Shown piece after piece: positions 1 to 64,000 of a stretch of DNA of 64,000 nucleotides. The notes under the pieces were generated by a model that was not told the origin of the DNA, did not search any database, and saw only the letters and a program-made list of their open reading frames with translations. The stretch spans positions 1-64,000 of the forward strand of contig JAGWSF010000098.1 of assembly GCA_028876385.1 (NCBI GenBank). The letters run 5' to 3'. The translations under genes were made by a program, and so were the position numbers. Position 1 is the first letter of the stretch; every line of letters begins with the position of its first letter. The DNA comes from Acidobacteriota bacterium (GTDB taxonomy: Bacteria > Actinomycetota > Acidimicrobiia > Acidimicrobiales > Palsa-688).

Positions 1-22
1 CGGGCGTCCCACCGGGTGTCGG

Positions 23-86
23 AACTCTGGGCGGTCAGAACTCTGGGCGGTCAGAACTCTGGGCGGTCAGAACTCTGGGCGGTCAG
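23..86. repeat. 16-bp tandem repeat, 4 copies
   Basis: Four perfect head-to-tail copies of aactctgggcggtcag fill 23-86, followed by a partial aac. The last copy contains the stop codon of the minus-strand regulator gene (TCA at 83-85 on the plus strand). There are no spacers, so this is a minisatellite and not a CRISPR array. Confidence 0.95.
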
Positions 87-817
87 AACACCGCCGCGGC
101 CTCAGACCAGGGGGACCCCCGCAACCCGACCGGGCCACTCGAACCCTGGCCGGACAGCGCCTCGGCCAGGGCCCCGGCCGCTTCGCTGACGGCCCCCGAA
201 TAGCGCCGACCGGGATTGCGGGTGGTCCGCTCCACCGGGCCCGAGACCGATACGGCCGCCACGATGGAACCTCCCACCACCACCGGGGCGCTGACCGAGG
301 CCACTCCGCGTTCCCGTTCCTCCACGCTCTCGGCCCATCCCTGGGCCCGGACCTCAGGGCTCCCGGCCAGCGCCTTGGCCGCCGAACCCCGGTCCATGGG
401 CAGCACCGCACCGACGGCCACGATGGTCCGCAGGCCGTGCGGGGACTCCATGGCCGCCACGCACACCCGGGTGTCGCCCCCGGGCTGCGAGGCCCGCACG
501 TAGAGCTGGGAGCTCTCACCCGTCACGTCGCGCAGGTGTCCGAGGATGGGCGCCGCCGTTTCGGCCAGCGAGCGGTAGCGGCCGGCCCCGGCTACGAGCC
601 CGAGCTCGGCCAGACGCGGCCCGAGGCAGTAGCGGCCCGCCGCGTCGCGTTCGACGACGCCGTGCACCTCCAGCGCGGCGGCCAAGCGGTGGGCCGTGGC
701 CCGGGGCAGGCCGGTGGCCGACATGAGCCCCGACAGGGCCAGCGGGCCGCCCTCTAGAGCGTCCAGCACCGCGAAGGCCTTGTCGAGCACGCCCACACCG
801 CTTAAGCTCGTTCTCAC
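83..817 (-). CDS. ndgR: IclR-family transcriptional regulator, NdgR/LtbR-like
   Basis: DNA-binding regulator of 244 residues. The N-terminal winged helix-turn-helix starts at [19 protein letters not shown] and includes [23 protein letters not shown]. The C-terminal IclR effector domain carries [24 protein letters not shown] and [18 protein letters not shown]. These blocks match NdgR of Streptomyces and LtbR of Corynebacterium, which control leuCD and other amino-acid genes from the same divergent position (family knowledge). The gene faces leuC 31 bp away. I chose the GTG at 817 because a TAGTGT hexamer (831-826) lies 8 nt upstream, fitting a leaderless mRNA, and because it leaves only a short tail before the conserved [11 protein letters not shown] 829 and more distal starts are possible. 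The stop codon lies inside a tandem repeat. Confidence 0.88.
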
Positions 818-848
818 TATCCAAGACACTATCTCAGGATGTGGGAAC
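815..848. promoter_or_regulatory. ndgR/leuC divergent promoter-operator region
   Basis: Only 31 bp separate the two start codons. A TAGTGT -10 candidate for ndgR occupies 831-826 on the minus strand. On the plus strand, the heptamer cactatc occurs twice, at 815-821 and 827-833, 12 bp apart. This direct repeat covers the ndgR -10 and start, so it is a candidate autoregulatory site of the IclR regulator. An aggat purine stretch at 836-840 is the only plausible, weak ribosome binding site for leuC. Confidence 0.45.
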
Positions 849-2249
849 ATGCCTAGTACGCTGGCCGACAAGGTCTGGGAGCGCCACGTGGTCAGGGCGG
901 CCGAGGGCGAGCCCGATCTCCTCTACATCGATCTGCACCTGGTTCACGAGGTCACCTCGCCGCAGGCCTTCGACGGGCTGCGGTTGAACGGCCGGTCGGT
1001 GCGCCGACCCGATCTCACGATCGCCACGATGGACCACAACGTGCCGACCACCGACATCACCGGACCGGTCGAGGACCCGGTCTCGGCCCGCCAGATGGAG
1101 GTCCTGGCCGCCAACTGCCAGGAATTCGGCATAAGGCTCTTTCCCATGGGCGATCCCCATCAGGGCATCGTCCACATCATCGGTCCGGAGCTCGGCCTCA
1201 CCCAGCCCGGCATGACCATCGTCTGCGGGGACAGCCACACCTCGACCCACGGGGCGTTCGGTGCGTTGGCCTTCGGCATCGGCACCAGCGAGGTCGAACA
1301 CGTCCTGGCCACCCAGACCCTGCCCCAGCAGCGACCCCGGACCATGGCGGTGGAGGTTTCGGGGCGCCTTCCCGATGGCGTCACCCCCAAGGACCTCATC
1401 CTGGCCGTGATCGGCCAGATCGGCACCGGCGGGGGGATGGGCCACATCATCGAGTACCGCGGTGAGGCGGTGCGGGCCCTCTCCATGGAGGGGCGCATGA
1501 CCGTGTGCAACATGTCGATCGAAGCCGGGGCCAGAGCCGGCATGGTGGCCCCCGACGACACCACCTTCGCCTACCTGGAAGGACGGCCCCACGCCCCTTC
1601 GGGGGCGGCCTGGGAGAAGGCCCTCGACGACTGGCGCTCGCTGGCCACCGACGACGGCGCCGCCTTCGACCGGTCCGTCACCATCGACGGCGCCGGCCTC
1701 ACCCCCCACGTGTCGTGGGGCACCAACCCGGCCCAGGTCGCGCCCATCGGCTCGGCCGTGCCCAGTCCCGACGATTTCGATGATCCCGCCGCCCGCGAAG
1801 CCGCCGGGCGGGCCCTGGCCTACATGGGCCTGACCGCCGGGACGCCGCTTCGCGACGTGGCGGTGGACACGGTGTTCATCGGGTCGTGCACCAACGGCCG
1901 CATCGAGGACCTGCGCGCCGCCGCCGCGGTCCTCGAGGGCCGCCATGTGGCCCCGTCGGTCCGGGCCCTGGTCGTCCCCGGCTCCGGACAGGTGAAGGAG
2001 CAGGCCGAACGCGAAGGCCTCGACCGCGTATTCAGCGCGGCCGGCTTCGAGTGGCGCAACCCGGGGTGCTCGATGTGCCTGGCCATGAACCCTGACAAGC
2101 TGGCGCCCGGCGAGCGGGCCGCCTCGACCTCCAACCGGAACTTCGAGGGCCGCCAGGGCCGCGGCGGTCGCACCCATCTGGTGTCGCCGGCGGTGGCTGC
2201 GGCCACCGCCGTCGCCGGCCACTTCGCCGCACCAGCAGACCTGGCCTGA
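849..2249 (+). CDS. leuC: 3-isopropylmalate dehydratase large subunit
   Basis: Large subunit of isopropylmalate isomerase, which interconverts 2- and 3-isopropylmalate in leucine biosynthesis, as a heterodimer with LeuD. The 466-residue length is normal. The aconitase signature [20 protein letters not shown] is present. The three 4Fe-4S ligands are the cysteine of FIGSCTNGR and the two of NPGCSMC. The start is ATG 849 ([14 protein letters not shown]), which aligns with other LeuC N-termini; longer upstream reading is out of register with the family. leuD follows after 45 bp, so the pair is presumably one transcript controlled by the adjacent regulator. Confidence 0.97.
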
Positions 2250-2294
2250 CCGGGTGCCGACGATCCGCGCACCCCTAGCGAGAGGACATCGCCC

Positions 2295-2888
2295 ATGAAT
2301 CCCGTACGAGTCGTATCCGGTACCGCCCTGCCCGTCGATCGTTCCGACGTCGACACCGATCAGATCATCCCGAGCGACTGGCTGAAGCGGGTCGAGCGCA
2401 CGGGGTTCGGGAAGGGCCTCTTCGCGGAGTGGCGCGACGACCGAGACTTCGTGCTCAACCGCCCCGAGCACGCCGGCGCGACGATCCTCGTCGCCGGACC
2501 CAACTTCGGCACCGGCTCGTCACGCGAGCACGCCGTGTGGGCCCTGATGGATTACGGCTTCGCCGCGGTGATATCGCCCCGCTTCGGCGACATCTTCCGC
2601 AACAACTGCACCAAATCGGGACTGCTCCCGGTGCAGGTCGACGGCGAGGTGGGGCGAAGGCTCCTCGAGGCGGTGGCCGCCGACCCTTCCTTGGAGATCA
2701 CCATCGACGTGGAGCGCCTCACCGTTTCGGCCCCGGCGGCGGGGATCGAAGCCCCGTTCCCCCTGGACGAGTTCACGCAGCACCGCCTGCTCAATGGCCT
2801 CGACGACATCGGGCTGACCATGCAGCACGCCGACGACATCGCCCGCCACGAATCCACGCGACCGGGCTGGCTACCCCAGGTGACGTGA
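2295..2888 (+). CDS. leuD: 3-isopropylmalate dehydratase small subunit
   Basis: Small subunit (197 aa) of isopropylmalate isomerase, providing the swivelling aconitase-C domain over the LeuC active site. Diagnostic blocks are VDTDQIIPSDWLKRVERTGFG near the N-terminus, GPNFGTGSSREHAVWAL in the middle and GFAAVISPRFGDIFRNN after it. The ATG at 2295 is preceded by gcgagagga, an adequate ribosome binding site. It follows leuC by 45 bp and ends 83 bp before the convergent serA. Confidence 0.97.
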   Translation: MNPVRVVSGTALPVDRSDVDTDQIIPSDWLKRVERTGFGKGLFAEWRDDRDFVLNRPEHAGATILVAGPNFGTGSSREHAVWALMDYGFAAVISPRFGDIFRNNCTKSGLLPVQVDGEVGRRLLEAVAADPSLEITIDVERLTVSAPAAGIEAPFPLDEFTQHRLLNGLDDIGLTMQHADDIARHESTRPGWLPQVT

Positions 2889-2971
2889 GTCGCCCCTGAC
2901 CGCGGTCCGGGATCCTGACGGGCGGGCGCGTGTTCCTGACGGGCCCCCGGACCCGGTCGAGAAGGGACGGG

Positions 2972-4564
2972 CTAGACGTCCGCCAGGGCTCGGGCGTCGA
3001 TGATCCCCGGGGTGGCGGCCAGGGCGGTCACCACCTCGGCGGGAACGGCCTGCTCGAAGGAGAAGACCATCATGGCCGTGCCGCCCGAGGCGCGGCGGCC
3101 CAGCTTCAGGTCCACGATGTTGAGCCCCGCTTCGGCGACCAGGCCGGTGGCCGCGGCGACCATGCCGATCCGGTCATCGTTGTGGACCATCAGCATCCAC
3201 CGGGCGAAGGGCAGCTCGATGTCGTGGCCGTCGACCATCACCACGCGGGGCAGTCCGTCGTCGAAGGTGGTGCCGGCCACCGAGTGGGCCCCGCCGCGCA
3301 CGGTGATCAGGTTGCGGTACCCGGCCGGGGCGCCCCCCGACACCGACCGGATCGACAGCCCCCGTTCGTCGGCCATCTGGGGGGCGTTGACGAAAGAGAC
3401 CGGCTCGTCGGTCGACACCGCGAACAAGCCCTTCTGGACGGCCAGGGCCAGGATGCGGGTGTCGTGATGGGCCAGGTCGCCGGCGAACTCGACGTCGAGC
3501 ACGGACGGCAGCTCGGCCGACCCCGGACCCGACGAGCCGATACCACCGAGCGAGGCCCACAGCCGACCGAGCTTCTCGGCCAGGGGTAGCCACGGGCGGA
3601 CCGCCTCGGGGACCTCGGCGGCGGCGATGTTGACCGCGAACGGCACGAAGTCACCGGCGAGGGCCAGCTCCACCTGCTCGGCGATGGTGAGACCGGCCTT
3701 GTCCTGGGCCTCCCGGGTGGAGGCTCCGAGGTGGGGCGTGGCGACGACCGAGGGCAGCTCGAACAGCGGAGAGTCCACGCACGGCTCGGAGGAGAACACG
3801 TCCAACGCGGCACCGGCCACCGTCCCGGCCTCGATGGCCGCGGCCAGCGCCTTCTCGTCGATGATTCCGCCCCGCGCCGTGTTGACGATGCGCAGGCCGG
3901 GTTTGGCCCGGGCCAGGCGGTCGGCGTCGATCAGCCCGGCCGTCTCGGGGGTCTTGGGGAGGTGGATGGTGAGGAAGTCGGCCTCGGACAGGACCTCGTC
4001 CAACGACGCCAGCTCGGCACCGAGCTGACGGGCCCGCTCGGCGCTGATGTAGGGGTCGTAGGCCACGAGGCGCATCCCGAAAGCCGCCGCCCGCTGGGCC
4101 ACCAGGGCCCCCACCCGGCCCAGGCCGACCACGCCGAGGACCTTGCCGAACAGCTCGACTCCCTCCCACTTGGAGCGCTCCCATCGCCCCGCCACCAGCG
4201 CCGCGTGGGCCTGGGGGACGTTGCGGGCCTGAGCGAGGAGCAGGGCCATGGTGTGCTCGGCGGCGGAGATGATGTTGGACTGCGGGGCGTTCACGACCAT
4301 CACGCCGCGACGGGTGGCCTCGGCCACGTCCACGTTGTCGAGACCGATGCCGGCCCTTCCCACCACCACCAGCTTCCGCCCGGCGGCCAGCACCGGTGCG
4401 CTCACCTGGGTCGCCGAACGGATGACGAGCGCAGCGGCGTCGGCCACCGCGACCTCCAGCTGCTCGGGCGTGAGACCGAGAGCCACCTCGACGGTGTGGC
4501 CGGCCCGCCGCAGCCGATCCAGTCCCGGCTCGGCGATCTCCTCGGTCACGAGCACCTTGGCCAC
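2972..4564 (-). CDS. serA: D-3-phosphoglycerate dehydrogenase
   Basis: First enzyme of serine synthesis: oxidises 3-phosphoglycerate to 3-phosphohydroxypyruvate with NAD+. The 530-residue length is that of the long (type I) actinobacterial enzyme. The order is substrate domain, Rossmann NAD domain (KVLGVVGLGRVGALVAQRAA), catalytic region (NTARGGIIDEKAL, ATPHLGASTREAQ), then the ASB domain and a C-terminal ACT domain (NDDRIGMVAAATGLVAEAGLNIVDLKLGR) that usually binds serine for feedback control. I chose GTG 4564, with AGGGG about 9 nt upstream inside the end of the aminotransferase gene. A TTG at 4573 overlapping the previous stop is the alternative. The gene is downstream of aspC in one operon. 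Confidence 0.95.
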   Translation of the reverse strand: MAKVLVTEEIAEPGLDRLRRAGHTVEVALGLTPEQLEVAVADAAALVIRSATQVSAPVLAAGRKLVVVGRAGIGLDNVDVAEATRRGVMVVNAPQSNIISAAEHTMALLLAQARNVPQAHAALVAGRWERSKWEGVELFGKVLGVVGLGRVGALVAQRAAAFGMRLVAYDPYISAERARQLGAELASLDEVLSEADFLTIHLPKTPETAGLIDADRLARAKPGLRIVNTARGGIIDEKALAAAIEAGTVAGAALDVFSSEPCVDSPLFELPSVVATPHLGASTREAQDKAGLTIAEQVELALAGDFVPFAVNIAAAEVPEAVRPWLPLAEKLGRLWASLGGIGSSGPGSAELPSVLDVEFAGDLAHHDTRILALAVQKGLFAVSTDEPVSFVNAPQMADERGLSIRSVSGGAPAGYRNLITVRGGAHSVAGTTFDDGLPRVVMVDGHDIELPFARWMLMVHNDDRIGMVAAATGLVAEAGLNIVDLKLGRRASGGTAMMVFSFEQAVPAEVVTALAATPGIIDARALADV

Positions 4565-4569
4565 CGCTT

Positions 4570-6940
<2,371 letters not shown>

Positions 6941-6951
6941 CCCGTCAGCAA

Positions 6952-7032
6952 CCGGCCACCACCCGACCGGCCACCACCCGACCGGCCACCACCCGACCGG
7001 CCACCGCCCGACCGGCCACCACCCGACCGGCC
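6952..7032. repeat. 15-bp tandem repeat, about 5.4 copies
   Basis: The unit ccggccaccacccga is repeated at 6952, 6967, 6982, 6997 and 7012 (one copy has a single A-to-G change), followed by a partial ccggcc. It fills the convergent gap between serC and ilvC. It would be translated as runs of His/Thr/Gly or Gly/Trp in some frames, but no gene uses it. Confidence 0.95.
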
Positions 7033-7114
7033 GCGCCCCGGTGCCGGGGAGGCGGGCGGCCGGTGCCCACCGGCACCGGCCGCGGGGCCGCCCACTACCG
7101 AGCAAAATGCCCGT

Positions 7115-8143
<1,029 letters not shown>

Positions 8144-8153
8144 TGATTCTCTC

Positions 8154-8654
8154 CTAGCTTGCCTTTCGGGCTTTGGGCAGCGCGACGCGGCCGGTGCGCT
8201 GAATCTCGATGATCCCATAGGGTCTCATCAGGTCCTCGAAGTCGTCTAGCCGGTCGGGGTCCCCGGCCACCATGACGCTCAGTACGGTGGCTCCGACATC
8301 GACGATCTTGCCGTCGAAGACCCCTACCAGCTCGATGATCCCCCGCCGGTCGTCGGGGGTCGCCGACACCGTCATCATGAGCAGTTCCCGTTCGACCGAG
8401 TCGGCCGGGTGCAGCTCGGTGATCTTCACCACGTTGACCAGCTTGAACAGCTGCTTGGTGATCTGCTCGACCGAGGTCTCCTCGACGTCTATGACCAGGT
8501 TCACCCGGCTGAAGCGCTCGTCGTCGGACGGCGCCACCGCCAAGGAAATGATGTTGAAACCCCGGCGGGCGAACAGCCCGCTGATGCGGGCCAGGACTCC
8601 CGCCTTGTTCTCGACCAGCACCGACAGGGTCTGGTGGGTGGACGACCCGGCCAT
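8154..8654 (-). CDS. ilvN: acetolactate synthase small (regulatory) subunit
   Basis: Regulatory partner of IlvB, 166 residues. The N-terminal ACT domain begins [29 protein letters not shown], a valine-binding region in homologues that gives feedback inhibition. The C-terminal ALS_ss domain includes [32 protein letters not shown]. The ATG at 8654 overlaps the ilvB stop by one base (TGATG), with AAGGTGG upstream, so translation is coupled to ilvB. A GTG one codon earlier (8657) is an alternative. Confidence 0.95.
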
Positions 8655-10396
8655 CACTGAACCACCTTCTTGTCGGTGGGCTTCTGGGAGGGGTGGACGA
8701 CGACGTCATCGTTGGCCGCGCCGGCCGGCACCATCGGGAAGACCTTCTCCCGGGCGTCGGTACGAAAGTCGATCACCACCGGTCGGTCGTCTATCGAGTT
8801 GGCTTTGTCGATCACCGCCTGGACCTCGGAGGGGTCCTCCACGCGGAACGCCGCGCAGCCCATGGCCTCGGCCCACTTCACGTAGTCGGGCAGGTCGGGG
8901 GAGAGGTAGACCTCGCTGTAGCGCTCCTCGTAGAACATCTCCTGCCACTGGCGGACCATCCCCAGGTAGGCGTTGTTCAAGATGGCGACCTTGATGGGTA
9001 TGCGTTCGCTCGAGGCGGTGACGAGCTCCTGGGCGGTCATCTGGAAGCAGCCGTCACCGTCAACCGCCCAGACCGTCCGGTCCGGACGGCCCACCTTGGC
9101 CCCGATGGCCGCCGGCACCGAGAAGCCCATGGTCCCGAGCCCCCCGGAGTTCACCCACGTATAGGGCTCGTTGAAGTGCCAGAACTGGCTGGCCCACATC
9201 TGGTGCTGGCCCACACCCGAAGCCAGGATTGTGCCCTCGGGGGCGCTGTCGCGCAGCACCTCCATGACGTGTTGGGGCTTGAGGGCATCGCCTTCGACGT
9301 GCGGGTCGTAGTGCAACGGAAAGCGCTCCTGCCACCCCGATATGCGACTCCTCCACTCCGACAGGTCGGCGGCTTCTATCCCGGCCGCCCCCAGCGCCTT
9401 GACGATCTCGGTGATCACCTGGTTGCAGTCCCCGACGATGGGGACGTCGGGCTGGCGGATCTTGCCCAGCTCGGCGGGATCGATGTCGACGTGGATGACC
9501 TTGGCGTGCGGCGCGAACGAATCCACCCGTCCAGTGACCCGGTCGTCGAAGCGGGCCCCCAGGGTGATGAGCAGGTCGGACTCCTGCATGGCGGTGATGG
9601 CGGTGTAGTTGCCGTGCATACCGGGCATGCCGAGGCACAGTTCGTGGTCGTCGGGGAAGGCGCCGCGGGCCATCAGGGTCGTGACGACGGGGATGCCCAT
9701 GCGCTCGGCCAACTCCCGCAGCGACTCCGCCGCCCGGGCCTTGAGGATCCCGCCGCCGGCGTAGATCACCGGCCGACGGGCCTCCCCGATCATCCGGGCC
9801 GCCTCTTTGATCATGCGGGGGTGGCCCTTCATGTTCGGCCGGTAACCGGGCAGGGACGCTGCCACCTCGTCGTCGGTCGGCCAGGACCATTCCATCTCGA
9901 CCTGCAGAACGTCCTTGGGCACGTCGAGCAGGACCGGCCCGGGCCGCCCGGTGGTGGCCAGGTGGAAGGCCTGCCGGACCAGGAGGGGGATCTCGTTGGG
10001 ATCCATGATCAGCTCGTTGTGCTTGGTCACCGACCGGGTGATGCCGACCGTGTCGCACTCCTGGAAGCCGTCCGTGCCGATCACGGCCCGGCCGACCTGG
10101 CCGGTGATGGCCACCATGGGCACCGAGTCCATGTAGGCGTCACACAGCGGCGTGACCAGGTTGGTGGCGGCTGGGCCGCTGGTCACCATGGCCACCCCGG
10201 GACGGCCGGTGACGTGGGCGTAGCCCTCGGCCATGTGGCCGGCCCCTTGCTCGTGGCGCACCAGGATGTGGCGGATGGGCGAATCGAGGATCGGATCGTA
10301 GGCCGGAAGGATGCACCCTCCGGGAAGGCCGAAGATCACCTCGACCTGCTCCATCTCCAGGCTCTTGATCAGGGCTCGAGCTCCGGTCATCTTCAT
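8654..10396 (-). CDS. ilvB: acetolactate synthase large (catalytic) subunit
   Basis: Thiamine-diphosphate enzyme (580 aa) that condenses pyruvate with pyruvate or 2-oxobutyrate, the committed step of Val, Leu and Ile synthesis. The N-terminal PYR domain contains the catalytic Glu (VRHEQGAGHMAEGYAHVTGRPG). The middle FAD/transhydrogenase domain follows, then the PP domain with GDGCFQMTAQELVTASSERIPIKVAILNN. ATG 10396 has GAAGGAA about 8 nt upstream; ATG 10390 is also possible. The gene lies downstream of a transcription attenuator with its own leader peptide, so ilvBNC expression should respond to charged Leu/Val/Ile tRNA levels. Confidence 0.97.
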   Translation of the reverse strand: MKMTGARALIKSLEMEQVEVIFGLPGGCILPAYDPILDSPIRHILVRHEQGAGHMAEGYAHVTGRPGVAMVTSGPAATNLVTPLCDAYMDSVPMVAITGQVGRAVIGTDGFQECDTVGITRSVTKHNELIMDPNEIPLLVRQAFHLATTGRPGPVLLDVPKDVLQVEMEWSWPTDDEVAASLPGYRPNMKGHPRMIKEAARMIGEARRPVIYAGGGILKARAAESLRELAERMGIPVVTTLMARGAFPDDHELCLGMPGMHGNYTAITAMQESDLLITLGARFDDRVTGRVDSFAPHAKVIHVDIDPAELGKIRQPDVPIVGDCNQVITEIVKALGAAGIEAADLSEWRSRISGWQERFPLHYDPHVEGDALKPQHVMEVLRDSAPEGTILASGVGQHQMWASQFWHFNEPYTWVNSGGLGTMGFSVPAAIGAKVGRPDRTVWAVDGDGCFQMTAQELVTASSERIPIKVAILNNAYLGMVRQWQEMFYEERYSEVYLSPDLPDYVKWAEAMGCAAFRVEDPSEVQAVIDKANSIDDRPVVIDFRTDAREKVFPMVPAGAANDDVVVHPSQKPTDKKVVQ

Positions 10397-10437
10397 CTGT
10401 TCGGTTCCTTCACGGTCGACTGGTCAGTTTCCGGGAC

Positions 10438-10470
10438 AAAAAAGAACGACCCCCCGATTGGGAGGTCGTT
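10438..10470 (-). terminator. ilvB attenuator: intrinsic terminator
   Basis: Read on the minus strand, AACGACCUCCC (10470-10460) pairs with GGGGGGUCGUU (10455-10445) across an AAUC loop. This gives an 11-bp stem with one G-U pair, followed by C and six U (10443-10438). It sits 42 nt upstream of ilvB and is the attenuator terminator. Confidence 0.9.
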
Positions 10471-10471
10471 G

Positions 10472-10502
10472 GACACACACGCCGGTTGCGGGCGTGTGTG
10501 TC
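10472..10502 (-). promoter_or_regulatory. ilvB attenuator: leader hairpin (segments 1:2)
   Basis: A perfect 12-bp stem, GACACACACGCC with GGCGUGUGUGUC (7-nt loop), overlaps the stop codon of the leader peptide. A ribosome stalled on the Val/Ile codons would cover its 5' arm. The freed 3' arm (GGCGU, 10483-10479) can pair with ACGACC (10469-10464) of the terminator with one bulged A, a weak candidate antiterminator. This pairing is hand-folded, not computed. Confidence 0.7.
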
Positions 10503-10536
10503 AGGTGATTACTACGAGGGTCAGGCGCAGAGCCAC
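10501..10536 (-). CDS. ilvBNC attenuator leader peptide (11 aa)
   Basis: GTG start at 10536 and TGA at 10503-10501 encode MALRLTLVVIT. Six of the 11 residues are the pathway products (three Leu, two Val, one Ile). The two valine codons are GTA, rare in this GC-rich sequence, which would make stalling sensitive. A TATGCT hexamer (10548-10543) ends 6 nt before the GTG, so the transcript should begin at the start codon itself. Position, composition and the downstream hairpins together mark this as the sensor peptide for branched-chain amino acid attenuation. No homology is needed or claimed. Confidence 0.85.
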   Translation of the reverse strand: MALRLTLVVIT

Positions 10537-10542
10537 AGCCGT

Positions 10543-10548
10543 AGCATA
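10543..10548 (-). promoter_or_regulatory. -10 element of the ilvBNC operon
   Basis: TATGCT fits the TAnnnT consensus and lies 6 nt before the leader-peptide GTG, placing +1 on the start codon. No clear -35 box is visible. Confidence 0.6.
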
Positions 10549-10598
10549 ACACCATCTCGGACGCGTCGCGGCGGCCTCCGATCCCGGTCGGCGAGAGC

Positions 10599-11972
10599 TC
10601 ACCGGGCCTTGACCAGGATGGACTCGACGACGTCGGACGCCTCCTCGATCTGGTTCATGGCTTCCTCGAGGGAGGCGACGATGTCCTTCCACTTCAACAC
10701 CTCGAGGGCGTCGTAGTCCCCGCTGAAGAGCCGGGACATGCTGCGCCGGTGGATGACATCCCCGTCGTGCTCCAACTCCCCTATGCGTTCCAGGCGTCGC
10801 CTGGCCCCCTGGCGGCTGCGCAGGCAGCCGATCAGGCATCCGAGCTCGACGGCCATGGCGGCCAGGTTCTCGGCCTGCTGCTTCACCTCGGGGATCACCC
10901 CGTCGATGCGCACCGCCTGCATGAACGCCGCCGACGCCAGCATGGCGTCGAGCACGTCGTCGAGAGCCTCGGCCAGGGCGTGTATGTCCTCGCGGCGGTG
11001 GGTCGTGACGAGAGCCGAATCGAGCCGGCGCAGGACCTCGATGGTCAGCTGGTCGCCCTGCCGCTCGTAGCCGCGGGTCTCCTCGCAGCGCTCGTCGATG
11101 TTCGACGGGTCGTTGACCAGCTCGACCAGGACGGCCCCGCACCTGTCGATGTTGGCGGCGAGCCGCTCGAACAACTCCAAGAAGCGGTCGTCGCCGGGAA
11201 AGGCACCCAGCCGGCCCAGCCCGCGCACGAGTCGCCCGCCGAGCCCCCGGGCCGCTTCCGCCGCCTCCCGGGCGGGGCGCCGCCGGAACAACCGCCCCGA
11301 AGTCCGCCGACCAGGCGCCCACCGCCCCGAAGTCAGGCGGGCCGGCGCGGCGATGGCCGACGACCGGCGGGCCAGGTTCACGGCGTGATCGCCGAGGCGC
11401 TCGTAGAAGCGGGCGATCAGGGCCAGTTCGGCGGCCACGGCCGGTTCGACCCCGCCGGCCGCCCCCTCCCGCAGCAGGGCGACCGAGAGACTGTCGAGTT
11501 CGTCGTCGGCCTCGTTGATGTCGAAGCTGAGGTCGCGGGACCGCTCGGCGAAGGCCCGGGTCGACAGTTGCCACATCCGGATGCCGACGTCGCACATCGA
11601 CTGGATGATGCCCCGGGCGCGGGGGCTGATGGCCCCTCCCAGGTCCTGGCGGGCCCGTTGGGCGATGTGCTCGGCCAGATCGGCGCTGCGCTCGAGTTCG
11701 GGAACCATCTGGAGCACCGAGATCAGCTCTTCGAGCTCATCGGGTTCGACGGCGACGTCAGCCAGGCGTTCTTTGATCAGGCCGGTCAGTTCGCCGGCCT
11801 GATCGTCGATCTTGCGGTCACCCTCGATCACCCGCTCGGCGACCTCGAGGTCCTGGTCGAGCAGGGCGACGGTGGCCCAACCGAGGCTCTCCACCACGTT
11901 GGCGTAGAGCACCAGCATGGCCCGGTCGGTCTGCCGGCGGAAATCTTGGCGGCTCGAGCCGGACCTCCCCAC
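10599..11972 (-). CDS. PhoU domain - DUF47 (Pit accessory) fusion protein
   Basis: Cytoplasmic helical protein of 457 residues joining two related families. Residues 1-215 are a PhoU bundle with its metal-site repeats (VPELERSADLAEHIAQ and FYERLGDHAVNLARRS). An Arg/Pro-rich linker spans about 205-258. Residues 260-457 match DUF47/PhoU_div, the partner of Pit phosphate transporters (LFERLAANIDRCGAVLVELV, EDIHALAEALDDVLDAMLAS, EVLKWKDIVASLEEAMNQIEEASDVVESIL). PhoU modulates PstSCAB and the Pho two-component system; DUF47 proteins accompany low-affinity phosphate uptake. No transporter gene is adjacent, so the partner is unknown. GTG 11972 is preceded by TAGATT (11984-11979) at 6 nt, indicating a leaderless mRNA. 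Confidence 0.82.
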   Translation of the reverse strand: MGRSGSSRQDFRRQTDRAMLVLYANVVESLGWATVALLDQDLEVAERVIEGDRKIDDQAGELTGLIKERLADVAVEPDELEELISVLQMVPELERSADLAEHIAQRARQDLGGAISPRARGIIQSMCDVGIRMWQLSTRAFAERSRDLSFDINEADDELDSLSVALLREGAAGGVEPAVAAELALIARFYERLGDHAVNLARRSSAIAAPARLTSGRWAPGRRTSGRLFRRRPAREAAEAARGLGGRLVRGLGRLGAFPGDDRFLELFERLAANIDRCGAVLVELVNDPSNIDERCEETRGYERQGDQLTIEVLRRLDSALVTTHRREDIHALAEALDDVLDAMLASAAFMQAVRIDGVIPEVKQQAENLAAMAVELGCLIGCLRSRQGARRRLERIGELEHDGDVIHRRSMSRLFSGDYDALEVLKWKDIVASLEEAMNQIEEASDVVESILVKAR

Positions 11973-11978
11973 CGTCCG

Positions 11979-11984
11979 AATCTA
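11979..11984 (-). promoter_or_regulatory. -10 element, PhoU-DUF47 gene
   Basis: TAGATT on the minus strand, 6 nt before GTG 11972. Confidence 0.5.
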
Positions 11985-12126
11985 CCCCTACCGGAGAACT
12001 CCGGCCGGAATCGGGCTCCGGGACCCGGCGGCCACCCCCGTCTCGTCGCACCCAGGCGGGCCGACGCGGCGGGTCGGCGCGGTATCGGGCCGGCGCGGGA
12101 ATCGATCAGGGGCCGGCCACCGGCGG

Positions 12127-12132
12127 TAGCCT
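12127..12132 (+). promoter_or_regulatory. -10 element, ilvD
   Basis: TAGCCT, 6 nt before ATG 12139. The 166-bp divergent gap to the PhoU-DUF47 gene holds both promoters. Confidence 0.5.
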
Positions 12133-12138
12133 CGGAGC

Positions 12139-13974
12139 ATGCCCGCTCTGCGCTCGCGAATCACGACCCACGGTCGCAACATGGCCGGTGCCCGCGCCCT
12201 GTGGCGGGCCACCGGTATGACCGACGACGATTTCGGCAAGCCGATCGTGGCCATCGCCAACAGCTTCACCCAGTTCGTGCCCGGCCACGTCCACCTGCGG
12301 GACATGGGGGCGCTGGTCGCCGGTGCGATAGCCGAAGCCGGGGGGGTCGGACGGGAGTTCAACTCGATCGCCGTCGACGACGGCATCGCCATGGGCCACA
12401 GCGGGATGCTCTACTCCCTGCCGAGCCGGGAGCTGATCGCCGATTCCCTGGAGTACATGGTCGAGGCCCACCAGGCCGACGCCCTCGTGTGCATCAGCAA
12501 CTGCGACAAGATCACGCCGGGGATGCTCATCGCCGCCATGCGGCTCAACATCCCTACCGTCTTCGTGAGCGGTGGCCCCATGGAGGCGGGTCGGGCCGTG
12601 GTCCGAGACGGGGTGGCCCGGCCCGGGATCGACCTGATCACCGCCATGACCGCGGCCGCCGACGAGAGCGTCTCCGATGACGAGTTGAGCAGCATCGAAC
12701 GGTCGGCCTGCCCGACGTGCGGCTCGTGCTCGGGAATGTTCACCGCCAACTCCATGAACTGCCTGACCGAGGCCATGGGCCTGTCGCTTCCCGGTAACGG
12801 CTCCACGCTGGCCACCAGCGCGGCCCGCCGGGAGCTGTTCCTCGACGCCGGGCGGCTGGTCGTGGATCTGGCCCGGCGCTGGTACGACGAGGACGACGAT
12901 TCCGTGCTGCCCCGCCAGATCGCCAACCGGGCGGCCTTCTCCAACGCCATGATCGTCGACATCGCCATGGGCGGCTCGACCAACACCGTCCTGCACCTGC
13001 TGGCCGCCGCCCAGGAGGCCGGGGTCGACTTCGACATGGACGAGATCGACCGCCTGAGCCGATCCACGCCCTGCCTGTGCAAGGTGGCTCCCAGCTCCTC
13101 CTACCACATGGAGGACGTCCACCGCGCCGGTGGCATCCCGGCGCTCATGGGCGAGCTGGCCCGGGCCGGCCTCCTGGACCGGTCGGTGAGGGCGGTTCAC
13201 GCCGCCAGCCTCGACGAGTGGCTCGCCGAATGGGACGTGCGGGCCGAGACCCGCTCGGAGCGGGCCGTCGAGCTGTACCTGGCCGCCCCGGGCGGTGTGC
13301 GCACCACCGAGGCGTTCTCCTCGACGGCCCGCTGGGAGAGCCTCGACCTGGACAGCAAGACCGGTTGCATCCGCTCGGCCGACAGTCCCTACAGCGCCGA
13401 CGGCGGCCTGGCCGTGCTGCGCGGCAACCTGGCCGTGGACGGCTGCGTGGTGAAGACCGCCGGCGTGCCCGACGACCAGCTCGTCTTTCGCGGTCCGGCC
13501 CGGGTGACCGAGAGCCAGGAGGAGGCGGTGGACGCCATCCTGGCCGGCGACATCCACCCCGGCGACGTGGTCGTGGTCCGCTACGAGGGACCGCGCGGCG
13601 GTCCCGGCATGCAGGAGATGCTCTACCCGACCAGCTTCTTGAAGGGCCGGGGGCTCGGGCCTCTCTGCGCCCTGGTGACCGACGGACGCTTCTCCGGGGG
13701 GACCAGCGGGCTGTCCATCGGTCACGTCTCCCCCGAGGCCGCGTCGGGAGGTCTGATCGGCCTGGTCGAAGACGGCGACCCCATCTCCATCGACATCCCC
13801 AACCGGGCCATCACCCTCGACGTGGCCGACGAGGTGATCGAAGCCCGCCGCCGGGTCCGCGACGAGCAGGGGTGGAAGCCCGCCAAGCGCGACCGCAAGG
13901 TCTCGGCGGCGCTGCGCGCCTACGCCGCCCTGGCCCAGTCCGCGGATAAGGGCGCGGCCCGGCTCGTGCCCTAG
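12139..13974 (+). CDS. ilvD: dihydroxy-acid dehydratase
   Basis: Dehydrates 2,3-dihydroxy-isovalerate or -methylvalerate to the 2-oxo acids in Val/Ile synthesis. Length 611 aa, ILVD/EDD family. The cluster ligands are in [12 protein letters not shown] and [23 protein letters not shown], and the C-terminal block [15 protein letters not shown] is intact. ATG 12139 gives [21 protein letters not shown], as in homologues. There is no ribosome binding site at normal spacing, but TAGCCT ends 6 nt upstream, so the mRNA is probably leaderless. It completes the branched-chain pathway begun by the attenuated ilvBNC operon 1.7 kb away and ends 4 bp from convergent gatB. Confidence 0.97.
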
Positions 13975-13978
13975 CGGC

Positions 13979-15414
13979 TCAGCCGCCGCGGCGGGCGCGC
14001 AGCAGGGCCGAGGCCGCCTTCAGGTCGGCTTTACCCTCGGTGGCCTTCTTGATGGCCCCGATGAACAACCCCTGCAGCTTCTCCTCGCCGGCGCAGAAAC
14101 GGGCCCATTCGTCGGGGGACCCGGCGATCACCTCGTCCACCACCCGGTCCAGATCGCCCGAATCCATGGCCTCGAAGCCCAGTCGGCCGGCGACCGCGGC
14201 CGGATCGCCTCCCTCGTCCATGATGGCCTTGAGGACGGTCCGGGCCTGAGCCGAGGTCAGTTCCCCGCCGGCTTCCATGGCGATCAGGCGGGCGAAGGCG
14301 GCGCGATCGAGGCGGGCCGCCGCCTCGGGATCGGAGGCCACCTCGTTGGCGACCCGCCGGACCGCCACCGACGCCGTCGCGGTGGAGGCGGCGGACGCCT
14401 CCACCAGGTCGTCGAGGCCCAAGCGGACGACGGTGGCCACCGCTTCGGAATCGCCGGGCAGCCCGCTGGCCGCGGCCAGAGCGGCCCGGCGCTCGGCCGG
14501 CAAGCGGGGCAGTTCGGCGGCGACGGCGGCGATCCATTCGGGGGAGGGGTCCACCGGCACCAGATCCGGCTCCGGGAAGTACCGGTAGTCGTAGGCCTCC
14601 TCCTTGGAGCGCATGGAGCCCGTACGGCCGGCGTTCTCGTCCCAGTGGCGGGTCTCCTGGGTCACCGCGCCGCCGCCCTCGATGAGGGCGATCTGGCGCC
14701 CCGCCTCGTAGTCGATGGCCCGCCCGAGGCTGCGCAGGGAGTTCATGTTCTTGATCTCGCACCGGGTGCCGAAGGCGGTCTCACCCCGACGGCGGACCGA
14801 GACGTTGGCGTCCACGCGCAGCGAGCCCTCCTCCATCTTCCCGTCCGAGGCCCCGGTGGCCACCAGGATGGCGCGCAGCTCGTCGACGTAGGCCCGGGCC
14901 TCCTCGGCGCTGCGCATGTCGGGGGCGCTCACGATCTCGACCAGCGGCACCCCCGAACGGTTGTAGTCGACCAGCGAGTGGGCCGCGTCGTGGATCCGCC
15001 CGCCCCCGCCCATGTGGGTGGTCTTGCCGGTGTCCTCCTCGAGATGGGCCCGCACGATCCCGACCCGCTGACCGCTCGGCAGGTCGAGCCACCCGTCGGC
15101 GTTGATGGGCACGTCGTACTGGCTGATCTGGTAGTCCTTGGGCATGTCCGGATAGAAGTAGTTCTTCCGGTGGAACTGGGACGCCTGGATGCGGCAGTGC
15201 AGGGCCGTGCCGATGCGCATGGCGTACTCGACGGCCGTGCGGTTGAGCACCGGCAGCGAGCCGGGAAGCCCCAGGCAGACCGGGCAGATGTTGGTGTTGG
15301 GCTCCTCCCCGAAGCTGTTGCGGCAGGCGCAGAAAAGCTTGGTCTGGGTGCGCAGCTCGCAGTGGACCTCCAAGCCGATGACCGTCTCCCAGTCGGTCCG
15401 GGCCTCGTCTGTGG

Positions 15415-15418
<4 letters not shown>
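13979..15418 (-). CDS. gatB: Asp-tRNA(Asn)/Glu-tRNA(Gln) amidotransferase subunit B
   Basis: 479-aa subunit that binds the misacylated tRNA and activates the Glu/Asp side chain with ATP. The N-terminal cradle domain has [35 protein letters not shown] and [21 protein letters not shown]. The metal-site residues of the C-x-C/CxxC region are present. The C-terminal GatB/YqeY helical domain recognises tRNA. ATG 15418 overlaps the gatA stop (ATGA). It is the last gene of gatC-gatA-gatB. Confidence 0.97.
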
Positions 15419-16904
<1,486 letters not shown>

Positions 16905-16908
<4 letters not shown>

Positions 16909-17207
16909 GGCGCCTCCCCGAGGATCCGGGGCACCCGGAACCGGTCGGCTTCGACCGACGGGGCGGCGGCCAGCACCTCGGCGCGGGGCAGGCTCGGGCC
17001 CACGACGTCGTCGCGCAGCACGTTGCGCAGCGGCAGCGGGTGGGCCGTGGGCGGCACGCCGGCGGTGTCGAGCGCTTCGACATCGCGGGCGTGCTCGAGT
17101 ACCGCGGCGAGCTGGCCGGTGAAACGCTCCAGCTCCTCGTCGGTCAACTCGAGCCGGGCCAACTGGGCCACGTGGGCCACGTCCTGGGTGGTGATGCGCG
17201 CCGACAT
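16905..17207 (-). CDS. gatC: Asp-tRNA(Asn)/Glu-tRNA(Gln) amidotransferase subunit C
   Basis: Small (100 aa) belt subunit that stabilises GatA on GatB. Typical helical start [35 protein letters not shown], then the extended tail with the [10 protein letters not shown] motif. I start it at ATG 17207 (MSARITTQ), because TACGAT (17220-17215) lies 7 nt upstream and overlaps the alternative ATG at 17216. First gene of the gatCAB operon, with overlapping stops and starts throughout. Confidence 0.93.
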
Positions 17208-17214
17208 GGTGGCC

Positions 17215-17220
17215 ATCGTA
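17215..17220 (-). promoter_or_regulatory. -10 element, gatCAB
   Basis: TACGAT on the minus strand, 7 nt before ATG 17207. Confidence 0.5.
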
Positions 17221-17265
17221 GGAGACCGCCCCGGTGCGGTAGCCCACCCCGGTGACGGCCCGCGT

Positions 17266-17271
17266 TAGCTT
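17266..17271 (+). promoter_or_regulatory. -10 candidate, SCP2-like gene
   Basis: TAGCTT about 46 nt before the GTG at 17317. It would give a 5' leader of about 40 nt carrying a GGGGAAGGCAGG purine tract as ribosome binding site, one of the few leadered starts here. Confidence 0.4.
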
Positions 17272-17316
17272 CTTGGCATCGACGTCCGTTTTTCCGGGGA
17301 AGGCAGGTCGCTCTAG

Positions 17317-17730
17317 GTGGGTCCGTTCCAGTTCCTTAGCGACGAGTGGTTGGAGGAGACCAGGCGGATCCGGGAGCAGTACCGCGACCAGACGCCGGCC
17401 ATCGGCGTGCCCATCCGCATGAACCAGGTGATCAATGAGGTGCCGTTCGGCGACGGCGTGATCCGCGCCTACGTCGACACCTCGTCGGGGATCCTCGACG
17501 TGGAGATCGGCCATCTCGACCAGCCGGACCTGACGGTCACCCTCAGCTACGCCACGGCCAAGGCCATCCTGGTCGACGGCGACGCGGCCCAGGCCATGAA
17601 CGCCTTCATGAGCGGGCGCATCCGCGTGGACGGCGACATCACCAAGCTCATCGCCCTGCAAGGGGTCGGAGCGGCCCCCAACCCGGCAGCCGCCGAGGTG
17701 TTCCGGCTGATCCAGGAGATGACCGCCTGA
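17317..17730 (+). CDS. SCP2 sterol-binding domain protein
   Basis: Single-domain protein of 137 residues. The C-terminal part ([61 protein letters not shown], here described by its motifs [18 protein letters not shown] and [13 protein letters not shown]) fits the SCP2/alkyl sulfatase C-terminal fold, which binds hydrophobic ligands. No catalytic residue is expected. It stands alone between gatC and a PASTA kinase; its ligand and partner cannot be read from context. The start GTG 17317 has a purine-rich tract 11-20 nt upstream. Confidence 0.75.
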
Positions 17731-17987
17731 GGCTCTCCGGCCGCCCACGATCAGGGCCGGGCGAGCCGGGAAGAGGGAGGGGGCGGCGGCACCGGCCGCG
17801 GCTGGGGATCGCGGCCTCAGCACACCGCACCCCTCGCCGAGAACTCTACACCTCCGACGTTTTACCCGGTTCCACGGCGATCGTCCTTTTCGTCACTTAT
17901 CACCCTTAATCGGCACTTATTGTGCCACTGGTCACTCCGGGGCGGTCACCGGCTCAGGGGGGGCTCCGATGTGGTGGCGGCCCGCCG
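17731..17987. other. convergent intergenic region, 257 bp
   Basis: No gene seen. The right half (about 17840-17940) is clearly more AT-rich than its surroundings. It contains an inverted repeat ggcac-ttatt-gtgcc at 17912-17926 and the pentamer-rich pair cacttat twice. The hairpin could end the minus-strand kinase transcript, but no U-run follows. Confidence 0.4.
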
Positions 17988-20108
17988 TCAGCCGGTGATG
18001 ATGGTGATCTGGGCTCCGTAGAGGGCCTGGGTCCCCCCGGCCGGGGACGTACCGGTCACGGTGTTGACGGGGTTGCCCTGCACCCCGGCCACGTTGAAGC
18101 CGAGCGACCCGAGAGCCTCACTGGCGGCGCCCACGGAGTCCCCCCGGACGTCGGGGACGGCCACGTAATGGGGCCCCTTGGAGACCACCACGGTGACGGT
18201 GGAGCCGATCGTCACCGTCGCCCCCGGCGGGGGCGTGACCGAGACGACCAGCCCGCTGGCGATGGTGTTCTCGTAGGAGTCGGTGCGGGCCACCACCAGA
18301 CCGGCCTTGGTCAGGTCGGCGGCGGCCTGGTCGTAGGTCTCGGTCGGGACGGCCACCGCCGGGACCGTCACCTGCGGCTTGCCGGTGGAGACGACGAGGG
18401 CCACCGACTGGCCCGGGACCAGGGTGCCCGAGTCGGGGGTGCTGCTGATGACCGAGCCGGCCGGGACGGTCATGCTCGACGCCTGGGTGGCGGTCCAGGT
18501 CAGGCCCAGGTTCTTCAGGTCCTGCTGGGCCACCGCCACGGGCACCCCGGCCAGGGGCGGCACGGGCACGGGGCGGGGCCCGTCGGAAACCACCACGGCC
18601 ACCGTCCGGCCCTGCTTGAGGCGGGTTCCGGGGGCGCTGGCCTGGGTCAGCACCCTCCCTGCGCCGATCGTGGGGCTGTAGGCGTGGGCGGAGACCCGCA
18701 GGTGGAGGTGCAGGCGACCCAGAGTGGCCGAGGCATCGGCCTGGGTGCGCCCGGCGAGCACCGGTACCGTCTCGTTGGGGGTGAAGAAGCCCGTGGTCAG
18801 CGCCCAGGCGCTCCCCCCGGTGGCGACCAGCAGGACCGCCAGCAGGACTGCCAGGACGACCCTCCGGAGTCTCCGTCGGGGCCGAGCCGGCACCACCACC
18901 GGGTCGGGCCAGGCCGAGGCCCCGCCGCTCCCCCCGGCCGCTCCGGAGCCGGGACCGGGAAACGGGGATTTGACCCATTCGCCGGCGGGACCGGCCCCGG
19001 GGTCCTCCCACTGGGCTCCATCGAACAGCTTGGAACGACCATCGGGTTGAGGACCGTCGGCGCCCTCCTCGCCGTCGAACAGCTTGGGGCCTGTCGGCTG
19101 CCGCAGGTCGAGATCGGGGTCCGGGTCCGGATCCGGATCCGGATCGGGATCGCGGTCGGAACTCGCCGCCTCGGCGTCGAAGAGCCGGGGCCGGCCGGGG
19201 AATTCCGTGGGGTCCTGATCGTCGCGCTCGACCAGCCCGGCGGGGTCGGGCGGGGCCAGCGACAACGGGGCCGGGAAGGGCAACCGGGCCGACACCTCGT
19301 CGAGGGCCCGGGCCAGGGCCCGGGCGTCGCTGCGCACCGCCGGGTCGGCGGCCCCCGCCGCCTCGAGCACCGCCTTGAGCGGGCCGACCGCGTCGGGGAC
19401 CTCCAAGGGGCGTCCGACGCGGGCCATGAGCGTGCCGAGGGGGGTGTCGGCCACGAAGGGCACCTGGCCGGTGACGGCCTCGAGCAGCACCAACGCCAGC
19501 GAGTAGACGTCGGCCTTGCTGTCCAACTGCTCGCCCCGCATCAACTCGGGGGAGGCGTAGCGGGCGGTGCCGATCACCGCTCCGGCGGGCTCGGTCCAGG
19601 TGGCCTCGGCCAGGGCCCGGGCCAGACCGAAGTCGGCCACCGAGACCCGGCCCTCCTCGTCGAAGATGAGGTTGGCCGGCTTGATATCGCGGTGGACGAT
19701 GCCCTGACGGTGGGCGTAGTCGAGGGCCCGGGCCACGTCGGCGCCGACCGCGGCCGCCTGCGCCGGCGACAAGAGGGCGTCCCGGTCGAGCATGGAACGG
19801 AGGCTGCCCCCCTCCAGCAGCTCCATGACGAGGAACGGCGAACCGTGATCCTCCCCCCAGTCGTAGACCCGGAGGATGTTGGGATGGCGCAGGGAGGCCA
19901 CCGCCTGGGACTCCCGGCGGAACCGGCGCAGGAACGCCTCCTCCCCGGCCAGGGCCGGGTGCAGAACCTTCACCGCGACCCTACGGCGGAGCTGGACGTC
20001 CTCGGCCGAGAAGACGTGCGCCGACCCTCCCACCCCGATGGGGCGCAGAAGGCGGTAGCGGTCCCCGAGGACGCGCCCCACCGAGTCGGCGATGCGCGAC
20101 GTCGCCAC
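17988..20108 (-). CDS. transmembrane Ser/Thr protein kinase with four PASTA domains
   Basis: PknB-type receptor kinase, 706 aa. Residues 18-275 are the kinase: glycine loop IGVGGSAHVF, Lys47 in VAVKVL, HRDIKPAN (139-146), DFG (159-161) and SPEL. A juxtamembrane linker (276-410) carries a run of Asp-Pro dipeptides (320-332) and three copies of a short LFD motif (309-312, 343-346, 361-364). One membrane helix spans about 417-437. Four extracellular PASTA domains follow (PTIGAGRVLTQASAPGT, SVISSTPDSGT and similar), which in relatives bind muropeptides and report on cell-wall synthesis. GTG 20108 has TAGCTT 7 nt upstream. No phosphatase or FtsW/PBP gene is adjacent, unlike the pknAB cluster, so this is a separate kinase. 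Confidence 0.92.
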   Translation of the reverse strand: MATSRIADSVGRVLGDRYRLLRPIGVGGSAHVFSAEDVQLRRRVAVKVLHPALAGEEAFLRRFRRESQAVASLRHPNILRVYDWGEDHGSPFLVMELLEGGSLRSMLDRDALLSPAQAAAVGADVARALDYAHRQGIVHRDIKPANLIFDEEGRVSVADFGLARALAEATWTEPAGAVIGTARYASPELMRGEQLDSKADVYSLALVLLEAVTGQVPFVADTPLGTLMARVGRPLEVPDAVGPLKAVLEAAGAADPAVRSDARALARALDEVSARLPFPAPLSLAPPDPAGLVERDDQDPTEFPGRPRLFDAEAASSDRDPDPDPDPDPDPDLDLRQPTGPKLFDGEEGADGPQPDGRSKLFDGAQWEDPGAGPAGEWVKSPFPGPGSGAAGGSGGASAWPDPVVVPARPRRRLRRVVLAVLLAVLLVATGGSAWALTTGFFTPNETVPVLAGRTQADASATLGRLHLHLRVSAHAYSPTIGAGRVLTQASAPGTRLKQGRTVAVVVSDGPRPVPVPPLAGVPVAVAQQDLKNLGLTWTATQASSMTVPAGSVISSTPDSGTLVPGQSVALVVSTGKPQVTVPAVAVPTETYDQAAADLTKAGLVVARTDSYENTIASGLVVSVTPPPGATVTIGSTVTVVVSKGPHYVAVPDVRGDSVGAASEALGSLGFNVAGVQGNPVNTVTGTSPAGGTQALYGAQITIITG

Positions 20109-20115
20109 GCCTTCG

Positions 20116-20121
20116 AAGCTA
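20116..20121 (-). promoter_or_regulatory. -10 element, PASTA kinase
   Basis: TAGCTT on the minus strand, 7 nt before GTG 20108. Confidence 0.5.
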
Positions 20122-20149
20122 CCCCCCGGCCGGCCCCCCGGCGTGGACC

Positions 20150-22261
<2,112 letters not shown>

Positions 22262-23290
22262 TCAGCCGGCGGCCAGACCCCCACCCACCACGCAGTCGCC
22301 GCGGTAGAGAACGACGCTCTGGCCGGGGGCGACGGGCCGGACGGGTTCGCCGAGGGCCACCTCTCCGGCACCGAGCCAGCGGCCGGCCACGGGACGGCCG
22401 TGAGCGCTCATCTGCACCTCGAGAGGCTCCCCCCGGCCCGGTTCGCCGTCCACCCAGGCCGGCACCTGCACCACGAGCCGCTCCACCAGCGCCGCGGCGA
22501 GAGGCCCGACCCGCACGAGTCCCTGCTCCACGTCGACGGCGGTGACGTAGCGCTCGCCGATGGCTCCGCTCAGGCCCCGGCGCTGCCCGACGGTGACCAG
22601 CTCGACGGCGTCGACCTCCCCGATGCGGCGGCCCTCCTCGTCGACGATCCGGCCCGGGTGCAGCTCGGTACGCGCCGCCAGGAACTCCTTGCGGCCTCCC
22701 CGCCGGGGAATGAAACAGACGTCCTGGCTGTCGGGCTTGGCCGCGGTGCGCAGGCCGAGGCGGGCGGCCCGCCGCCGGACCTCGGACTTGGTCAGGCCAC
22801 CCACGGGCAGAAGGACGCGGGCCAGTTGCTGCTGGCCGAGCATGTGCAGGACGTAGGACTGGTCCTTGGCCTCGTCGGCGCCGCGGCGCAGGCACCAGCC
22901 CTCACCGCGGCGCTCGACCCGGGCGTGGTGACCGGTGGCCACCGCGTCGAACCCGAGACGGACGGCCCGCTCCAGGAACCGGTCGAACTTGAGGTGGCGG
23001 TTGCACTCGATGCAGGGGTTGGGCGTGCGCCCGGCGGCGTGCTCGGCGACGTACGGACCCACCACCCGGCTCTCGAAGTCCTCGGAAAAATTGAACACCT
23101 GGTGGTTGATCCCGAGCTGCTGGGCCACCCGGCGGGCGTCCTCCACGTCCGAGACCGAGCAGCAACCGGTGTCCGAGGGACCGCCCCACAGCTTCATGGT
23201 CGCCCCCACCGCCTCGTGGCCGGCGTCGAGCACGAGGGCGGCGGCGACCGAGGAGTCGACGCCGCCCGACATGGCGACGAGCACCCTCAC
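22262..23290 (-). CDS. mnmA: tRNA-specific 2-thiouridylase
   Basis: Adds sulfur to U34 of tRNA Lys/Glu/Gln using ATP and a persulfide. 342 aa. The PP-loop AMSGGVDSSVAAALVLDAGHEAVGATMKLW is at the very N-terminus. The catalytic cysteines lie in NPCIECNRHLKFD and DSQDVCFIP. GTG 23290 overlaps the stop of the cysteine desulfurase gene (GTGA), so the sulfur donor and its user are translationally coupled. Confidence 0.96.
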   Translation of the reverse strand: MRVLVAMSGGVDSSVAAALVLDAGHEAVGATMKLWGGPSDTGCCSVSDVEDARRVAQQLGINHQVFNFSEDFESRVVGPYVAEHAAGRTPNPCIECNRHLKFDRFLERAVRLGFDAVATGHHARVERRGEGWCLRRGADEAKDQSYVLHMLGQQQLARVLLPVGGLTKSEVRRRAARLGLRTAAKPDSQDVCFIPRRGGRKEFLAARTELHPGRIVDEEGRRIGEVDAVELVTVGQRRGLSGAIGERYVTAVDVEQGLVRVGPLAAALVERLVVQVPAWVDGEPGRGEPLEVQMSAHGRPVAGRWLGAGEVALGEPVRPVAPGQSVVLYRGDCVVGGGLAAG

Positions 23291-24468
23291 GACGCCACCC
23301 GGGTGACCCCGAGGACGGCGACCGCGTCGGCCACGGCGAGGGCCGCCCGGCGCACGTCGTCGTCGGTCGTCGACGGTCCGAGGGTGAGCCGCAGGCACGA
23401 CGAAGCCTCCTGGCGGTCCACCCCCATGGCCAGGAGCACCGGGCTGGGCTCCACCCCGCCGCTGGCGCAGGCCGAGCCGGCCGAGGCGCACACGCCACGA
23501 GCGTCGAGCAGGAACAGGAGCGCTTCGTTCTCCACGCCGGGAAAACGCAGATGGCAGTGCCCGGGCACCCGCTGCGCTCCGGGTGCCGTCACCACGGCTG
23601 TCGGAACGGCGTCGAGAATGAGCTGCTCGAGGCGGTCCCGCCGGGCCGCCACCTGCTCGGCGAGGGCCGCCACCTCCCGGGCCCGGGCCCGGGCGGCGGC
23701 CGCGAAGCCGACCACTCCGGCCACGTTCGGGGTGCCGCTACGCCGCTCCCGCTCCTGGCCGCCACCGTGGATCTGGGCTCTCAGCTCGACCCCGGCCCGA
23801 CCCCCGAGGGCGCCCACCCCCTGGGGGCCGCCGATCTTGTGGCTGCTGACGCTGATCAGGTCCACCACGGCCGAGACCTCGGGGAGGGCCATCCACGGGC
23901 CGGCCTGCACGGCGTCGGTGTGCAGTACGGCACCGGGGGACCGGCGCCGGACCCGGCGGCTCAGCGCGGCGAGGGGCTGGATCACGCCGGTCTCCTGATT
24001 GACCGTCTGCACCGACACGACGGCCACGTCGGCGTCGAGCAGCAAGTCGAGCTGCCCCATGTCCACCAAGCCGTCGGGGGACACCCCGAGGGTGCGGACC
24101 TCGTGGCCGGCGGCGGCCGCGACCTCCGCCGAGCGCCGCACCGCGGCGTGCTCCACGGCGCTCACCACGACCACCCCCCGGGCCGCCGACCCCGGGCCGG
24201 ACGGAGCAGGCCAAGCGAACCCGAGGGATCCGAGGACGGCGAGGTTGTCGGCCTCGGTGCCCCCCGACGTGAAGGTGACCCCGGCCGGCTCGACCCCCAT
24301 CCACCCGGCCACGGCGTCGCGGGCCTCCTCCAGGGCCTCTTTGGCCCGCCGGGCCACGGCGTGGCTGCCCGAGGGGTTGCCGAAACCATGGCGCAGCCAG
24401 TCCTCCATGGCGGCCAGGGCCTCCGGGTGCAGGGGCGAGCTGGCGGCGTGGTCGAGATAGACCGTCAC
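23287..24468 (-). CDS. cysteine desulfurase (IscS/NifS family)
   Basis: PLP enzyme of 393 aa that takes sulfur from cysteine as a persulfide. Landmarks: YLDHAASSPLHPEAL, FTSGGTEADNLAVLG, VEHAAVRRS, HTDAVQAGPW, PLP lysine in VSSHKIGGPQGVGAL, and the persulfide cysteine loop ASAGSACASGGVEPS, with a short Cys loop as in IscS. Coupled to mnmA downstream, it most likely feeds tRNA thiolation and may also serve Fe-S assembly; no isc/suf scaffold is present here. GTG 24468 has TACGCT 6 nt upstream. Confidence 0.93.
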   Translation of the reverse strand: MTVYLDHAASSPLHPEALAAMEDWLRHGFGNPSGSHAVARRAKEALEEARDAVAGWMGVEPAGVTFTSGGTEADNLAVLGSLGFAWPAPSGPGSAARGVVVVSAVEHAAVRRSAEVAAAAGHEVRTLGVSPDGLVDMGQLDLLLDADVAVVSVQTVNQETGVIQPLAALSRRVRRRSPGAVLHTDAVQAGPWMALPEVSAVVDLISVSSHKIGGPQGVGALGGRAGVELRAQIHGGGQERERRSGTPNVAGVVGFAAAARARAREVAALAEQVAARRDRLEQLILDAVPTAVVTAPGAQRVPGHCHLRFPGVENEALLFLLDARGVCASAGSACASGGVEPSPVLLAMGVDRQEASSCLRLTLGPSTTDDDVRRAALAVADAVAVLGVTRVAS

Positions 24469-24474
24469 ACCCGA

Positions 24475-24480
24475 AGCGTA
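24475..24480 (-). promoter_or_regulatory. -10 element, cysteine desulfurase-mnmA
   Basis: TACGCT on the minus strand, 6 nt before GTG 24468. Confidence 0.5.
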
Positions 24481-24542
24481 CCGGTGCGCGCGGTTGGGGG
24501 TCCGAGCAGCGGTACCGTCTCAGGGTGCCCTCCGAGACGCAC

Positions 24543-24548
24543 TACGGT
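24543..24548 (+). promoter_or_regulatory. -10 element, galT
   Basis: TACGGT, 8 nt before GTG 24557. Confidence 0.4.
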
Positions 24549-24556
24549 CTATCCAC

Positions 24557-25534
24557 GTGAGTCAGCTCCGGCTCGATCCCATGACCGGGCGCTGGGTGGT
24601 CATCGCCGGCGAGCGGGCCCAGCGTCCGTCGGACTTCCTCCCCCGCCGGCTACCGGTAGAGGATGATCCGCTGCGCCCCTGCCCCTTCTGCCCGGGTTCC
24701 CGGCTCGACCCCGTGCTCGAGTGCCGCGGTCCCGACGGCGAATGGGACGTGCGGGTGGTCCCCAACCTTTACCCGGCCTTCTCCGGCAACGATCCGATGG
24801 TGGTCACCCACCTCGGCCCGGTGTTCACCCAGGCGCCGGCGAGCGGGGTCCACGACGTGGTCATCCTCTCCCCCGACCACAACGTGAGCTGGGCCGATCT
24901 CGAAGCGGATCATGCGGCGCGCATCATGTCGGCCATCAAGCTGCGGATGCTCGAGCACTCGCAGCTTCCCGGCCTGCGCTACAGCCAGGCCGTGGTCAAC
25001 TCCGGGCGCGAGGCCGGGGCATCCATCGAGCACCCCCACGGCCAGCTGCTGTCCATGCCGTTCATTCCCGGCGAGGCGGCCAACGAGCTGGCTGGTTTCG
25101 CCCGCTTCCAGGGCAACTGCCTGCTCTGCGCGGTGATGGAGGCCGAGACCGAGGAGGGCCACCGGGTCGTCTACGCCGACGATCGGGTGGTGATGATCTG
25201 CCCCTTCTGGAGCGGCACCCCCTACGAGATGCTCCTCATGCCCCGCTCCCACGACATCCACCTCTACGAGGCCGACGACGAGGACCTGGCGGCCATGGGG
25301 CGGTCGGTGCAACTGGCCCTGGACTCGCTGCGGTTCCGCCTCGGCGACGTGGCCTACAACCTGATGTTCCACTCGGCCCCGTTCCGGACCTCGGCCGACT
25401 TCCACTGGCACGTGCACGTGGTCCCCAAGATCTCGACCCGGGGCGGCTTCGAGATGGGTTCGGGTGTGCTCATAAACGTGGTCCCCCCCGAGCGGGCCGC
25501 CGACGACTTGCGCTCCAGCTTCGCCCACGCCTGA
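24557..25534 (+). CDS. galT: galactose-1-phosphate uridylyltransferase
   Basis: HIT-superfamily nucleotidyl transferase, 325 aa, exchanging UMP between UDP-glucose and galactose-1-phosphate. N-terminal part: LRLDPMTGRWVVIAGERAQRP. A CPFCPGS pair may bind zinc, and SIEHPHGQLLSMPF is typical. The C-terminal HIT motif HWHVHVVPK is present. The UMP-carrying histidine belongs to one of these two histidine motifs. GTG 24557 gives the family N-terminus. It stands alone without galE/galK, so supply of UDP-sugar or salvage of sugar phosphates is as likely as galactose catabolism. Ends 31 bp from convergent glgB. Confidence 0.88.
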   Translation: MSQLRLDPMTGRWVVIAGERAQRPSDFLPRRLPVEDDPLRPCPFCPGSRLDPVLECRGPDGEWDVRVVPNLYPAFSGNDPMVVTHLGPVFTQAPASGVHDVVILSPDHNVSWADLEADHAARIMSAIKLRMLEHSQLPGLRYSQAVVNSGREAGASIEHPHGQLLSMPFIPGEAANELAGFARFQGNCLLCAVMEAETEEGHRVVYADDRVVMICPFWSGTPYEMLLMPRSHDIHLYEADDEDLAAMGRSVQLALDSLRFRLGDVAYNLMFHSAPFRTSADFHWHVHVVPKISTRGGFEMGSGVLINVVPPERAADDLRSSFAHA

Positions 25535-25584
25535 GCCCGCCTACGACCGCGGCGGTGGAGCCCGCCTAGGACGGCGGCGAGGGA
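25535..25584. repeat. 25-bp imperfect tandem duplication
   Basis: gcccgcctacgaccgcgg... at 25535-25559 is followed by a diverged copy at 25560-25584. The second copy contains the stop codon of glgB (25566-25568). Confidence 0.6.
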
Positions 25585-27764
25585 GCGAGCCAGAGCACCC
25601 CGAGGGGCGGCAGGGTCAGCGACACCGACCAGGGCCGGCCGTGGTGGGCGGTCGGCTCGGCCTCCACGCCGCCCAGGTTGCCTACGCCGCTCCCTCCGAA
25701 CTCGCCGGCGTCGGAGTTGAGCAGCTCCCGCCAGTAGCCCCCACAGGGCACCCCCACGCGGTGGTCGTGACGGGCCACCGGCGTCAGGTTGGCCACGCAG
25801 AGCACGCACTCGTCTTCCGAGCCCGAGCCTGAGCCGGCCCGGCGCAGGAACGACAGCACGCTCTGGTCGCTGTCGTCGGCGTCCACCCACTCGAAGCCCT
25901 CAGGGGTGTCATCGGCCCGCCATAGCGCCGGTGTGGACTGGTAAACGCGGTTGAGGGCTCGAAGCAGATCGCGCACGCCGCGGTGGGCGTCCCAGTGCTC
26001 GAGAATCCACCAGTCGAGCTCCTGCTCGTGGTTCCACTCCCGCTCGGGGGCCAGCTCGGACCCCATGAACAGCAGTTGCTTGCCCGGGTGGGCCCACATC
26101 CACGAGTACAGGGCCCGCAGATTGGCCAGCTGCTGCCAGCGGTCGCCGGGCATCTTGTTGAGCAGTGAGCCCTTGCCGTGCACCACCTCGTCGTGGGACA
26201 GGGGGAGCACGAAGTTCTCCGACCAGGCGTAGATCAGCCCGAAGGTCAGCTCGCTGTGGTGGTAGCGCCGGTGGACGGGGTCGTGGCTGAAGTAGTCGAG
26301 GGTGTCGTGCATCCACCCCATGTTCCACTTGAAGGCGAATCCGAGGCCGCCCAGGTAGGTCGGGCGCGACACCCCCGGCCACGCCGTGGACTCTTCGGCC
26401 ATGACGGTCGCACCCGGGTAAAGGCCGAAGACCGCCTCGTTGACCTCCTTGAGGAACTCGACGGCCTCCAGGTTCTCCCGGCCACCGAAGCGGTTGGGCA
26501 GCCACTGCCCCGGTTGGCGGGAGTAGTCGAGGTAGAGCATCGACGCCACCGCGTCGACCCGCAGGCCGTCCACGTGGAACTGCTCGATCCAGTAGAGGGC
26601 GTTGGCGAGGAGGAAGTTCCGTACCTCGTTGCGCCCGAAGTTGAAGATGAGGGTGCCCCAGTCCTGGTGCTCGCCCTGACGGGGATCGCGATGCTCGTAC
26701 AGGGCGGTCCCGTCGAAACGGGCCAGGGCGAAGTCGTCCTTCGGGAAATGGGCCGGCACCCAGTCCACGAGGACCCCTATCCCGGCGCCGTGCAGGGCGT
26801 CGACGAGCACCCGGAAGTCGTCGGGGCTCCCGAACCGAGACGTCGGAGCGTAGTAGCCCGAAACCTGGTAACCCCACGAGCCGCTGAAGGGGTGCTCGGC
26901 CATGGGCATGAACTCGACATGGGTGAATCCGAGATCGGCGAGATACCCCGGCAGCACCTCGGCCATTTCCCGGTAGGACAGGGGACGTCGGTTGCCGTCC
27001 CCGTCGGTGGTCCACCGCCACGAACCGGCGTGCATCTCGTATATCGACAGCGGCGAGTGCAGAAGGTCGGCCTCGGCGCGCCGCGAGAGCCAGTCCCCGT
27101 CCTGCCAGCAGTGGGCCGACTCGCCCACCACCACGCTGGCCGTGGCCGGGGGCTCCTCCATGCTGAAGGCCATCGGATCGGTCTTCAGGATCAGGCGCTC
27201 GTCGGCGGTCACCAGCTCGAACTTGTAGCGGGCCCCGGCCTCCACCCCGGGCACGAACAGCTCCCATACACCCGAACCGCCGAGGGACCGCATGGGATGG
27301 ACCCGACCGTCCCAGAAGTTCCAGTCCCCGACCACCCGAACGGCCTTGGCGTTGGGAGCCCACACCGCGAAGGCCACCCCGGGGAGCCCGTCGTGGACCC
27401 GGCAATGGGCTCCGAGCACCTCCCAGAGTCGATGGTGGCGACCTTCTCCGAACAGGTGCAGATCGAACTCACCTATGGTCGGCCAGGCGGCGTAGGGATC
27501 AGCGAAGCGGAACGTCGTCGCCTCCCCGCCCCTCGCGTAAACCGCCTCCAACTGGTAGCCGCCGTCCCCGTCGAGGCGCCCCTCGAACAAACCGGCGGGA
27601 TGCACCAACTTCATGTCCACGGGGTCGCCACCGTCGGACGGGACTATCCGCACCTCCGCGGCACCGGGCCGGAACGAGCGGACCACCCCGTCGTGCCGGC
27701 CGAGGATGCGGTGCGGGTCGCCGTGGCGACCGGCCACGACCAGTTCCAGCTCCGGATCAACCAT
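25566..27764 (-). CDS. glgB: 1,4-alpha-glucan branching enzyme
   Basis: GH13 enzyme of 732 aa that cuts alpha-1,4 chains and rejoins them as alpha-1,6 branches. An N-terminal CBM48 pair of domains (about 1-230) is followed by the catalytic barrel: GVLVDWVPAHFPKDD, DGLRVDAVASMLYLDY (nucleophile Asp), VMAEESTAWPGVS (acid Glu), VLPLSHDEVVHGKGSL. The C-terminal beta domain ends in LPPLGVLWLAPS. ATG 27764 has a strong AAGGAGG five nt upstream and overlaps the pep2 end by 8 nt; a GTG at 27770 would swallow that site. Last gene of the glgE-treS-pep2-glgB operon. Confidence 0.95.
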   Translation of the reverse strand: MVDPELELVVAGRHGDPHRILGRHDGVVRSFRPGAAEVRIVPSDGGDPVDMKLVHPAGLFEGRLDGDGGYQLEAVYARGGEATTFRFADPYAAWPTIGEFDLHLFGEGRHHRLWEVLGAHCRVHDGLPGVAFAVWAPNAKAVRVVGDWNFWDGRVHPMRSLGGSGVWELFVPGVEAGARYKFELVTADERLILKTDPMAFSMEEPPATASVVVGESAHCWQDGDWLSRRAEADLLHSPLSIYEMHAGSWRWTTDGDGNRRPLSYREMAEVLPGYLADLGFTHVEFMPMAEHPFSGSWGYQVSGYYAPTSRFGSPDDFRVLVDALHGAGIGVLVDWVPAHFPKDDFALARFDGTALYEHRDPRQGEHQDWGTLIFNFGRNEVRNFLLANALYWIEQFHVDGLRVDAVASMLYLDYSRQPGQWLPNRFGGRENLEAVEFLKEVNEAVFGLYPGATVMAEESTAWPGVSRPTYLGGLGFAFKWNMGWMHDTLDYFSHDPVHRRYHHSELTFGLIYAWSENFVLPLSHDEVVHGKGSLLNKMPGDRWQQLANLRALYSWMWAHPGKQLLFMGSELAPEREWNHEQELDWWILEHWDAHRGVRDLLRALNRVYQSTPALWRADDTPEGFEWVDADDSDQSVLSFLRRAGSGSGSEDECVLCVANLTPVARHDHRVGVPCGGYWRELLNSDAGEFGGSGVGNLGGVEAEPTAHHGRPWSVSLTLPPLGVLWLAPSPPS

Positions 27765-29109
27765 CTCCACCTCCTTCGACCAACCTTTCGAGCGCGTCGA
27801 GCGGTATAGCTACCCATTCCGGGCGGTGAAGTAGCTCGTAGTCGAGCTCGTAGAGGCATTTGTCCAGCTCGTAGGCCGTCATCACGGCGGCGGCCACTTC
27901 GGCGTCGGGGAGCAGCTGCGACACCTCCGGGTGGCGCCGGTAACCCTCGAGGAACGCCTGGCGGTTGTGCGACTCCCACATGCGCGCCGCGGGGACCATC
28001 TCGGCCCAGTCGGCCACCGCCCGCTCGACCAGCGCGTGTCGGGAGGCGTAGTGCAGCGAGCGGAGCATCCCGGTCACGTCCTTGAAGACCGACGCCGGCC
28101 GGGTCCGCTCCTCGACGGGCCGGCCCGGCTCGCCCTCGAAGTCGAGCACGTACCATCCCATATCGGTCCGCATCACCTGACCGAGGTGATAGTCGCCGTG
28201 GACCCGGATGCCGGGGCCCGGGTCGCTCACCTCCTCCAGGCGGCGCAACAAGGTCCGGGCCGCCCCGAGCAGGTCCCGGCCGAGGTGGCGGCCGGCCGCT
28301 TCCAGCCGCCCGGCCAGACCGGCCACCAACGCCGCCCAGGAGTCGGCCATGGCATCGGGGGTCGCGATACCGAAGGCCTTCTGCAGCCCGAGATGCATAT
28401 CGGCGGTGACCTTGCCGAGACGGCCCGCCTCGCCGCCGAAGTCGCCACCGGCCTCGGCCGGCGTGGCCACCTCCGGGCTGTTGTAGAAGTCCCTGAGCGA
28501 GGTGAGGGCGAGGGCCCAACCCTCGCTGCCGCCCGACAGGAACTCCTGCCCGAAAGCCAAGTCGTAGGTGCCGTCCCGCCAACGCACCAGCGGCGCCGCG
28601 ACGTTGGCGAACCCGACGTCCGCCAGGGCCGAGGTCACCTCCACGTCGGGGTTGGGCCCGGGGCGCAGGTGCCGGAACAGCTTGAGGATCAGCCGGTCGT
28701 CGTAGACGATCGACGTGTTGGACTGCTCCGCGGTCATCGGGCGGGACCGGGAGGCCGACTCCCTTCCCCCGCTGGCCGCCTCCAGCAACTTCCTGGCCAG
28801 CTCGGAGTCCCACGTGGCGTCGTAGGCGAACACCCCCTCGGCCGACCCCACCACGCTGCTGTCGTGGCCGTTCAGGAAGTCGGCGGGCTCCCCGTCGGGC
28901 CGGAGGCCGAGCACCACCTGGTAGGTCTCGCCGGCGACGTCGAGGATCAGCTGCCACATCTGGTGATCGGCGCCGGCGGACCAGAGGAGCCGCTCCGCCG
29001 TGACTTCCACCTCCGCCGCCGGAGGTGGCTCCGAACCGGCGTACCAACGCTGGGCGGCCAGGTACTCGGGCAGACGCTCGACGAGCTCGGAAGGGAAGTG
29101 TTCGGGCAC
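27757..29109 (-). CDS. pep2: maltokinase
   Basis: ATP-dependent kinase converting maltose to maltose-1-phosphate, the substrate of GlgE. 450 aa, aminoglycoside-phosphotransferase-like fold. The N-terminal cap starts FPSELVERLPEYLAAQRWYAG; catalytic-lobe motifs are HGDYHLGQVMRTDMGWYVLDFEGEPGRPVEERT (catalytic Asp in HGDYH, metal Asp in LDFEG). In many bacteria this domain is fused to TreS; here it is a separate gene starting 2 nt after treS, at GTG 29109 with GGAGG upstream. The identification rests on these motifs and the operon. Confidence 0.93.
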   Translation of the reverse strand: MPEHFPSELVERLPEYLAAQRWYAGSEPPPAAEVEVTAERLLWSAGADHQMWQLILDVAGETYQVVLGLRPDGEPADFLNGHDSSVVGSAEGVFAYDATWDSELARKLLEAASGGRESASRSRPMTAEQSNTSIVYDDRLILKLFRHLRPGPNPDVEVTSALADVGFANVAAPLVRWRDGTYDLAFGQEFLSGGSEGWALALTSLRDFYNSPEVATPAEAGGDFGGEAGRLGKVTADMHLGLQKAFGIATPDAMADSWAALVAGLAGRLEAAGRHLGRDLLGAARTLLRRLEEVSDPGPGIRVHGDYHLGQVMRTDMGWYVLDFEGEPGRPVEERTRPASVFKDVTGMLRSLHYASRHALVERAVADWAEMVPAARMWESHNRQAFLEGYRRHPEVSQLLPDAEVAAAVMTAYELDKCLYELDYELLHRPEWVAIPLDALERLVEGGGDG

Positions 29110-29111
29110 AG

Positions 29112-30799
<1,688 letters not shown>

Positions 30800-30803
<4 letters not shown>

Positions 30804-32551
30804 TGGCGTTCCGAGCCGAGGTTCAAGGACAATATGTGGGCCACCCGCTGGGTCGGTTCGAGGCGGACGTAGGCGTCGCCACCGGCCCAGGTGTAGGTCT
30901 CCCCCGCCAACTCGTCGTAGACCAGATAGGAACCCGCGGTCGGGAGACGCAGCGCCGTCAGATCGAGATGGATGATGGCCTCCTGGGCACCGTAGGGATC
31001 GAGGTTCACCACGACGAGAACCCGGTCGGAGCCGTCGTCGCTGGTCTTGGCGTAGGCGATGATCTGCGGGTTGGTCGTGGGGAAGAAGCGGATCGACCGC
31101 AGTCGCCGGAGGGCCGGATGGTAGCGGCGGATGCGATTGACGGCGGTGATGAGCGGTATCAGCGATCCGGGCTGGTCGAAATCCCGGAGCCGTATCTGGT
31201 ACTTCTCCGAATCGAGGTACTCCTCGTTGGTCTCCGACGCCGGCTGGTTCTCGTACAGCTCGTATCCCGAGTAGAGACCGTAAGAAGGTGACAGCGTTGC
31301 TGCCAGCACAAGGCGCAGGGCGAAGGCGCTGGGCGGCCCGTTGCGCAGCGGCCCGGAGAGGATGTCAGGGGTGTTGGGCCAGAAGTTGGGACGCATGTAG
31401 TCGGTCTTCGGACTGTGGGCCAGCTCCTCCATGTAGGCCCAGATGCCCTCCTCACCGTGCTGTTCGGTCCGCCACGTGAAGTAGGTGTAGCTCTGCGAGA
31501 AACCGGCCTCGGCCAGGCGGGCCATCACGTGGGGCCGGGTGAAGGCTTCTGCCAGGAACAGCACGTCGGGATGCTCCGCTTGCACCTCCGAGATGACCCA
31601 CTCCCAGAAGGCCACGGGCTTGGTGTGGGGGTTGTCCACCCGGAATATGCGCACGCCGAAGGAGATCCAGTGGTCGAGTATTGCCTTGCACGCCGACCAC
31701 ATCGCCTGGCGGTCGCGTTCCCTGTCGGGCCAGAAGTTGAGCGGATAGATGTCCTGGTAGATCTTGGGCGGGTTCTCGGCGCAGGCGATGGTCCCGTCGG
31801 GCCGGTGGTGGAACCACTCGGGATGCTCGGCCACCCAGGGGTGATCGGGCGAGCACTGCAGCGCGTAATCGAGGGCCAGCTCCATCCCGTTGGCTCGCAG
31901 CTCGGCGATCAGATGCACCAGATCGTCCTCGGTCCCCAGCTCAGGGTGGATGGCGGTGTGGCCGCCTTCCGGCGACCCGATGGCCCAGGGACTGCCCGGG
32001 TCGCCGGGGCCGGCCTCGAGGGAGTTGTTGGGACCCTTGCGGAAGGTGCGACCGATGGGGTGGATCGGCGGCACGTACAGCACGTCGAAGCCCATCGCCG
32101 CCAGTACCGGGACCCGCTCGGCGGTGCCCCTGAAGCCGCCGAGGGACCGGGGGAACAGCTCGTACCACGCGCCGACCAGGGCCCGTTCGCGGTCCACCCA
32201 CAGTCGCACCGGATCGGAGGTGGTCAGGTCGACGGCGTCGTCGAAACCGTGCAGCTCGCCTGCCATCCCGAAGCGCACGGTGTGGCCCTGGACCTCCAGG
32301 CGGTGCGGGCCCACATCCGACGCCACGACGGTGGCCGACCACTCGTCGTTGCCCAGTGGCTCGAGCGGGGCCACGGCCACGGGGTCGGTTCGGCCCTCGG
32401 CGTAGAGCAGGACCCGACCGGCGATGGGATCGTGGCCGTCACGGAACATGACCGCGGTGACCCGCACCAGCTCCCCCACGACCACCTTGGCCGAGCGGCT
32501 CGGATGGGGTGCACGAGGCCTGATGTCCTCGATCACCAGGCGTCCGGTCAC
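30800..32551 (-). CDS. glgE: maltose-1-phosphate maltosyltransferase, short form without S domain
   Basis: GH13_3 enzyme that extends alpha-1,4-glucans using maltose-1-phosphate. 583 aa from GTG 32551. An N-terminal beta domain (about 1-95: [27 protein letters not shown]) leads straight into the catalytic barrel ([38 protein letters not shown] with nucleophile Asp306, FLAEAFTRP with acid Glu335, [17 protein letters not shown]). Mycobacterial and Streptomyces GlgE are about 660-700 aa and carry an inserted helical S domain between these parts; here only about 30 residues join them. TAGCCT lies 7 nt before the GTG. First gene of the operon. Confidence 0.94.
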
Positions 32552-32558
32552 GGCCTTC

Positions 32559-32564
32559 AGGCTA
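32559..32564 (-). promoter_or_regulatory. -10 element, glgE operon
   Basis: TAGCCT on the minus strand, 7 nt before GTG 32551. The divergent gap to glgP is 68 bp. Confidence 0.5.
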
Positions 32565-32606
32565 CCCGCGCCGGCTCCGGCGGAATCGGCCACTCCGGGG
32601 GCGCAG

Positions 32607-32612
32607 TAGCTT
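32607..32612 (+). promoter_or_regulatory. -10 element, glgP
   Basis: TAGCTT, 7 nt before ATG 32620. The intervening tgaaagg could also act as a weak ribosome binding site. Confidence 0.5.
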
Positions 32613-32619
32613 TGAAAGG

Positions 32620-35160
32620 ATGAGAGCGCTACGCAGCTTCACGGTCAGGGCCCGCCTCCCCGAGCCCCTGGTGCCGCTTCAGGACCTGGCCTTCAACCTG
32701 CGCTGGTCCTGGGACACCCGGACGCGCGATCTCTTCCGATGGGTCGACCCGCAGATATGGGAGAGCACCTTCCACGACCCGGTGCGCCTGCTCGGTCTCG
32801 TCGACCGTCAGCGCCTCGACCAACTGGCCGCCGACCCAGGATTCATGGGTTTCCTCACCGAGATGCACGATGAGTTGCGGCGCTACACCGGGCGCCCCCG
32901 ATGGTTCCAGACCAGCGGCGACAGCTCGCTGCGGGCGGTCGCCTACTTCTCCCCCGAGTTCGGGATCGCCGAAGCCCTACCCCAGTACTCCGGAGGTCTA
33001 GGGGTCCTGGCCGGGGACCACCTCAAGGCGTCGAGCAGCCTGGGCGTGCCTCTGATCGGTGTGGGCCTCATGTACCGAATGGGGTACTTCCGCCAGCACC
33101 TCGACTCGGAGGGATGGCAGGAGGAGCGCTACCCGGTCCTCGATCCCCACTCGATGGCGTTGGAACTGGTGAGCGACGTGCGGGTCGCCGTTGACCTGGC
33201 CGGGGCCCGCCTGGAAGCGCAGGTGTGGCTGGCTCAGGTCGGGCGGGTGAAGCTGTACCTGCTCGACGCCGACGTCGAGCCCAACGCCCCGGAGGAGCGG
33301 GCCGTGACCGACCGCCTCTACGGGGGCGGTCCGGAGCACCGCCTGCGCCAGGAGATTCTGCTCGGCATCGGCGGGGTACGGGCCCTCGACGCCGTGGGTG
33401 CCGCCACCCAGGTGTTCCACACCAACGAGGGCCACGCCGGCTTCCTCGGCCTCGAGCGCATCCGCCGCCTGATCGTCGGGGAGGGCCTCAGCTGGGACGA
33501 GGCGGTGGAGGCCACCCGGTCCGGCACCGTGTTCACCACCCACACTCCGGTACCGGCGGGGATCGACCGCTTCCCCCGCGACATGATGGAGCGCTACTTC
33601 TCCGACTGGGCCATGGAATGTGGCATTTCCATCGACACGCTCATGGCTCTCGGCCACTTCCCGGGAGAGTCCCCCTCCGACCCGTTCAACATGGCGGTGA
33701 TGGGCCTGCGCCTGGCCGGCCGGTCCAACGGAGTGGCCGCCCTGCACGGGCGCACCAGCCGGGAGATGTTCCAGGGACTGTGGCCCCGTGTTCCGGTCGA
33801 GGAGGTGCCCATCCAGTCGGTCACCAACGGCGTCCACGGGCGAACCTGGGTGTCCTCGCAGATGGACGACCTTCTCTCCAAGTACGTGTCGCCCGCCTGG
33901 GACGACGCCGGGCCGGAGGAGTGGGCCGGGATCTGCGCCGCCCGCGACGACGAGTTGTGGCGGGTGCGCGAGCAGGGCCGCGCCGCTTTGGTCGACTTCG
34001 TGCGGGAGCGCCTGCGCAGCGGCTTGACCGAGCGGGGCGTCTCCAGCACCGACGCCACCTGGGTCGACGAGGTCCTGGACCCCCGGTACCTGATCGTGGG
34101 CTTCTCGAGGCGCTTCGCCACCTACAAGCGGGCCACCCTCCTCTTCTCTCAGGCCGACCGCCTGCGCGCCCTGCTCCTCGACCCCCAGAACCCCATTCAG
34201 TTGGTCTTCGCCGGCAAGGCCCACCCGGCCGACGAGCTGGGCAAGGAGATGATCGCCCAGATCGTCCGCTTCTCGAGGGACCCGGCGCTGCGCCACCGCA
34301 TCACCTTCATCGAGAACTACGACATCTCGGTGGCCCGCATGATGTACCAGGGGTGCGACGTCTGGCTGAACACCCCCCGCCGCCCGATGGAGGCCAGCGG
34401 CACCAGCGGCGAGAAGGCCGCCCTCAACGGCGCTCTTAACCTGTCGATACTCGACGGCTGGTGGGACGAGATGTTCGACGGGACCAACGGGTGGGCCATC
34501 TCCTCGGCCGAGCGCGTCACCGACCTGACCCACCGCGACGAGGTGGAGGCCAACAGCCTCTTCGAGATCCTCGAGCGGCAGATCGTCCCCTTGTACTACG
34601 AACGGCGGGGAGGGCGCTACCCCCGCGATTGGGTGGCCCGGGTCAAGTCCTCGGTGGCCTCGCTCGGTCCCAAGGTGATGGCCTCCCGGATGGTCAAGGA
34701 TTACGTGCACGATCTCTATGAGCCCACCGCCTTCCAGACCGACGCCCTGTCCGCCGACGGCTACCGCCGGGCCCGCCAGCTGGCCGCCTGGAAGCAACGG
34801 GTGAGCGGGGCGTGGCCCGACGTCAAGGTCCTCGACGTGGAGCAGGACGACGGCGGCGGCCTCATGGACCTCGGGGGACGGCGCTCGGTGGCGGTGTCGG
34901 TCGATCTCGGCTCCCTCAGCCCCGACGACGTGGCCGTGGAGCTCCTCCACGGCCCGGTGGTGAGCAACGAGGAGATGTCCTCCACCGAGGTGGTCCGTCT
35001 GGCCCTGAGCCCCGAGGCCAACCCCGAGTCGGGCCCGTTCCGCTACGTGGGGTCCTTTCCCTGCGACCGCTCCGGTCGGCACGGCTACACGGTCCGCATC
35101 GTGCCCTCCCATCCCGATCTGGTCGAAGCGGTCGAGATGGGCTGCATCGCCTGGGCCTGA
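32620..35160 (+). CDS. glgP: alpha-glucan (glycogen/maltodextrin) phosphorylase
   Basis: PLP-dependent GT35 phosphorylase of 846 aa that releases glucose-1-phosphate from alpha-1,4-glucan ends. The N-terminal DUF3417 segment (LAFNLRWSWDTRTRDLFRWVDP) marks the actinobacterial GlgP type. Catalytic parts include YFSPEFGIAEALPQYSGGLGVLAGDHLKASS, FHTNEGHAGFLGLERI and the PLP lysine in EASGTSGEKAALNGALNLS. It is transcribed away from the GlgE operon across a 68-bp promoter region, pairing breakdown with synthesis. Confidence 0.95.
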   Translation: MRALRSFTVRARLPEPLVPLQDLAFNLRWSWDTRTRDLFRWVDPQIWESTFHDPVRLLGLVDRQRLDQLAADPGFMGFLTEMHDELRRYTGRPRWFQTSGDSSLRAVAYFSPEFGIAEALPQYSGGLGVLAGDHLKASSSLGVPLIGVGLMYRMGYFRQHLDSEGWQEERYPVLDPHSMALELVSDVRVAVDLAGARLEAQVWLAQVGRVKLYLLDADVEPNAPEERAVTDRLYGGGPEHRLRQEILLGIGGVRALDAVGAATQVFHTNEGHAGFLGLERIRRLIVGEGLSWDEAVEATRSGTVFTTHTPVPAGIDRFPRDMMERYFSDWAMECGISIDTLMALGHFPGESPSDPFNMAVMGLRLAGRSNGVAALHGRTSREMFQGLWPRVPVEEVPIQSVTNGVHGRTWVSSQMDDLLSKYVSPAWDDAGPEEWAGICAARDDELWRVREQGRAALVDFVRERLRSGLTERGVSSTDATWVDEVLDPRYLIVGFSRRFATYKRATLLFSQADRLRALLLDPQNPIQLVFAGKAHPADELGKEMIAQIVRFSRDPALRHRITFIENYDISVARMMYQGCDVWLNTPRRPMEASGTSGEKAALNGALNLSILDGWWDEMFDGTNGWAISSAERVTDLTHRDEVEANSLFEILERQIVPLYYERRGGRYPRDWVARVKSSVASLGPKVMASRMVKDYVHDLYEPTAFQTDALSADGYRRARQLAAWKQRVSGAWPDVKVLDVEQDDGGGLMDLGGRRSVAVSVDLGSLSPDDVAVELLHGPVVSNEEMSSTEVVRLALSPEANPESGPFRYVGSFPCDRSGRHGYTVRIVPSHPDLVEAVEMGCIAWA

Positions 35161-35190
35161 CGGCGGTCCCCGCCGGCGCCGCCGACTCGC

Positions 35191-36144
35191 TCAGGACCCG
35201 GCGAGAAGCTCGTCGGCCACCTGGTAGGGGTCCTTCCTCCGCTCGATCAGTTCCCGGGTGACGGCGTCCCAAGCGGATCCCCCCCGGACCGCCTGGAGCT
35301 GCTCCTCGATGGAAGCGACCAGGATGCGCCCCAACTCGTCTAGCAGCCGCCGCTCCCGTCGCTCCTGCATCTCCCCGCTGGTCTCGAGATGGCTCCTGTG
35401 GTCGGCCACCGCCGCCCACAGAGCCGGGACGCCCTCGCCGGTGGCGGCCACGCAGGCCACCACCGGGGGCCGCCACGCGCCCATGTGCATGTTCATGTCC
35501 AACATGTTCTCCAGGTCTCGCCGGGTCTCCTCGGCACCGGGGCGGTCGGACTTGTTGACGGCGAACACGTCGGCGATCTCGAGCAGCCCGGCCTTGGCCG
35601 CCTGCACCGCGTCCCCCCAGCCGGGGTTGACCACCACCACCGTGGTGTCGGCCGCTCCGGCCACCTCCACCTCGACCTGCCCCACTCCCACGGTCTCCAC
35701 CAGCACCACCGGGTAGCCGCAGGCGGCCAGCACCCGGATGGCTTCGGGAGCGGCCAGGGCCAGACCCCCCAGGTGGCCTCTCGTGGCCATGGACCGCACG
35801 AACACCATGGGGTCCAGGGCGTGGCCCTGCATGCGGATACGGTCGCCGAGGATGGCCCCTCCCGAGAAGGGCGACGACGGGTCGATGGCCAGCACCCCCA
35901 CCGCCACGTCGAGGACGGCCCGGACCTCGCTGATCAACCGGTCGGTGAGAGTGGACTTCCCGGCCCCGGGAGCTCCGGTTATGCCGACGACGTGGTCGCC
36001 CTGGCCGTCGGGGAAGGTGAGCCGCCCGACCTGGCGGGCGGCCGGGCCGCCCCGTTCCACGAGGGACAGGAGGCGGCCGAGCGCGGCCCGCTCCCCTCGC
36101 CGGGCGGCTTCGTAGAGGACTGCGGGTTCTCGGGCCGGGGGCAT
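35191..36144 (-). CDS. meaB: MeaB/ArgK-family GTPase, methylmalonyl-CoA mutase chaperone
   Basis: SIMIBI-class GTPase of 317 aa that protects and reloads adenosylcobalamin on methylmalonyl-CoA mutase. P-loop GITGAPGAGKSTLTDRLI, switch region LAIDPSSPFSGGAILGDRIRM, LVETVGVGQVEVEVAGAADTTVVVVNPGWGD and base-recognition NKSD are all present, with the C-terminal dimerisation helices. No mutase gene is in the window. I chose ATG 36144 (MPPAREPAVLYEAARRGE), consistent with family length. Start codons of this gene and the divergent peptidase gene are 41 bp apart. Confidence 0.9.
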   Translation of the reverse strand: MPPAREPAVLYEAARRGERAALGRLLSLVERGGPAARQVGRLTFPDGQGDHVVGITGAPGAGKSTLTDRLISEVRAVLDVAVGVLAIDPSSPFSGGAILGDRIRMQGHALDPMVFVRSMATRGHLGGLALAAPEAIRVLAACGYPVVLVETVGVGQVEVEVAGAADTTVVVVNPGWGDAVQAAKAGLLEIADVFAVNKSDRPGAEETRRDLENMLDMNMHMGAWRPPVVACVAATGEGVPALWAAVADHRSHLETSGEMQERRERRLLDELGRILVASIEEQLQAVRGGSAWDAVTRELIERRKDPYQVADELLAGS

Positions 36145-36173
36145 GGCCGACCAGTATGGCGGCCCACCCGCCG

Positions 36174-36179
36174 TACGCT
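36174..36179 (+). promoter_or_regulatory. -10 element, M20 peptidase gene
   Basis: TACGCT, 6 nt before GTG 36186. Confidence 0.5.
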
Positions 36180-36185
36180 CTAGAC

Positions 36186-37355
36186 GTGGCATCGCTCCTC
36201 GAACACGTCGACGTCGATCGGCTGGTGTCGCTTACCAGCGCGCTGGTAGCCGTGGACACCCGCAACCCTCCCGGCAACGAGGCACCCATCGAGGAGGTGG
36301 TGCGCTCGGCCCTAGACGCCCGAACCTCGCACTGGAGGAGTATCGAGCCGGCTCCCGGGCGGCTGTCGCTGGTGGCCGAACTGGACCACCCCGCCGGCCC
36401 CGACCCGCGCCGGCCGACCCTGATCGTCAATGGCCACCTCGACGTGGTGCCGGTCAACGCCGGCGCGTGGAGCCATGATCCTTTCGACCCGCAGGTGGTG
36501 GACGGGCGCCTCTACGGGCGGGGCACGGCTGACATGAAGGGCGGGATAGCCGCCGCCATCTGCGCCCTCGACGTTCTGGAGCGGGCCGGCCGGGTCCCGG
36601 GCTGCAACCTGGTGTTCCACCTCGTCGCCGACGAGGAGCGCGGCGGCCGGCTGGGGACCCTGGCTCTCCTCGAGGCGGGGATGATCCAGGGGGACGCCTG
36701 CCTGGTCCCCGAGCCCACCGATCTCGAGCTCTGCGTGGCCGAACGGGGCCTGCTCCAGGCCCGGTTGCACATCGCCGGCCGGCCCGGCCACGGCAGCCGA
36801 CCCCGCGAGGGGGTATCGGCCATCGAGCACGCCGCCCGGGTGGTGCTGGCCCTGCACGCCGCCGACTTCGGCGGCGACGAGCACCCGCTGCTCGGGCGGC
36901 CGACGGCCAATGTGGGCACCATCAGCGGGGGCAGCGCGTTCAACACGGTGGCCGAGTCGTGCGTGGTGGGCGTCGACCGCCGGGTCCTGCCCGGAGCGAC
37001 CGCCGAGTCGACACAGGCTGAGATCGAGGCGCTCATCGAGGCTGCCGGCGTGGAGGGTCTGCGCTACCAGTTCGAGCTGGACACCTTCGGGGAGGCCAGC
37101 GAGATGTCCGCCGGTGACCCCTGGGTGAAGCTGGTGGGCGACGCCGTGGCCGCGGCGACGGGGCGACCGCCGGGGGTGATCGGCATGACTTTCACCACCG
37201 ACGCCCGCTTCGTGCGCAACCAGGCGGGGATCCCCGCGGTGGTGTGCGGGCCGGGCCGGATCGATCAGGCCCACGGTGACGACGAGTACGTCGAGGTGTC
37301 CAGCCTGGCCCAGGCCGCCGCCGCCTTCGCCGAGCTGTTCGCGTCCTACGCCTGA
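36186..37355 (+). CDS. M20 family metallopeptidase/deacylase (ArgE/DapE-like)
   Basis: Zinc-dependent amidohydrolase of 389 aa. Metal and catalytic residues: NGHLDVVPVN (His, then Asp), GRGTADMKGGIAAAI (bridging Asp), VADEERGGRLGT (catalytic Glu-Glu), VPEPTD, and the C-terminal His in DQAHGDDEYVEVS. The dimerisation domain begins after RGLLQARLHIAGRPGHGSRPREGVSAIEHA. Candidate substrates are N-acetylornithine, N-succinyl-diaminopimelate or acyl amino acids; the sequence does not decide. GTG 36186 lies 6 nt after TACGCT. Convergent with the hydrolase gene, across a tandem repeat. Confidence 0.85.
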   Translation: MASLLEHVDVDRLVSLTSALVAVDTRNPPGNEAPIEEVVRSALDARTSHWRSIEPAPGRLSLVAELDHPAGPDPRRPTLIVNGHLDVVPVNAGAWSHDPFDPQVVDGRLYGRGTADMKGGIAAAICALDVLERAGRVPGCNLVFHLVADEERGGRLGTLALLEAGMIQGDACLVPEPTDLELCVAERGLLQARLHIAGRPGHGSRPREGVSAIEHAARVVLALHAADFGGDEHPLLGRPTANVGTISGGSAFNTVAESCVVGVDRRVLPGATAESTQAEIEALIEAAGVEGLRYQFELDTFGEASEMSAGDPWVKLVGDAVAAATGRPPGVIGMTFTTDARFVRNQAGIPAVVCGPGRIDQAHGDDEYVEVSSLAQAAAAFAELFASYA

Positions 37356-37382
37356 TCCGAGGGGCGCCCCCAGCCGAGGGCG

Positions 37383-37458
37383 CCCGAGCCGGCCCGCTCA
37401 ACCCGAGCCGGCCCGCTCAACCCGAGCCGGCCCGCTCAACCCGAGCCGGCCCGCTCAA
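37383..37458. repeat. 19-bp tandem repeat, 4 copies
   Basis: The unit cccgagccggcccgctcaa occurs at 37383, 37402, 37421 and 37440. The last copy contains the stop codon of the minus-strand hydrolase gene (37455-37457). Confidence 0.95.
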
Positions 37459-38027
37459 CCTGTCAGGCGGTCCAGCCAGTCGAGGGTCAGCTCGCCTATC
37501 CGGTCGTCCACACCGCGTAGGGCATGGTCCTTGCCGTCGATCCAGTGGTGGGTGACGGGTCCTCTGATGGCGGCGGTGGCCTGCTCCAGCTCGTCGGGCC
37601 GGCCGAAGGCGTCGCGGGTGCCCGATATGAACAGGCAGGGGACCCCGATGGCCGGGAAATGCCCGTCGCGCCGCTTGTCGGGCCGCCCCGGTGGGTGCAG
37701 CGGGTAGCTGATGAGCACCAGCCCGGCGGCGGCCAGTCCGTCGGCCACGGCCATGGAGCACATCCGCCCACCCATCGACCGCCCACCGAGGACCAGCCGG
37801 GCCGGGGCCGTCAGACGCCCGCTCAGGGCGGCGGCTTCCGCCCGGACGGCCTCGACCAGGACCGGGGCCCGGTCGGGCGCCCGGCGGCCGGCCCGCCGGT
37901 AGGGGAAGTCCATGCGCTCCACGGTCCAGCCCGCCGCGGCGGCTACGCCGTCGAGAGCGACCAGCGTGGCCTGATCCCGGTCCGCTCCTGCGCCCGGTGC
38001 CAGCAGGAGGCCCTGGGAGGGCTTCAA
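37455..38027 (-). CDS. alpha/beta hydrolase, KANL3/Tex30-like
   Basis: Compact 190-aa alpha/beta hydrolase. The triad can be read as Ser in LGGRSMGGRMCSM, Asp in FISGTRDAFGRPDEL and His in DGKDHALRG; GLLLAPGAGADRDQ near the N-terminus forms the oxyanion region. The family is widespread and its substrate is unknown. The start is a TTG at 38027 overlapping the previous stop (TTGA), so it is probably translated by coupling to the zinc-ribbon gene. The stop lies in a 19-bp tandem repeat. Confidence 0.78.
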   Translation of the reverse strand: MKPSQGLLLAPGAGADRDQATLVALDGVAAAAGWTVERMDFPYRRAGRRAPDRAPVLVEAVRAEAAALSGRLTAPARLVLGGRSMGGRMCSMAVADGLAAAGLVLISYPLHPPGRPDKRRDGHFPAIGVPCLFISGTRDAFGRPDELEQATAAIRGPVTHHWIDGKDHALRGVDDRIGELTLDWLDRLTG

Positions 38028-39310
38028 ACGACGGCGCGCAGGAGGTCGTGGAGATGGTTGGCGTGCTCGAAGACCTCGTTGGGGTCGTGGCCGCCTTCGA
38101 TGGCCGCAGCCAGCGAACGGGCCCGGCTGCGGATGCGGAACCAGTCGACCTCGTCGAGCCCGAGCAGCGGAGGGCCCTCGGTCTCTTCGATCCAGCGCCG
38201 CGCCGCGTCGCGTCGCATGTCGTCGGTCGGATCCGCCGACAGCCGGCCACAGGCCGCGAACAGTTCGGCCACCGCCCGGTAGCGGTCCTCGTCGCTCTGG
38301 TCGTCGACGCCGTCGGCGTCACCACCGATCAGATCGAACAGCGCCTCGACCTCGTCCTCACGGCTCGAAGGAACGAGGATCTCGTCACCCTCCCACTCGT
38401 GGGCGATCCCCTTCTGGTCGAGCATGATCGAAAGCTCGGCCCTCTGGTCGGGCCGCCACTCGGCCAGCTCGTAAACCGTCCGCTCGCCCGGTCGGGCGGC
38501 CGGAGCCGGCGATTCCCCGCCGGGGCCTACGCCGAGGGGGGCCAGGAGCTTCTCGAGCACTCCTGCTTCCTTGCGGATGTCCTCCTCGAGCGCCTCGTCG
38601 GCACCGAGGGCGGTGAGCAGACGGCGGGTCACCCGTCCGACGGCCGACCACGCCTCCTCGTCGAACGGGCCGTAGCTGTCGGCCAGGAACACCGCGGTGC
38701 TGGCTTCGGCCACGTCGGCGTCGGCCTGCATGTCCGTGGGGTCGACCCTCAAGCGGTGGACGGCGTCGGCAAGGAGGCGAACGGTGGCGGACATGTCGTC
38801 GTCCTCGTCGTCCCAGGTGTCCGACTCGTCGTCGGCATCGACGCGCCCTTCGGCCATCTCGTCCCCGGCGAGCGGGCCGGAAACGGCGAGGTCGTCCCCG
38901 ACCGGGGTAGCCGCGTCACGTCGACCGGCCGCAGTCCACAGATCGGCGGCGTCGAGGGGCTCCCCCGGCTCGTCGCCTACCTCCCCGGTGTCGGCGACCG
39001 CCGCCGAGCCGACGTCGATGGTCTCGCTCAGCATGGCCACCAGATCATCGACGCGTTCCTCATCGGCGGCGTCGATGATCAGCTCCTCTTCCTCGAAGCG
39101 GTGCTCGATCCCGAGGTCGTTCAGACGGACGATCAGCTGGCCCCGGTCACGGTCGGCCCACCCGTCGATCCGGTAGCCGACCTCATCCTCCTCGACGCCC
39201 GGCTCGAGCTCGGGTACGGCCGAGGGCACCAACTTCTGACGGCACGAATGGCACCGACCTCGACTGTGCACCTCGTACCCGCATGTGGCGCAGTACCAGA
39301 CCCGCGCCAC
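38024..39310 (-). CDS. unrecognised zinc-ribbon protein with internally duplicated two-module architecture
   Basis: I do not recognise this 428-aa acidic protein. Residues 6-23 form a Cys-x2-Cys-x9-Cys-x2-Cys zinc ribbon (C7, C10, C20, C23). Two units follow, each made of a short alpha-beta module (46-94 and 280-328, both with a pattern like GIEHRFEEEELIID / GIAHEWEGDEILVP, reminiscent of DUF2007 signal-transducing modules) and a helical module (about 176-259 and 343-427, both with RLRVDPTD / RLSADPTD). An acidic linker (100-172) joins them. GTG 39310 follows the FAD-enzyme stop by 3 bp, and the hydrolase start overlaps its stop, so the three are co-transcribed. Role unknown; possibly regulatory. 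Confidence 0.8.
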   Translation of the reverse strand: MARVWYCATCGYEVHSRGRCHSCRQKLVPSAVPELEPGVEEDEVGYRIDGWADRDRGQLIVRLNDLGIEHRFEEEELIIDAADEERVDDLVAMLSETIDVGSAAVADTGEVGDEPGEPLDAADLWTAAGRRDAATPVGDDLAVSGPLAGDEMAEGRVDADDESDTWDDEDDDMSATVRLLADAVHRLRVDPTDMQADADVAEASTAVFLADSYGPFDEEAWSAVGRVTRRLLTALGADEALEEDIRKEAGVLEKLLAPLGVGPGGESPAPAARPGERTVYELAEWRPDQRAELSIMLDQKGIAHEWEGDEILVPSSREDEVEALFDLIGGDADGVDDQSDEDRYRAVAELFAACGRLSADPTDDMRRDAARRWIEETEGPPLLGLDEVDWFRIRSRARSLAAAIEGGHDPNEVFEHANHLHDLLRAVV

Positions 39311-39313
39311 GAT

Positions 39314-40840
39314 TCAGGTCCGCTTCTTCGTGGGCAGGATCGGGGCATCGCGCCCCGTGCCGTTGGCCGACGAGCCGGACGTCACGGCCGCCGCTCCCGC
39401 AGCCGGCGCCTGATTGATCTCGTGGTACTCGTCCTCGACGTTCACCGACCACACGTCGTGGGAGGCACCGAACAGGTTCTCGACGGTGAGCATGGCGGTG
39501 TACATCGAATGGTCCTGGTTGTTGTAGCGGTGCATGCCGTTACGTCCGACAGGGAACACGTTGGGCGCATGGGAGCTTAGCCAGGCCCGGATGCGGTCCA
39601 CGTTGGCGGCGTAGTCCTGGTCGTAGTAAGGGTAGGCCTTGGGCATGCGGACCACGTAGCCGGCCTCGACCTGGGACGGGTCGAGAAGGCCGAGTTGGCC
39701 GAGTTCGGCGGCGCCCTGGCGGACGAGCACCTCGTCGGGGGAGCTCCACGATTCGTCTCCCTCCTCGACGGTGTACTCGAGGCCGAGGACGTTGCGGCCC
39801 TCCTTGACGAGGAACGGCGACCAGGAGCCGAAGTTCTGGATGCGCATGGTCTTCACCGTGGGATCGTGGATGTAGATCCAGTTGTCATCCCAGGGAACGG
39901 CGGACTCGGGCACCACCAGGGCCACCGTGAGGAAGTCCCTGTAGTACAGGGCGTCGGCCGCCCGCCGCACGTCGTCGGGCACGGGCGGATCCATGACCTG
40001 AACCAACTGGTTGATGGGCATGGACGAGATGACCGCCGACGCCGGGTACTCGGTCGTCGCCCCGTCGTGCTCACCGACGACGGCGACCGCCCGCCCGTCG
40101 GAGTGGCGGATCCGGACGACCCTGGTGTTCATGAGGACCTTGGTTCCCTGCTCCTCGACGAGGTCCCGGCAACGCTCCCACATCATCCCGGGACCGAGGC
40201 GGGGATACTGGAACTCCTCGATGAGCGAGGTGATCTGCTTCTGGTTGCGCTTCGGCGTGAGGGCGTTGATCACCGCCGAGGCCAGCGAGAGGTTCTTGAC
40301 CCGCTGTGCGGCCCAGTCGGCGGGCATCTCCGCCGGCGGATGGCCCCACACCTTCTCGGTGTAGGTCTTGAAGAAGTGGTGGTAGAGCCGGGACCCGAAG
40401 CGGGCCACCAGCCACCCCTCGTACATGTCCTGCCTGGCCGGGGGACGCACCCGGGCCCAGGCGTAGGACAGAACGCAGCGGACCGCTTCGACCACGCCGA
40501 GGTTCCCGAGGGCGTTGGACGCCTTCAGCGGGTAGTCGTAGAACTTGCCCCGGTAGTAGATGCGGCTCTTGCGGGGGCGCAGCATGAAGTCCTCGTCGGG
40601 GAGCACCTCGTGCCAGAAGGCCTCGACCGCGGCCACTTTGGTGAAGAAGCGGTGGCCCCCGATGTCGAAACGCCAACCGTCGCGTTCCACGGTGCGGCTG
40701 ATACCGCCCACGACGTCGTCGGCTTCGAGAACGGTGGACCGGCGTCCCGCCTTGCCCAACTCGTAGGCCGCGGTCAGGCCCGCCGGACCTGCGCCGATGA
40801 TTACGACATCGCTGGCCAGATCGCCAGGTTGATCAGTCAC
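39314..40840 (-). CDS. FAD-dependent amine-oxidase-like oxidoreductase (UDP-galactopyranose mutase / protoporphyrinogen oxidase superfamily)
   Basis: Flavoprotein of 508 aa. The dinucleotide fold VVIIGAGPAGLTAAYELGKAGRRSTVLEADDVVGGISRT is at the N-terminus, with DIGGHRFFTK following, a typical GG doublet-plus-HRF motif. The C-terminal FAD segment is FPVGRNGMHRYNNQDHSMYTAMLTVENLFG. In between, WGHPPAEMPADWAAQRVKNLSL resembles the amine oxidoreductases that accompany polysaccharide genes. It lies 25 bp after the membrane glycosyltransferase gene, so a role in modifying a sugar or lipid-linked sugar is plausible but unproved. GTG 40840 has AAGGGAG upstream. Confidence 0.8.
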   Translation of the reverse strand: MTDQPGDLASDVVIIGAGPAGLTAAYELGKAGRRSTVLEADDVVGGISRTVERDGWRFDIGGHRFFTKVAAVEAFWHEVLPDEDFMLRPRKSRIYYRGKFYDYPLKASNALGNLGVVEAVRCVLSYAWARVRPPARQDMYEGWLVARFGSRLYHHFFKTYTEKVWGHPPAEMPADWAAQRVKNLSLASAVINALTPKRNQKQITSLIEEFQYPRLGPGMMWERCRDLVEEQGTKVLMNTRVVRIRHSDGRAVAVVGEHDGATTEYPASAVISSMPINQLVQVMDPPVPDDVRRAADALYYRDFLTVALVVPESAVPWDDNWIYIHDPTVKTMRIQNFGSWSPFLVKEGRNVLGLEYTVEEGDESWSSPDEVLVRQGAAELGQLGLLDPSQVEAGYVVRMPKAYPYYDQDYAANVDRIRAWLSSHAPNVFPVGRNGMHRYNNQDHSMYTAMLTVENLFGASHDVWSVNVEDEYHEINQAPAAGAAAVTSGSSANGTGRDAPILPTKKRT

Positions 40841-40865
40841 TCAGAACTCCCTTGAGGCTACGTAC

Positions 40866-42482
40866 TCACCCGGCGTAACGGGTCAGGTTCTCGAACTCGT
40901 AGTACTGCCAGCCGTTGGCGCCGATCAGAGTCACGCCGGACTGGCGCAGCAGATCCAGCCAGCTCTTGATGTAGCCGCAGTTCCCCCCGAGGGAGGGATA
41001 GCCGTCGCGCCAGACCAGCCATACGGTGTGGTTGGGACCTACCCGCTGCAGGGCGTTCTCGGTGAACTGGGAGACGTTGGTGGAGGCGATGGTCGCCTTG
41101 TAGTCGACCCAGTTCACCCGGGCTGGGCCGATGGCACGCGGGAAGGTGATCTGCTGGACGCCGGGCACCCGGAGGAGCCGGTTGACCGCCGGCCCCAGCT
41201 GGTCGGGGCAGTAGATCACCAGATCGCCGGGGGAGGCCTGGGCGTTGAGCACCGCCGCGACCTGCACCGCCTGGGTGCGCTGCTGGCTGTTCTCGCTCTG
41301 TCCGGTGAGGAGACCGGCCACGACCAGGACGCTCAGGCAACCGGCCCGGAACCGTCGACCCGGCACCACGGCCAGACCGGACGCCATCACCAGCAGGAAC
41401 AGCGGTAGGACCACGGCGGTGTAGCGGGCCACGAACGCGGCGTTGGCGATGGCCCCCAGCACCACCGCCGTGACCAGCGTGGCCACGGCCACGCCGACCA
41501 TGGGGCCCATCCCCGGTCGGGGGGACAGCTCTATGAGCACGGCGGGGCCGGCCTCGACCTGGCGGGACCCTCCCCGGCCGTCGTCGATGGTGACCATGGC
41601 CCCGGGCGCTGCGGTGCGCCCGAAGGTGCCCAGCACGAACAGCAGGAAGGTGGCGAACATGAGCAGGCCGCCCCACGGCCCGCCCCCCGACCAGTCCCCG
41701 AAGACGGTGAGCAGGTCACCGGGGCTGGCCGCGCTCGTCCAGGGCGTCCCGGTGTGAAGGGTCTGGAAGACGAACACCGGCGCCCAGGGCAGCCACAGGA
41801 GACCCCCCACGATCAGGGCCCGCAGGGCCGCCCCGCCGTCGCCCCGGGCCAGGACCCGCCACAGGAGCCACAGACCGGTGACGAGGACCAGATAGATGGC
41901 CCAGTAGTGGGTGTAGAGGAGGGCCGCGGTGACGGCGCCGAGGGCCACCCGTCGCCCCCGGGTGGGATTCTCCATGACCGCGCTGAGAGCGAGGAAGCCC
42001 AGCACCGATAGCAGCACCATCAGGGAGTACATCCGGGTCGTGGTGGCGTAGTTGATGGCGAAGGGTGACGAGAGGGCCAGGAAGAAAGCCACCCAGGCCA
42101 CCCGACGCCCACCGATGCGTCGTCCGGCCAACCAGAAGGCCGGCAGCGTCACCACCGACGTCAGACCCGACAGGGCCCGCACCGCGCCGTCCCCCTGCCC
42201 GAACAACCTCATCCAGAAGTGCAGGAGGACGTAGTACAGGGGGGGAGCCCCGTCGTGGCTGAGCGCACCCGGGATCTTCGTCAGGGGCAGCCGGGCGATG
42301 TCGACGCTGATGGTCTCGTCCAGCCATAGGGCGCTGGGCGTCCAGAAGCGGAGGTAGACCCCGACCACCACCGCGACGGCACCCGCCGCCAGCAGGGCGG
42401 GATGGGGTCGACGTCGCTCGCCGAAGAGGGTCACCAGCAGCCCTGATTCGACTGGCCTAGGACTGCTTACCGTGGTTTGCAC
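40866..42482 (-). CDS. integral membrane glycosyltransferase, GT-C fold (GT39/83-like)
   Basis: 538-aa multi-pass membrane protein. After the first helix comes [17 protein letters not shown], the loop with the acidic catalytic site of polyprenol-phosphate-sugar-using GT-C enzymes, then [21 protein letters not shown] and about ten further hydrophobic segments. The C-terminal part (from about 410) is soluble and presumably extracytoplasmic. It would transfer a sugar from a lipid carrier to an exported acceptor; neither is identifiable. GTG 42482 lies 8 nt after TACCAT (42496-42491). First gene of a unit with the FAD enzyme, zinc-ribbon protein and hydrolase. Confidence 0.82.
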
Positions 42483-42490
42483 CGGCGTGC

Positions 42491-42496
42491 ATGGTA
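42491..42496 (-). promoter_or_regulatory. -10 element, glycosyltransferase operon
   Basis: TACCAT on the minus strand, 8 nt before GTG 42482. Confidence 0.4.
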
Positions 42497-42539
42497 CCCA
42501 GGAGGGGGGTCGTCAGTCATATCACCACCGACGCGGGGG

Positions 42540-42545
42540 TACATT
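42540..42545 (+). promoter_or_regulatory. -10 element, glpX
   Basis: TACATT, 7 nt before GTG 42553. Confidence 0.5.
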
Positions 42546-42552
42546 CGCGGCC

Positions 42553-43560
42553 GTGGATGCACATACCGGCCCCAGGGCCCAGGCCCCCGACCGCAACCTG
42601 GCCATGGAGCTGGTCCGGGTGACCGAAGCGGCGGCGCTGGCCGCGGCCCGGTGGTTGGGTCGCGGGGACAAGGACGGCGCCGACGGGGCCGCGGTGGACG
42701 CCATGCGGATCGTCCTCGGTTCGGTACCCATGGACGGCGTGGTGGTCATCGGGGAGGGCGAGAAGGACGAGGCCCCGATGCTCTACAACGGGGAGCGCAT
42801 CGGCGACGGCACGACCCCCGAAGCCGACGTGGCGGTCGACCCCATCGACGGCACCACGCCGACCGCCCTCGGTCGGGGGGGCGCCCTGTCGGTGATCGCG
42901 GTGAGCGAGCGGGGCACCATGTTCAACCCCGGCCCGTGCGTCTACATGGAGAAGCTGGCGGTGGGCCCCGAGGCCGCCGGCAAGGTGAGCCTGGAGCAGT
43001 CCGTGGCCGAGAACCTGCGGGCGGTGGCCGAGGCCAAGGGGGAGTCGGTGCGTGACGTCACGGCGGTCATCCTCGACCGGCCCCGCCACGCCGAACTGAT
43101 CGAGCAGGTCCGCTCCACCGGCTCGCGTATCCGCCTGATCACCGACGGCGACGTGGCCGGCGCCATAGCCACGGCGTGGACCGGATCGGGAGCCGACATC
43201 CTCTTCGGCATCGGCGGAACCCCCGAAGGGGTGATCGCGGCCGCCGCCCTCAAGTGCATGGGAGGCGAGTTGCAGGGGCGGCTGTGGCCCCGCGACGAGG
43301 CGGAGCGGCGCCTCGCCGTCGAACTCGGCTACGAAGTGGATCGGGTCCTCGGCCTCGACGACCTCGTCCAAGGGGATAACTGCTTCTTCGCCGCCACCGG
43401 CATCAGCGACGGCGAGCTTCTGCGCGGCGTGCGCTACGACGCCGGGGGGGCCATCACCGATTCGCTGGTGATGCGGTCCAAGTCGGGGACGGTGCGGCGC
43501 ATCGACGCCCGACACCGGCTCCAGAAGCTGGCGTCCTACGCCTCGGTGGCTTTCGACTGA
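42553..43560 (+). CDS. glpX: fructose-1,6-bisphosphatase class II
   Basis: Mg-dependent phosphatase of gluconeogenesis, 335 aa. GlpX motifs are all present: [57 protein letters not shown] and [28 protein letters not shown] 42553 is chosen because TACATT lies 7 nt upstream; the start leaves 16 residues before the conserved [19 protein letters not shown]. In many actinobacteria this is the main FBPase. Confidence 0.94.
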
Positions 43561-43591
43561 ACCACACCCTTTTCGGCCCGCCGGTCGAAGC

Positions 43592-44449
43592 TCACGGGCC
43601 GGACCGACCCGGTTCCTCGCCCGAGTTCCCGTGGGCCGATTCCCGCTCGAGCGCCCACTCCAGGTGGGCGCGGAGGTGGTGGCCTATCCCCTGCCCGCGG
43701 TGCTGCTCGGCCACCCAGACCGTCCGGGTCGGTCCGGCCCAGCCGAGCGAGGCCCGGGCCCACCCCACCGGCGCCCCTTCCCGGTAGGCGTTGAGGACCA
43801 GGGGGGGCAGCGGTCCCGCCGGCGGGCAGGGGGCGTCTAAGCGGGGGTCCACCAGGCGCCCGGCGACCAGCTCGAGGGCCAGACCCCCGGTGCCGATGCG
43901 GGCGGGGGCGCCGAGGGCGGCATCGGCGAGGGGGTACCAGCTGCGTCCGGGGCCCTCCTCGAGCAGGACCAACCGGTCGCAGGCCACCACCGCGCTGAAG
44001 CCATCGAGAGCTTCCAGCACCCCGGGAATACGGTCGGAGGGGAGGCCGTCGGCCACGGTGACATGCGGCACCCAGGGCCACGTCAGGGGACGCTCCAGCG
44101 GGGGTTGGAACACCGCCTCTCGCAGGCGGCCCAGCTCGTCGAGGTCGCCCCCCACTGACAGGTAGACCACCGGGTTGTGGGGCAGGAAGCTGCTCACTTT
44201 GCCGAGGGTGAGCGACAGGCGCCCGGGGGGGCGGGCGGCGGCGGCGCGCAGCACCTCGAGGGCTGCCGGTAGGTCGCGGCGGCGCACGTTGACCGGCGGA
44301 ACCAGCGTTATGTGGGGTGGGATCCGGGTCAGGCTCGGGTCGCCGACCGCCCGGCGCAGGCCGTCGATCTGGTCCGAAACGGGAGGGTCGAGCACGACCA
44401 CCACGCCGACGCGTCGTCGGCTCCGATTGTTCGGTTGCGCGGACGCCAC
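43592..44449 (-). CDS. 2'-5' RNA ligase-like 2H phosphoesterase fused to a GNAT acetyltransferase domain
   Basis: Two-domain protein of 285 aa. Residues 10-180 are a 2H (LigT/ThpR-like) phosphoesterase with both HxTx motifs, HITL (46-49) and HVTV (129-132). Residues about 185-275 look like the C-terminal half of a GNAT acetyltransferase, with [34 protein letters not shown] containing the acetyl-CoA-binding RGQGIG (251-256). The GNAT part is short, so activity is uncertain. GTG 44449 is the likely start; no clear promoter hexamer is nearby. Divergent from glyA with 30 bp between starts. Both domains point to RNA or nucleotide modification, but the substrate is unknown. Confidence 0.78.
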
Positions 44450-44466
44450 AGAGCCAGTGTGCCCTC

Positions 44467-44472
44467 TAGAGT
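44467..44472 (+). promoter_or_regulatory. -10 element, glyA
   Basis: TAGAGT, 7 nt before GTG 44480. The intervening tggggag could also act as a ribosome binding site. Confidence 0.45.
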
Positions 44473-44479
44473 TGGGGAG

Positions 44480-45760
44480 GTGCCGATCGAACGACCGAAC
44501 TTCGTCCCCGCCCAGCCGGTCGACCCCCATGACGCAGACCCGGAGCTGTTCGGGATCGTCGACCGGGAGTTGGAGCGGCAGAACACCACCCTGCAGCTGA
44601 TCGCCTCGGAGAACTTCGCGTCCCGGGCGGTCATAGCGGCGACCGGCTCGGTCCTCACCAACAAGTACTCGGAGGGCTACCCGGGCAAGCGCTACTACGG
44701 CGGTAACGCCATCGTCGACGAGGTCGAGGATCTGGCCCGCCGGCGGGTGTGCGACCTGTTCGGGGCCACCCACGCCAACGTGCAGCCCCACTCGGGCGCC
44801 AACGCCAACCTGGCCGCCTACCTGGCCGTGCTGGAGGCCGGGGACACGGTGCTCGGGATGCGGCTCGACCAGGGTGGCCATCTGACCCACGGATCACCGG
44901 TCAACATCAGCGGCCGCTTCTACAACTTCGTCTCCTACGGGGTAACCGAGAGCGACGAACGGCTGGACTACGAGCAGCTCGCCGAACTGGCCGAGCAGCA
45001 CCGGCCCAAGCTGATCGTGGCCGGGGCCACCGCCTACCCCCGGGTCATCGACCCCGCTCCCATCAGGGCCATCGCCGACTCGGTGGGCGCCCTGTTCATG
45101 TTCGACGCCGCCCACATCGCCGGGCTGATCGCCGGCGGCGCCCACCCCAACCCGGTGGGCGTGGCCGACATTGTCACCTTCACCACCCACAAGACCCTGC
45201 GCGGTCCGCGCGGCGGCTGCATCCTCACCAACGACGCCGACCTCGCCAAGGCCATCGACAAGGCGGTCTTCCCGGGCCTGCAGGGCGGGCCCCTCGAGCA
45301 CGTGATCGCGGCCAAGGCGGTGGCCTTCCGGGAGGCCGCCCAACCGGAGTTCCGGCAGTACGCGGCCCAGATAGTCACCAACGCACGGGCGCTGGCGGCG
45401 GCTCTGGGCGCCGAGGGGTTCCGGATCGTTTCGGGAGGCACGGACAATCACCTGATGCTCGTGGACCTTCGGCCCTTCGATGCCGACCTCACCGGCAAGT
45501 TGGCCCAGGAGGCCCTCGACCGCAGCGGTATCACCCTCAACAAGAACACCGTGCCCAACGATCCCCGCTCGCCTTTCGTGACCTCCGGTCTGCGGATCGG
45601 CACACCGGCGGTGACCACCGCGGGGATGGGGGAGGCCGAGATGGTCGAGATCGCCGGGCTGATAGCCCGCGTGCTGCGCCGTCCCGAGGACACCCACGAG
45701 TCGGCCGCGGTGCGCGACGAGGTCGCCGTCCTCTGCTCCAAGTTCACGCCTTACCCTTGA
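44480..45760 (+). CDS. glyA: serine hydroxymethyltransferase
   Basis: PLP enzyme (426 aa) that splits serine into glycine and charges tetrahydrofolate with a one-carbon unit. Motifs: [56 protein letters not shown], and the PLP lysine in [16 protein letters not shown] 44480 gives a 14-residue N-terminal extension ([14 protein letters not shown]) before the usual region. Continues the serine theme of the serA/serC region 38 kb away. Confidence 0.96.
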
Positions 45761-45808
45761 GCGTCGTGCTGAGGTAGCGCCATCAACGGGTACGCCGACT
45801 ACGGCGTT

Positions 45809-46888
45809 GTGGCGGGGGTGGCGGCGCTGGTCACGTGGTTGGCCACCTTCATGGTCCGGCGCCTGTCGGTCCGCTTCTCCATCATCGTGCTGCCCGACGA
45901 GCGACGGGTGCACGAGCGACCGACGCCGACCCTCGGCGGCGCCGCCATGTACATGGGGCTCCTGGTCGCCATGGTCGTGGCCTCTCAGCTGAACGGCCTG
46001 TCCGGGCTGTTCCGGGGCAGTTCCGACCCCCTCGGGCTGGTCCTAGGGGCGTCGATGATCTTCGCCGTGGGGATGGTCGACGACCTGAGAGACATGTCGG
46101 CGCCGGCCAAGCTGTCGGGGCAGATCATGGCCGGCATGGTGCTCTACCTGTTCGGAATCAACATGCTGTATTTCCGGACACCGTTCGTGGGCACGGTGGT
46201 CCTGTCGGCCGACCTCATTCCGGTCCTCACGGTCATCTGGGTGGTGGGTATGGCCAACGCCGTGAACCTGGTGGACGGTCTCGACGGCCTGGCCGCAGGG
46301 ATCGTGGCCATCGCCGCCGCCGCCTTCTTCTTCTACTCCCACCAGCTCGTCGCCGCGGGAACCATCCAGCCCGGCTCCGGGCCGCTCTTCTGCGCCATCG
46401 TCGTGGGGATATGCGTGGGTTTCCTGCCCCACAACTTTCATCCCGCCCGCATCTTCATGGGCGATGCCGGCGCGTTGATGCTGGGTCTGCTCATGGCGGC
46501 CTCGACCATGTCGGTGGTCGGCACCACCGACCAGGACTTCAGCGGACGTACCTTCTTCTTCTTCGCCCCGGTGCTGATACCACTGGTGATCCTCGGTATC
46601 CCCATCCTCGACACGGTGTTCGCCATAGTCCGCCGGGCCGGTCGGCGCATGAACCCGACCATGGCCGACAAGAACCATCTCCACCATCGCCTGATGCGGC
46701 TCGGTCACGGCCAGACCCGGTCGGTGCTGATCCTCTGGGCCTGGACGGCACTGCTGTCGGGCCTGGTGCTGGCCCCGTCGTATGTGAGGGGTGGCCTGGC
46801 CATCGTCCCGTTCGGGATAGCCGGGCTGGCGGTCGCGCTCTACACCCTCTTCGGGGTGAGAGGCCGGGCCCCGGCCGACAAGATCTGA
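45809..46888 (+). CDS. WecA/MraY-family undecaprenyl-phosphate sugar-1-phosphate transferase
   Basis: Polytopic membrane enzyme (359 aa) that moves a sugar-1-phosphate (usually GlcNAc-1-P) from a UDP-sugar to undecaprenyl or decaprenyl phosphate, starting cell-wall linker or polysaccharide synthesis. Hallmarks: DERRVHERPTPTLGG, MVDDLRDMSAPAKL, ANAVNLVDGLDGLAAG, HPARIFMGDAGALMLG and the cytosolic HLHHRL histidine motif. A WecA homologue next to the atp operon is common in actinobacteria. The GTG at 45809 shortens the first membrane helix. The frame stays open back to a stop at 45770 with only an ATC (45782) after a GAGG, so the true start is uncertain. Confidence 0.88.
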   Translation: MAGVAALVTWLATFMVRRLSVRFSIIVLPDERRVHERPTPTLGGAAMYMGLLVAMVVASQLNGLSGLFRGSSDPLGLVLGASMIFAVGMVDDLRDMSAPAKLSGQIMAGMVLYLFGINMLYFRTPFVGTVVLSADLIPVLTVIWVVGMANAVNLVDGLDGLAAGIVAIAAAAFFFYSHQLVAAGTIQPGSGPLFCAIVVGICVGFLPHNFHPARIFMGDAGALMLGLLMAASTMSVVGTTDQDFSGRTFFFFAPVLIPLVILGIPILDTVFAIVRRAGRRMNPTMADKNHLHHRLMRLGHGQTRSVLILWAWTALLSGLVLAPSYVRGGLAIVPFGIAGLAVALYTLFGVRGRAPADKI

Positions 46889-46920
46889 GCCGCCGCGGTC
46901 AGAGGGCCTCCCAGCCACAG

Positions 46921-46940
46921 GGCCCCGCAGTCACGGGGCC
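46921..46940. terminator. hairpin between convergent wecA-like gene and atpC
   Basis: ggccccg (46921-46927) and cggggcc (46934-46940) form a 7-bp GC stem with a cagtca loop. No T-run on either side, so it would be a stem-only terminator serving one or both genes. Confidence 0.45.
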
Positions 46941-47005
46941 GGGCGGGCCGGCGCCGGGGTGGATGTCTCCGGGCGCAGACGGGTTGCCGCCCCGGTTGGG
47001 GCTGG

Positions 47006-47455
47006 TTACTGACCGGCGGCTTCGAGACGGGCCCGGGCCCACTTGAGGTCGATCTCGGCGACTCTGTCGGAGTCACCGGCGCCGGCCCCCGACGAGGCCC
47101 GGGTGGTGGCGTCGGCCTCGTCGGCGCGGGCCTGGGCCACGTCGATCTCCTCGGGGCGCTCGGCGATGTCGGCCAGCATGATGACGTGATTGTCCTTGAC
47201 CTCGACGAAGCCGCCGTGGACCGCGATCCTCACCTCCGGGCCGCTCGGCCCGTTGGCCACGGCACCGCCGGAACCGGTGACGGCGGGCTCCGGCGCGACG
47301 ATGCGCACCAGGCACGGGTCGAGCGCGCCGATGAACGGCTCATGCTCGGCCAGGAAGGCGATCTCGCCGTCCACCGACTTGCAGACGATCATCTCCGCCT
47401 GCCCGGCGAACAGCGTCGCCGACGGCGTGACCAGGTCGAATCCAGTCGTCGCCAT
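47006..47455 (-). CDS. atpC: ATP synthase F1 epsilon subunit
   Basis: Central-stalk epsilon subunit (149 aa). The N-terminal beta sandwich has FDLVTPSATLFAGQAEMIVCKSVDGEIAFLAEHEPFIGAL. A Gly/Ala-rich insertion of about 15 residues (around 55-70, EPAVTGSGGAVANGPSGP) precedes VRIAVHGGFVEVKDNHVIMLAD. The C-terminal helical hairpin is short. ATG 47455 starts 8 bp after atpD. Last gene of the atp operon. Confidence 0.93.
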   Translation of the reverse strand: MATTGFDLVTPSATLFAGQAEMIVCKSVDGEIAFLAEHEPFIGALDPCLVRIVAPEPAVTGSGGAVANGPSGPEVRIAVHGGFVEVKDNHVIMLADIAERPEEIDVAQARADEADATTRASSGAGAGDSDRVAEIDLKWARARLEAAGQ

Positions 47456-47463
47456 GAGGCGGC

Positions 47464-49918
<2,455 letters not shown>

Positions 49919-49929
49919 TCCCTACGACC

Positions 49930-51462
49930 TCAGCTGCCGCTGACGGATTCGCTGGGCGCGAACACCGCCTTGAAAGACTCGATGGCCTGACGCAGGGCCG
50001 CCTCGTCGGGAAGGGACTTGGTCTCGCGGATGGTGGTCAGCAGGTCGGCGTGGCTGGAACGGAAGTTCGAGATCAGCTCGGCCTCGAACCGACGCACGTC
50101 GCTCACGGCGATGTCGTCGACGTAGCCGTTGGTAGCGGCGAAGATCGACAGGACCTGCTCCTCGACGGGGACCGGCGAGTTCTGCGGCTGCTTGAGGATC
50201 TCGGTCAAGCGGTAACCCCGGTCGAGCTGGGCCTGCGACACTTTGTCCAGTTCCGAGCCGAAAGCGGCGAAGGCTTCGAGGTCGCGGAACTGGGCCAGAT
50301 CGGTCTTCAGCGTCCCCGCCACCGACCGCATGGCTTTGATCTGGGCCGAGCCGCCCACCCGCGACACCGAGATGCCGACGTTGATGGCCGGTCGTACGCC
50401 GGAATAGAACAGGTCCGACTCGAGGAACACCTGGCCGTCGGTGATGGAGATCACATTGGTCGGGATGTAGGCGGATACGTCCCCGGCCTTGGTCTCGATG
50501 ATGGGCAGAGCGGTGAGGGAACCGGCCCCTCTCTCGTTGGAGAGCTTGGCGGCCCGCTCCAGCAGCCGGCTGTGGAGGTAGAACACGTCGCCGGGGTAGG
50601 CCTCACGGCCCGGCGGACGGCGCAGCAGCAGGGACAGCTGACGGTACGAGTCGGCCTGCTTGGACAGGTCGTCGTAGACGATCAGGGCGTGCTCGCCGTT
50701 CTCCATCCAGTGCTGACCCATGGCGCAACCCGAGTAGGGCGCCAGATACTTGAACGGGGCGGGCTCCGATGCCGGCGCGTTGACCACCACCGTGTACTCC
50801 ATGGCCCCGTACTCCCGGAGGGTGTTCACCGTCTGGGCGACCGTGGAACCCTTCTGGCCGATGGCGACGTAGATGCACTTCACGCCGAGACCGCGCTGGT
50901 TGATGATGGTGTCGATGGCCACCGACGTCTTACCCGTCTTGCGGTCGCCGATGATCAACTCCCGCTGTCCGCGCCCGATCGGGGTCATGGCGTCGATGGC
51001 TTTGATACCGGTCTGCAGAGGCTCTTTCACCGGCTGGCGGTCGACGATGCCGGGGGCCTGCACCTCGAGCCGGCGCGACAGTTCGGTCACGATGGCTCCG
51101 AGGCCGTCCACGGGCTCGCCCAGCGGGTTCACCACCCGGCCGAGGAGCGCGTCGCCGACGGGAACCGAGAGGATGCGGCCGGTGGACTTGACCGCCTGGC
51201 CCTCCTCCAGCTTGTCCACCTCGCCGAGCACCACGGCGCCGATGGAGTCCTCGTCGAGGTTGAGGGCCAGGCCCAGCTGACCGCCCTCGAACTCGAGCAG
51301 CTCGTTGACCGCGGCGTGCGGGAGGCCGGTCACCCGGGCGATGCCGTCACCGACCTCCTGGATGCGGCCCACCTGCTCCATGGACACACCCGGGGTGAAC
51401 CCCGAGACGTTCCGCCGCAGGGCCTCGCCGATCTCATTGGCGTTGATCGTCAGTTCCGCCAT
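49930..51462 (-). CDS. atpA: ATP synthase F1 alpha subunit
   Basis: Non-catalytic nucleotide-binding subunit, 510 aa. Walker A is in [64 protein letters not shown] is a signature of the family. The ATG at 51462 overlaps the atpH stop by one base, with CAGGAGAG upstream. Confidence 0.97.
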
Positions 51463-52394
51463 CAGTGGCGCTCTCCTGTCGTGATGTCGGCCTCGGGCAA
51501 CACGAGGCGCTCTTTGAGAAGGTCGAGTCGGTGGCGGGCGCTGCCGTCCACCACCGTGTCGCCGATGGTGGCGACGAAACCGGCCAGGACGCTCGGATCG
51601 ACCGTGACCCGAATGTCCACGTCGTGGCCGATGAGGCGACCCAGGGCACCGGCCAACTCGCGCTCCTGGGCCTCGTCGAGGGGAAGCGCCGAGCGGACGT
51701 CGGCCAGCCGCCGATTGGATTCACTGGCCACCCGGTCGATGACCGCGCCGAGGAGCTGCTCGAAGTCCCGCGGCCGGCCCACTTTGGTCAGATAGGTGGC
51801 GAGCAGCAGGCTGGCGGTGCGCGCTTTGCCAGCGAGCAGATCGTGAACCAGCCCGGCGCGGGCCTCCACCGGGAGATCGCGGTCGGACATGGCGGCCCGC
51901 AGCTCGGGTGAGCCGGCCACGATCCGAGAGAAACGGAACAGATCGTCTTCGATATCGGAAAGCTCGCGGGGGTCGCTGACCGTGTCCAGGATGGCCGAGG
52001 TGAATCCCTCGGCCCGCTCCTCGGCACCCTTGGCTCCGAGCACCACGTCGCCGACAGGGACCATGTCCCGGCGGGCGGCGTCGATGCGCTCGGCCAACCA
52101 CACGAAGTCGTCCACGGTGTCGCTGGCCCGGTCGGCCTGCAGGATGTAGTTGAGAAGCCGGAGGGTCCTCTCCCCGACCCGCCCGCCGAAAAGATCGGTG
52201 AGCAGACCCCGACGCGACGCCAACGGCACGTGGGCGTCCTTGAGAGCCCGGCTCAGATCCTCCGAACCGGACACCACCGCGTTGACGGCTTCCAGCTCGG
52301 AAGCGAGCTCGGTCCACTCGGACCGCCCTCGGTCGGCTGAGGCCGAGGAGAGCGCGAGAACCCCGTCGGTGTAGCCACGGATGCTCTGGCGCAC
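51462..52394 (-). CDS. atpH: ATP synthase F1 delta subunit with duplicated N-terminal domain
   Basis: Peripheral-stalk OSCP/delta subunit, 310 aa against about 180 in most bacteria. Two helical bundles follow each other: residues about 25-108 ([37 protein letters not shown]) and about 148-225 ([32 protein letters not shown]). The usual C-terminal domain follows ([49 protein letters not shown]). Streptomyces delta subunits show the same lengthening, and mycobacteria fuse this subunit to b. GTG 52394 directly abuts the atpF stop. Confidence 0.93.
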
Positions 52395-52922
52395 CTACGC
52401 CTTCTCCGTGACCCCACCCGACGATGTCGCCAGCTGGTCGATGGTCCGATTGATGAAAGCGGCCTGAGCGGATCGGTCGATGCCCTCACCGATGACCTTC
52501 TCGGCGACGGCGATGGCCAGATCGGCGGCCTGCTGGCGCAGAGCCTCCTGGGCCCGACGGATCTGGCCGTCGATATCGGTACCCGCGTTCGTGACGATCC
52601 GCTCGTACTCGGCCTCGGCCTGCTGGCGCCGCTCGGTGCGGGACTGCTCGGCCATCTTGTGGGCCTCCTCGACGACGGCCCGAGCCTGGACCCGCGCCTC
52701 GCCGACGATGCGCTTGTATTCCTCTTCTGCCTCAGCCGAACGCCGCTTGGCCTCCTCTGCGTCGAGCAGCGCCTGGCGGATGGTCGCCTGGCGCTCCTCC
52801 ATCGGAGCCTGAATGCGGGGCAGGATGTACTTGCCCAGGATGAAGACGACGATGAGGAACGCCACCAACTCGACGATGAACGTCGCGTTGGGGACGAGGA
52901 AGTTCGACGATGCGACCAGCAC
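52395..52922 (-). CDS. atpF: ATP synthase F0 b subunit
   Basis: Peripheral stalk, 175 aa. One N-terminal membrane helix (FIVELVAFLIVVFILGKYILP) is followed by a long charged coiled coil (PMEERQATIRQALLDAEEAKRRSAEAEEEYKRIVGEAR...). The C-terminus contacts delta. GTG 52922 lies 6 bp after atpE. Separate from atpH, unlike the mycobacterial b-delta fusion. Confidence 0.95.
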   Translation of the reverse strand: MLVASSNFLVPNATFIVELVAFLIVVFILGKYILPRIQAPMEERQATIRQALLDAEEAKRRSAEAEEEYKRIVGEARVQARAVVEEAHKMAEQSRTERRQQAEAEYERIVTNAGTDIDGQIRRAQEALRQQAADLAIAVAEKVIGEGIDRSAQAAFINRTIDQLATSSGGVTEKA

Positions 52923-52928
52923 CGCCGC

Positions 52929-53189
52929 TTAGCCCTTGGCCAGAACGAATACGAACAGTGCGGCGAAGGCCAGGTTGATGAAGTACATGCCTTCCACCAG
53001 ACCCACGATGAGGAACATCGTGGTGTACAGGCGGCCCTGCACCTCCGGCTGGCGAGCGATGCCGGCGATGGTCTGGCTACCAGCCAAACCGTCACCCACA
53101 GCGGCGCCGATGGCCCCGCCTCCAAGCGCCAAACCGCCACCGGCGAAGGCGCCGGCCAGCTCGATGGCCTTCTGCGTGGTTGCTGCCAT
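52929..53189 (-). CDS. atpE: ATP synthase F0 c subunit
   Basis: Proteolipid of the rotor ring, 86 aa, two hydrophobic helices. The Gly-rich helix 1 [22 protein letters not shown] and the polar-loop RQPE are typical. The ion-carrying Glu lies in [23 protein letters not shown] do not see the extra polar residues (Gln in helix 1, Ser/Thr after Glu) used by sodium-type rings, so it is probably proton-driven. ATG 53189 has AGGAGAAAG upstream. Confidence 0.96.
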
Positions 53190-53214
53190 TGTCTCGCTTT
53201 CTCCTATCTCGGGA

Positions 53215-53940
53215 TCAGTGCCCGCCGTCTTCGGTGGCGAACTGGAAGTAAAGGATGGTGAGCAGGGCGAAGATGAACGCCTGGATCACCCCGATGAACA
53301 TGTCGAACAGCTTCCAGACCGGGGTGAAGATGATGCTCGCGGCCCAGAACCTGGGGATGAAGCTGATCAGAAGGGCGATCATGATGCCGCCCGAGAAGAG
53401 GTTGCCGAAGAGCCGCAAAGCCAACGTCAGCGGTTTGGCGATCTCCTCGATGATGTGCAGGGGGAACATGGCCACCGGCTTGCGGAAGAAGTGCTTGATG
53501 TACCCCCCGAACCCTCGCACCCGGATGCTCGCCGCATTGGTGAGCACGAAGACCACGATGGCCATGGCGTAGGTCAGGTTGACGTCTGCGGTGGGCGACG
53601 GGGCGTAGTCGGTGTTGTGGAAGAGGCCGGGCAGGATCTCGATCCAGTCGGCGACGAGCACCAACATGAATATGGCCACGGCCAGCGGAACCACGTTGCG
53701 GTACTTGGGGCCGAGGCTGCTGTCCACCTGATCCTGAACGGTGCCGACCACCGTCTCCCATACCAGCTGAAGCTTGCTCGGCACCCCGGCGGTGGCCTTG
53801 CGGGCCATGTAGAGCCCGGTGCCCAGGACCACCGCGCAGGCCACCGCGGTCGTATAGATGGTGTCGAGGTTCAGACCCCCACGGGTGATGTGGTCCCCGA
53901 CAGGGATATTGACGGCTACCAGGTGGGCGCCCTCAAGCAT
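53215..53940 (-). CDS. atpB: ATP synthase F0 a subunit
   Basis: Stator channel subunit, 241 aa, five to six membrane helices. The essential Arg is in [23 protein letters not shown]. The upstream part includes [48 protein letters not shown] 53940 overlaps the end of atpI by 8 nt. Confidence 0.95.
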
Positions 53941-54373
53941 CGGCCACTGCCTCCTCGGTGAAGCCCCGCCTCTGGAACCGGATCAAAGCGACCACCGCGT
54001 TGCCCAGCATCGTCGCTTGAAAGAGGGCCAGTCCGCACACGACCCCCCAGCCGACGGGCTGCTCGAGGATGAGCAGGCCGATGGCGACCAGGGTGCACAG
54101 CCCGAGGCGCAGGGCCACGCTGCCGGCGAACGGCTTCCGGTTGACCACGCCGTCGGGCGTGGTGAAGCGCATGGCCGAGGACTGGAAGACCCTGTGGTTG
54201 AAGATGGCCAGCACCAGCCCCAGACCCAGACCGGGAACGAAGTAGGGCTGACCGATGAGCATGGCCGCCCCGGCCCCGAGCACGCCGAGGGCGATGGCGG
54301 TCAGGGCGGTGCGGCGCACCACTCGCTCGATCTCGCTGAGAGGGAAGGCTGTAAGCAAATTTAGCTCGCTCAA
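53933..54373 (-). CDS. atpI: ATP synthase I-like membrane protein
   Basis: Membrane protein of about 146 aa with four hydrophobic stretches (LTAIALGVLGAGAAMLIGQPYF, VPGLGLGLVLAIFNHRVF, LGLCTLVAIGLLILEQP, WGVVCGLALFQATMLGNAVVAL). It is at the AtpI position just before atpB; AtpI-family proteins help c-ring assembly or Mg uptake. The start is uncertain: TTG 54373 (MSELNLLTAF) is the furthest start codon after the stop, and no good ribosome binding site is visible. Confidence 0.75.
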   Translation of the reverse strand: MSELNLLTAFPLSEIERVVRRTALTAIALGVLGAGAAMLIGQPYFVPGLGLGLVLAIFNHRVFQSSAMRFTTPDGVVNRKPFAGSVALRLGLCTLVAIGLLILEQPVGWGVVCGLALFQATMLGNAVVALIRFQRRGFTEEAVADA

Positions 54374-54395
54374 AAACTGGTTTGCGGTGTAGGGG

Positions 54396-54425
54396 ATACT
54401 AGCTTGCGGAGCCGGAAAAGCTCAA
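54396..54425 (-). promoter_or_regulatory. promoter of the atp operon
   Basis: Minus strand TTGAGC (54425-54420), an 18-nt spacer and TAGTAT (54401-54396) make the best -35/-10 pair in the window. Transcription would begin near 54389, about 15 nt before the atpI start candidate. The -35 overlaps the atpZ stop codon. Confidence 0.6.
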
Positions 54426-54622
54426 AAGAAGCGCTTGACCTCATTCCTGGTGGCCAGGGCTCCGACGGTGATGCCGAGCACCAGCCCCACGAACAGGAAC
54501 AGGGGCAGAGTGCCGAGGGCCCGGTCGAGGAACCAGCCTCCGGCCAGCCCCGCCCCGAGGCAGATGGCGTTCATCAGCCCGAGGCCGGCGAACTCCATGA
54601 TGCTCGGACGCTTCTTCTCCAC
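54422..54622 (-). CDS. atpZ: AtpZ/AtpI-type small membrane protein
   Basis: 66-aa protein with two membrane helices (GLGLMNAICLGAGLAGGWFLD and LGTLPLFLFVGLVLGITVGALA). The central GGWFLDRALGTLPLFLFVGLVLG matches the AtpZ family, which sits at the head of atp operons. GTG 54622 lies 9 nt after TAGCCT (54637-54632). It has its own promoter and is separated from atpI by the atp promoter. Confidence 0.8.
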   Translation of the reverse strand: MEKKRPSIMEFAGLGLMNAICLGAGLAGGWFLDRALGTLPLFLFVGLVLGITVGALATRNEVKRFF

Positions 54623-54631
54623 GAACCGGAC

Positions 54632-54637
54632 AGGCTA
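54632..54637 (-). promoter_or_regulatory. -10 element, atpZ
   Basis: TAGCCT on the minus strand, 9 nt before GTG 54622. Confidence 0.4.
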
Positions 54638-54693
54638 CCGGGCCAGTCCGGTACACCGCCGAGGACGAGGAATCGTGACGCCGGCGTTTCGGG

Positions 54694-54710
54694 CATGTGA
54701 AAATCACGTG
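54694..54710. promoter_or_regulatory. 17-bp inverted repeat upstream of atpZ, operator candidate
   Basis: catgtga (54694-54700) and tcacgtg (54704-54710), separated by aaa, are complementary except for one G-T pair. It lies about 57 bp upstream of the atpZ -10, in the 150-bp gap between sua5 and atpZ. The spacing differs from the CRP site (TGTGA-N6-TCACA). Confidence 0.35.
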
Positions 54711-54772
54711 TCGAGCCAGCGGCACGCCCTGATCATCGCACGACCGGCGCGACCAGGCAAACCCGGCGACCC

Positions 54773-55402
54773 TCAGCCCGTCGCCAGCACCTCCATTATG
54801 CGGGCCCATTCGACGATCCCGGCGCGCAGGAGCTTGGGTACCTCCCCCGTGGCGTCCACCACCGTCGAAGGCCGACCGCTACAGGTACCGCCGTCGAGCA
54901 CGAGTTCCACCCCCACCAACTCGGCGGCGACGCGCCCGGCCTCGGTCAGAGGCGCCGTCCCGTGGCGGTGGGCGCTGGTCGTGGCGTAGGACCCGAACCC
55001 GGCGCACAGGGCGAGGGGTACCGGGTGGTCCGGGCAGCGCAAGGCGATGGTCGCGTCGTCCTCACCCAGATCGGCATCCAGGTCAGGTCTGCGGGGCAGC
55101 ACGATGGTGAGAGGTCCCGGCCAGAAGACCTCCATCAGCCGCTCGGCAGCCAGGGGGACGTTCGTGGTCAGCTGGCGCGCTTGCTGCCGCCCCGAGACGA
55201 ACACCGGCAGCTCGACGCTGCGGGGACGCCCCTTGACCAGGAACAGCCGGTCGGCGGCTCCCGAACGCCAAGGGTCGGCCGCCAGTCCGTAGACGGTGTC
55301 CGTGGGCACCCCGATGATGTCCCCCGACCGGAGGGCCTCGGCCGCCGTGGTGATGGCCGACGCCGGAGGCGGATCCCCCAAAGCGTCGATGACCACCGTC
55401 AT
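54773..55402 (-). CDS. L-threonylcarbamoyladenylate synthase (Sua5/YrdC/TsaC family)
   Basis: Makes threonylcarbamoyl-AMP for the t6A37 modification of ANN-decoding tRNAs. 209 aa, YrdC domain only. Motifs: AEALRSGDIIGVPTDTVYGLAADP, LFLVKGRPRSVELPVFVS, PGPLTIVLPRR, ALRCPDHPVPLALC and STVVDATGEVPKLLRAGIV. ATG 55402 overlaps the prmC stop (ATGA). Third gene of prfA-prmC-sua5. Confidence 0.94.
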   Translation of the reverse strand: MTVVIDALGDPPPASAITTAAEALRSGDIIGVPTDTVYGLAADPWRSGAADRLFLVKGRPRSVELPVFVSGRQQARQLTTNVPLAAERLMEVFWPGPLTIVLPRRPDLDADLGEDDATIALRCPDHPVPLALCAGFGSYATTSAHRHGTAPLTEAGRVAAELVGVELVLDGGTCSGRPSTVVDATGEVPKLLRAGIVEWARIMEVLATG

Positions 55403-56409
55403 CGCCGCGCCACCAGCGTCCGGGGCCTCCCCGCCAGATCGGCTCGCACCTCGGCCACGAAGCCCGCCTGACGGGCCAGGTGCTCGGCCTCGGGGGCCTG
55501 ATGGGGTGCCAGTTCGATCACCGCCGCGGCCCGCTCGGCCAGCCACTTGCCGGCCTCGGAAAAAATGGCCTCGATGGCCTCGGTACCCCGATGGCCGGCT
55601 TCCAACGCCATTCGTGGCTCCCAGTCGCGCACCTGCGGGTCCAGTTCGGCCATCTCGCCCGAGCTGACGTAGGGCGGGTTGGAGACCACCAAATCGATGT
55701 GACCGGCCAGCTCCGCCGGCAGGCCACCCCACCAGTCGCCCTCGACCACCCGCACCCGGGTGGCCGCCGAGCCGGCCAGGCCGGCCAGGTTGGCCCGGGC
55801 CACGGCGACCGCATCAGGGGAGCGATCGACGGCCCACACGTTCACGTGGGTTCGTTCGGCGGCCAGCGACAGAGCGATGGCCCCCGAGCCGGTGCCGAGA
55901 TCCACCACCGTCAGGCGCTCCCGCCCAGCGGCGGCGTTGGTGTCGAGGCGCTCCCGCCCGCCGGCGGCGTTGGTATCGGGGCGGCAGCCGGGATCGGTGT
56001 CGGGGCCGGGGTGGGGGCCGGGGCCGGGGCGTCGGCCGGGATCGGTGTCGGGGCCGGGGTGGGAGCCGGGGCCGGTCCTCAGGCGGTCGATCTCGGCCAA
56101 CGCCGCCTCGACCACCTGCTCGGTCTCGGGCCTCGGTATCAGTACCCGGCGGTCGACCATCAGGTCCAGGGTCCGGAACGACCACGAACCCAGCACGTAC
56201 TGGAGGGGCTCTCCGGCCAAGCGGCGCCGGAGCATCTCGGTCACTCGAAGCGCGGCCTTCTCCGGCACGGGGCCGCCGACTGCGGCAAGGCGTTCGCCCG
56301 AGGCCTCCTCGATCATCCATCGAGCCTCGCGGGCGTCGGGAAGGGCCGCCGCCACCGACCGGTGGAGCTCCTCCCACGTGAGCACCCTCGCCGAGGCCGG
56401 ACCTGTCAC
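55399..56409 (-). CDS. prmC: peptide chain release factor N5-glutamine methyltransferase
   Basis: Methylates the Gln of the GGQ motif in release factors, its neighbour's product. 336 aa, about 50 longer than usual. N-terminal helical domain (LTWEELHRSVAAAL, YVLGSWSFRTLDLMVDRRVLIPRPETEQVVE), then a repeat-built insertion (about 113-166), then the Rossmann methyltransferase with VVDLGTGSGAIALSLA and the NPPY motif in DLVVSNPPYVSSGEM. The insertion consists of two 16-residue and two 11-residue repeats. GTG 56409 overlaps the prfA stop (GTGA). Confidence 0.95.
   Translation of the reverse strand: MTGPASARVLTWEELHRSVAAALPDAREARWMIEEASGERLAAVGGPVPEKAALRVTEMLRRRLAGEPLQYVLGSWSFRTLDLMVDRRVLIPRPETEQVVEAALAEIDRLRTGPGSHPGPDTDPGRRPGPGPHPGPDTDPGCRPDTNAAGGRERLDTNAAAGRERLTVVDLGTGSGAIALSLAAERTHVNVWAVDRSPDAVAVARANLAGLAGSAATRVRVVEGDWWGGLPAELAGHIDLVVSNPPYVSSGEMAELDPQVRDWEPRMALEAGHRGTEAIEAIFSEAGKWLAERAAAVIELAPHQAPEAEHLARQAGFVAEVRADLAGRPRTLVARR
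55981..56076. repeat. 48-bp in-frame tandem repeat inside prmC, 2 copies
   Basis: Period-48 repeat encoding GPGSHPGPDTDPGRRP / GPGPHPGPDTDPGCRP. It is preceded on the coordinate axis by a 33-bp duplication (about 55915-55980) encoding DTNAAGGRERL / DTNAAAGRERL. Both preserve the reading frame. Confidence 0.85.
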
Positions 56410-57479
56410 ACGGGCACCTCGGCGGCTAGCTGCCGGGCCCTCTCGTCGGCCATGAGAGCATCGACTATCTCGTCGATCTCGCCGAGCATGATCTTGTCCA
56501 GCTTGTACAGGGTGAGGCCGATGCGGTGGTCGGTCACCCTGTTCTCCTTGTAGTTGTACGTACGGATCTTCTCCGACCGGCCCCCGCCTCCTACCTGGCT
56601 CCTGCGGGCATTCGACGCCTCAGCCGCATGCCGATCCTGTTCGGCCTTGAGCAAGCGGGCCCGCAACACCTGCATGGCTTTGGCCCGATTCTGGATCTGG
56701 CTCTTCTCGTCCTGCATGGCCACCACGATCCCCGTCGGAAGATGGGTTATGCGTACCGCCGAGTCGGTGGTGTTGACCGACTGGCCGCCCGGCCCGGTCG
56801 AGCGATAGACGTCGATCTTCAGATCCTTGTCCTCGATGTGCACGTCCACCTCCTCGGCCTCGGGCAGGACCGTCACGGTCGCGCTCGAGGTGTGGACCCG
56901 GCCCTGCGACTCTGTCACCGGAACCCGCTGGACTCGATGCGGGCCGCCCTCGGCCTTGAAGTGTGACCAGGCAGTGTCCCCCTTGACCATGAAAGTGATC
57001 TGGTTGAACCCGCCCATGTCCGAAGGATCGCTCCCGAGGATTTCGAATCCGAAACCCTTGCGCTCGGCGTAGCGGGAGTACATCTCGAACAGATCGCGAG
57101 CGAAGAGGTTGGCCTCCTCTCCCCCCTCGGCACCGCGAATCTCCACGATCACGTTCTTACCGTCGTTGGGATCCTTGGGCAGCAGAAGGACCTTCAGACG
57201 CTCGTCGAGCTCAGCCATACGCGCCTCGGCGGTGTCGATCTCGTGACGGATCATGTCCCGTTCCTCGCCCGCCGCGGCCTCGGCCAGCATCTCCCGGGCG
57301 GTGGACAGATCCTCCTCTGCCGCGCGGTATTCACGGAAAGCGGTCACCACCGGCTCCAGGTCGCGGTGACGGCGGGAAATCTCGCGAAGGCGCCGCTGGT
57401 CGCCCACCACCTCAGGATCCGAAAGCTGGATCAGCACGCCCTCGTACTCGCGTTCCAATCCTTCGAGGCGATCCAGCAC
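56406..57479 (-). CDS. prfA: peptide chain release factor 1
   Basis: Releases nascent chains at UAA and UAG. 357 aa. The codon-reading PVT tripeptide is in RVQRVPVTESQGRVHTS, and the catalytic GGQ in RSTGPGGQSVNTTDSAVRITHLPTG. Both domains are standard. GTG 57479 is chosen with TAGGCT 8 nt upstream. In most actinobacteria prfA follows rpmE closely; here more than 4 kb separates them. Confidence 0.96.
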   Translation of the reverse strand: MLDRLEGLEREYEGVLIQLSDPEVVGDQRRLREISRRHRDLEPVVTAFREYRAAEEDLSTAREMLAEAAAGEERDMIRHEIDTAEARMAELDERLKVLLLPKDPNDGKNVIVEIRGAEGGEEANLFARDLFEMYSRYAERKGFGFEILGSDPSDMGGFNQITFMVKGDTAWSHFKAEGGPHRVQRVPVTESQGRVHTSSATVTVLPEAEEVDVHIEDKDLKIDVYRSTGPGGQSVNTTDSAVRITHLPTGIVVAMQDEKSQIQNRAKAMQVLRARLLKAEQDRHAAEASNARRSQVGGGGRSEKIRTYNYKENRVTDHRIGLTLYKLDKIMLGEIDEIVDALMADERARQLAAEVPV

Positions 57480-57487
57480 GATGGATC

Positions 57488-57493
57488 AGCCTA
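57488..57493 (-). promoter_or_regulatory. -10 element, prfA-prmC-sua5
   Basis: TAGGCT on the minus strand, 8 nt before GTG 57479. Confidence 0.45.
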
Positions 57494-57501
57494 CCGGGGG
57501 C

Positions 57502-57528
57502 GACCCCCTCGACCCGGTCGAGGGGGTC
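57502..57528. promoter_or_regulatory. 27-bp perfect palindrome upstream of prfA
   Basis: gaccccctcgacc (57502-57514), one C, then ggtcgagggggtc (57516-57528). It lies 9 bp upstream of the prfA -10, over the -35 position, so it may be an operator; as RNA it would be a very stable hairpin. Confidence 0.5.
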
Positions 57529-57563
57529 GAGCGTGGTTCAAGGGGTCCAGTCCGATTGAGGGG

Positions 57564-57675
57564 CCGAGCCCGGTCGAGGGATCGGGCACCTGGGCGAAGG
57601 ACCGAGCCCGGTCGAGGGGGTCGGCACCTGGGCGAAGGACCGAGCCCGGTCGAGGGGGTCGGGCACCGGAGCGAG
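57564..57675. repeat. 38-bp tandem repeat, 3 copies, in a divergent promoter region
   Basis: Copies start at 57564, 57602 and 57640 with ccgagcccggtcgaggg...; the third diverges at its end. They fill the space between the prfA palindrome and the methyltransferase -10. Confidence 0.85.
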
Positions 57676-57680
57676 CGCCG

Positions 57681-57686
57681 TAGACT
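57681..57686 (+). promoter_or_regulatory. -10 element, methyltransferase gene
   Basis: TAGACT, 6 nt before GTG 57693. Confidence 0.5.
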
Positions 57687-57692
57687 CGCGCT

Positions 57693-58514
57693 GTGGGCCC
57701 GATACCGCACGACTGGGCGGAGCTGAACCGTCGGGCCTGGGATGAGCGGGTCCCCATCCACGTGGCATCGCAGTTCTACGACGTGGAGGGCTTCCTATCA
57801 GGGAAGCCTCAGGTACAGCCCTTCGAGGTCGAAGAGCTCGGTCCCCTCGGCGACTCGAACCTGGCCCATCTCCAGTGCCACTTCGGACTCGACACCCTCG
57901 ACCTGGTGCGACTGCATCCTGGCCTCACGGCCGTCGGCCTTGATTTTTCCGAGCCGGCCCTAGCCGAAGCCCGGTCCCTCGCGGCCCGGGTGGGCCTCAG
58001 CCCACGGTGCTCCTTCGTGCACGGCGACGCCATGAATGCCGCCGCGCTGCTTCCACCCGGCTCCTTCGACGTGGTGTACACCGGCAAGGGGGCAATCTGC
58101 TGGCTGAACGACCTGTCACGGTGGGCCGAGCAGTGCTACTCGCTCCTTAAGCCGGGCGGATTCCTGTACGTCTGCGAGTTCCACCCGATAGGAAACGCCC
58201 TGTCGCAGACGGCCGCGACCGTCGGCGACGACTACTTCCGCACCGACGCCTGGGTCGACGACTACGAGGGCAGCTACGCCGAGCCCTCAGCCCAGACCGA
58301 GAACAACCGGTCGGTCACCTGGAACCACACGCTCCCGGCCATCTTCTCCGCCGTCATCGACGCGGGCTTCTCGCTTCGTTTCTTCCACGAGTACGACTAC
58401 ACCCTCTTCCCCCTCACGCAGTGGCTGGCACGGGGCGAGGACCGTCGCTGGCGCTGGCCCTCCGAGGCGGCCCGTCTTCCGCTCATGTTCAGCCTCAAGG
58501 CCTACAAGCCCTAG
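57693..58514 (+). CDS. class I SAM-dependent methyltransferase
   Basis: 273-aa Rossmann methyltransferase. Motif I is LAHLQCHFGLDTLDLVRLHPG, motif II GLDFSEPALAEARSLAARVG, followed by HGDAMNAAALLPPGSFDVVYTGKGAICWLNDLSRW and the post-motif LLKPGGFLYVCEFHP. The C-terminal part resembles small-molecule methyltransferases found next to varied genes. Substrate unknown. It is the only plus-strand gene between prfA and rho, inside the accessory patch. Confidence 0.85.
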   Translation: MGPIPHDWAELNRRAWDERVPIHVASQFYDVEGFLSGKPQVQPFEVEELGPLGDSNLAHLQCHFGLDTLDLVRLHPGLTAVGLDFSEPALAEARSLAARVGLSPRCSFVHGDAMNAAALLPPGSFDVVYTGKGAICWLNDLSRWAEQCYSLLKPGGFLYVCEFHPIGNALSQTAATVGDDYFRTDAWVDDYEGSYAEPSAQTENNRSVTWNHTLPAIFSAVIDAGFSLRFFHEYDYTLFPLTQWLARGEDRRWRWPSEAARLPLMFSLKAYKP

Positions 58515-58549
58515 CGGGCCGACCATGCGAGTCGACTGCCCCCCGGCTC

Positions 58550-58583
58550 CTATCCGGTGACCACCGCTATCCGGTGATCACCG
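58550..58583. repeat. 17-bp tandem duplication at a gene end
   Basis: ctatccggtgaccaccg (58550-58566) and ctatccggtgatcaccg (58567-58583) differ by one base. The second copy starts with the stop codon (CTA on plus strand) of the minus-strand PKD-like gene. Confidence 0.85.
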
Positions 58584-59364
58584 CCTGTAGTTGTTCGGCC
58601 CGGAACCCGGGAATGGTGGCCTCGGTCGCCAATCCCCCCAGAACACCGGTCGCCCCGGCGAGACGCCAGACCGCTGTCCACCGCTCCCGGATCGTCACGG
58701 TGTAGACGCCGACATTGTCGTAAGTGTGGGTTATGTTCCCATCCGGCCAAGGTTGGCCTTCACTCGTGTAGGGGCCCGTCCAGGAAGCACCTGGGCCTTC
58801 GCCCCAGTCCACCAGATAGCTGCCGGTCGCCTGGATACTCAGTTGACCAAGGGGCGTTTGCTCCTGATAGGCGGGCGGGGCAATCGTTCCGTTGGTCACT
58901 AGATAGGCAACCTTCCCGGTGACGGCATATCCGGGGGGAATAGTGGGCTTCGGTACAGGCAGAGGGATGGTCTGCCAAAACTGCACGGCCAAAGTCACAG
59001 GATCAAGTGGCGCCGCCGGCGCCGGCGCGGCAGCCGTGGGAGTAGGAGTGGGAGTGGGAGTGCACAAATGATTCGGAAGAACGCCCCCCACCGCCAGAGC
59101 TTCGATGCAAGCCAGGTATCCCGGATCGATAGTGGTCGGAGTAGTAGCTGTGACCGGTGCGGCGACGGCAGACGGCTCCGTGGTGGGGCTCACCTCCGGC
59201 TCAACTGGCGGCGGTCCAGGAACCACATAACCTCCCCCACAATCGATCGCCTGTCCAAAAAGACCGTAGTAGCAAGCACCAGTCTGCGATAGTCCAAGGA
59301 AGCTACTCTTGGGCACCCCGAAAAACAACGAATAGACTGTGATGACTACGGCCACTACACGCAT
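58567..59364 (-). CDS. secreted or membrane-anchored protein with PKD-like domain, unrecognised
   Basis: 265 aa. The N-terminus MRVVAVVITVYSLFFGVPK is a short hydrophobic stretch, likely signal or anchor. A Pro/Thr-rich region with a PTPTPTPT run (about 103-110) follows. Residues about 195-240 (YLVDWGEGPGASWTGPYTS and ITHTYDNVGVYTVTIRERW) show the WDFGDG-and-HTY pattern of PKD-like folds found in surface proteins. Function not known. The ATG 59364 overlaps the end of the upstream lipoprotein gene by 10 bp, so the two are co-transcribed. Confidence 0.7.
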   Translation of the reverse strand: MRVVAVVITVYSLFFGVPKSSFLGLSQTGACYYGLFGQAIDCGGGYVVPGPPPVEPEVSPTTEPSAVAAPVTATTPTTIDPGYLACIEALAVGGVLPNHLCTPTPTPTPTAAAPAPAAPLDPVTLAVQFWQTIPLPVPKPTIPPGYAVTGKVAYLVTNGTIAPPAYQEQTPLGQLSIQATGSYLVDWGEGPGASWTGPYTSEGQPWPDGNITHTYDNVGVYTVTIRERWTAVWRLAGATGVLGGLATEATIPGFRAEQLQAVITG

Positions 59365-59969
59365 TGATCTGGGATGACAGTCGGGGACATGTAGACCGCA
59401 TTAAAGAACAAGACCCACGGTGTGGGATTCAGCCCGTGCGGATCATCCTGACTCGATTTTTCCTTTAGACCCCAATAGCCACTCGAAGGCGGCGTACCTG
59501 GGCGGTAGAGGACCGCATTATAATTTTCAGAAATTTCGACGAAGATACAAGAACTGGATGCGTGAATCAGCCTTTGCACTGTCGTCACAACGTCCCCAGG
59601 AGGTTTTCTAACGTTTGCAAGATCACCTTTGAGACTTGATGTAGCAAGAGTTACTTCTTTTGAATAAAGTGGATCTCCATAGATAGAGCGCAAGTAACTA
59701 AGTGCCTGGGGAGTTACTGCGCCACTAGCTACCAGTAGCCGTACGGCATTGCCGTTGATGTGGTTCAGCACTTTGAAGACGGCGTCTACGTAGGCGGGGG
59801 TGATCACAGGAGGGACCACGTAGGGGTTGGGGGTGACAGGGGCCGTGGAGGTAGCTGGCGCTGCTGTGGAGCTGGTGGTGGTCGGGTCAGAGCGATGCGC
59901 GCCCGAAGAACAGGCGCCGACCAGCACCAGCAGCACGACCACCCCGAGAGCCCATATCCGCCGTCTCAT
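59355..59969 (-). CDS. predicted lipoprotein, unrecognised
   Basis: 204 aa from ATG 59969, which has GGAGAAG 3 nt upstream. The signal peptide MRRRIWALGVVVLLVLVGAC ends in a lipobox (LVGAC), so the mature protein would be anchored by Cys20. A Ser/Thr/Pro linker follows (TTTSSTAAPATSTAPVTP), then a domain of about 150 residues with no motif I recognise (VDAVFKVLNHINGNAVRLLVASGAVTPQALSYLRSIYGDPLYS). The codon use and base composition of the distal part are clearly more AT-rich than all other genes in the window, suggesting recent transfer. Confidence 0.72.
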   Translation of the reverse strand: MRRRIWALGVVVLLVLVGACSSGAHRSDPTTTSSTAAPATSTAPVTPNPYVVPPVITPAYVDAVFKVLNHINGNAVRLLVASGAVTPQALSYLRSIYGDPLYSKEVTLATSSLKGDLANVRKPPGDVVTTVQRLIHASSSCIFVEISENYNAVLYRPGTPPSSGYWGLKEKSSQDDPHGLNPTPWVLFFNAVYMSPTVIPDQCV

Positions 59970-60411
59970 AGCTTCTCCGCCAATTTCGCGCATGGCGACG
60001 TCGACAGCAACGGGAATCCGAGAGGTTGGCCGATGTCCGAGCTGCTCGACGCTCCCGCCGGGCCGGCCCAGGAATCCGTTGAGACCCAGCAAGGTCACCT
60101 GACGTCGTAAACGGCGGCGTATGTCCTATTTATGGCGAAGGTGCCGGTCCCGAGGGGATAGAGGGTGCCCGGATATCCCCTCGGGGTCCCCAGGAAGGCG
60201 AATCCCCCCGGATCGAGGGCGAAACTACGAACGAACGCTCGTCTACGCCCTGTTTCCCGTCGCCAACTCGCTTTCGTTCGTAGACTCACGATGGATTCGA
60301 AGAAACAACCCCCCCGCCGGCCACGGGCAACCCCCCCCCCGCCGGCCACGGACAACCCCCCCCCGTCGGCCACGGACAACCCGCCCCCTCCGACCAGGGC
60401 CCTGAATCAGG
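59970..60411. other. 442-bp region without a confident gene
   Basis: Short open frames exist on both strands (for example 60095-60379 minus, ending TFAINRTYAAVYDVR, and 60121-60405 plus), but none has a convincing start, ribosome binding site or recognisable domain. The stretch contains an 11-bp inverted repeat ctacgaacgaa (60225-60235) / ttcgttcgtag (60273-60283) and a C-rich tandem repeat (60307-60382). It may be a decayed gene or the promoter region of the lipoprotein operon. Confidence 0.5.
60307..60382. repeat. 24-25-bp tandem repeat with long C runs, about 3 copies
   Basis: gccggccacgg motifs at 60316, 60341 and 60365 are separated by C homopolymers of 7, 10 and 9. On the minus strand these are G runs able to form quadruplexes. 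Confidence 0.8.
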
Positions 60412-61584
60412 TCAGGCCTGCTCCCATTCCCGTGGGACGGTGAGAATCCGAGCTGGAGGCGTCAGTTGAGCGGCCAGGCTTCGGGTGACGGGCAGGTCGT
60501 CGCCCTCGGGCATCACCAGCCACAGCTCCACCTCCGAGGGGTCGGCGTAGAGCAGGCGGCAATCGGCGGCGGTGGGCACCAGATCGAGATCGACACCGAC
60601 CGAACAGACCACGACCACGGCCGATCCGGTCTCGGCCGAAACGCCCACGCAGGGCGCCGGGCCTACTTCAGGAAGGTCGAACCAGGGCAAAGGGGGTGCT
60701 ACCGGGACCAAGCCAGAGAACCCGAAGGCGGAAGGGGTGCGCAGCAGCAGGGAACGCAGCCAGCGACTACGGGCCAAGGTGTTGGCCGGATGGCGGGGTG
60801 CTCCGGGGCGGCGAAGTTCCCGGACCGCGGCGGCGGCCTCCTCCAGAGCCGAGGGCAGCGTCTCCCCCGGCCGCATCTCGATCCGTGCACTGCGATCGTG
60901 GCGGCCCACGCCGACTTCGAGGACAGTACCGACGGTGCGGGCCACCTCCAGGCCGAGCACCTCGCCCCGCAGCACCCCGTGCTCCCATATCACCTCGAGA
61001 CCGTGGGCATCCAAGAGGTCCACGAGGGATTCGGGGGGGTCGTCGGCCGGGTCCGGGACGGGAGGAGCGGGTTCAACGGGCACGAGGGTCGTTCCGGCCA
61101 CCGCCCATACAGTGGCCGGCTGGGCGAAGCAGGCCGCCCTCCGGGCCACTATCCCCGGGGCGGAGGGTGATCCGTCCACTACGACGTCCAGCGTGGCCGG
61201 ACCACGCCGGGACCACCACGCCAGAGCGGATCCGAAACGGCTTACGTCGCCGTCATCGATCAGGACCCACACCGCCCCGCTACCCGCACCTCGCTCCACT
61301 CCCGTGGCTCGGTCGGACCCCGAGCCCAAGCCGGAGCCCGACGCAGGGGACGGATCGGAGCCGGACCCCGAGCCCAAGCCGGAGCCCGACGCAGGGGACG
61401 GATCGGAGCCGGACCCCGAGCCCAGGCCAGAACCGGACACGGAGCCCGACTCGGCACCGGCGGGATCCGTGAGCGGAGGAATGTAAAGAGCGGCGCCCCC
61501 TGGCAGAGCCGAGGGGGCGGCGCGAGATATGTCTACCTTGTCCTTGACCAGGGCGCGCAGTTTGGCGGCGCGGAGCTGGTCCAG
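60412..61584 (-). CDS. unrecognised protein with 16-residue Gly/Ser/Asp/Pro repeats
   Basis: About 390 aa. After a helical N-terminus (LDQLRAAKLRALVKDKVDISRAAPSALPGG) comes a low-complexity segment of SGSGLGSGSGSDPSPA repeats. A globular part of about 290 residues follows (VWVLIDDGDVSRFGSALAWWSRRGPATLDVVVDG; later DLVPTAADCRLLYADPSEVELWLVMPEGDDLPV) with no motif I recognise. It begins immediately after rpmE, but there is no ATG, GTG or TTG in the right place: the frame is open through rpmE, and the first usable codon after the rpmE stop is CTG 61584. A GTG at 61710 inside rpmE is the only canonical choice upstream. Probably translated by coupling to rpmE. Confidence 0.6.
   Translation of the reverse strand: MDQLRAAKLRALVKDKVDISRAAPSALPGGAALYIPPLTDPAGAESGSVSGSGLGSGSGSDPSPASGSGLGSGSGSDPSPASGSGLGSGSDRATGVERGAGSGAVWVLIDDGDVSRFGSALAWWSRRGPATLDVVVDGSPSAPGIVARRAACFAQPATVWAVAGTTLVPVEPAPPVPDPADDPPESLVDLLDAHGLEVIWEHGVLRGEVLGLEVARTVGTVLEVGVGRHDRSARIEMRPGETLPSALEEAAAAVRELRRPGAPRHPANTLARSRWLRSLLLRTPSAFGFSGLVPVAPPLPWFDLPEVGPAPCVGVSAETGSAVVVVCSVGVDLDLVPTAADCRLLYADPSEVELWLVMPEGDDLPVTRSLAAQLTPPARILTVPREWEQA
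61319..61440. repeat. 48-bp in-frame tandem repeat, about 2.5 copies
   Basis: Units start at 61319, 61367 and 61415 and encode the 16-residue Gly/Ser/Asp/Pro repeat of the overlapping gene. The period is the same as in the prmC insertion. Confidence 0.9.
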
Positions 61585-61604
61585 GCGGCCTGGGCCGGAA
61601 GCGG

Positions 61605-61814
61605 TTACTTCTTGCCCCGTCGGCCGTAACGGCGCTCGAAGCGCTCGACCCGGCCCCCGGTGTCCACCAGCTTCTGCTTGCCGGTGTAGAACGGATGGCA
61701 CTCGTTGCACAGTTCGGTGTGCAGCTCAGGCTTGGTCGACCGGGTCGTGAAGGTGTTGCCGCAGGAGCAGGTCACCTTGGCCTCGATGTAGTTGGGATGG
61801 ATCTCGGTCTTCAC
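61605..61814 (-). CDS. rpmE: 50S ribosomal protein L31, zinc-binding form
   Basis: 69-aa large-subunit protein bridging to the small subunit. All four zinc cysteines are present (C16 and C18 in TCSCGNTF, C36 and C39 in [25 protein letters not shown]), so this is the C-plus form and is probably also a zinc store. GTG 61814 has GAGGTAATGCC upstream. 14 bp after rho. Confidence 0.96.
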
Positions 61815-61828
61815 GGCATTACCTCTTA

Positions 61829-63832
61829 TCAGATATTGGGGGTCGCCGTCTTGGCGACCTCGGCGAGGAACTCGTCATTGTTCTTCGTGGACTTCAGACG
61901 CTCGAGGAGCAGTTCCAGACCGGCCGCCGCGGAGCCCTCGGCGCCGAGCGCGTTGAGGACCCGCCGGAGCTTCCAGACCTGCTGCAGCTGGCTCTTGTTG
62001 AAGAGCAGCTCCTCGTGACGGGTGGAGGACCCGTTCACGTCGATGGCCGGGTAGATGCGTCGCTCGGCCAACTTGCGGTCGAGCCTCAGCTCCATGTTCC
62101 CGGTGCCCTTGAATTCCTCGAAAATCACCTCGTCCATGCGACTCCCCGTTTCCACCAGAGCGGTGGCGAGGATGGTCAACGATCCACCTTCCTCGATATT
62201 CCGCGCCGCCCCGAAGAACTTCTTGGGCGGGTAGAGAGCCCCGGTGTCGATGCCGCCGGACATGATCCGTCCCGTAGCCGGCGCGCCGAGGTTGTAGGCC
62301 CGAGCCAACCTGGTGATGCCGTCGAGGATGATCACCACGTCCTTGCCCAGCTCCACCATGCGCTTGGCCCGCTCGATGGTGAGCTCGGCGACCTGGATGT
62401 GCTCTTCAGCCGGGCGGTCGAAGGTGGAGGCGATGACCTCACCTTTCACCGAGCGGGCCATGTCGGTGACCTCCTCGGGACGTTCGTCTACGAGGAGGAC
62501 CATGAGCTGCACCTCGGGGTTGTTGACCTCGATGCAGTGGGCTATCTGCTTCAAAACCGTCGTCTTGCCCGCCTTCGGAGGGGACACGATGAGTCCCCGC
62601 TGGCCTTTGCCGATGGGCGAAAGAAGATCGACGATGCGAGCAGTGTCGTTGGCCGGGTGGCTGGGCAGCTCGAGCTTCAGGCGGGTGTCGGGGAAGAGCG
62701 GTGTCAGAGCCTCGAAGCGGGGCCGGTTGCGGGCCTCGTCGGGGGTGAGCCCGCTGACCTTGTCTATGCGCAGCAGCGCCGGGTACTTCTCGTTGCCGCC
62801 GGCGGGCCGGGCGGCGCCTTCGATCCGGTCCCCTCGCCGCAGGGCGAAGCGACGAACCTGGCTGATCGACACGTAGACATCACCCGGGCCGGAGAGAAAT
62901 CCCGACGTGCGCAGGAAGCCGTAACCCTCCTCGCGCAGGTCGAGGTATCCGTCCACGGGGATGGGCTCCCCGCTGAACTGCTGCTCCGGTGCCTGACCGG
63001 GTAGGTCGCGCTCGCCCCGCTCGAAGCGGTCCCGCCCCCGCCGGCGCCGGCTGCGGCGGTTGCCGGAGTCACCGTTGTCCCCGGGGCGCCCCTGAAAGTC
63101 GTCTCCGCCGCCGTGGTCCTGGCTGCGGTGCTCCGTGGGCGCCGGGGCCCCGGCGGTGCGACTGTTGGCGCCATCGGGGGCTCGGGCGGCCTCGACCGGG
63201 CGGCCTGCGTCGACCCCGTTGCGCTCGGGAATATAGCGCTCGGAAGCGTTGCCGCCACCTGCTTCTCGCCCCTCGGCGCGGCGCGGTCCCCGCCCGGGCG
63301 GAACGGTGGCCGACCTCTCCTCCCGGGTCGGACGGGCGGGGGTGTCGCGCGGTTCGGCGTCCTCATCCTCCGGCGCCGAGTCATCGCCGTCGGAGGAATC
63401 GTCGTCATCGGTGCCCAGATCGAGTTGGACCGCCTGAACCGCGGACCGGGCCGAACCGGCCCGGGGGCGCCCGGGCCCGGGTGCGGGTGCGGGTGCGGGG
63501 CTCGACCGGTCGACGCGGTCGGGCTCGGAACCGGCCGCGCCATCTGATTCCGCCGCCCCGGTGTCCTGGGCCGCGTCGGTGCTTTCCGGCTCCTCGGAAG
63601 TTTCGGCGGTGCGCCGGGCCCTGGTCCGTCGGCGAGGGGCCGGGGTCTCCTCGGCCGCCTCCGCTCCCGCGGCGCCGTCCACCTCGATACCCGTCGCCTT
63701 GAGGATCGCGGTGATCAGATCCGCCTTCTTGGCCCGGGCGCCGGGGGAGGCCCCCAGCGCGGTGGCGATAGCCATGAGCTCATCTCGCTCCTTGGCCTCG
63801 AGTACCGAGCGTTCGAGCTGCGGTTCACTCAT
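61829..63832 (-). CDS. rho: transcription termination factor Rho
   Basis: Hexameric RNA-dependent ATPase that ends transcription. 667 aa from ATG 63832 ([20 protein letters not shown]), with GAGG 6 nt upstream. Rho_N at about 4-48, then a 235-residue disordered insertion rich in Arg, Asp and Pro (about 50-285, with [18 protein letters not shown] at its end). The RNA-binding cold-shock-like domain begins [21 protein letters not shown], followed by the ATPase with P-loop [10 protein letters not shown] (417-426), [18 protein letters not shown] and the Q-loop/R-loop region. Such insertions are typical of high-GC actinobacterial Rho and may widen the range of RNAs recognised. Confidence 0.96.
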
Positions 63833-64000
63833 CAACAACCTCGTGCAGTCGGATCCGCGATGGGATGGGGTTCCGGGGCGGAACAGGGTTCCGATACGAC
63901 AGGGACGGGTCCGCCGTTTCACGCGGAGCTCTTTCGAGCCACTGTGGGGTCGGCAGGTGCGCACTGCGGCTGGGACTGGCGTCGCAGACCGGGGAGCCAG
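63833..64000. other. region upstream of rho at the window end
   Basis: 168 bp with no gene I can support. It probably holds the 5' leader and promoter of rho-rpmE. The frame of rho stays open through most of it but lacks coding character. Confidence 0.4.

Follow-up and report, generated by a model that had tools for sequence, protein, structure and literature searches.

The ilvBNC operon in the window, the 64,000-nucleotide stretch of DNA analysed here, has in front of it an attenuator that is genuine, conserved and of an already known type, and the sequence makes it very probable that the operon is controlled by ribosome-mediated transcription attenuation through a leaderless leader peptide, ilvL. 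The leaderless start is likely and is not new. New are the spread of this attenuator through the Acidimicrobiia, its occurrence as a codon-swapped set that includes isoleucine leaders in front of cimA, and a proposed switch made of two abutting hairpins. Leaderless attenuation is thus extended to a mostly uncultured class of Actinobacteria, for which no earlier report of it was found in the literature searched. The series of Val/Leu, Ile and Leu codon swaps on one architecture makes ribosome sensing testable from other genomes, and two abutting hairpins that share no bases must still switch somehow. Leaders of this kind, 10-16 codons long and lacking a Shine-Dalgarno sequence, are easily missed by gene callers.

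Structure of the ilvB leader and its genomic context

On the minus strand, the genes 3′ of the leader are ordered ilvB-ilvN-ilvC. The first regulated gene, ilvB (8654..10396, ATG at 10396), encodes the acetolactate synthase large subunit (NF005860, 898.7 bits, cut-off 881), and is followed by ilvN for the small subunit (8154..8657; NF008864, 190.2 bits, cut-off 119) and ilvC for ketol-acid reductoisomerase (7115..8140; NF004017, 556.2 bits, cut-off 336). Directly upstream of the leader, on the same strand, lies a PhoU-like gene (10599-11972), whose N-terminal half matches a PhoU model and whose C-terminal half matches TIGR00153, both below their cut-offs. The divergent ilvD gene (12139-13974) has TAGCCT six nt before its ATG (12127-12139, plus strand) and may also give a leaderless mRNA; a GGAG within the same six nt makes that reading ambiguous. 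No attenuator was seen before ilvD in the window.

The leader region, also on the minus strand, begins with a predicted -10 element, TATGCT (10543..10548), assigned from its sequence and from the position of the hexamer in relatives, and the last T of this element would be position -7 if the GTG of the leader were the mRNA start. The six-base spacer ACGGCT (10542-10537) separates it from the putative leader ORF ilvL (10501..10536), which runs from GTG (10536-10534) to TGA (10503-10501), encodes MALRLTLVVIT and is backed by the GTA bias of its relatives. Its codons, GTG GCT CTG CGC CTG ACC CTC GTA GTA ATC ACC TGA (10536-10501), include three Leu, two Val (both GTA) and one Ile, and CTC GTA GTA ATC (10518-10507) are the proposed sensing codons. 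The 12-bp hairpin P1 (10472..10502), supported by folding and by covariation in relatives, is GACACACACGCC-CGCAACC-GGCGTGTGTGTC (10502-10472), with 12 perfect pairs and a 5′ arm at 10502-10491; it starts inside the stop codon, sharing the last two bases of TGA. A single base, 10471, lies between P1 and the intrinsic terminator T (10438..10470), whose stem-loop AACGACCTCCC-AATC-GGGGGGTCGTT (10470-10445) has an 11-bp stem including one G-U pair and a loop of AATC, and is followed by CTTTTTT. Folding, a terminator scan and covariation all support the terminator. Base for base, these elements agree with the first-pass annotation, which had read TATGCT, a GTG six nt on, MALRLTLVVIT, a 12-bp hairpin over the stop codon and an 11-bp terminator stem with six U from the sequence, and had taken the whole for a leader-peptide attenuator of ilvBNC; a conserved leader rich in branched-chain amino acid (BCAA) codons with rare GTA, together with an intrinsic terminator, bears this out.

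RNA folding, which the annotation had named as a check, gave -52.8 kcal/mol for 10536-10396 compared with -42.5 +/- 3.9 for dinucleotide shuffles, and only 1 of 200 shuffles was as low. The terminator scan found 3 overlapping terminator-like sites at the ilvB leader where 0.1 were expected. No -35 consensus was present at the right distance, and a two-hexamer promoter search of the window returned 0 sigma-70-type promoters. We also observed that the terminator 3′ arm, GGGGGGTC in the window (10455-10448), is GGGAGGTC in most ilvB relatives, which matches a Shine-Dalgarno sequence perfectly and is not followed by a start codon; the terminator stem sequence in the ilvB loci looks more conserved than pairing alone requires.

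Conservation of the attenuator in Acidimicrobiia

The comparison covered 80 ilvB loci, nearly all of them Acidimicrobiia by title or sequence. A locus scan that required a leader tail, a hairpin and a terminator, and left the -10 element free, recovered the leader, P1 and terminator architecture in 73 ilvB loci, the window included. The 73 do not include L004, whose terminator had been mis-assigned, or L070, L080 and L081, in which no P1 was found. The scan gave no leader for L003, L044, L052 and L054; L003 is truncated by the end of its contig, and the leader of L052 is visible by eye. The design is not universal, as some acidimicrobial ilvB genes (e.g. L054) have no leader that could be found.

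In a covariation alignment of 44 sequences, compensatory changes occurred in 11 of 16 pairs, in both stems, with 68 covariation cells compared with 19.7 in shuffles. None of 500 shuffles was as good, and sliding the pairing partners made the signal far worse or destroyed it. For P1, both-side changes were found in 6 of the 7 modelled pairs. Thus the peptide and both hairpins are kept in the 73 loci, and the compensatory changes in relatives support the two stems that had been called from the window alone. Codon usage was equally uneven. GTA, which had been called rare, makes up 117 of 3589 Val codons (3.3%) in the ilvB coding sequences but 128 of 216 (59%) in the leaders of the same loci. Of the 73 leaders, 69 have their last GTA 3 or 4 codons ahead of the stop, and P1 starts 0 to 2 nt past the first stop-codon base in 61 of 73 loci. 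The ilvB leader architecture is not due to chance.

A model built from the ilvB leader alignment (R1, match threshold E<=0.01) matched in front of any of the attenuated genes in 200 of 247 sampled genomes of the class, leaving 47 without a match at that threshold. In a sample of the phylum, 74 of 296 genomes had matches, 51 of them outside the class.

Two observations concern individual records. In the outlying ilvB leaders of L070, L080 and L081, where an abutting P1 is missing, inspection by eye suggests that the last part of the leader ORF can base-pair with the 5′ arm of the terminator, as in a classical overlapping antiterminator, and this overlapping design is possibly the ancestral form. 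The ilvB loci of L021, L026, L047 and L081 are close to those of Acidimicrobiia, and the genomes are titled Bifidobacterium breve, Thermoanaerobacterales and Acidobacteriota; it looks as if the titles are wrong or the bins mixed.

Probable leaderless start of the leader mRNA

Among the 73 loci, a NANNNT hexamer agreeing with TATAAT at 4 or more of its 6 positions stood 6-9 nt before the in-frame start in 41, compared with 4.2 expected from mononucleotide shuffles; at a cut-off of at least 3 matches the figures were 67 and 13. Outside the 6-9 nt distance the hexamer profile was near zero. The hexamer-to-start distance was 6 nt in 16 loci, 7 in 25, 8 in 14 and 9 in 11. A Shine-Dalgarno-like motif was absent in 71 of the 73 leaders and present in 2. 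Since the position of the -10-like hexamer is conserved and Shine-Dalgarno sequences are nearly absent, we predict that the 5′ end lies at the leader start; the mRNA likely has a 5′ UTR of anything from zero to about three nt. This is close to the earlier proposal that the mRNA starts at the GTG, and the -10 spacing on which it relied is conserved in relatives. A short 5′ UTR before the GTG, in which case initiation would not be strictly leaderless, has perhaps one chance in a few: the 6-9 nt distances in relatives make UTRs of 0-3 nt just as likely there, but the exact 6 nt spacing in the window fits a start at the G, and Shine-Dalgarno-like motifs are missing in 71 of 73 leaders whichever start is used.

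What did not hold was the view that a leaderless start is unusual here. According to PMC11857589, citing Morbach 2000, transcription of C. glutamicum ilvBNC begins one nt away from the start codon of the leader, which lacks a ribosome binding site, and RNA-seq showed that the IlvL and leuA leaders of S. lividans are transcribed leaderless (PMC8079986). Because it has been reported in both Corynebacterium and Streptomyces, the leaderless leader start is established for the phylum.

Codon-swapped attenuators before other genes

Three such switches were found in the genome of the window, and their predicted sensing codons are matched to the pathway that each would guard. The second precedes leuB-ilvE-cimA (L104/L158; contig C33, 11172-11248, plus strand) and was identified as an R1 match, with the three genes behind it assigned by NCBIfam. 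Its leader, MITAAVHVAGTVIID, has a GTG six nt after TACACT, has GTA ATT ATC as its predicted sensing codons and ends in GTA ATT ATC GAT TAG. The third, recognized by eye, precedes leuA (L125, about 1210-1335, contig C101), where TATGAT is followed by ATG, the leader MRLVKTTGLLLLT with CTC CTT CTT CTG ACG TAG, a hairpin at the stop codon and a terminator. Class-wide, 25 of 30 leuA loci combine at least 3 consecutive Leu codons in the leader with the same order of stop codon, hairpin and terminator, and their -10 elements are mostly 6-8 nt upstream.

The composition of the last six codons changed with the downstream gene. In 73 ilvB loci they comprised 189 Val and 101 Leu of 438 codons, in 21 leuB loci 46 Ile and 33 Val of 126, and in 9 cimA loci 34 Ile and no Val of 54; the 25 leuA loci gave 95 Leu and no Val of 150, a row biased by the choice of leuA leaders for their Leu runs. 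The amino-acid content of the leaders differed by gene with a chi-square of 365, although the relatedness of the loci makes the p-value overstate this difference. Sensor codons following the downstream pathway on a constant architecture amount to a natural codon swap, which supports ribosome sensing as read from these sequences. The cimA loci L128-L137 of related genomes have leaders with three or four consecutive Ile codons (e.g. ATC ATC ATT ATT); in the literature searched we found no published isoleucine attenuator for citramalate synthase (cimA). For tryptophan, no leader with adjacent Trp codons was found in the 1.5 kb before one PF00425 (chorismate-binding) gene, that of locus L238.

Proposed mechanism and alternatives

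In the proposed mechanism, RNA polymerase would initiate on the leader GTG or a few nt from it, and a ribosome would be loaded at the 5′ end with no Shine-Dalgarno sequence to guide it, as suggested by the position of the promoter and its conservation. A shortage of valyl- or leucyl-tRNA would make the ribosome stall at CTC GTA GTA. The front edge of a ribosome usually lies 16 nt beyond the first base of the P site; if the A site held the first or the second GTA, this edge would be at 10502 or 10499, and P1 could form wholly or largely. With plentiful tRNAs the ribosome would reach the TGA, its front edge at about 10490, and would cover the whole 12-nt 5′ arm of P1, so that P1 could not form, the terminator would fold and transcription would end. 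The regulatory sign is right in this model, as starvation would keep P1 and plenty would remove it. Because the ribosome would gate P1, this hairpin corresponds in position to the antiterminator, segments 2:3, of classical attenuators; the odds that it acts as one are about even.

P1 and the terminator coexist thermodynamically, and no base-pairing conflict accounts for antitermination by P1. In partition-function calculations for the 73 loci, which are blind to steric or kinetic exclusion, terminator pairing was about 0.97 whether the ribosome was absent, stalled or at the stop. The gap between the two hairpins was -1 to +4 nt in 69 of the 73 loci (sd 1.7, with an sd of 4.3 for the P1 span), mostly 2-4 nt before leuB and mostly 0 before leuA. 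The scan favours strong P1 stems near the terminator, yet this clustering is not built into it, as gaps up to about 20 nt were permitted. Since P1 adjoins the terminator without shared bases, a preformed P1 abutting the terminator base may hinder terminator closure at the polymerase exit channel. We tentatively suggest a non-overlapping attenuator, in which closure of the terminator is hampered by a hairpin lying about 0-4 nt from its base and a ribosome at the stop codon relieves the hindrance by covering the 5′ arm of that hairpin, the same design being used with swapped codons for Val/Leu, Leu and Ile genes in one class. The report of Li et al. that a structure upstream of a terminator can inhibit its hairpin (PMC4824070) gives weak backing to this idea. 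Gupta and Pal described clustered hairpins as helping termination (PMC8355165); if that view applied, P1 would act in the opposite direction.

This opposite action, in which P1 promotes termination, either as a pause hairpin or as one member of a cluster of hairpins, and a ribosome trailing the polymerase controls read-through, is an unlikely competitor. Adjacent hairpin pairs have been proposed to terminate jointly (PMC8355165), and a ribosome close behind the polymerase can repress terminators (PMC4824070), but the front edge of a GTA-stalled ribosome would still be about 60 nt short of the U tract, a distance that simple coupling would not bridge, and a stop-codon ribosome, being nearer, would give more read-through in plenty, the wrong sign for a biosynthetic operon. 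We consider it somewhat less probable still that the leader is a classical attenuator with an exclusive 2:3 pairing, in which GGCGU of the P1 3′ arm binds ACGACC of the terminator 5′ arm and blocks the terminator. The pairing can be drawn in the window at -4.0 kcal/mol with the P1 5′ arm masked, and in the three outlying loci without an abutting P1 the leader end can, by eye, pair with the terminator 5′ arm, a true overlap. Against it, with the P1 5′ arm masked, the pairing of the terminator arm with upstream sequence averaged 0.30 in the 73 loci compared with 0.27 in shuffles, and the full terminator prevailed in every ribosome state. Moreover, GGCGU/ACGACC would be expected in amino-acid plenty, once the ribosome has reached the stop codon, rather than at the stall, which is the wrong direction. 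The weak pairing that the first-pass annotation had offered as the switch was therefore rejected, being no better than shuffles in three ribosome states and requiring the wrong ribosome position.

A constitutive terminator with a chance ORF, or a small-molecule riboswitch, would involve no codon sensing at all. No Rfam leader family scored above its gathering threshold at the ilvB leader, which would suit such a reading, but no riboswitch matched either, and the best sub-threshold hit was itself a leader-peptide family, Phe_leader (RF01859, 27.3 bits against a gathering threshold of 55); nothing in Rfam was above threshold, and no match bore the name of the ilvB-II motif. Given the in-frame GTA enrichment, the fixed position of the codons relative to the stop and a codon identity that tracks the pathway, we regard the absence of sensing as extremely improbable.

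Comparison with known systems

In the E. coli trp attenuator, the regulatory codons stand a few codons before the stop, and the segment after the stop is gated by the ribosome. The sensing codons of ilvL are likewise near the stop, with a segment that would be ribosome-gated directly after them. Segment 3 of the trp leader is common to antiterminator and terminator, whereas P1 and the ilvB terminator share no bases.

Ribosome-mediated attenuation of ilvBN, as noted in the first reading, is already known in actinobacteria from published cases in C. glutamicum and M. tuberculosis, and candidate ilvB leaders were put forward for Actinobacteria in 2005 (PMC1262725). As cited in PMC1262725, codon changes in a candidate S. 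coelicolor ilvB leader had no effect, which would count against codon sensing by ilvB leaders. The Corynebacterium attenuator (Morbach 2000; ilvB-II motif, PMC10272879; three-hairpin model, PMC11857589) serves the same operon, and these sources describe a short BCAA-rich leader, hairpins corresponding to P1 and the terminator, and no ribosome binding site, all as in the window. Its leader is mostly 15-17 residues long, compared with 11 codons in the window, and its published antiterminator shares bases with the terminator, whereas at the ilvL locus the hairpins abut and no alternative pairing exceeds chance.

In S. lividans, IlvL and LeuL (PMC8079986) are leaderless leader peptides before ilvBHC and leuA, as is predicted for the acidimicrobial set. 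The IlvL leader MRTRILVLGKRVG, the same peptide as in locus L200, has no LVV-GTA block; judged by eye, about 19 nt separate the first hairpin of L200 from its terminator, in contrast to the abutting P1 of the window. The S. lividans leuA leader has no typical terminator, unlike the acidimicrobial leuA leaders. M. tuberculosis ilvB1, likened here by its published description, resembles the window in having LVVI with GUA, a UGA stop and a Rho-independent terminator; induction is lost when LVVI is replaced by AAAA, and the antiterminator has been proposed to be blocked by a ribosome that has reached the stop codon (PMC13236596). Mutually exclusive structures have been proposed for ilvB1, whereas the ilvL locus has abutting hairpins.

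Follow-up and report, generated by a model that had tools for sequence, protein, structure and literature searches.

What kind of protein does the gene at 38024..39310 on the minus strand encode, and with which partners might it act? The window, i.e., the whole 64,000-nucleotide stretch of DNA analyzed here, held this open reading frame at the position where it had been placed: on the minus strand, the frame starts with GTG at 39310, its stop codon ends at 38024, and the product comprises 428 amino acids. A same-genus orthologue was 92% identical to it. Between the window and locus L031, 16, 18, and 46 differences fell on codon positions 1, 2, and 3 of 428 codons, and the changed codons included 38 synonymous and 35 non-synonymous ones; compared with locus L032, the differences were 69, 55, and 154 in 412 codons. 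This pattern indicated that the target is a real and fast-evolving coding gene. The window also contained long open frames that run antisense to real genes (32998-35112 (-) and 37997-39580 (+)) and are probably not genes; long antisense open frames are expected in high-GC DNA.

The original prediction knew no described family for this protein, and none was found above threshold in Pfam, NCBIfam, PADLOC, or PHROG. When the target and its relatives were scanned against Pfam and NCBIfam, the ribbon matched below threshold, and the remaining matches were isolated and weak. The covered parts of the literature on Acidimicrobiales (their J-domain proteins and zinc ribbons included), DUF2007, and rhomboid cytoplasmic domains (mainly non-subscription papers) held no description of the family, and neither did the covered parts of a paper on signature proteins of Acidimicrobiia (PMC5962788).

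The N-terminus forms a Cys4 zinc ribbon (residues 5-30; 39221..39298 (-)), as had been proposed: C7, C10, C20, and C23 were invariant in 25 of 25 aligned rows. Its pattern in the target is C-x2-C-G-Y-E-V-x2-R-G-R-C-H-x-C, and the CGYE and GRCH around the cysteines were invariant in f1, the family of the window. The ribbon probably binds zinc. Its match to the RCKP-type rubredoxin-like domain (NF045720; residues 4-24) scored 13 bits with an E-value of 0.057, where >45 bits are required. The ribbon is followed by the alpha/beta module AB1 (residues 43-100; 39011..39184 (-)), which has the order beta-alpha-beta-beta-alpha in the AlphaFold2 model and was matched by the AB profile at E 2e-15. A net-acidic linker of low model confidence (residues 101-167; 38810..39010 (-)) leads to the helical module H1 (residues 168-255; 38546..38809 (-)), which has four helices in the AlphaFold2 model and was matched by the H profile. 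The second unit consists of AB2 (residues 277-333; 38312..38482 (-)) and the four-helix module H2 (residues 337-427; 38030..38302 (-)), both delimited by AlphaFold2 and by homology to AB1 and H1, respectively. The sequence motifs quoted for the modules were present in both copies. The two copies had also been described as separated by an acidic linker, but the segment between them (residues 256-276; 38483..38545 (-)) is Pro/Ala/Gly-rich by composition, with 67% P/A/G and 10% D/E. The acidic stretches sit instead inside each unit: the linker of unit 1 (residues 101-167) contains 28% D/E and 4% K/R, compared with 24 and 10% in the whole protein, and runs into an acidic DEDDD, and residues 328-340 of unit 2 contain 38% D/E.

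That the two-module unit was duplicated in tandem was borne out by sequence, profile, and predicted element order alike. Self-alignment, which had been suggested as a check, gave a score of 76 for the AB modules (shuffled mean 25.7) and 56 for the helical modules (shuffled mean 27.8), and none of 2000 shuffles reached either score. In profile-profile comparison, AB1 and AB2 matched with a probability of 97.7 (E 1.8e-12) and H1 and H2 with a probability of 94.0 (E 1.4e-7); 200 column shuffles never scored as high in either case. The control pair AB1 and H2 reached a probability of 0.8, which was equaled in 16 of 100 shuffles and represents background. A profile built exclusively from C-terminal helical modules matched H1 at E 7.4e-11. 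Both module pairs are homologous between the copies.

The structure prediction, also proposed as a check, yielded the identical element order in the two copies. AlphaFold2, run on the 25-row alignment, gave a mean pLDDT of 81.7 and values of ≥90 for 269 of 428 residues. Unit 1 comprised strand 43-47, helix 53-65, strands 70-73 and 76-80, and helix 81-106, followed by four helices within 168-255; unit 2 comprised strand 277-281, helix 287-299, strands 305-307 and 310-314, and helix 315-333, followed by four helices within 337-427. With a pTM of 0.48, the model is unreliable as to how the domains are placed relative to one another. Block means of pLDDT in AB1 were 80-96, and residues 101-113 and 115-166 fell below 50. 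Residues 1-100 alone, i.e., the ribbon and AB1, were predicted to fold as well (pLDDT 89.0).

Structure searches covered the full model and residues 1-100. Foldseek returned no match below E 0.001 for either query. With VIA-align, AB1 matched several small bab-ba domains at Z 4.5-5.2 and rmsd 1.8-2.4 over 53-60 residues. A similar small bab-ba fold occurs in a flagellar MS-ring chain, PrgK, aspartokinase, UreE, and a TFIIH chain, with Z below the level of kinship, and the fold is generic. The domain matched in the MS-ring chain and PrgK is presumably the one named the ring-building motif, and that of aspartokinase we take to be ACT. For the full model, the VIA list concerned mainly residues 334-428 and contained, at Z 9-10, BRIL fusions, cytochrome c', and similar four-helix bundles; such matches indicate a generic four-helix bundle and no more. 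Among solved structures searched by sequence, the best match of the AB profile had E 0.27, and nothing below E 0.6 was found with the DUF2007 profile. The best match of the unit profile, APPL1 (2elb; E 6.6e-4), covered profile positions 80-149 in the helical part and was set aside as a presumed match of helical composition.

The AB module resembled DUF2007 in length and element order (PF09413, putative signal transducing protein), whose order we take to be beta-alpha-beta-beta-alpha. By AlphaFold2 and hhalign, the AB module shares this element order, and its helix 1 ends with the L...GI seen in the DUF2007 alignment. The hhalign comparison was in register with E 6.8e-4 and a probability of only 26.8, and its score of 20.2 exceeded the best of 200 column shuffles (17.4); the DUF2007 alignment comprised 14 of 17 loci (without L106, L108, and L109), of which five scored below Pfam's cut-off. 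PF09413 had no match in the target at E 10 and none among 27 units at E 1, and DUF2007 proteins above the cut-off were found elsewhere in 9 of 59 genomes of the order. Since a shared fold class alone is insufficient, kinship with DUF2007 is not proven. NRho (PF16733), the N-terminal domain of rhomboid proteases, matched 1 of the 27 units weakly (E 0.016), far under a curated match, and the target lacks a rhomboid domain. An NRho-like arrangement, with the AB module preceding a membrane protease, was present in one relative (L158:4242-5300 (-)), in which the AB module is fused to DUF2510-Rce1-like protease domains (E 1.6e-18). In another (L157:4624-5514 (-)), it is fused to an RDD membrane domain (E 7.7e-17). 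Both belong to other orders of the class, and these fusions indicated that AB is a mobile N-terminal module.

The family was largely confined to one order. A whole-protein search at E 0.01 matched 102 of 198 genomes of the order, and a unit-profile search at E 0.001 matched 218 of 397, with one to three matches per genome among the matches listed, frequently both AB modules of a single frame. Some genomes (G101 and G775) had a second location. In the phylum sample, 17 of 396 genomes matched, namely 17 of 30 from the same order and 0 of 366 others, as counted by hand from the listing. The AB module alone matched 63 of 296 genomes of the class, 52 within the order and 11 in other orders. Named relatives (24 loci) belonged to Acidimicrobiaceae/Acidimicrobiales or to unplaced Actinomycetes/Actinobacteria, including Acidiferrimicrobium sp. 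IK, and from their lineages the order is most likely Acidimicrobiales.

To compare layouts, 91 loci were reduced to 58 distinct proteins differing in their last 120 residues. Zn-AB-H-AB-H was the most frequent layout (26), followed by Zn-AB-H and Zn-AB-AB-H (9 each), AB-AB-H (8), AB-H (5), and AB-H-AB (1); among the Zn-AB-H proteins, that of L050 is cut by the contig end. The counts did not support the duplicated layout as the definition of the family, as only 26 of the 58 proteins have it. It was seen only in f1 and in loci of close named relatives, whose family is mostly unstated. Elsewhere in the order, the proteins were alpha/beta-helical or alpha/beta-alpha/beta-helical, mostly with a ribbon, and AB-H with a ribbon-like Cys4 also occurred in other orders of the class (L154, L155, and L156). 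The A5 alignment comprised 31 of 61 modules, picked by hand.

In the window, the target stands third in a group of four genes on the minus strand. The first is a PMT_2-type membrane glycosyltransferase (40866..42482 (-); Pfam PF13231, E 1.3e-9), followed after 25 nt by an FAD/NAD(P) oxidoreductase of the PRK07208 type (39314..40840 (-); NCBIfam NF005548, E 6.9e-229), 3 nt upstream of the target; an alpha/beta hydrolase (Abhydrolase_11; 37455..38027 (-); Pfam PF20408, E 2.3e-41) overlaps the target by 4 nt. By these gaps and this overlap, the arrangement is operon-like, in agreement with the gene group originally described. So tight a group would suit a protein that regulates envelope glycosylation or serves as its assembly factor, acting together with the PMT_2 glycosyltransferase and the FAD enzyme, and the f1-type proteins are in line with that: FAD lay upstream in 25 of 27 (L050 counted) and PMT_2 in 12 of 27, many loci ending before its place. 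The hydrolase was downstream in 18 of the 27. For three of the remaining nine, the locus ends within 1.3 kb; for the other six, at least 6.5 kb contained no hydrolase match.

Outside f1, the neighbors changed. The ~1.5-kb flanks of 31 non-f1 proteins contained no FAD or PMT_2 match; they showed a J protein downstream in 25 cases, the hydrolase in 25, an S9 peptidase upstream in 16, and a divergent glpX in 13. We also compared 20 wider loci with ~5 kb flanks, hand-picked among the target matches from 20 genomes of 19 other families (f23 twice), most of which had not been covered before; in the target frame of L125, the AB module alone was detected. A J-domain protein of ~230 aa adjoined the target in 19 of the 20 (inverted in L121, absent in L119), glpX was near it in 19, and the hydrolase was near it in 18 (absent in L121 and L122; at least 2 kb away in L114 and L124). 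None of the 20 contained S9, FAD, or PMT_2. The glycosyltransferase/FAD unit, when checked for conservation, was thus not supported as the general context of the target, whose neighbors elsewhere are glpX, the J-domain protein, and the hydrolase. Moreover, an S9 peptidase separates FAD from the target in L053, an f1-type locus with the order FAD-S9-target-hydrolase, and in G638, which suggested that the FAD adjacency is secondary. Weighed against the tight group in the window, these observations make a role in glycosylation unlikely. The ancestral place of S9 is itself unsure, because it lay upstream of 16 of 31 non-f1 proteins but in 0 of 20 wider loci.

The same loci bear on whether the target is a selfish or accessory gene (of a phage, a plasmid, or a defence system) that lies near glpX by chance. 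Its restriction to one lineage and the lack of any match in the libraries searched would fit such a gene. However, the 218 of 397 genomes of the order that carry it, the one to three matches in each among those listed, and the absence of any PADLOC, PHROG, or plasmid match for the target speak against it, and the stable synteny in the 20 wider loci already contradicts it; we regard this origin as extremely improbable.

The J-domain neighbor represents a protein family of ~230 aa whose members combine a conserved N-terminal part with a J domain at the C-terminus (e.g., L025:795-1493 (-)). The alignment comprised 22 of 23 proteins (L010, at a locus end, was omitted), and H206-P207-D208 was invariant in all 22 rows. 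Three members that were scanned fell under the Pfam DnaJ cut-off (E 2.5e-4 to 0.015) and had no curated family above cut-off. In the phylum sample, the J protein was found in 16 of 296 genomes, i.e., 15 of 22 from the same order and one from the same class (counted by hand from the listing). The usual neighbor of the target's relatives thus resembles DnaJ systems in being a J-domain protein with HPD. The target itself had no J-domain match in Pfam and is not a DnaJ co-chaperone by domain, and its Cys4 ribbon differs from the DnaJ zinc finger, whose motif is CXXCXGXG.

The J protein was rare in f1. It was matched in 3 of 32 f1 genomes, with two strong matches, both in genus g354, and one weak match to the J-domain part only; it was found in 0 of the 12 f1 genomes with ≥90% completeness and ≤5% contamination, and the genome of the window contained no J protein of this family. 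In G638 (g354), one contig carried PMT2-FAD-S9-duplicated target, followed 1.6 kb later, where the contig ends, by the beginning of a J protein; a full J protein with the hydrolase lay on another contig. G638 and L053 would be compatible with an intermediate stage, the duplication having preceded the loss of S9 and the J protein. G053 (L160) had glpX-J protein-hydrolase in the usual order without a target match, and G773 had the J protein and no target match. The f54 loci (e.g., L016, L018, L021, and L083) had no J protein within 1.5 kb downstream. In L016, its place was held by an opposite-strand ORF (L016:1989-2987 (-)) that by eye resembles a fatty-acid desaturase.

What the modules do may be read from their conservation. 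In the unit alignment of 27 rows (without L015, L019, and L023; L001 is the window itself), only W31, L43, G130, and W136 were invariant. These residues look structural, which argues against catalysis and for an adaptor. The ribbon and first copy of f1 contained many invariant polar residues (e.g., H21, H70, R71, E73, D83, D190, D193, D197, R226, and R229), and an active site is possible in the f1 form for this reason. The N-terminal copy was the more conserved one in f1, with mean identities of 63.2 vs. 56.9% for AB and 65.1 vs. 47.9% for H.

The ribbon itself invites a further explanation, a metal or redox sensor in which zinc binding and release would shift the contacts of the modules and tune the adjacent hydrolase or peptidase. 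The invariant Cys4, CGYE, and GRCH in f1 and the presence of the hydrolase near the target across the order are compatible with this, as is one in-frame fusion of S9 with AB-H in genome G013. On the other hand, the pattern C..C(8-24)C..C left the ribbon undetected in 14 of 58 distinct proteins, so that it looks dispensable, and structural ribbons are common. A sensor therefore seems rather improbable. The G013 fusion was seen at L030:1-1980 (+) and L164:2214-4655 (+). A common S9-target fusion was rejected: among four genomes with long frames that were checked, a true fusion occurred in G013 only.

The age of the duplication was approached with module trees of 99 AB and 82 H modules (L050 and L025 left out). 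The AB tree has few columns, and the clade readings rest on part of it and on the H tree without its group table. Each of the four f1-type modules (AB1, AB2, H1, and H2) formed a single clade. In the H tree, f1 H2 grouped with single-unit proteins, and a starred branch (95/81) separated f1 H1 from f1 H2. At face value, this places the divergence of the copies before the ancestor of f1. The branch of f1 H1 is long (1.54) and may mislead the tree. Either the duplication would be older than f1 and was lost elsewhere, or a recent origin would be hidden by long-branch effects.

Taken together, we propose that the target is a cytoplasmic, probably non-catalytic zinc-ribbon adaptor that was ancestrally paired with a J-domain co-chaperone and became tandem-duplicated in the lineage of the window; we consider this about evenly balanced between right and wrong. 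The cytoplasmic place, the lack of catalysis, and the binding of partners by the modules are all presumed. The basic unit would consist of one or two beta-alpha-beta-beta-alpha interaction modules, whose fold class also includes DUF2007, ACT, and ring-building motifs, together with a four-helix module; in most members, a small zinc ribbon precedes the unit. The ancestral gene probably lay beside glpX, clustered with the J-domain protein and the alpha/beta hydrolase, and in some families also with the S9 peptidase. The J-domain neighbor makes a chaperone-linked role the leading guess; one partner may have been the J protein or one of its clients, a link drawn purely from gene order, and the conservation of that order near glpX may in part reflect ancient synteny. 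The alpha/beta-helical unit would then have been duplicated in tandem by the f1 ancestor or earlier, the order of duplication and loss being a reconstruction. In f1, the J protein would have disappeared from nearly all members, and the gene would have joined the PMT_2-FAD pair. In the lineage of the window, the duplicated form must act without the J protein, and it may represent a covalent pseudo-dimer for which the J protein has become dispensable. In a bolder version, which we think quite unlikely, the glpX-linked cluster would be an undescribed lineage-specific co-chaperone system with the J domain and a client-binding zinc-ribbon protein on separate chains, replaced in the lineage of the window by a tandem-duplicated, J-independent adaptor.

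The analysis delineates a protein family without a name, present in 218 of the 397 genomes sampled from one order, and its J-domain neighbor represents a second unnamed family. It also provides a case in which a module pair was duplicated within a protein while the gene of its usual partner is absent. Should the chaperone link prove true, this would be a new co-chaperone arrangement.
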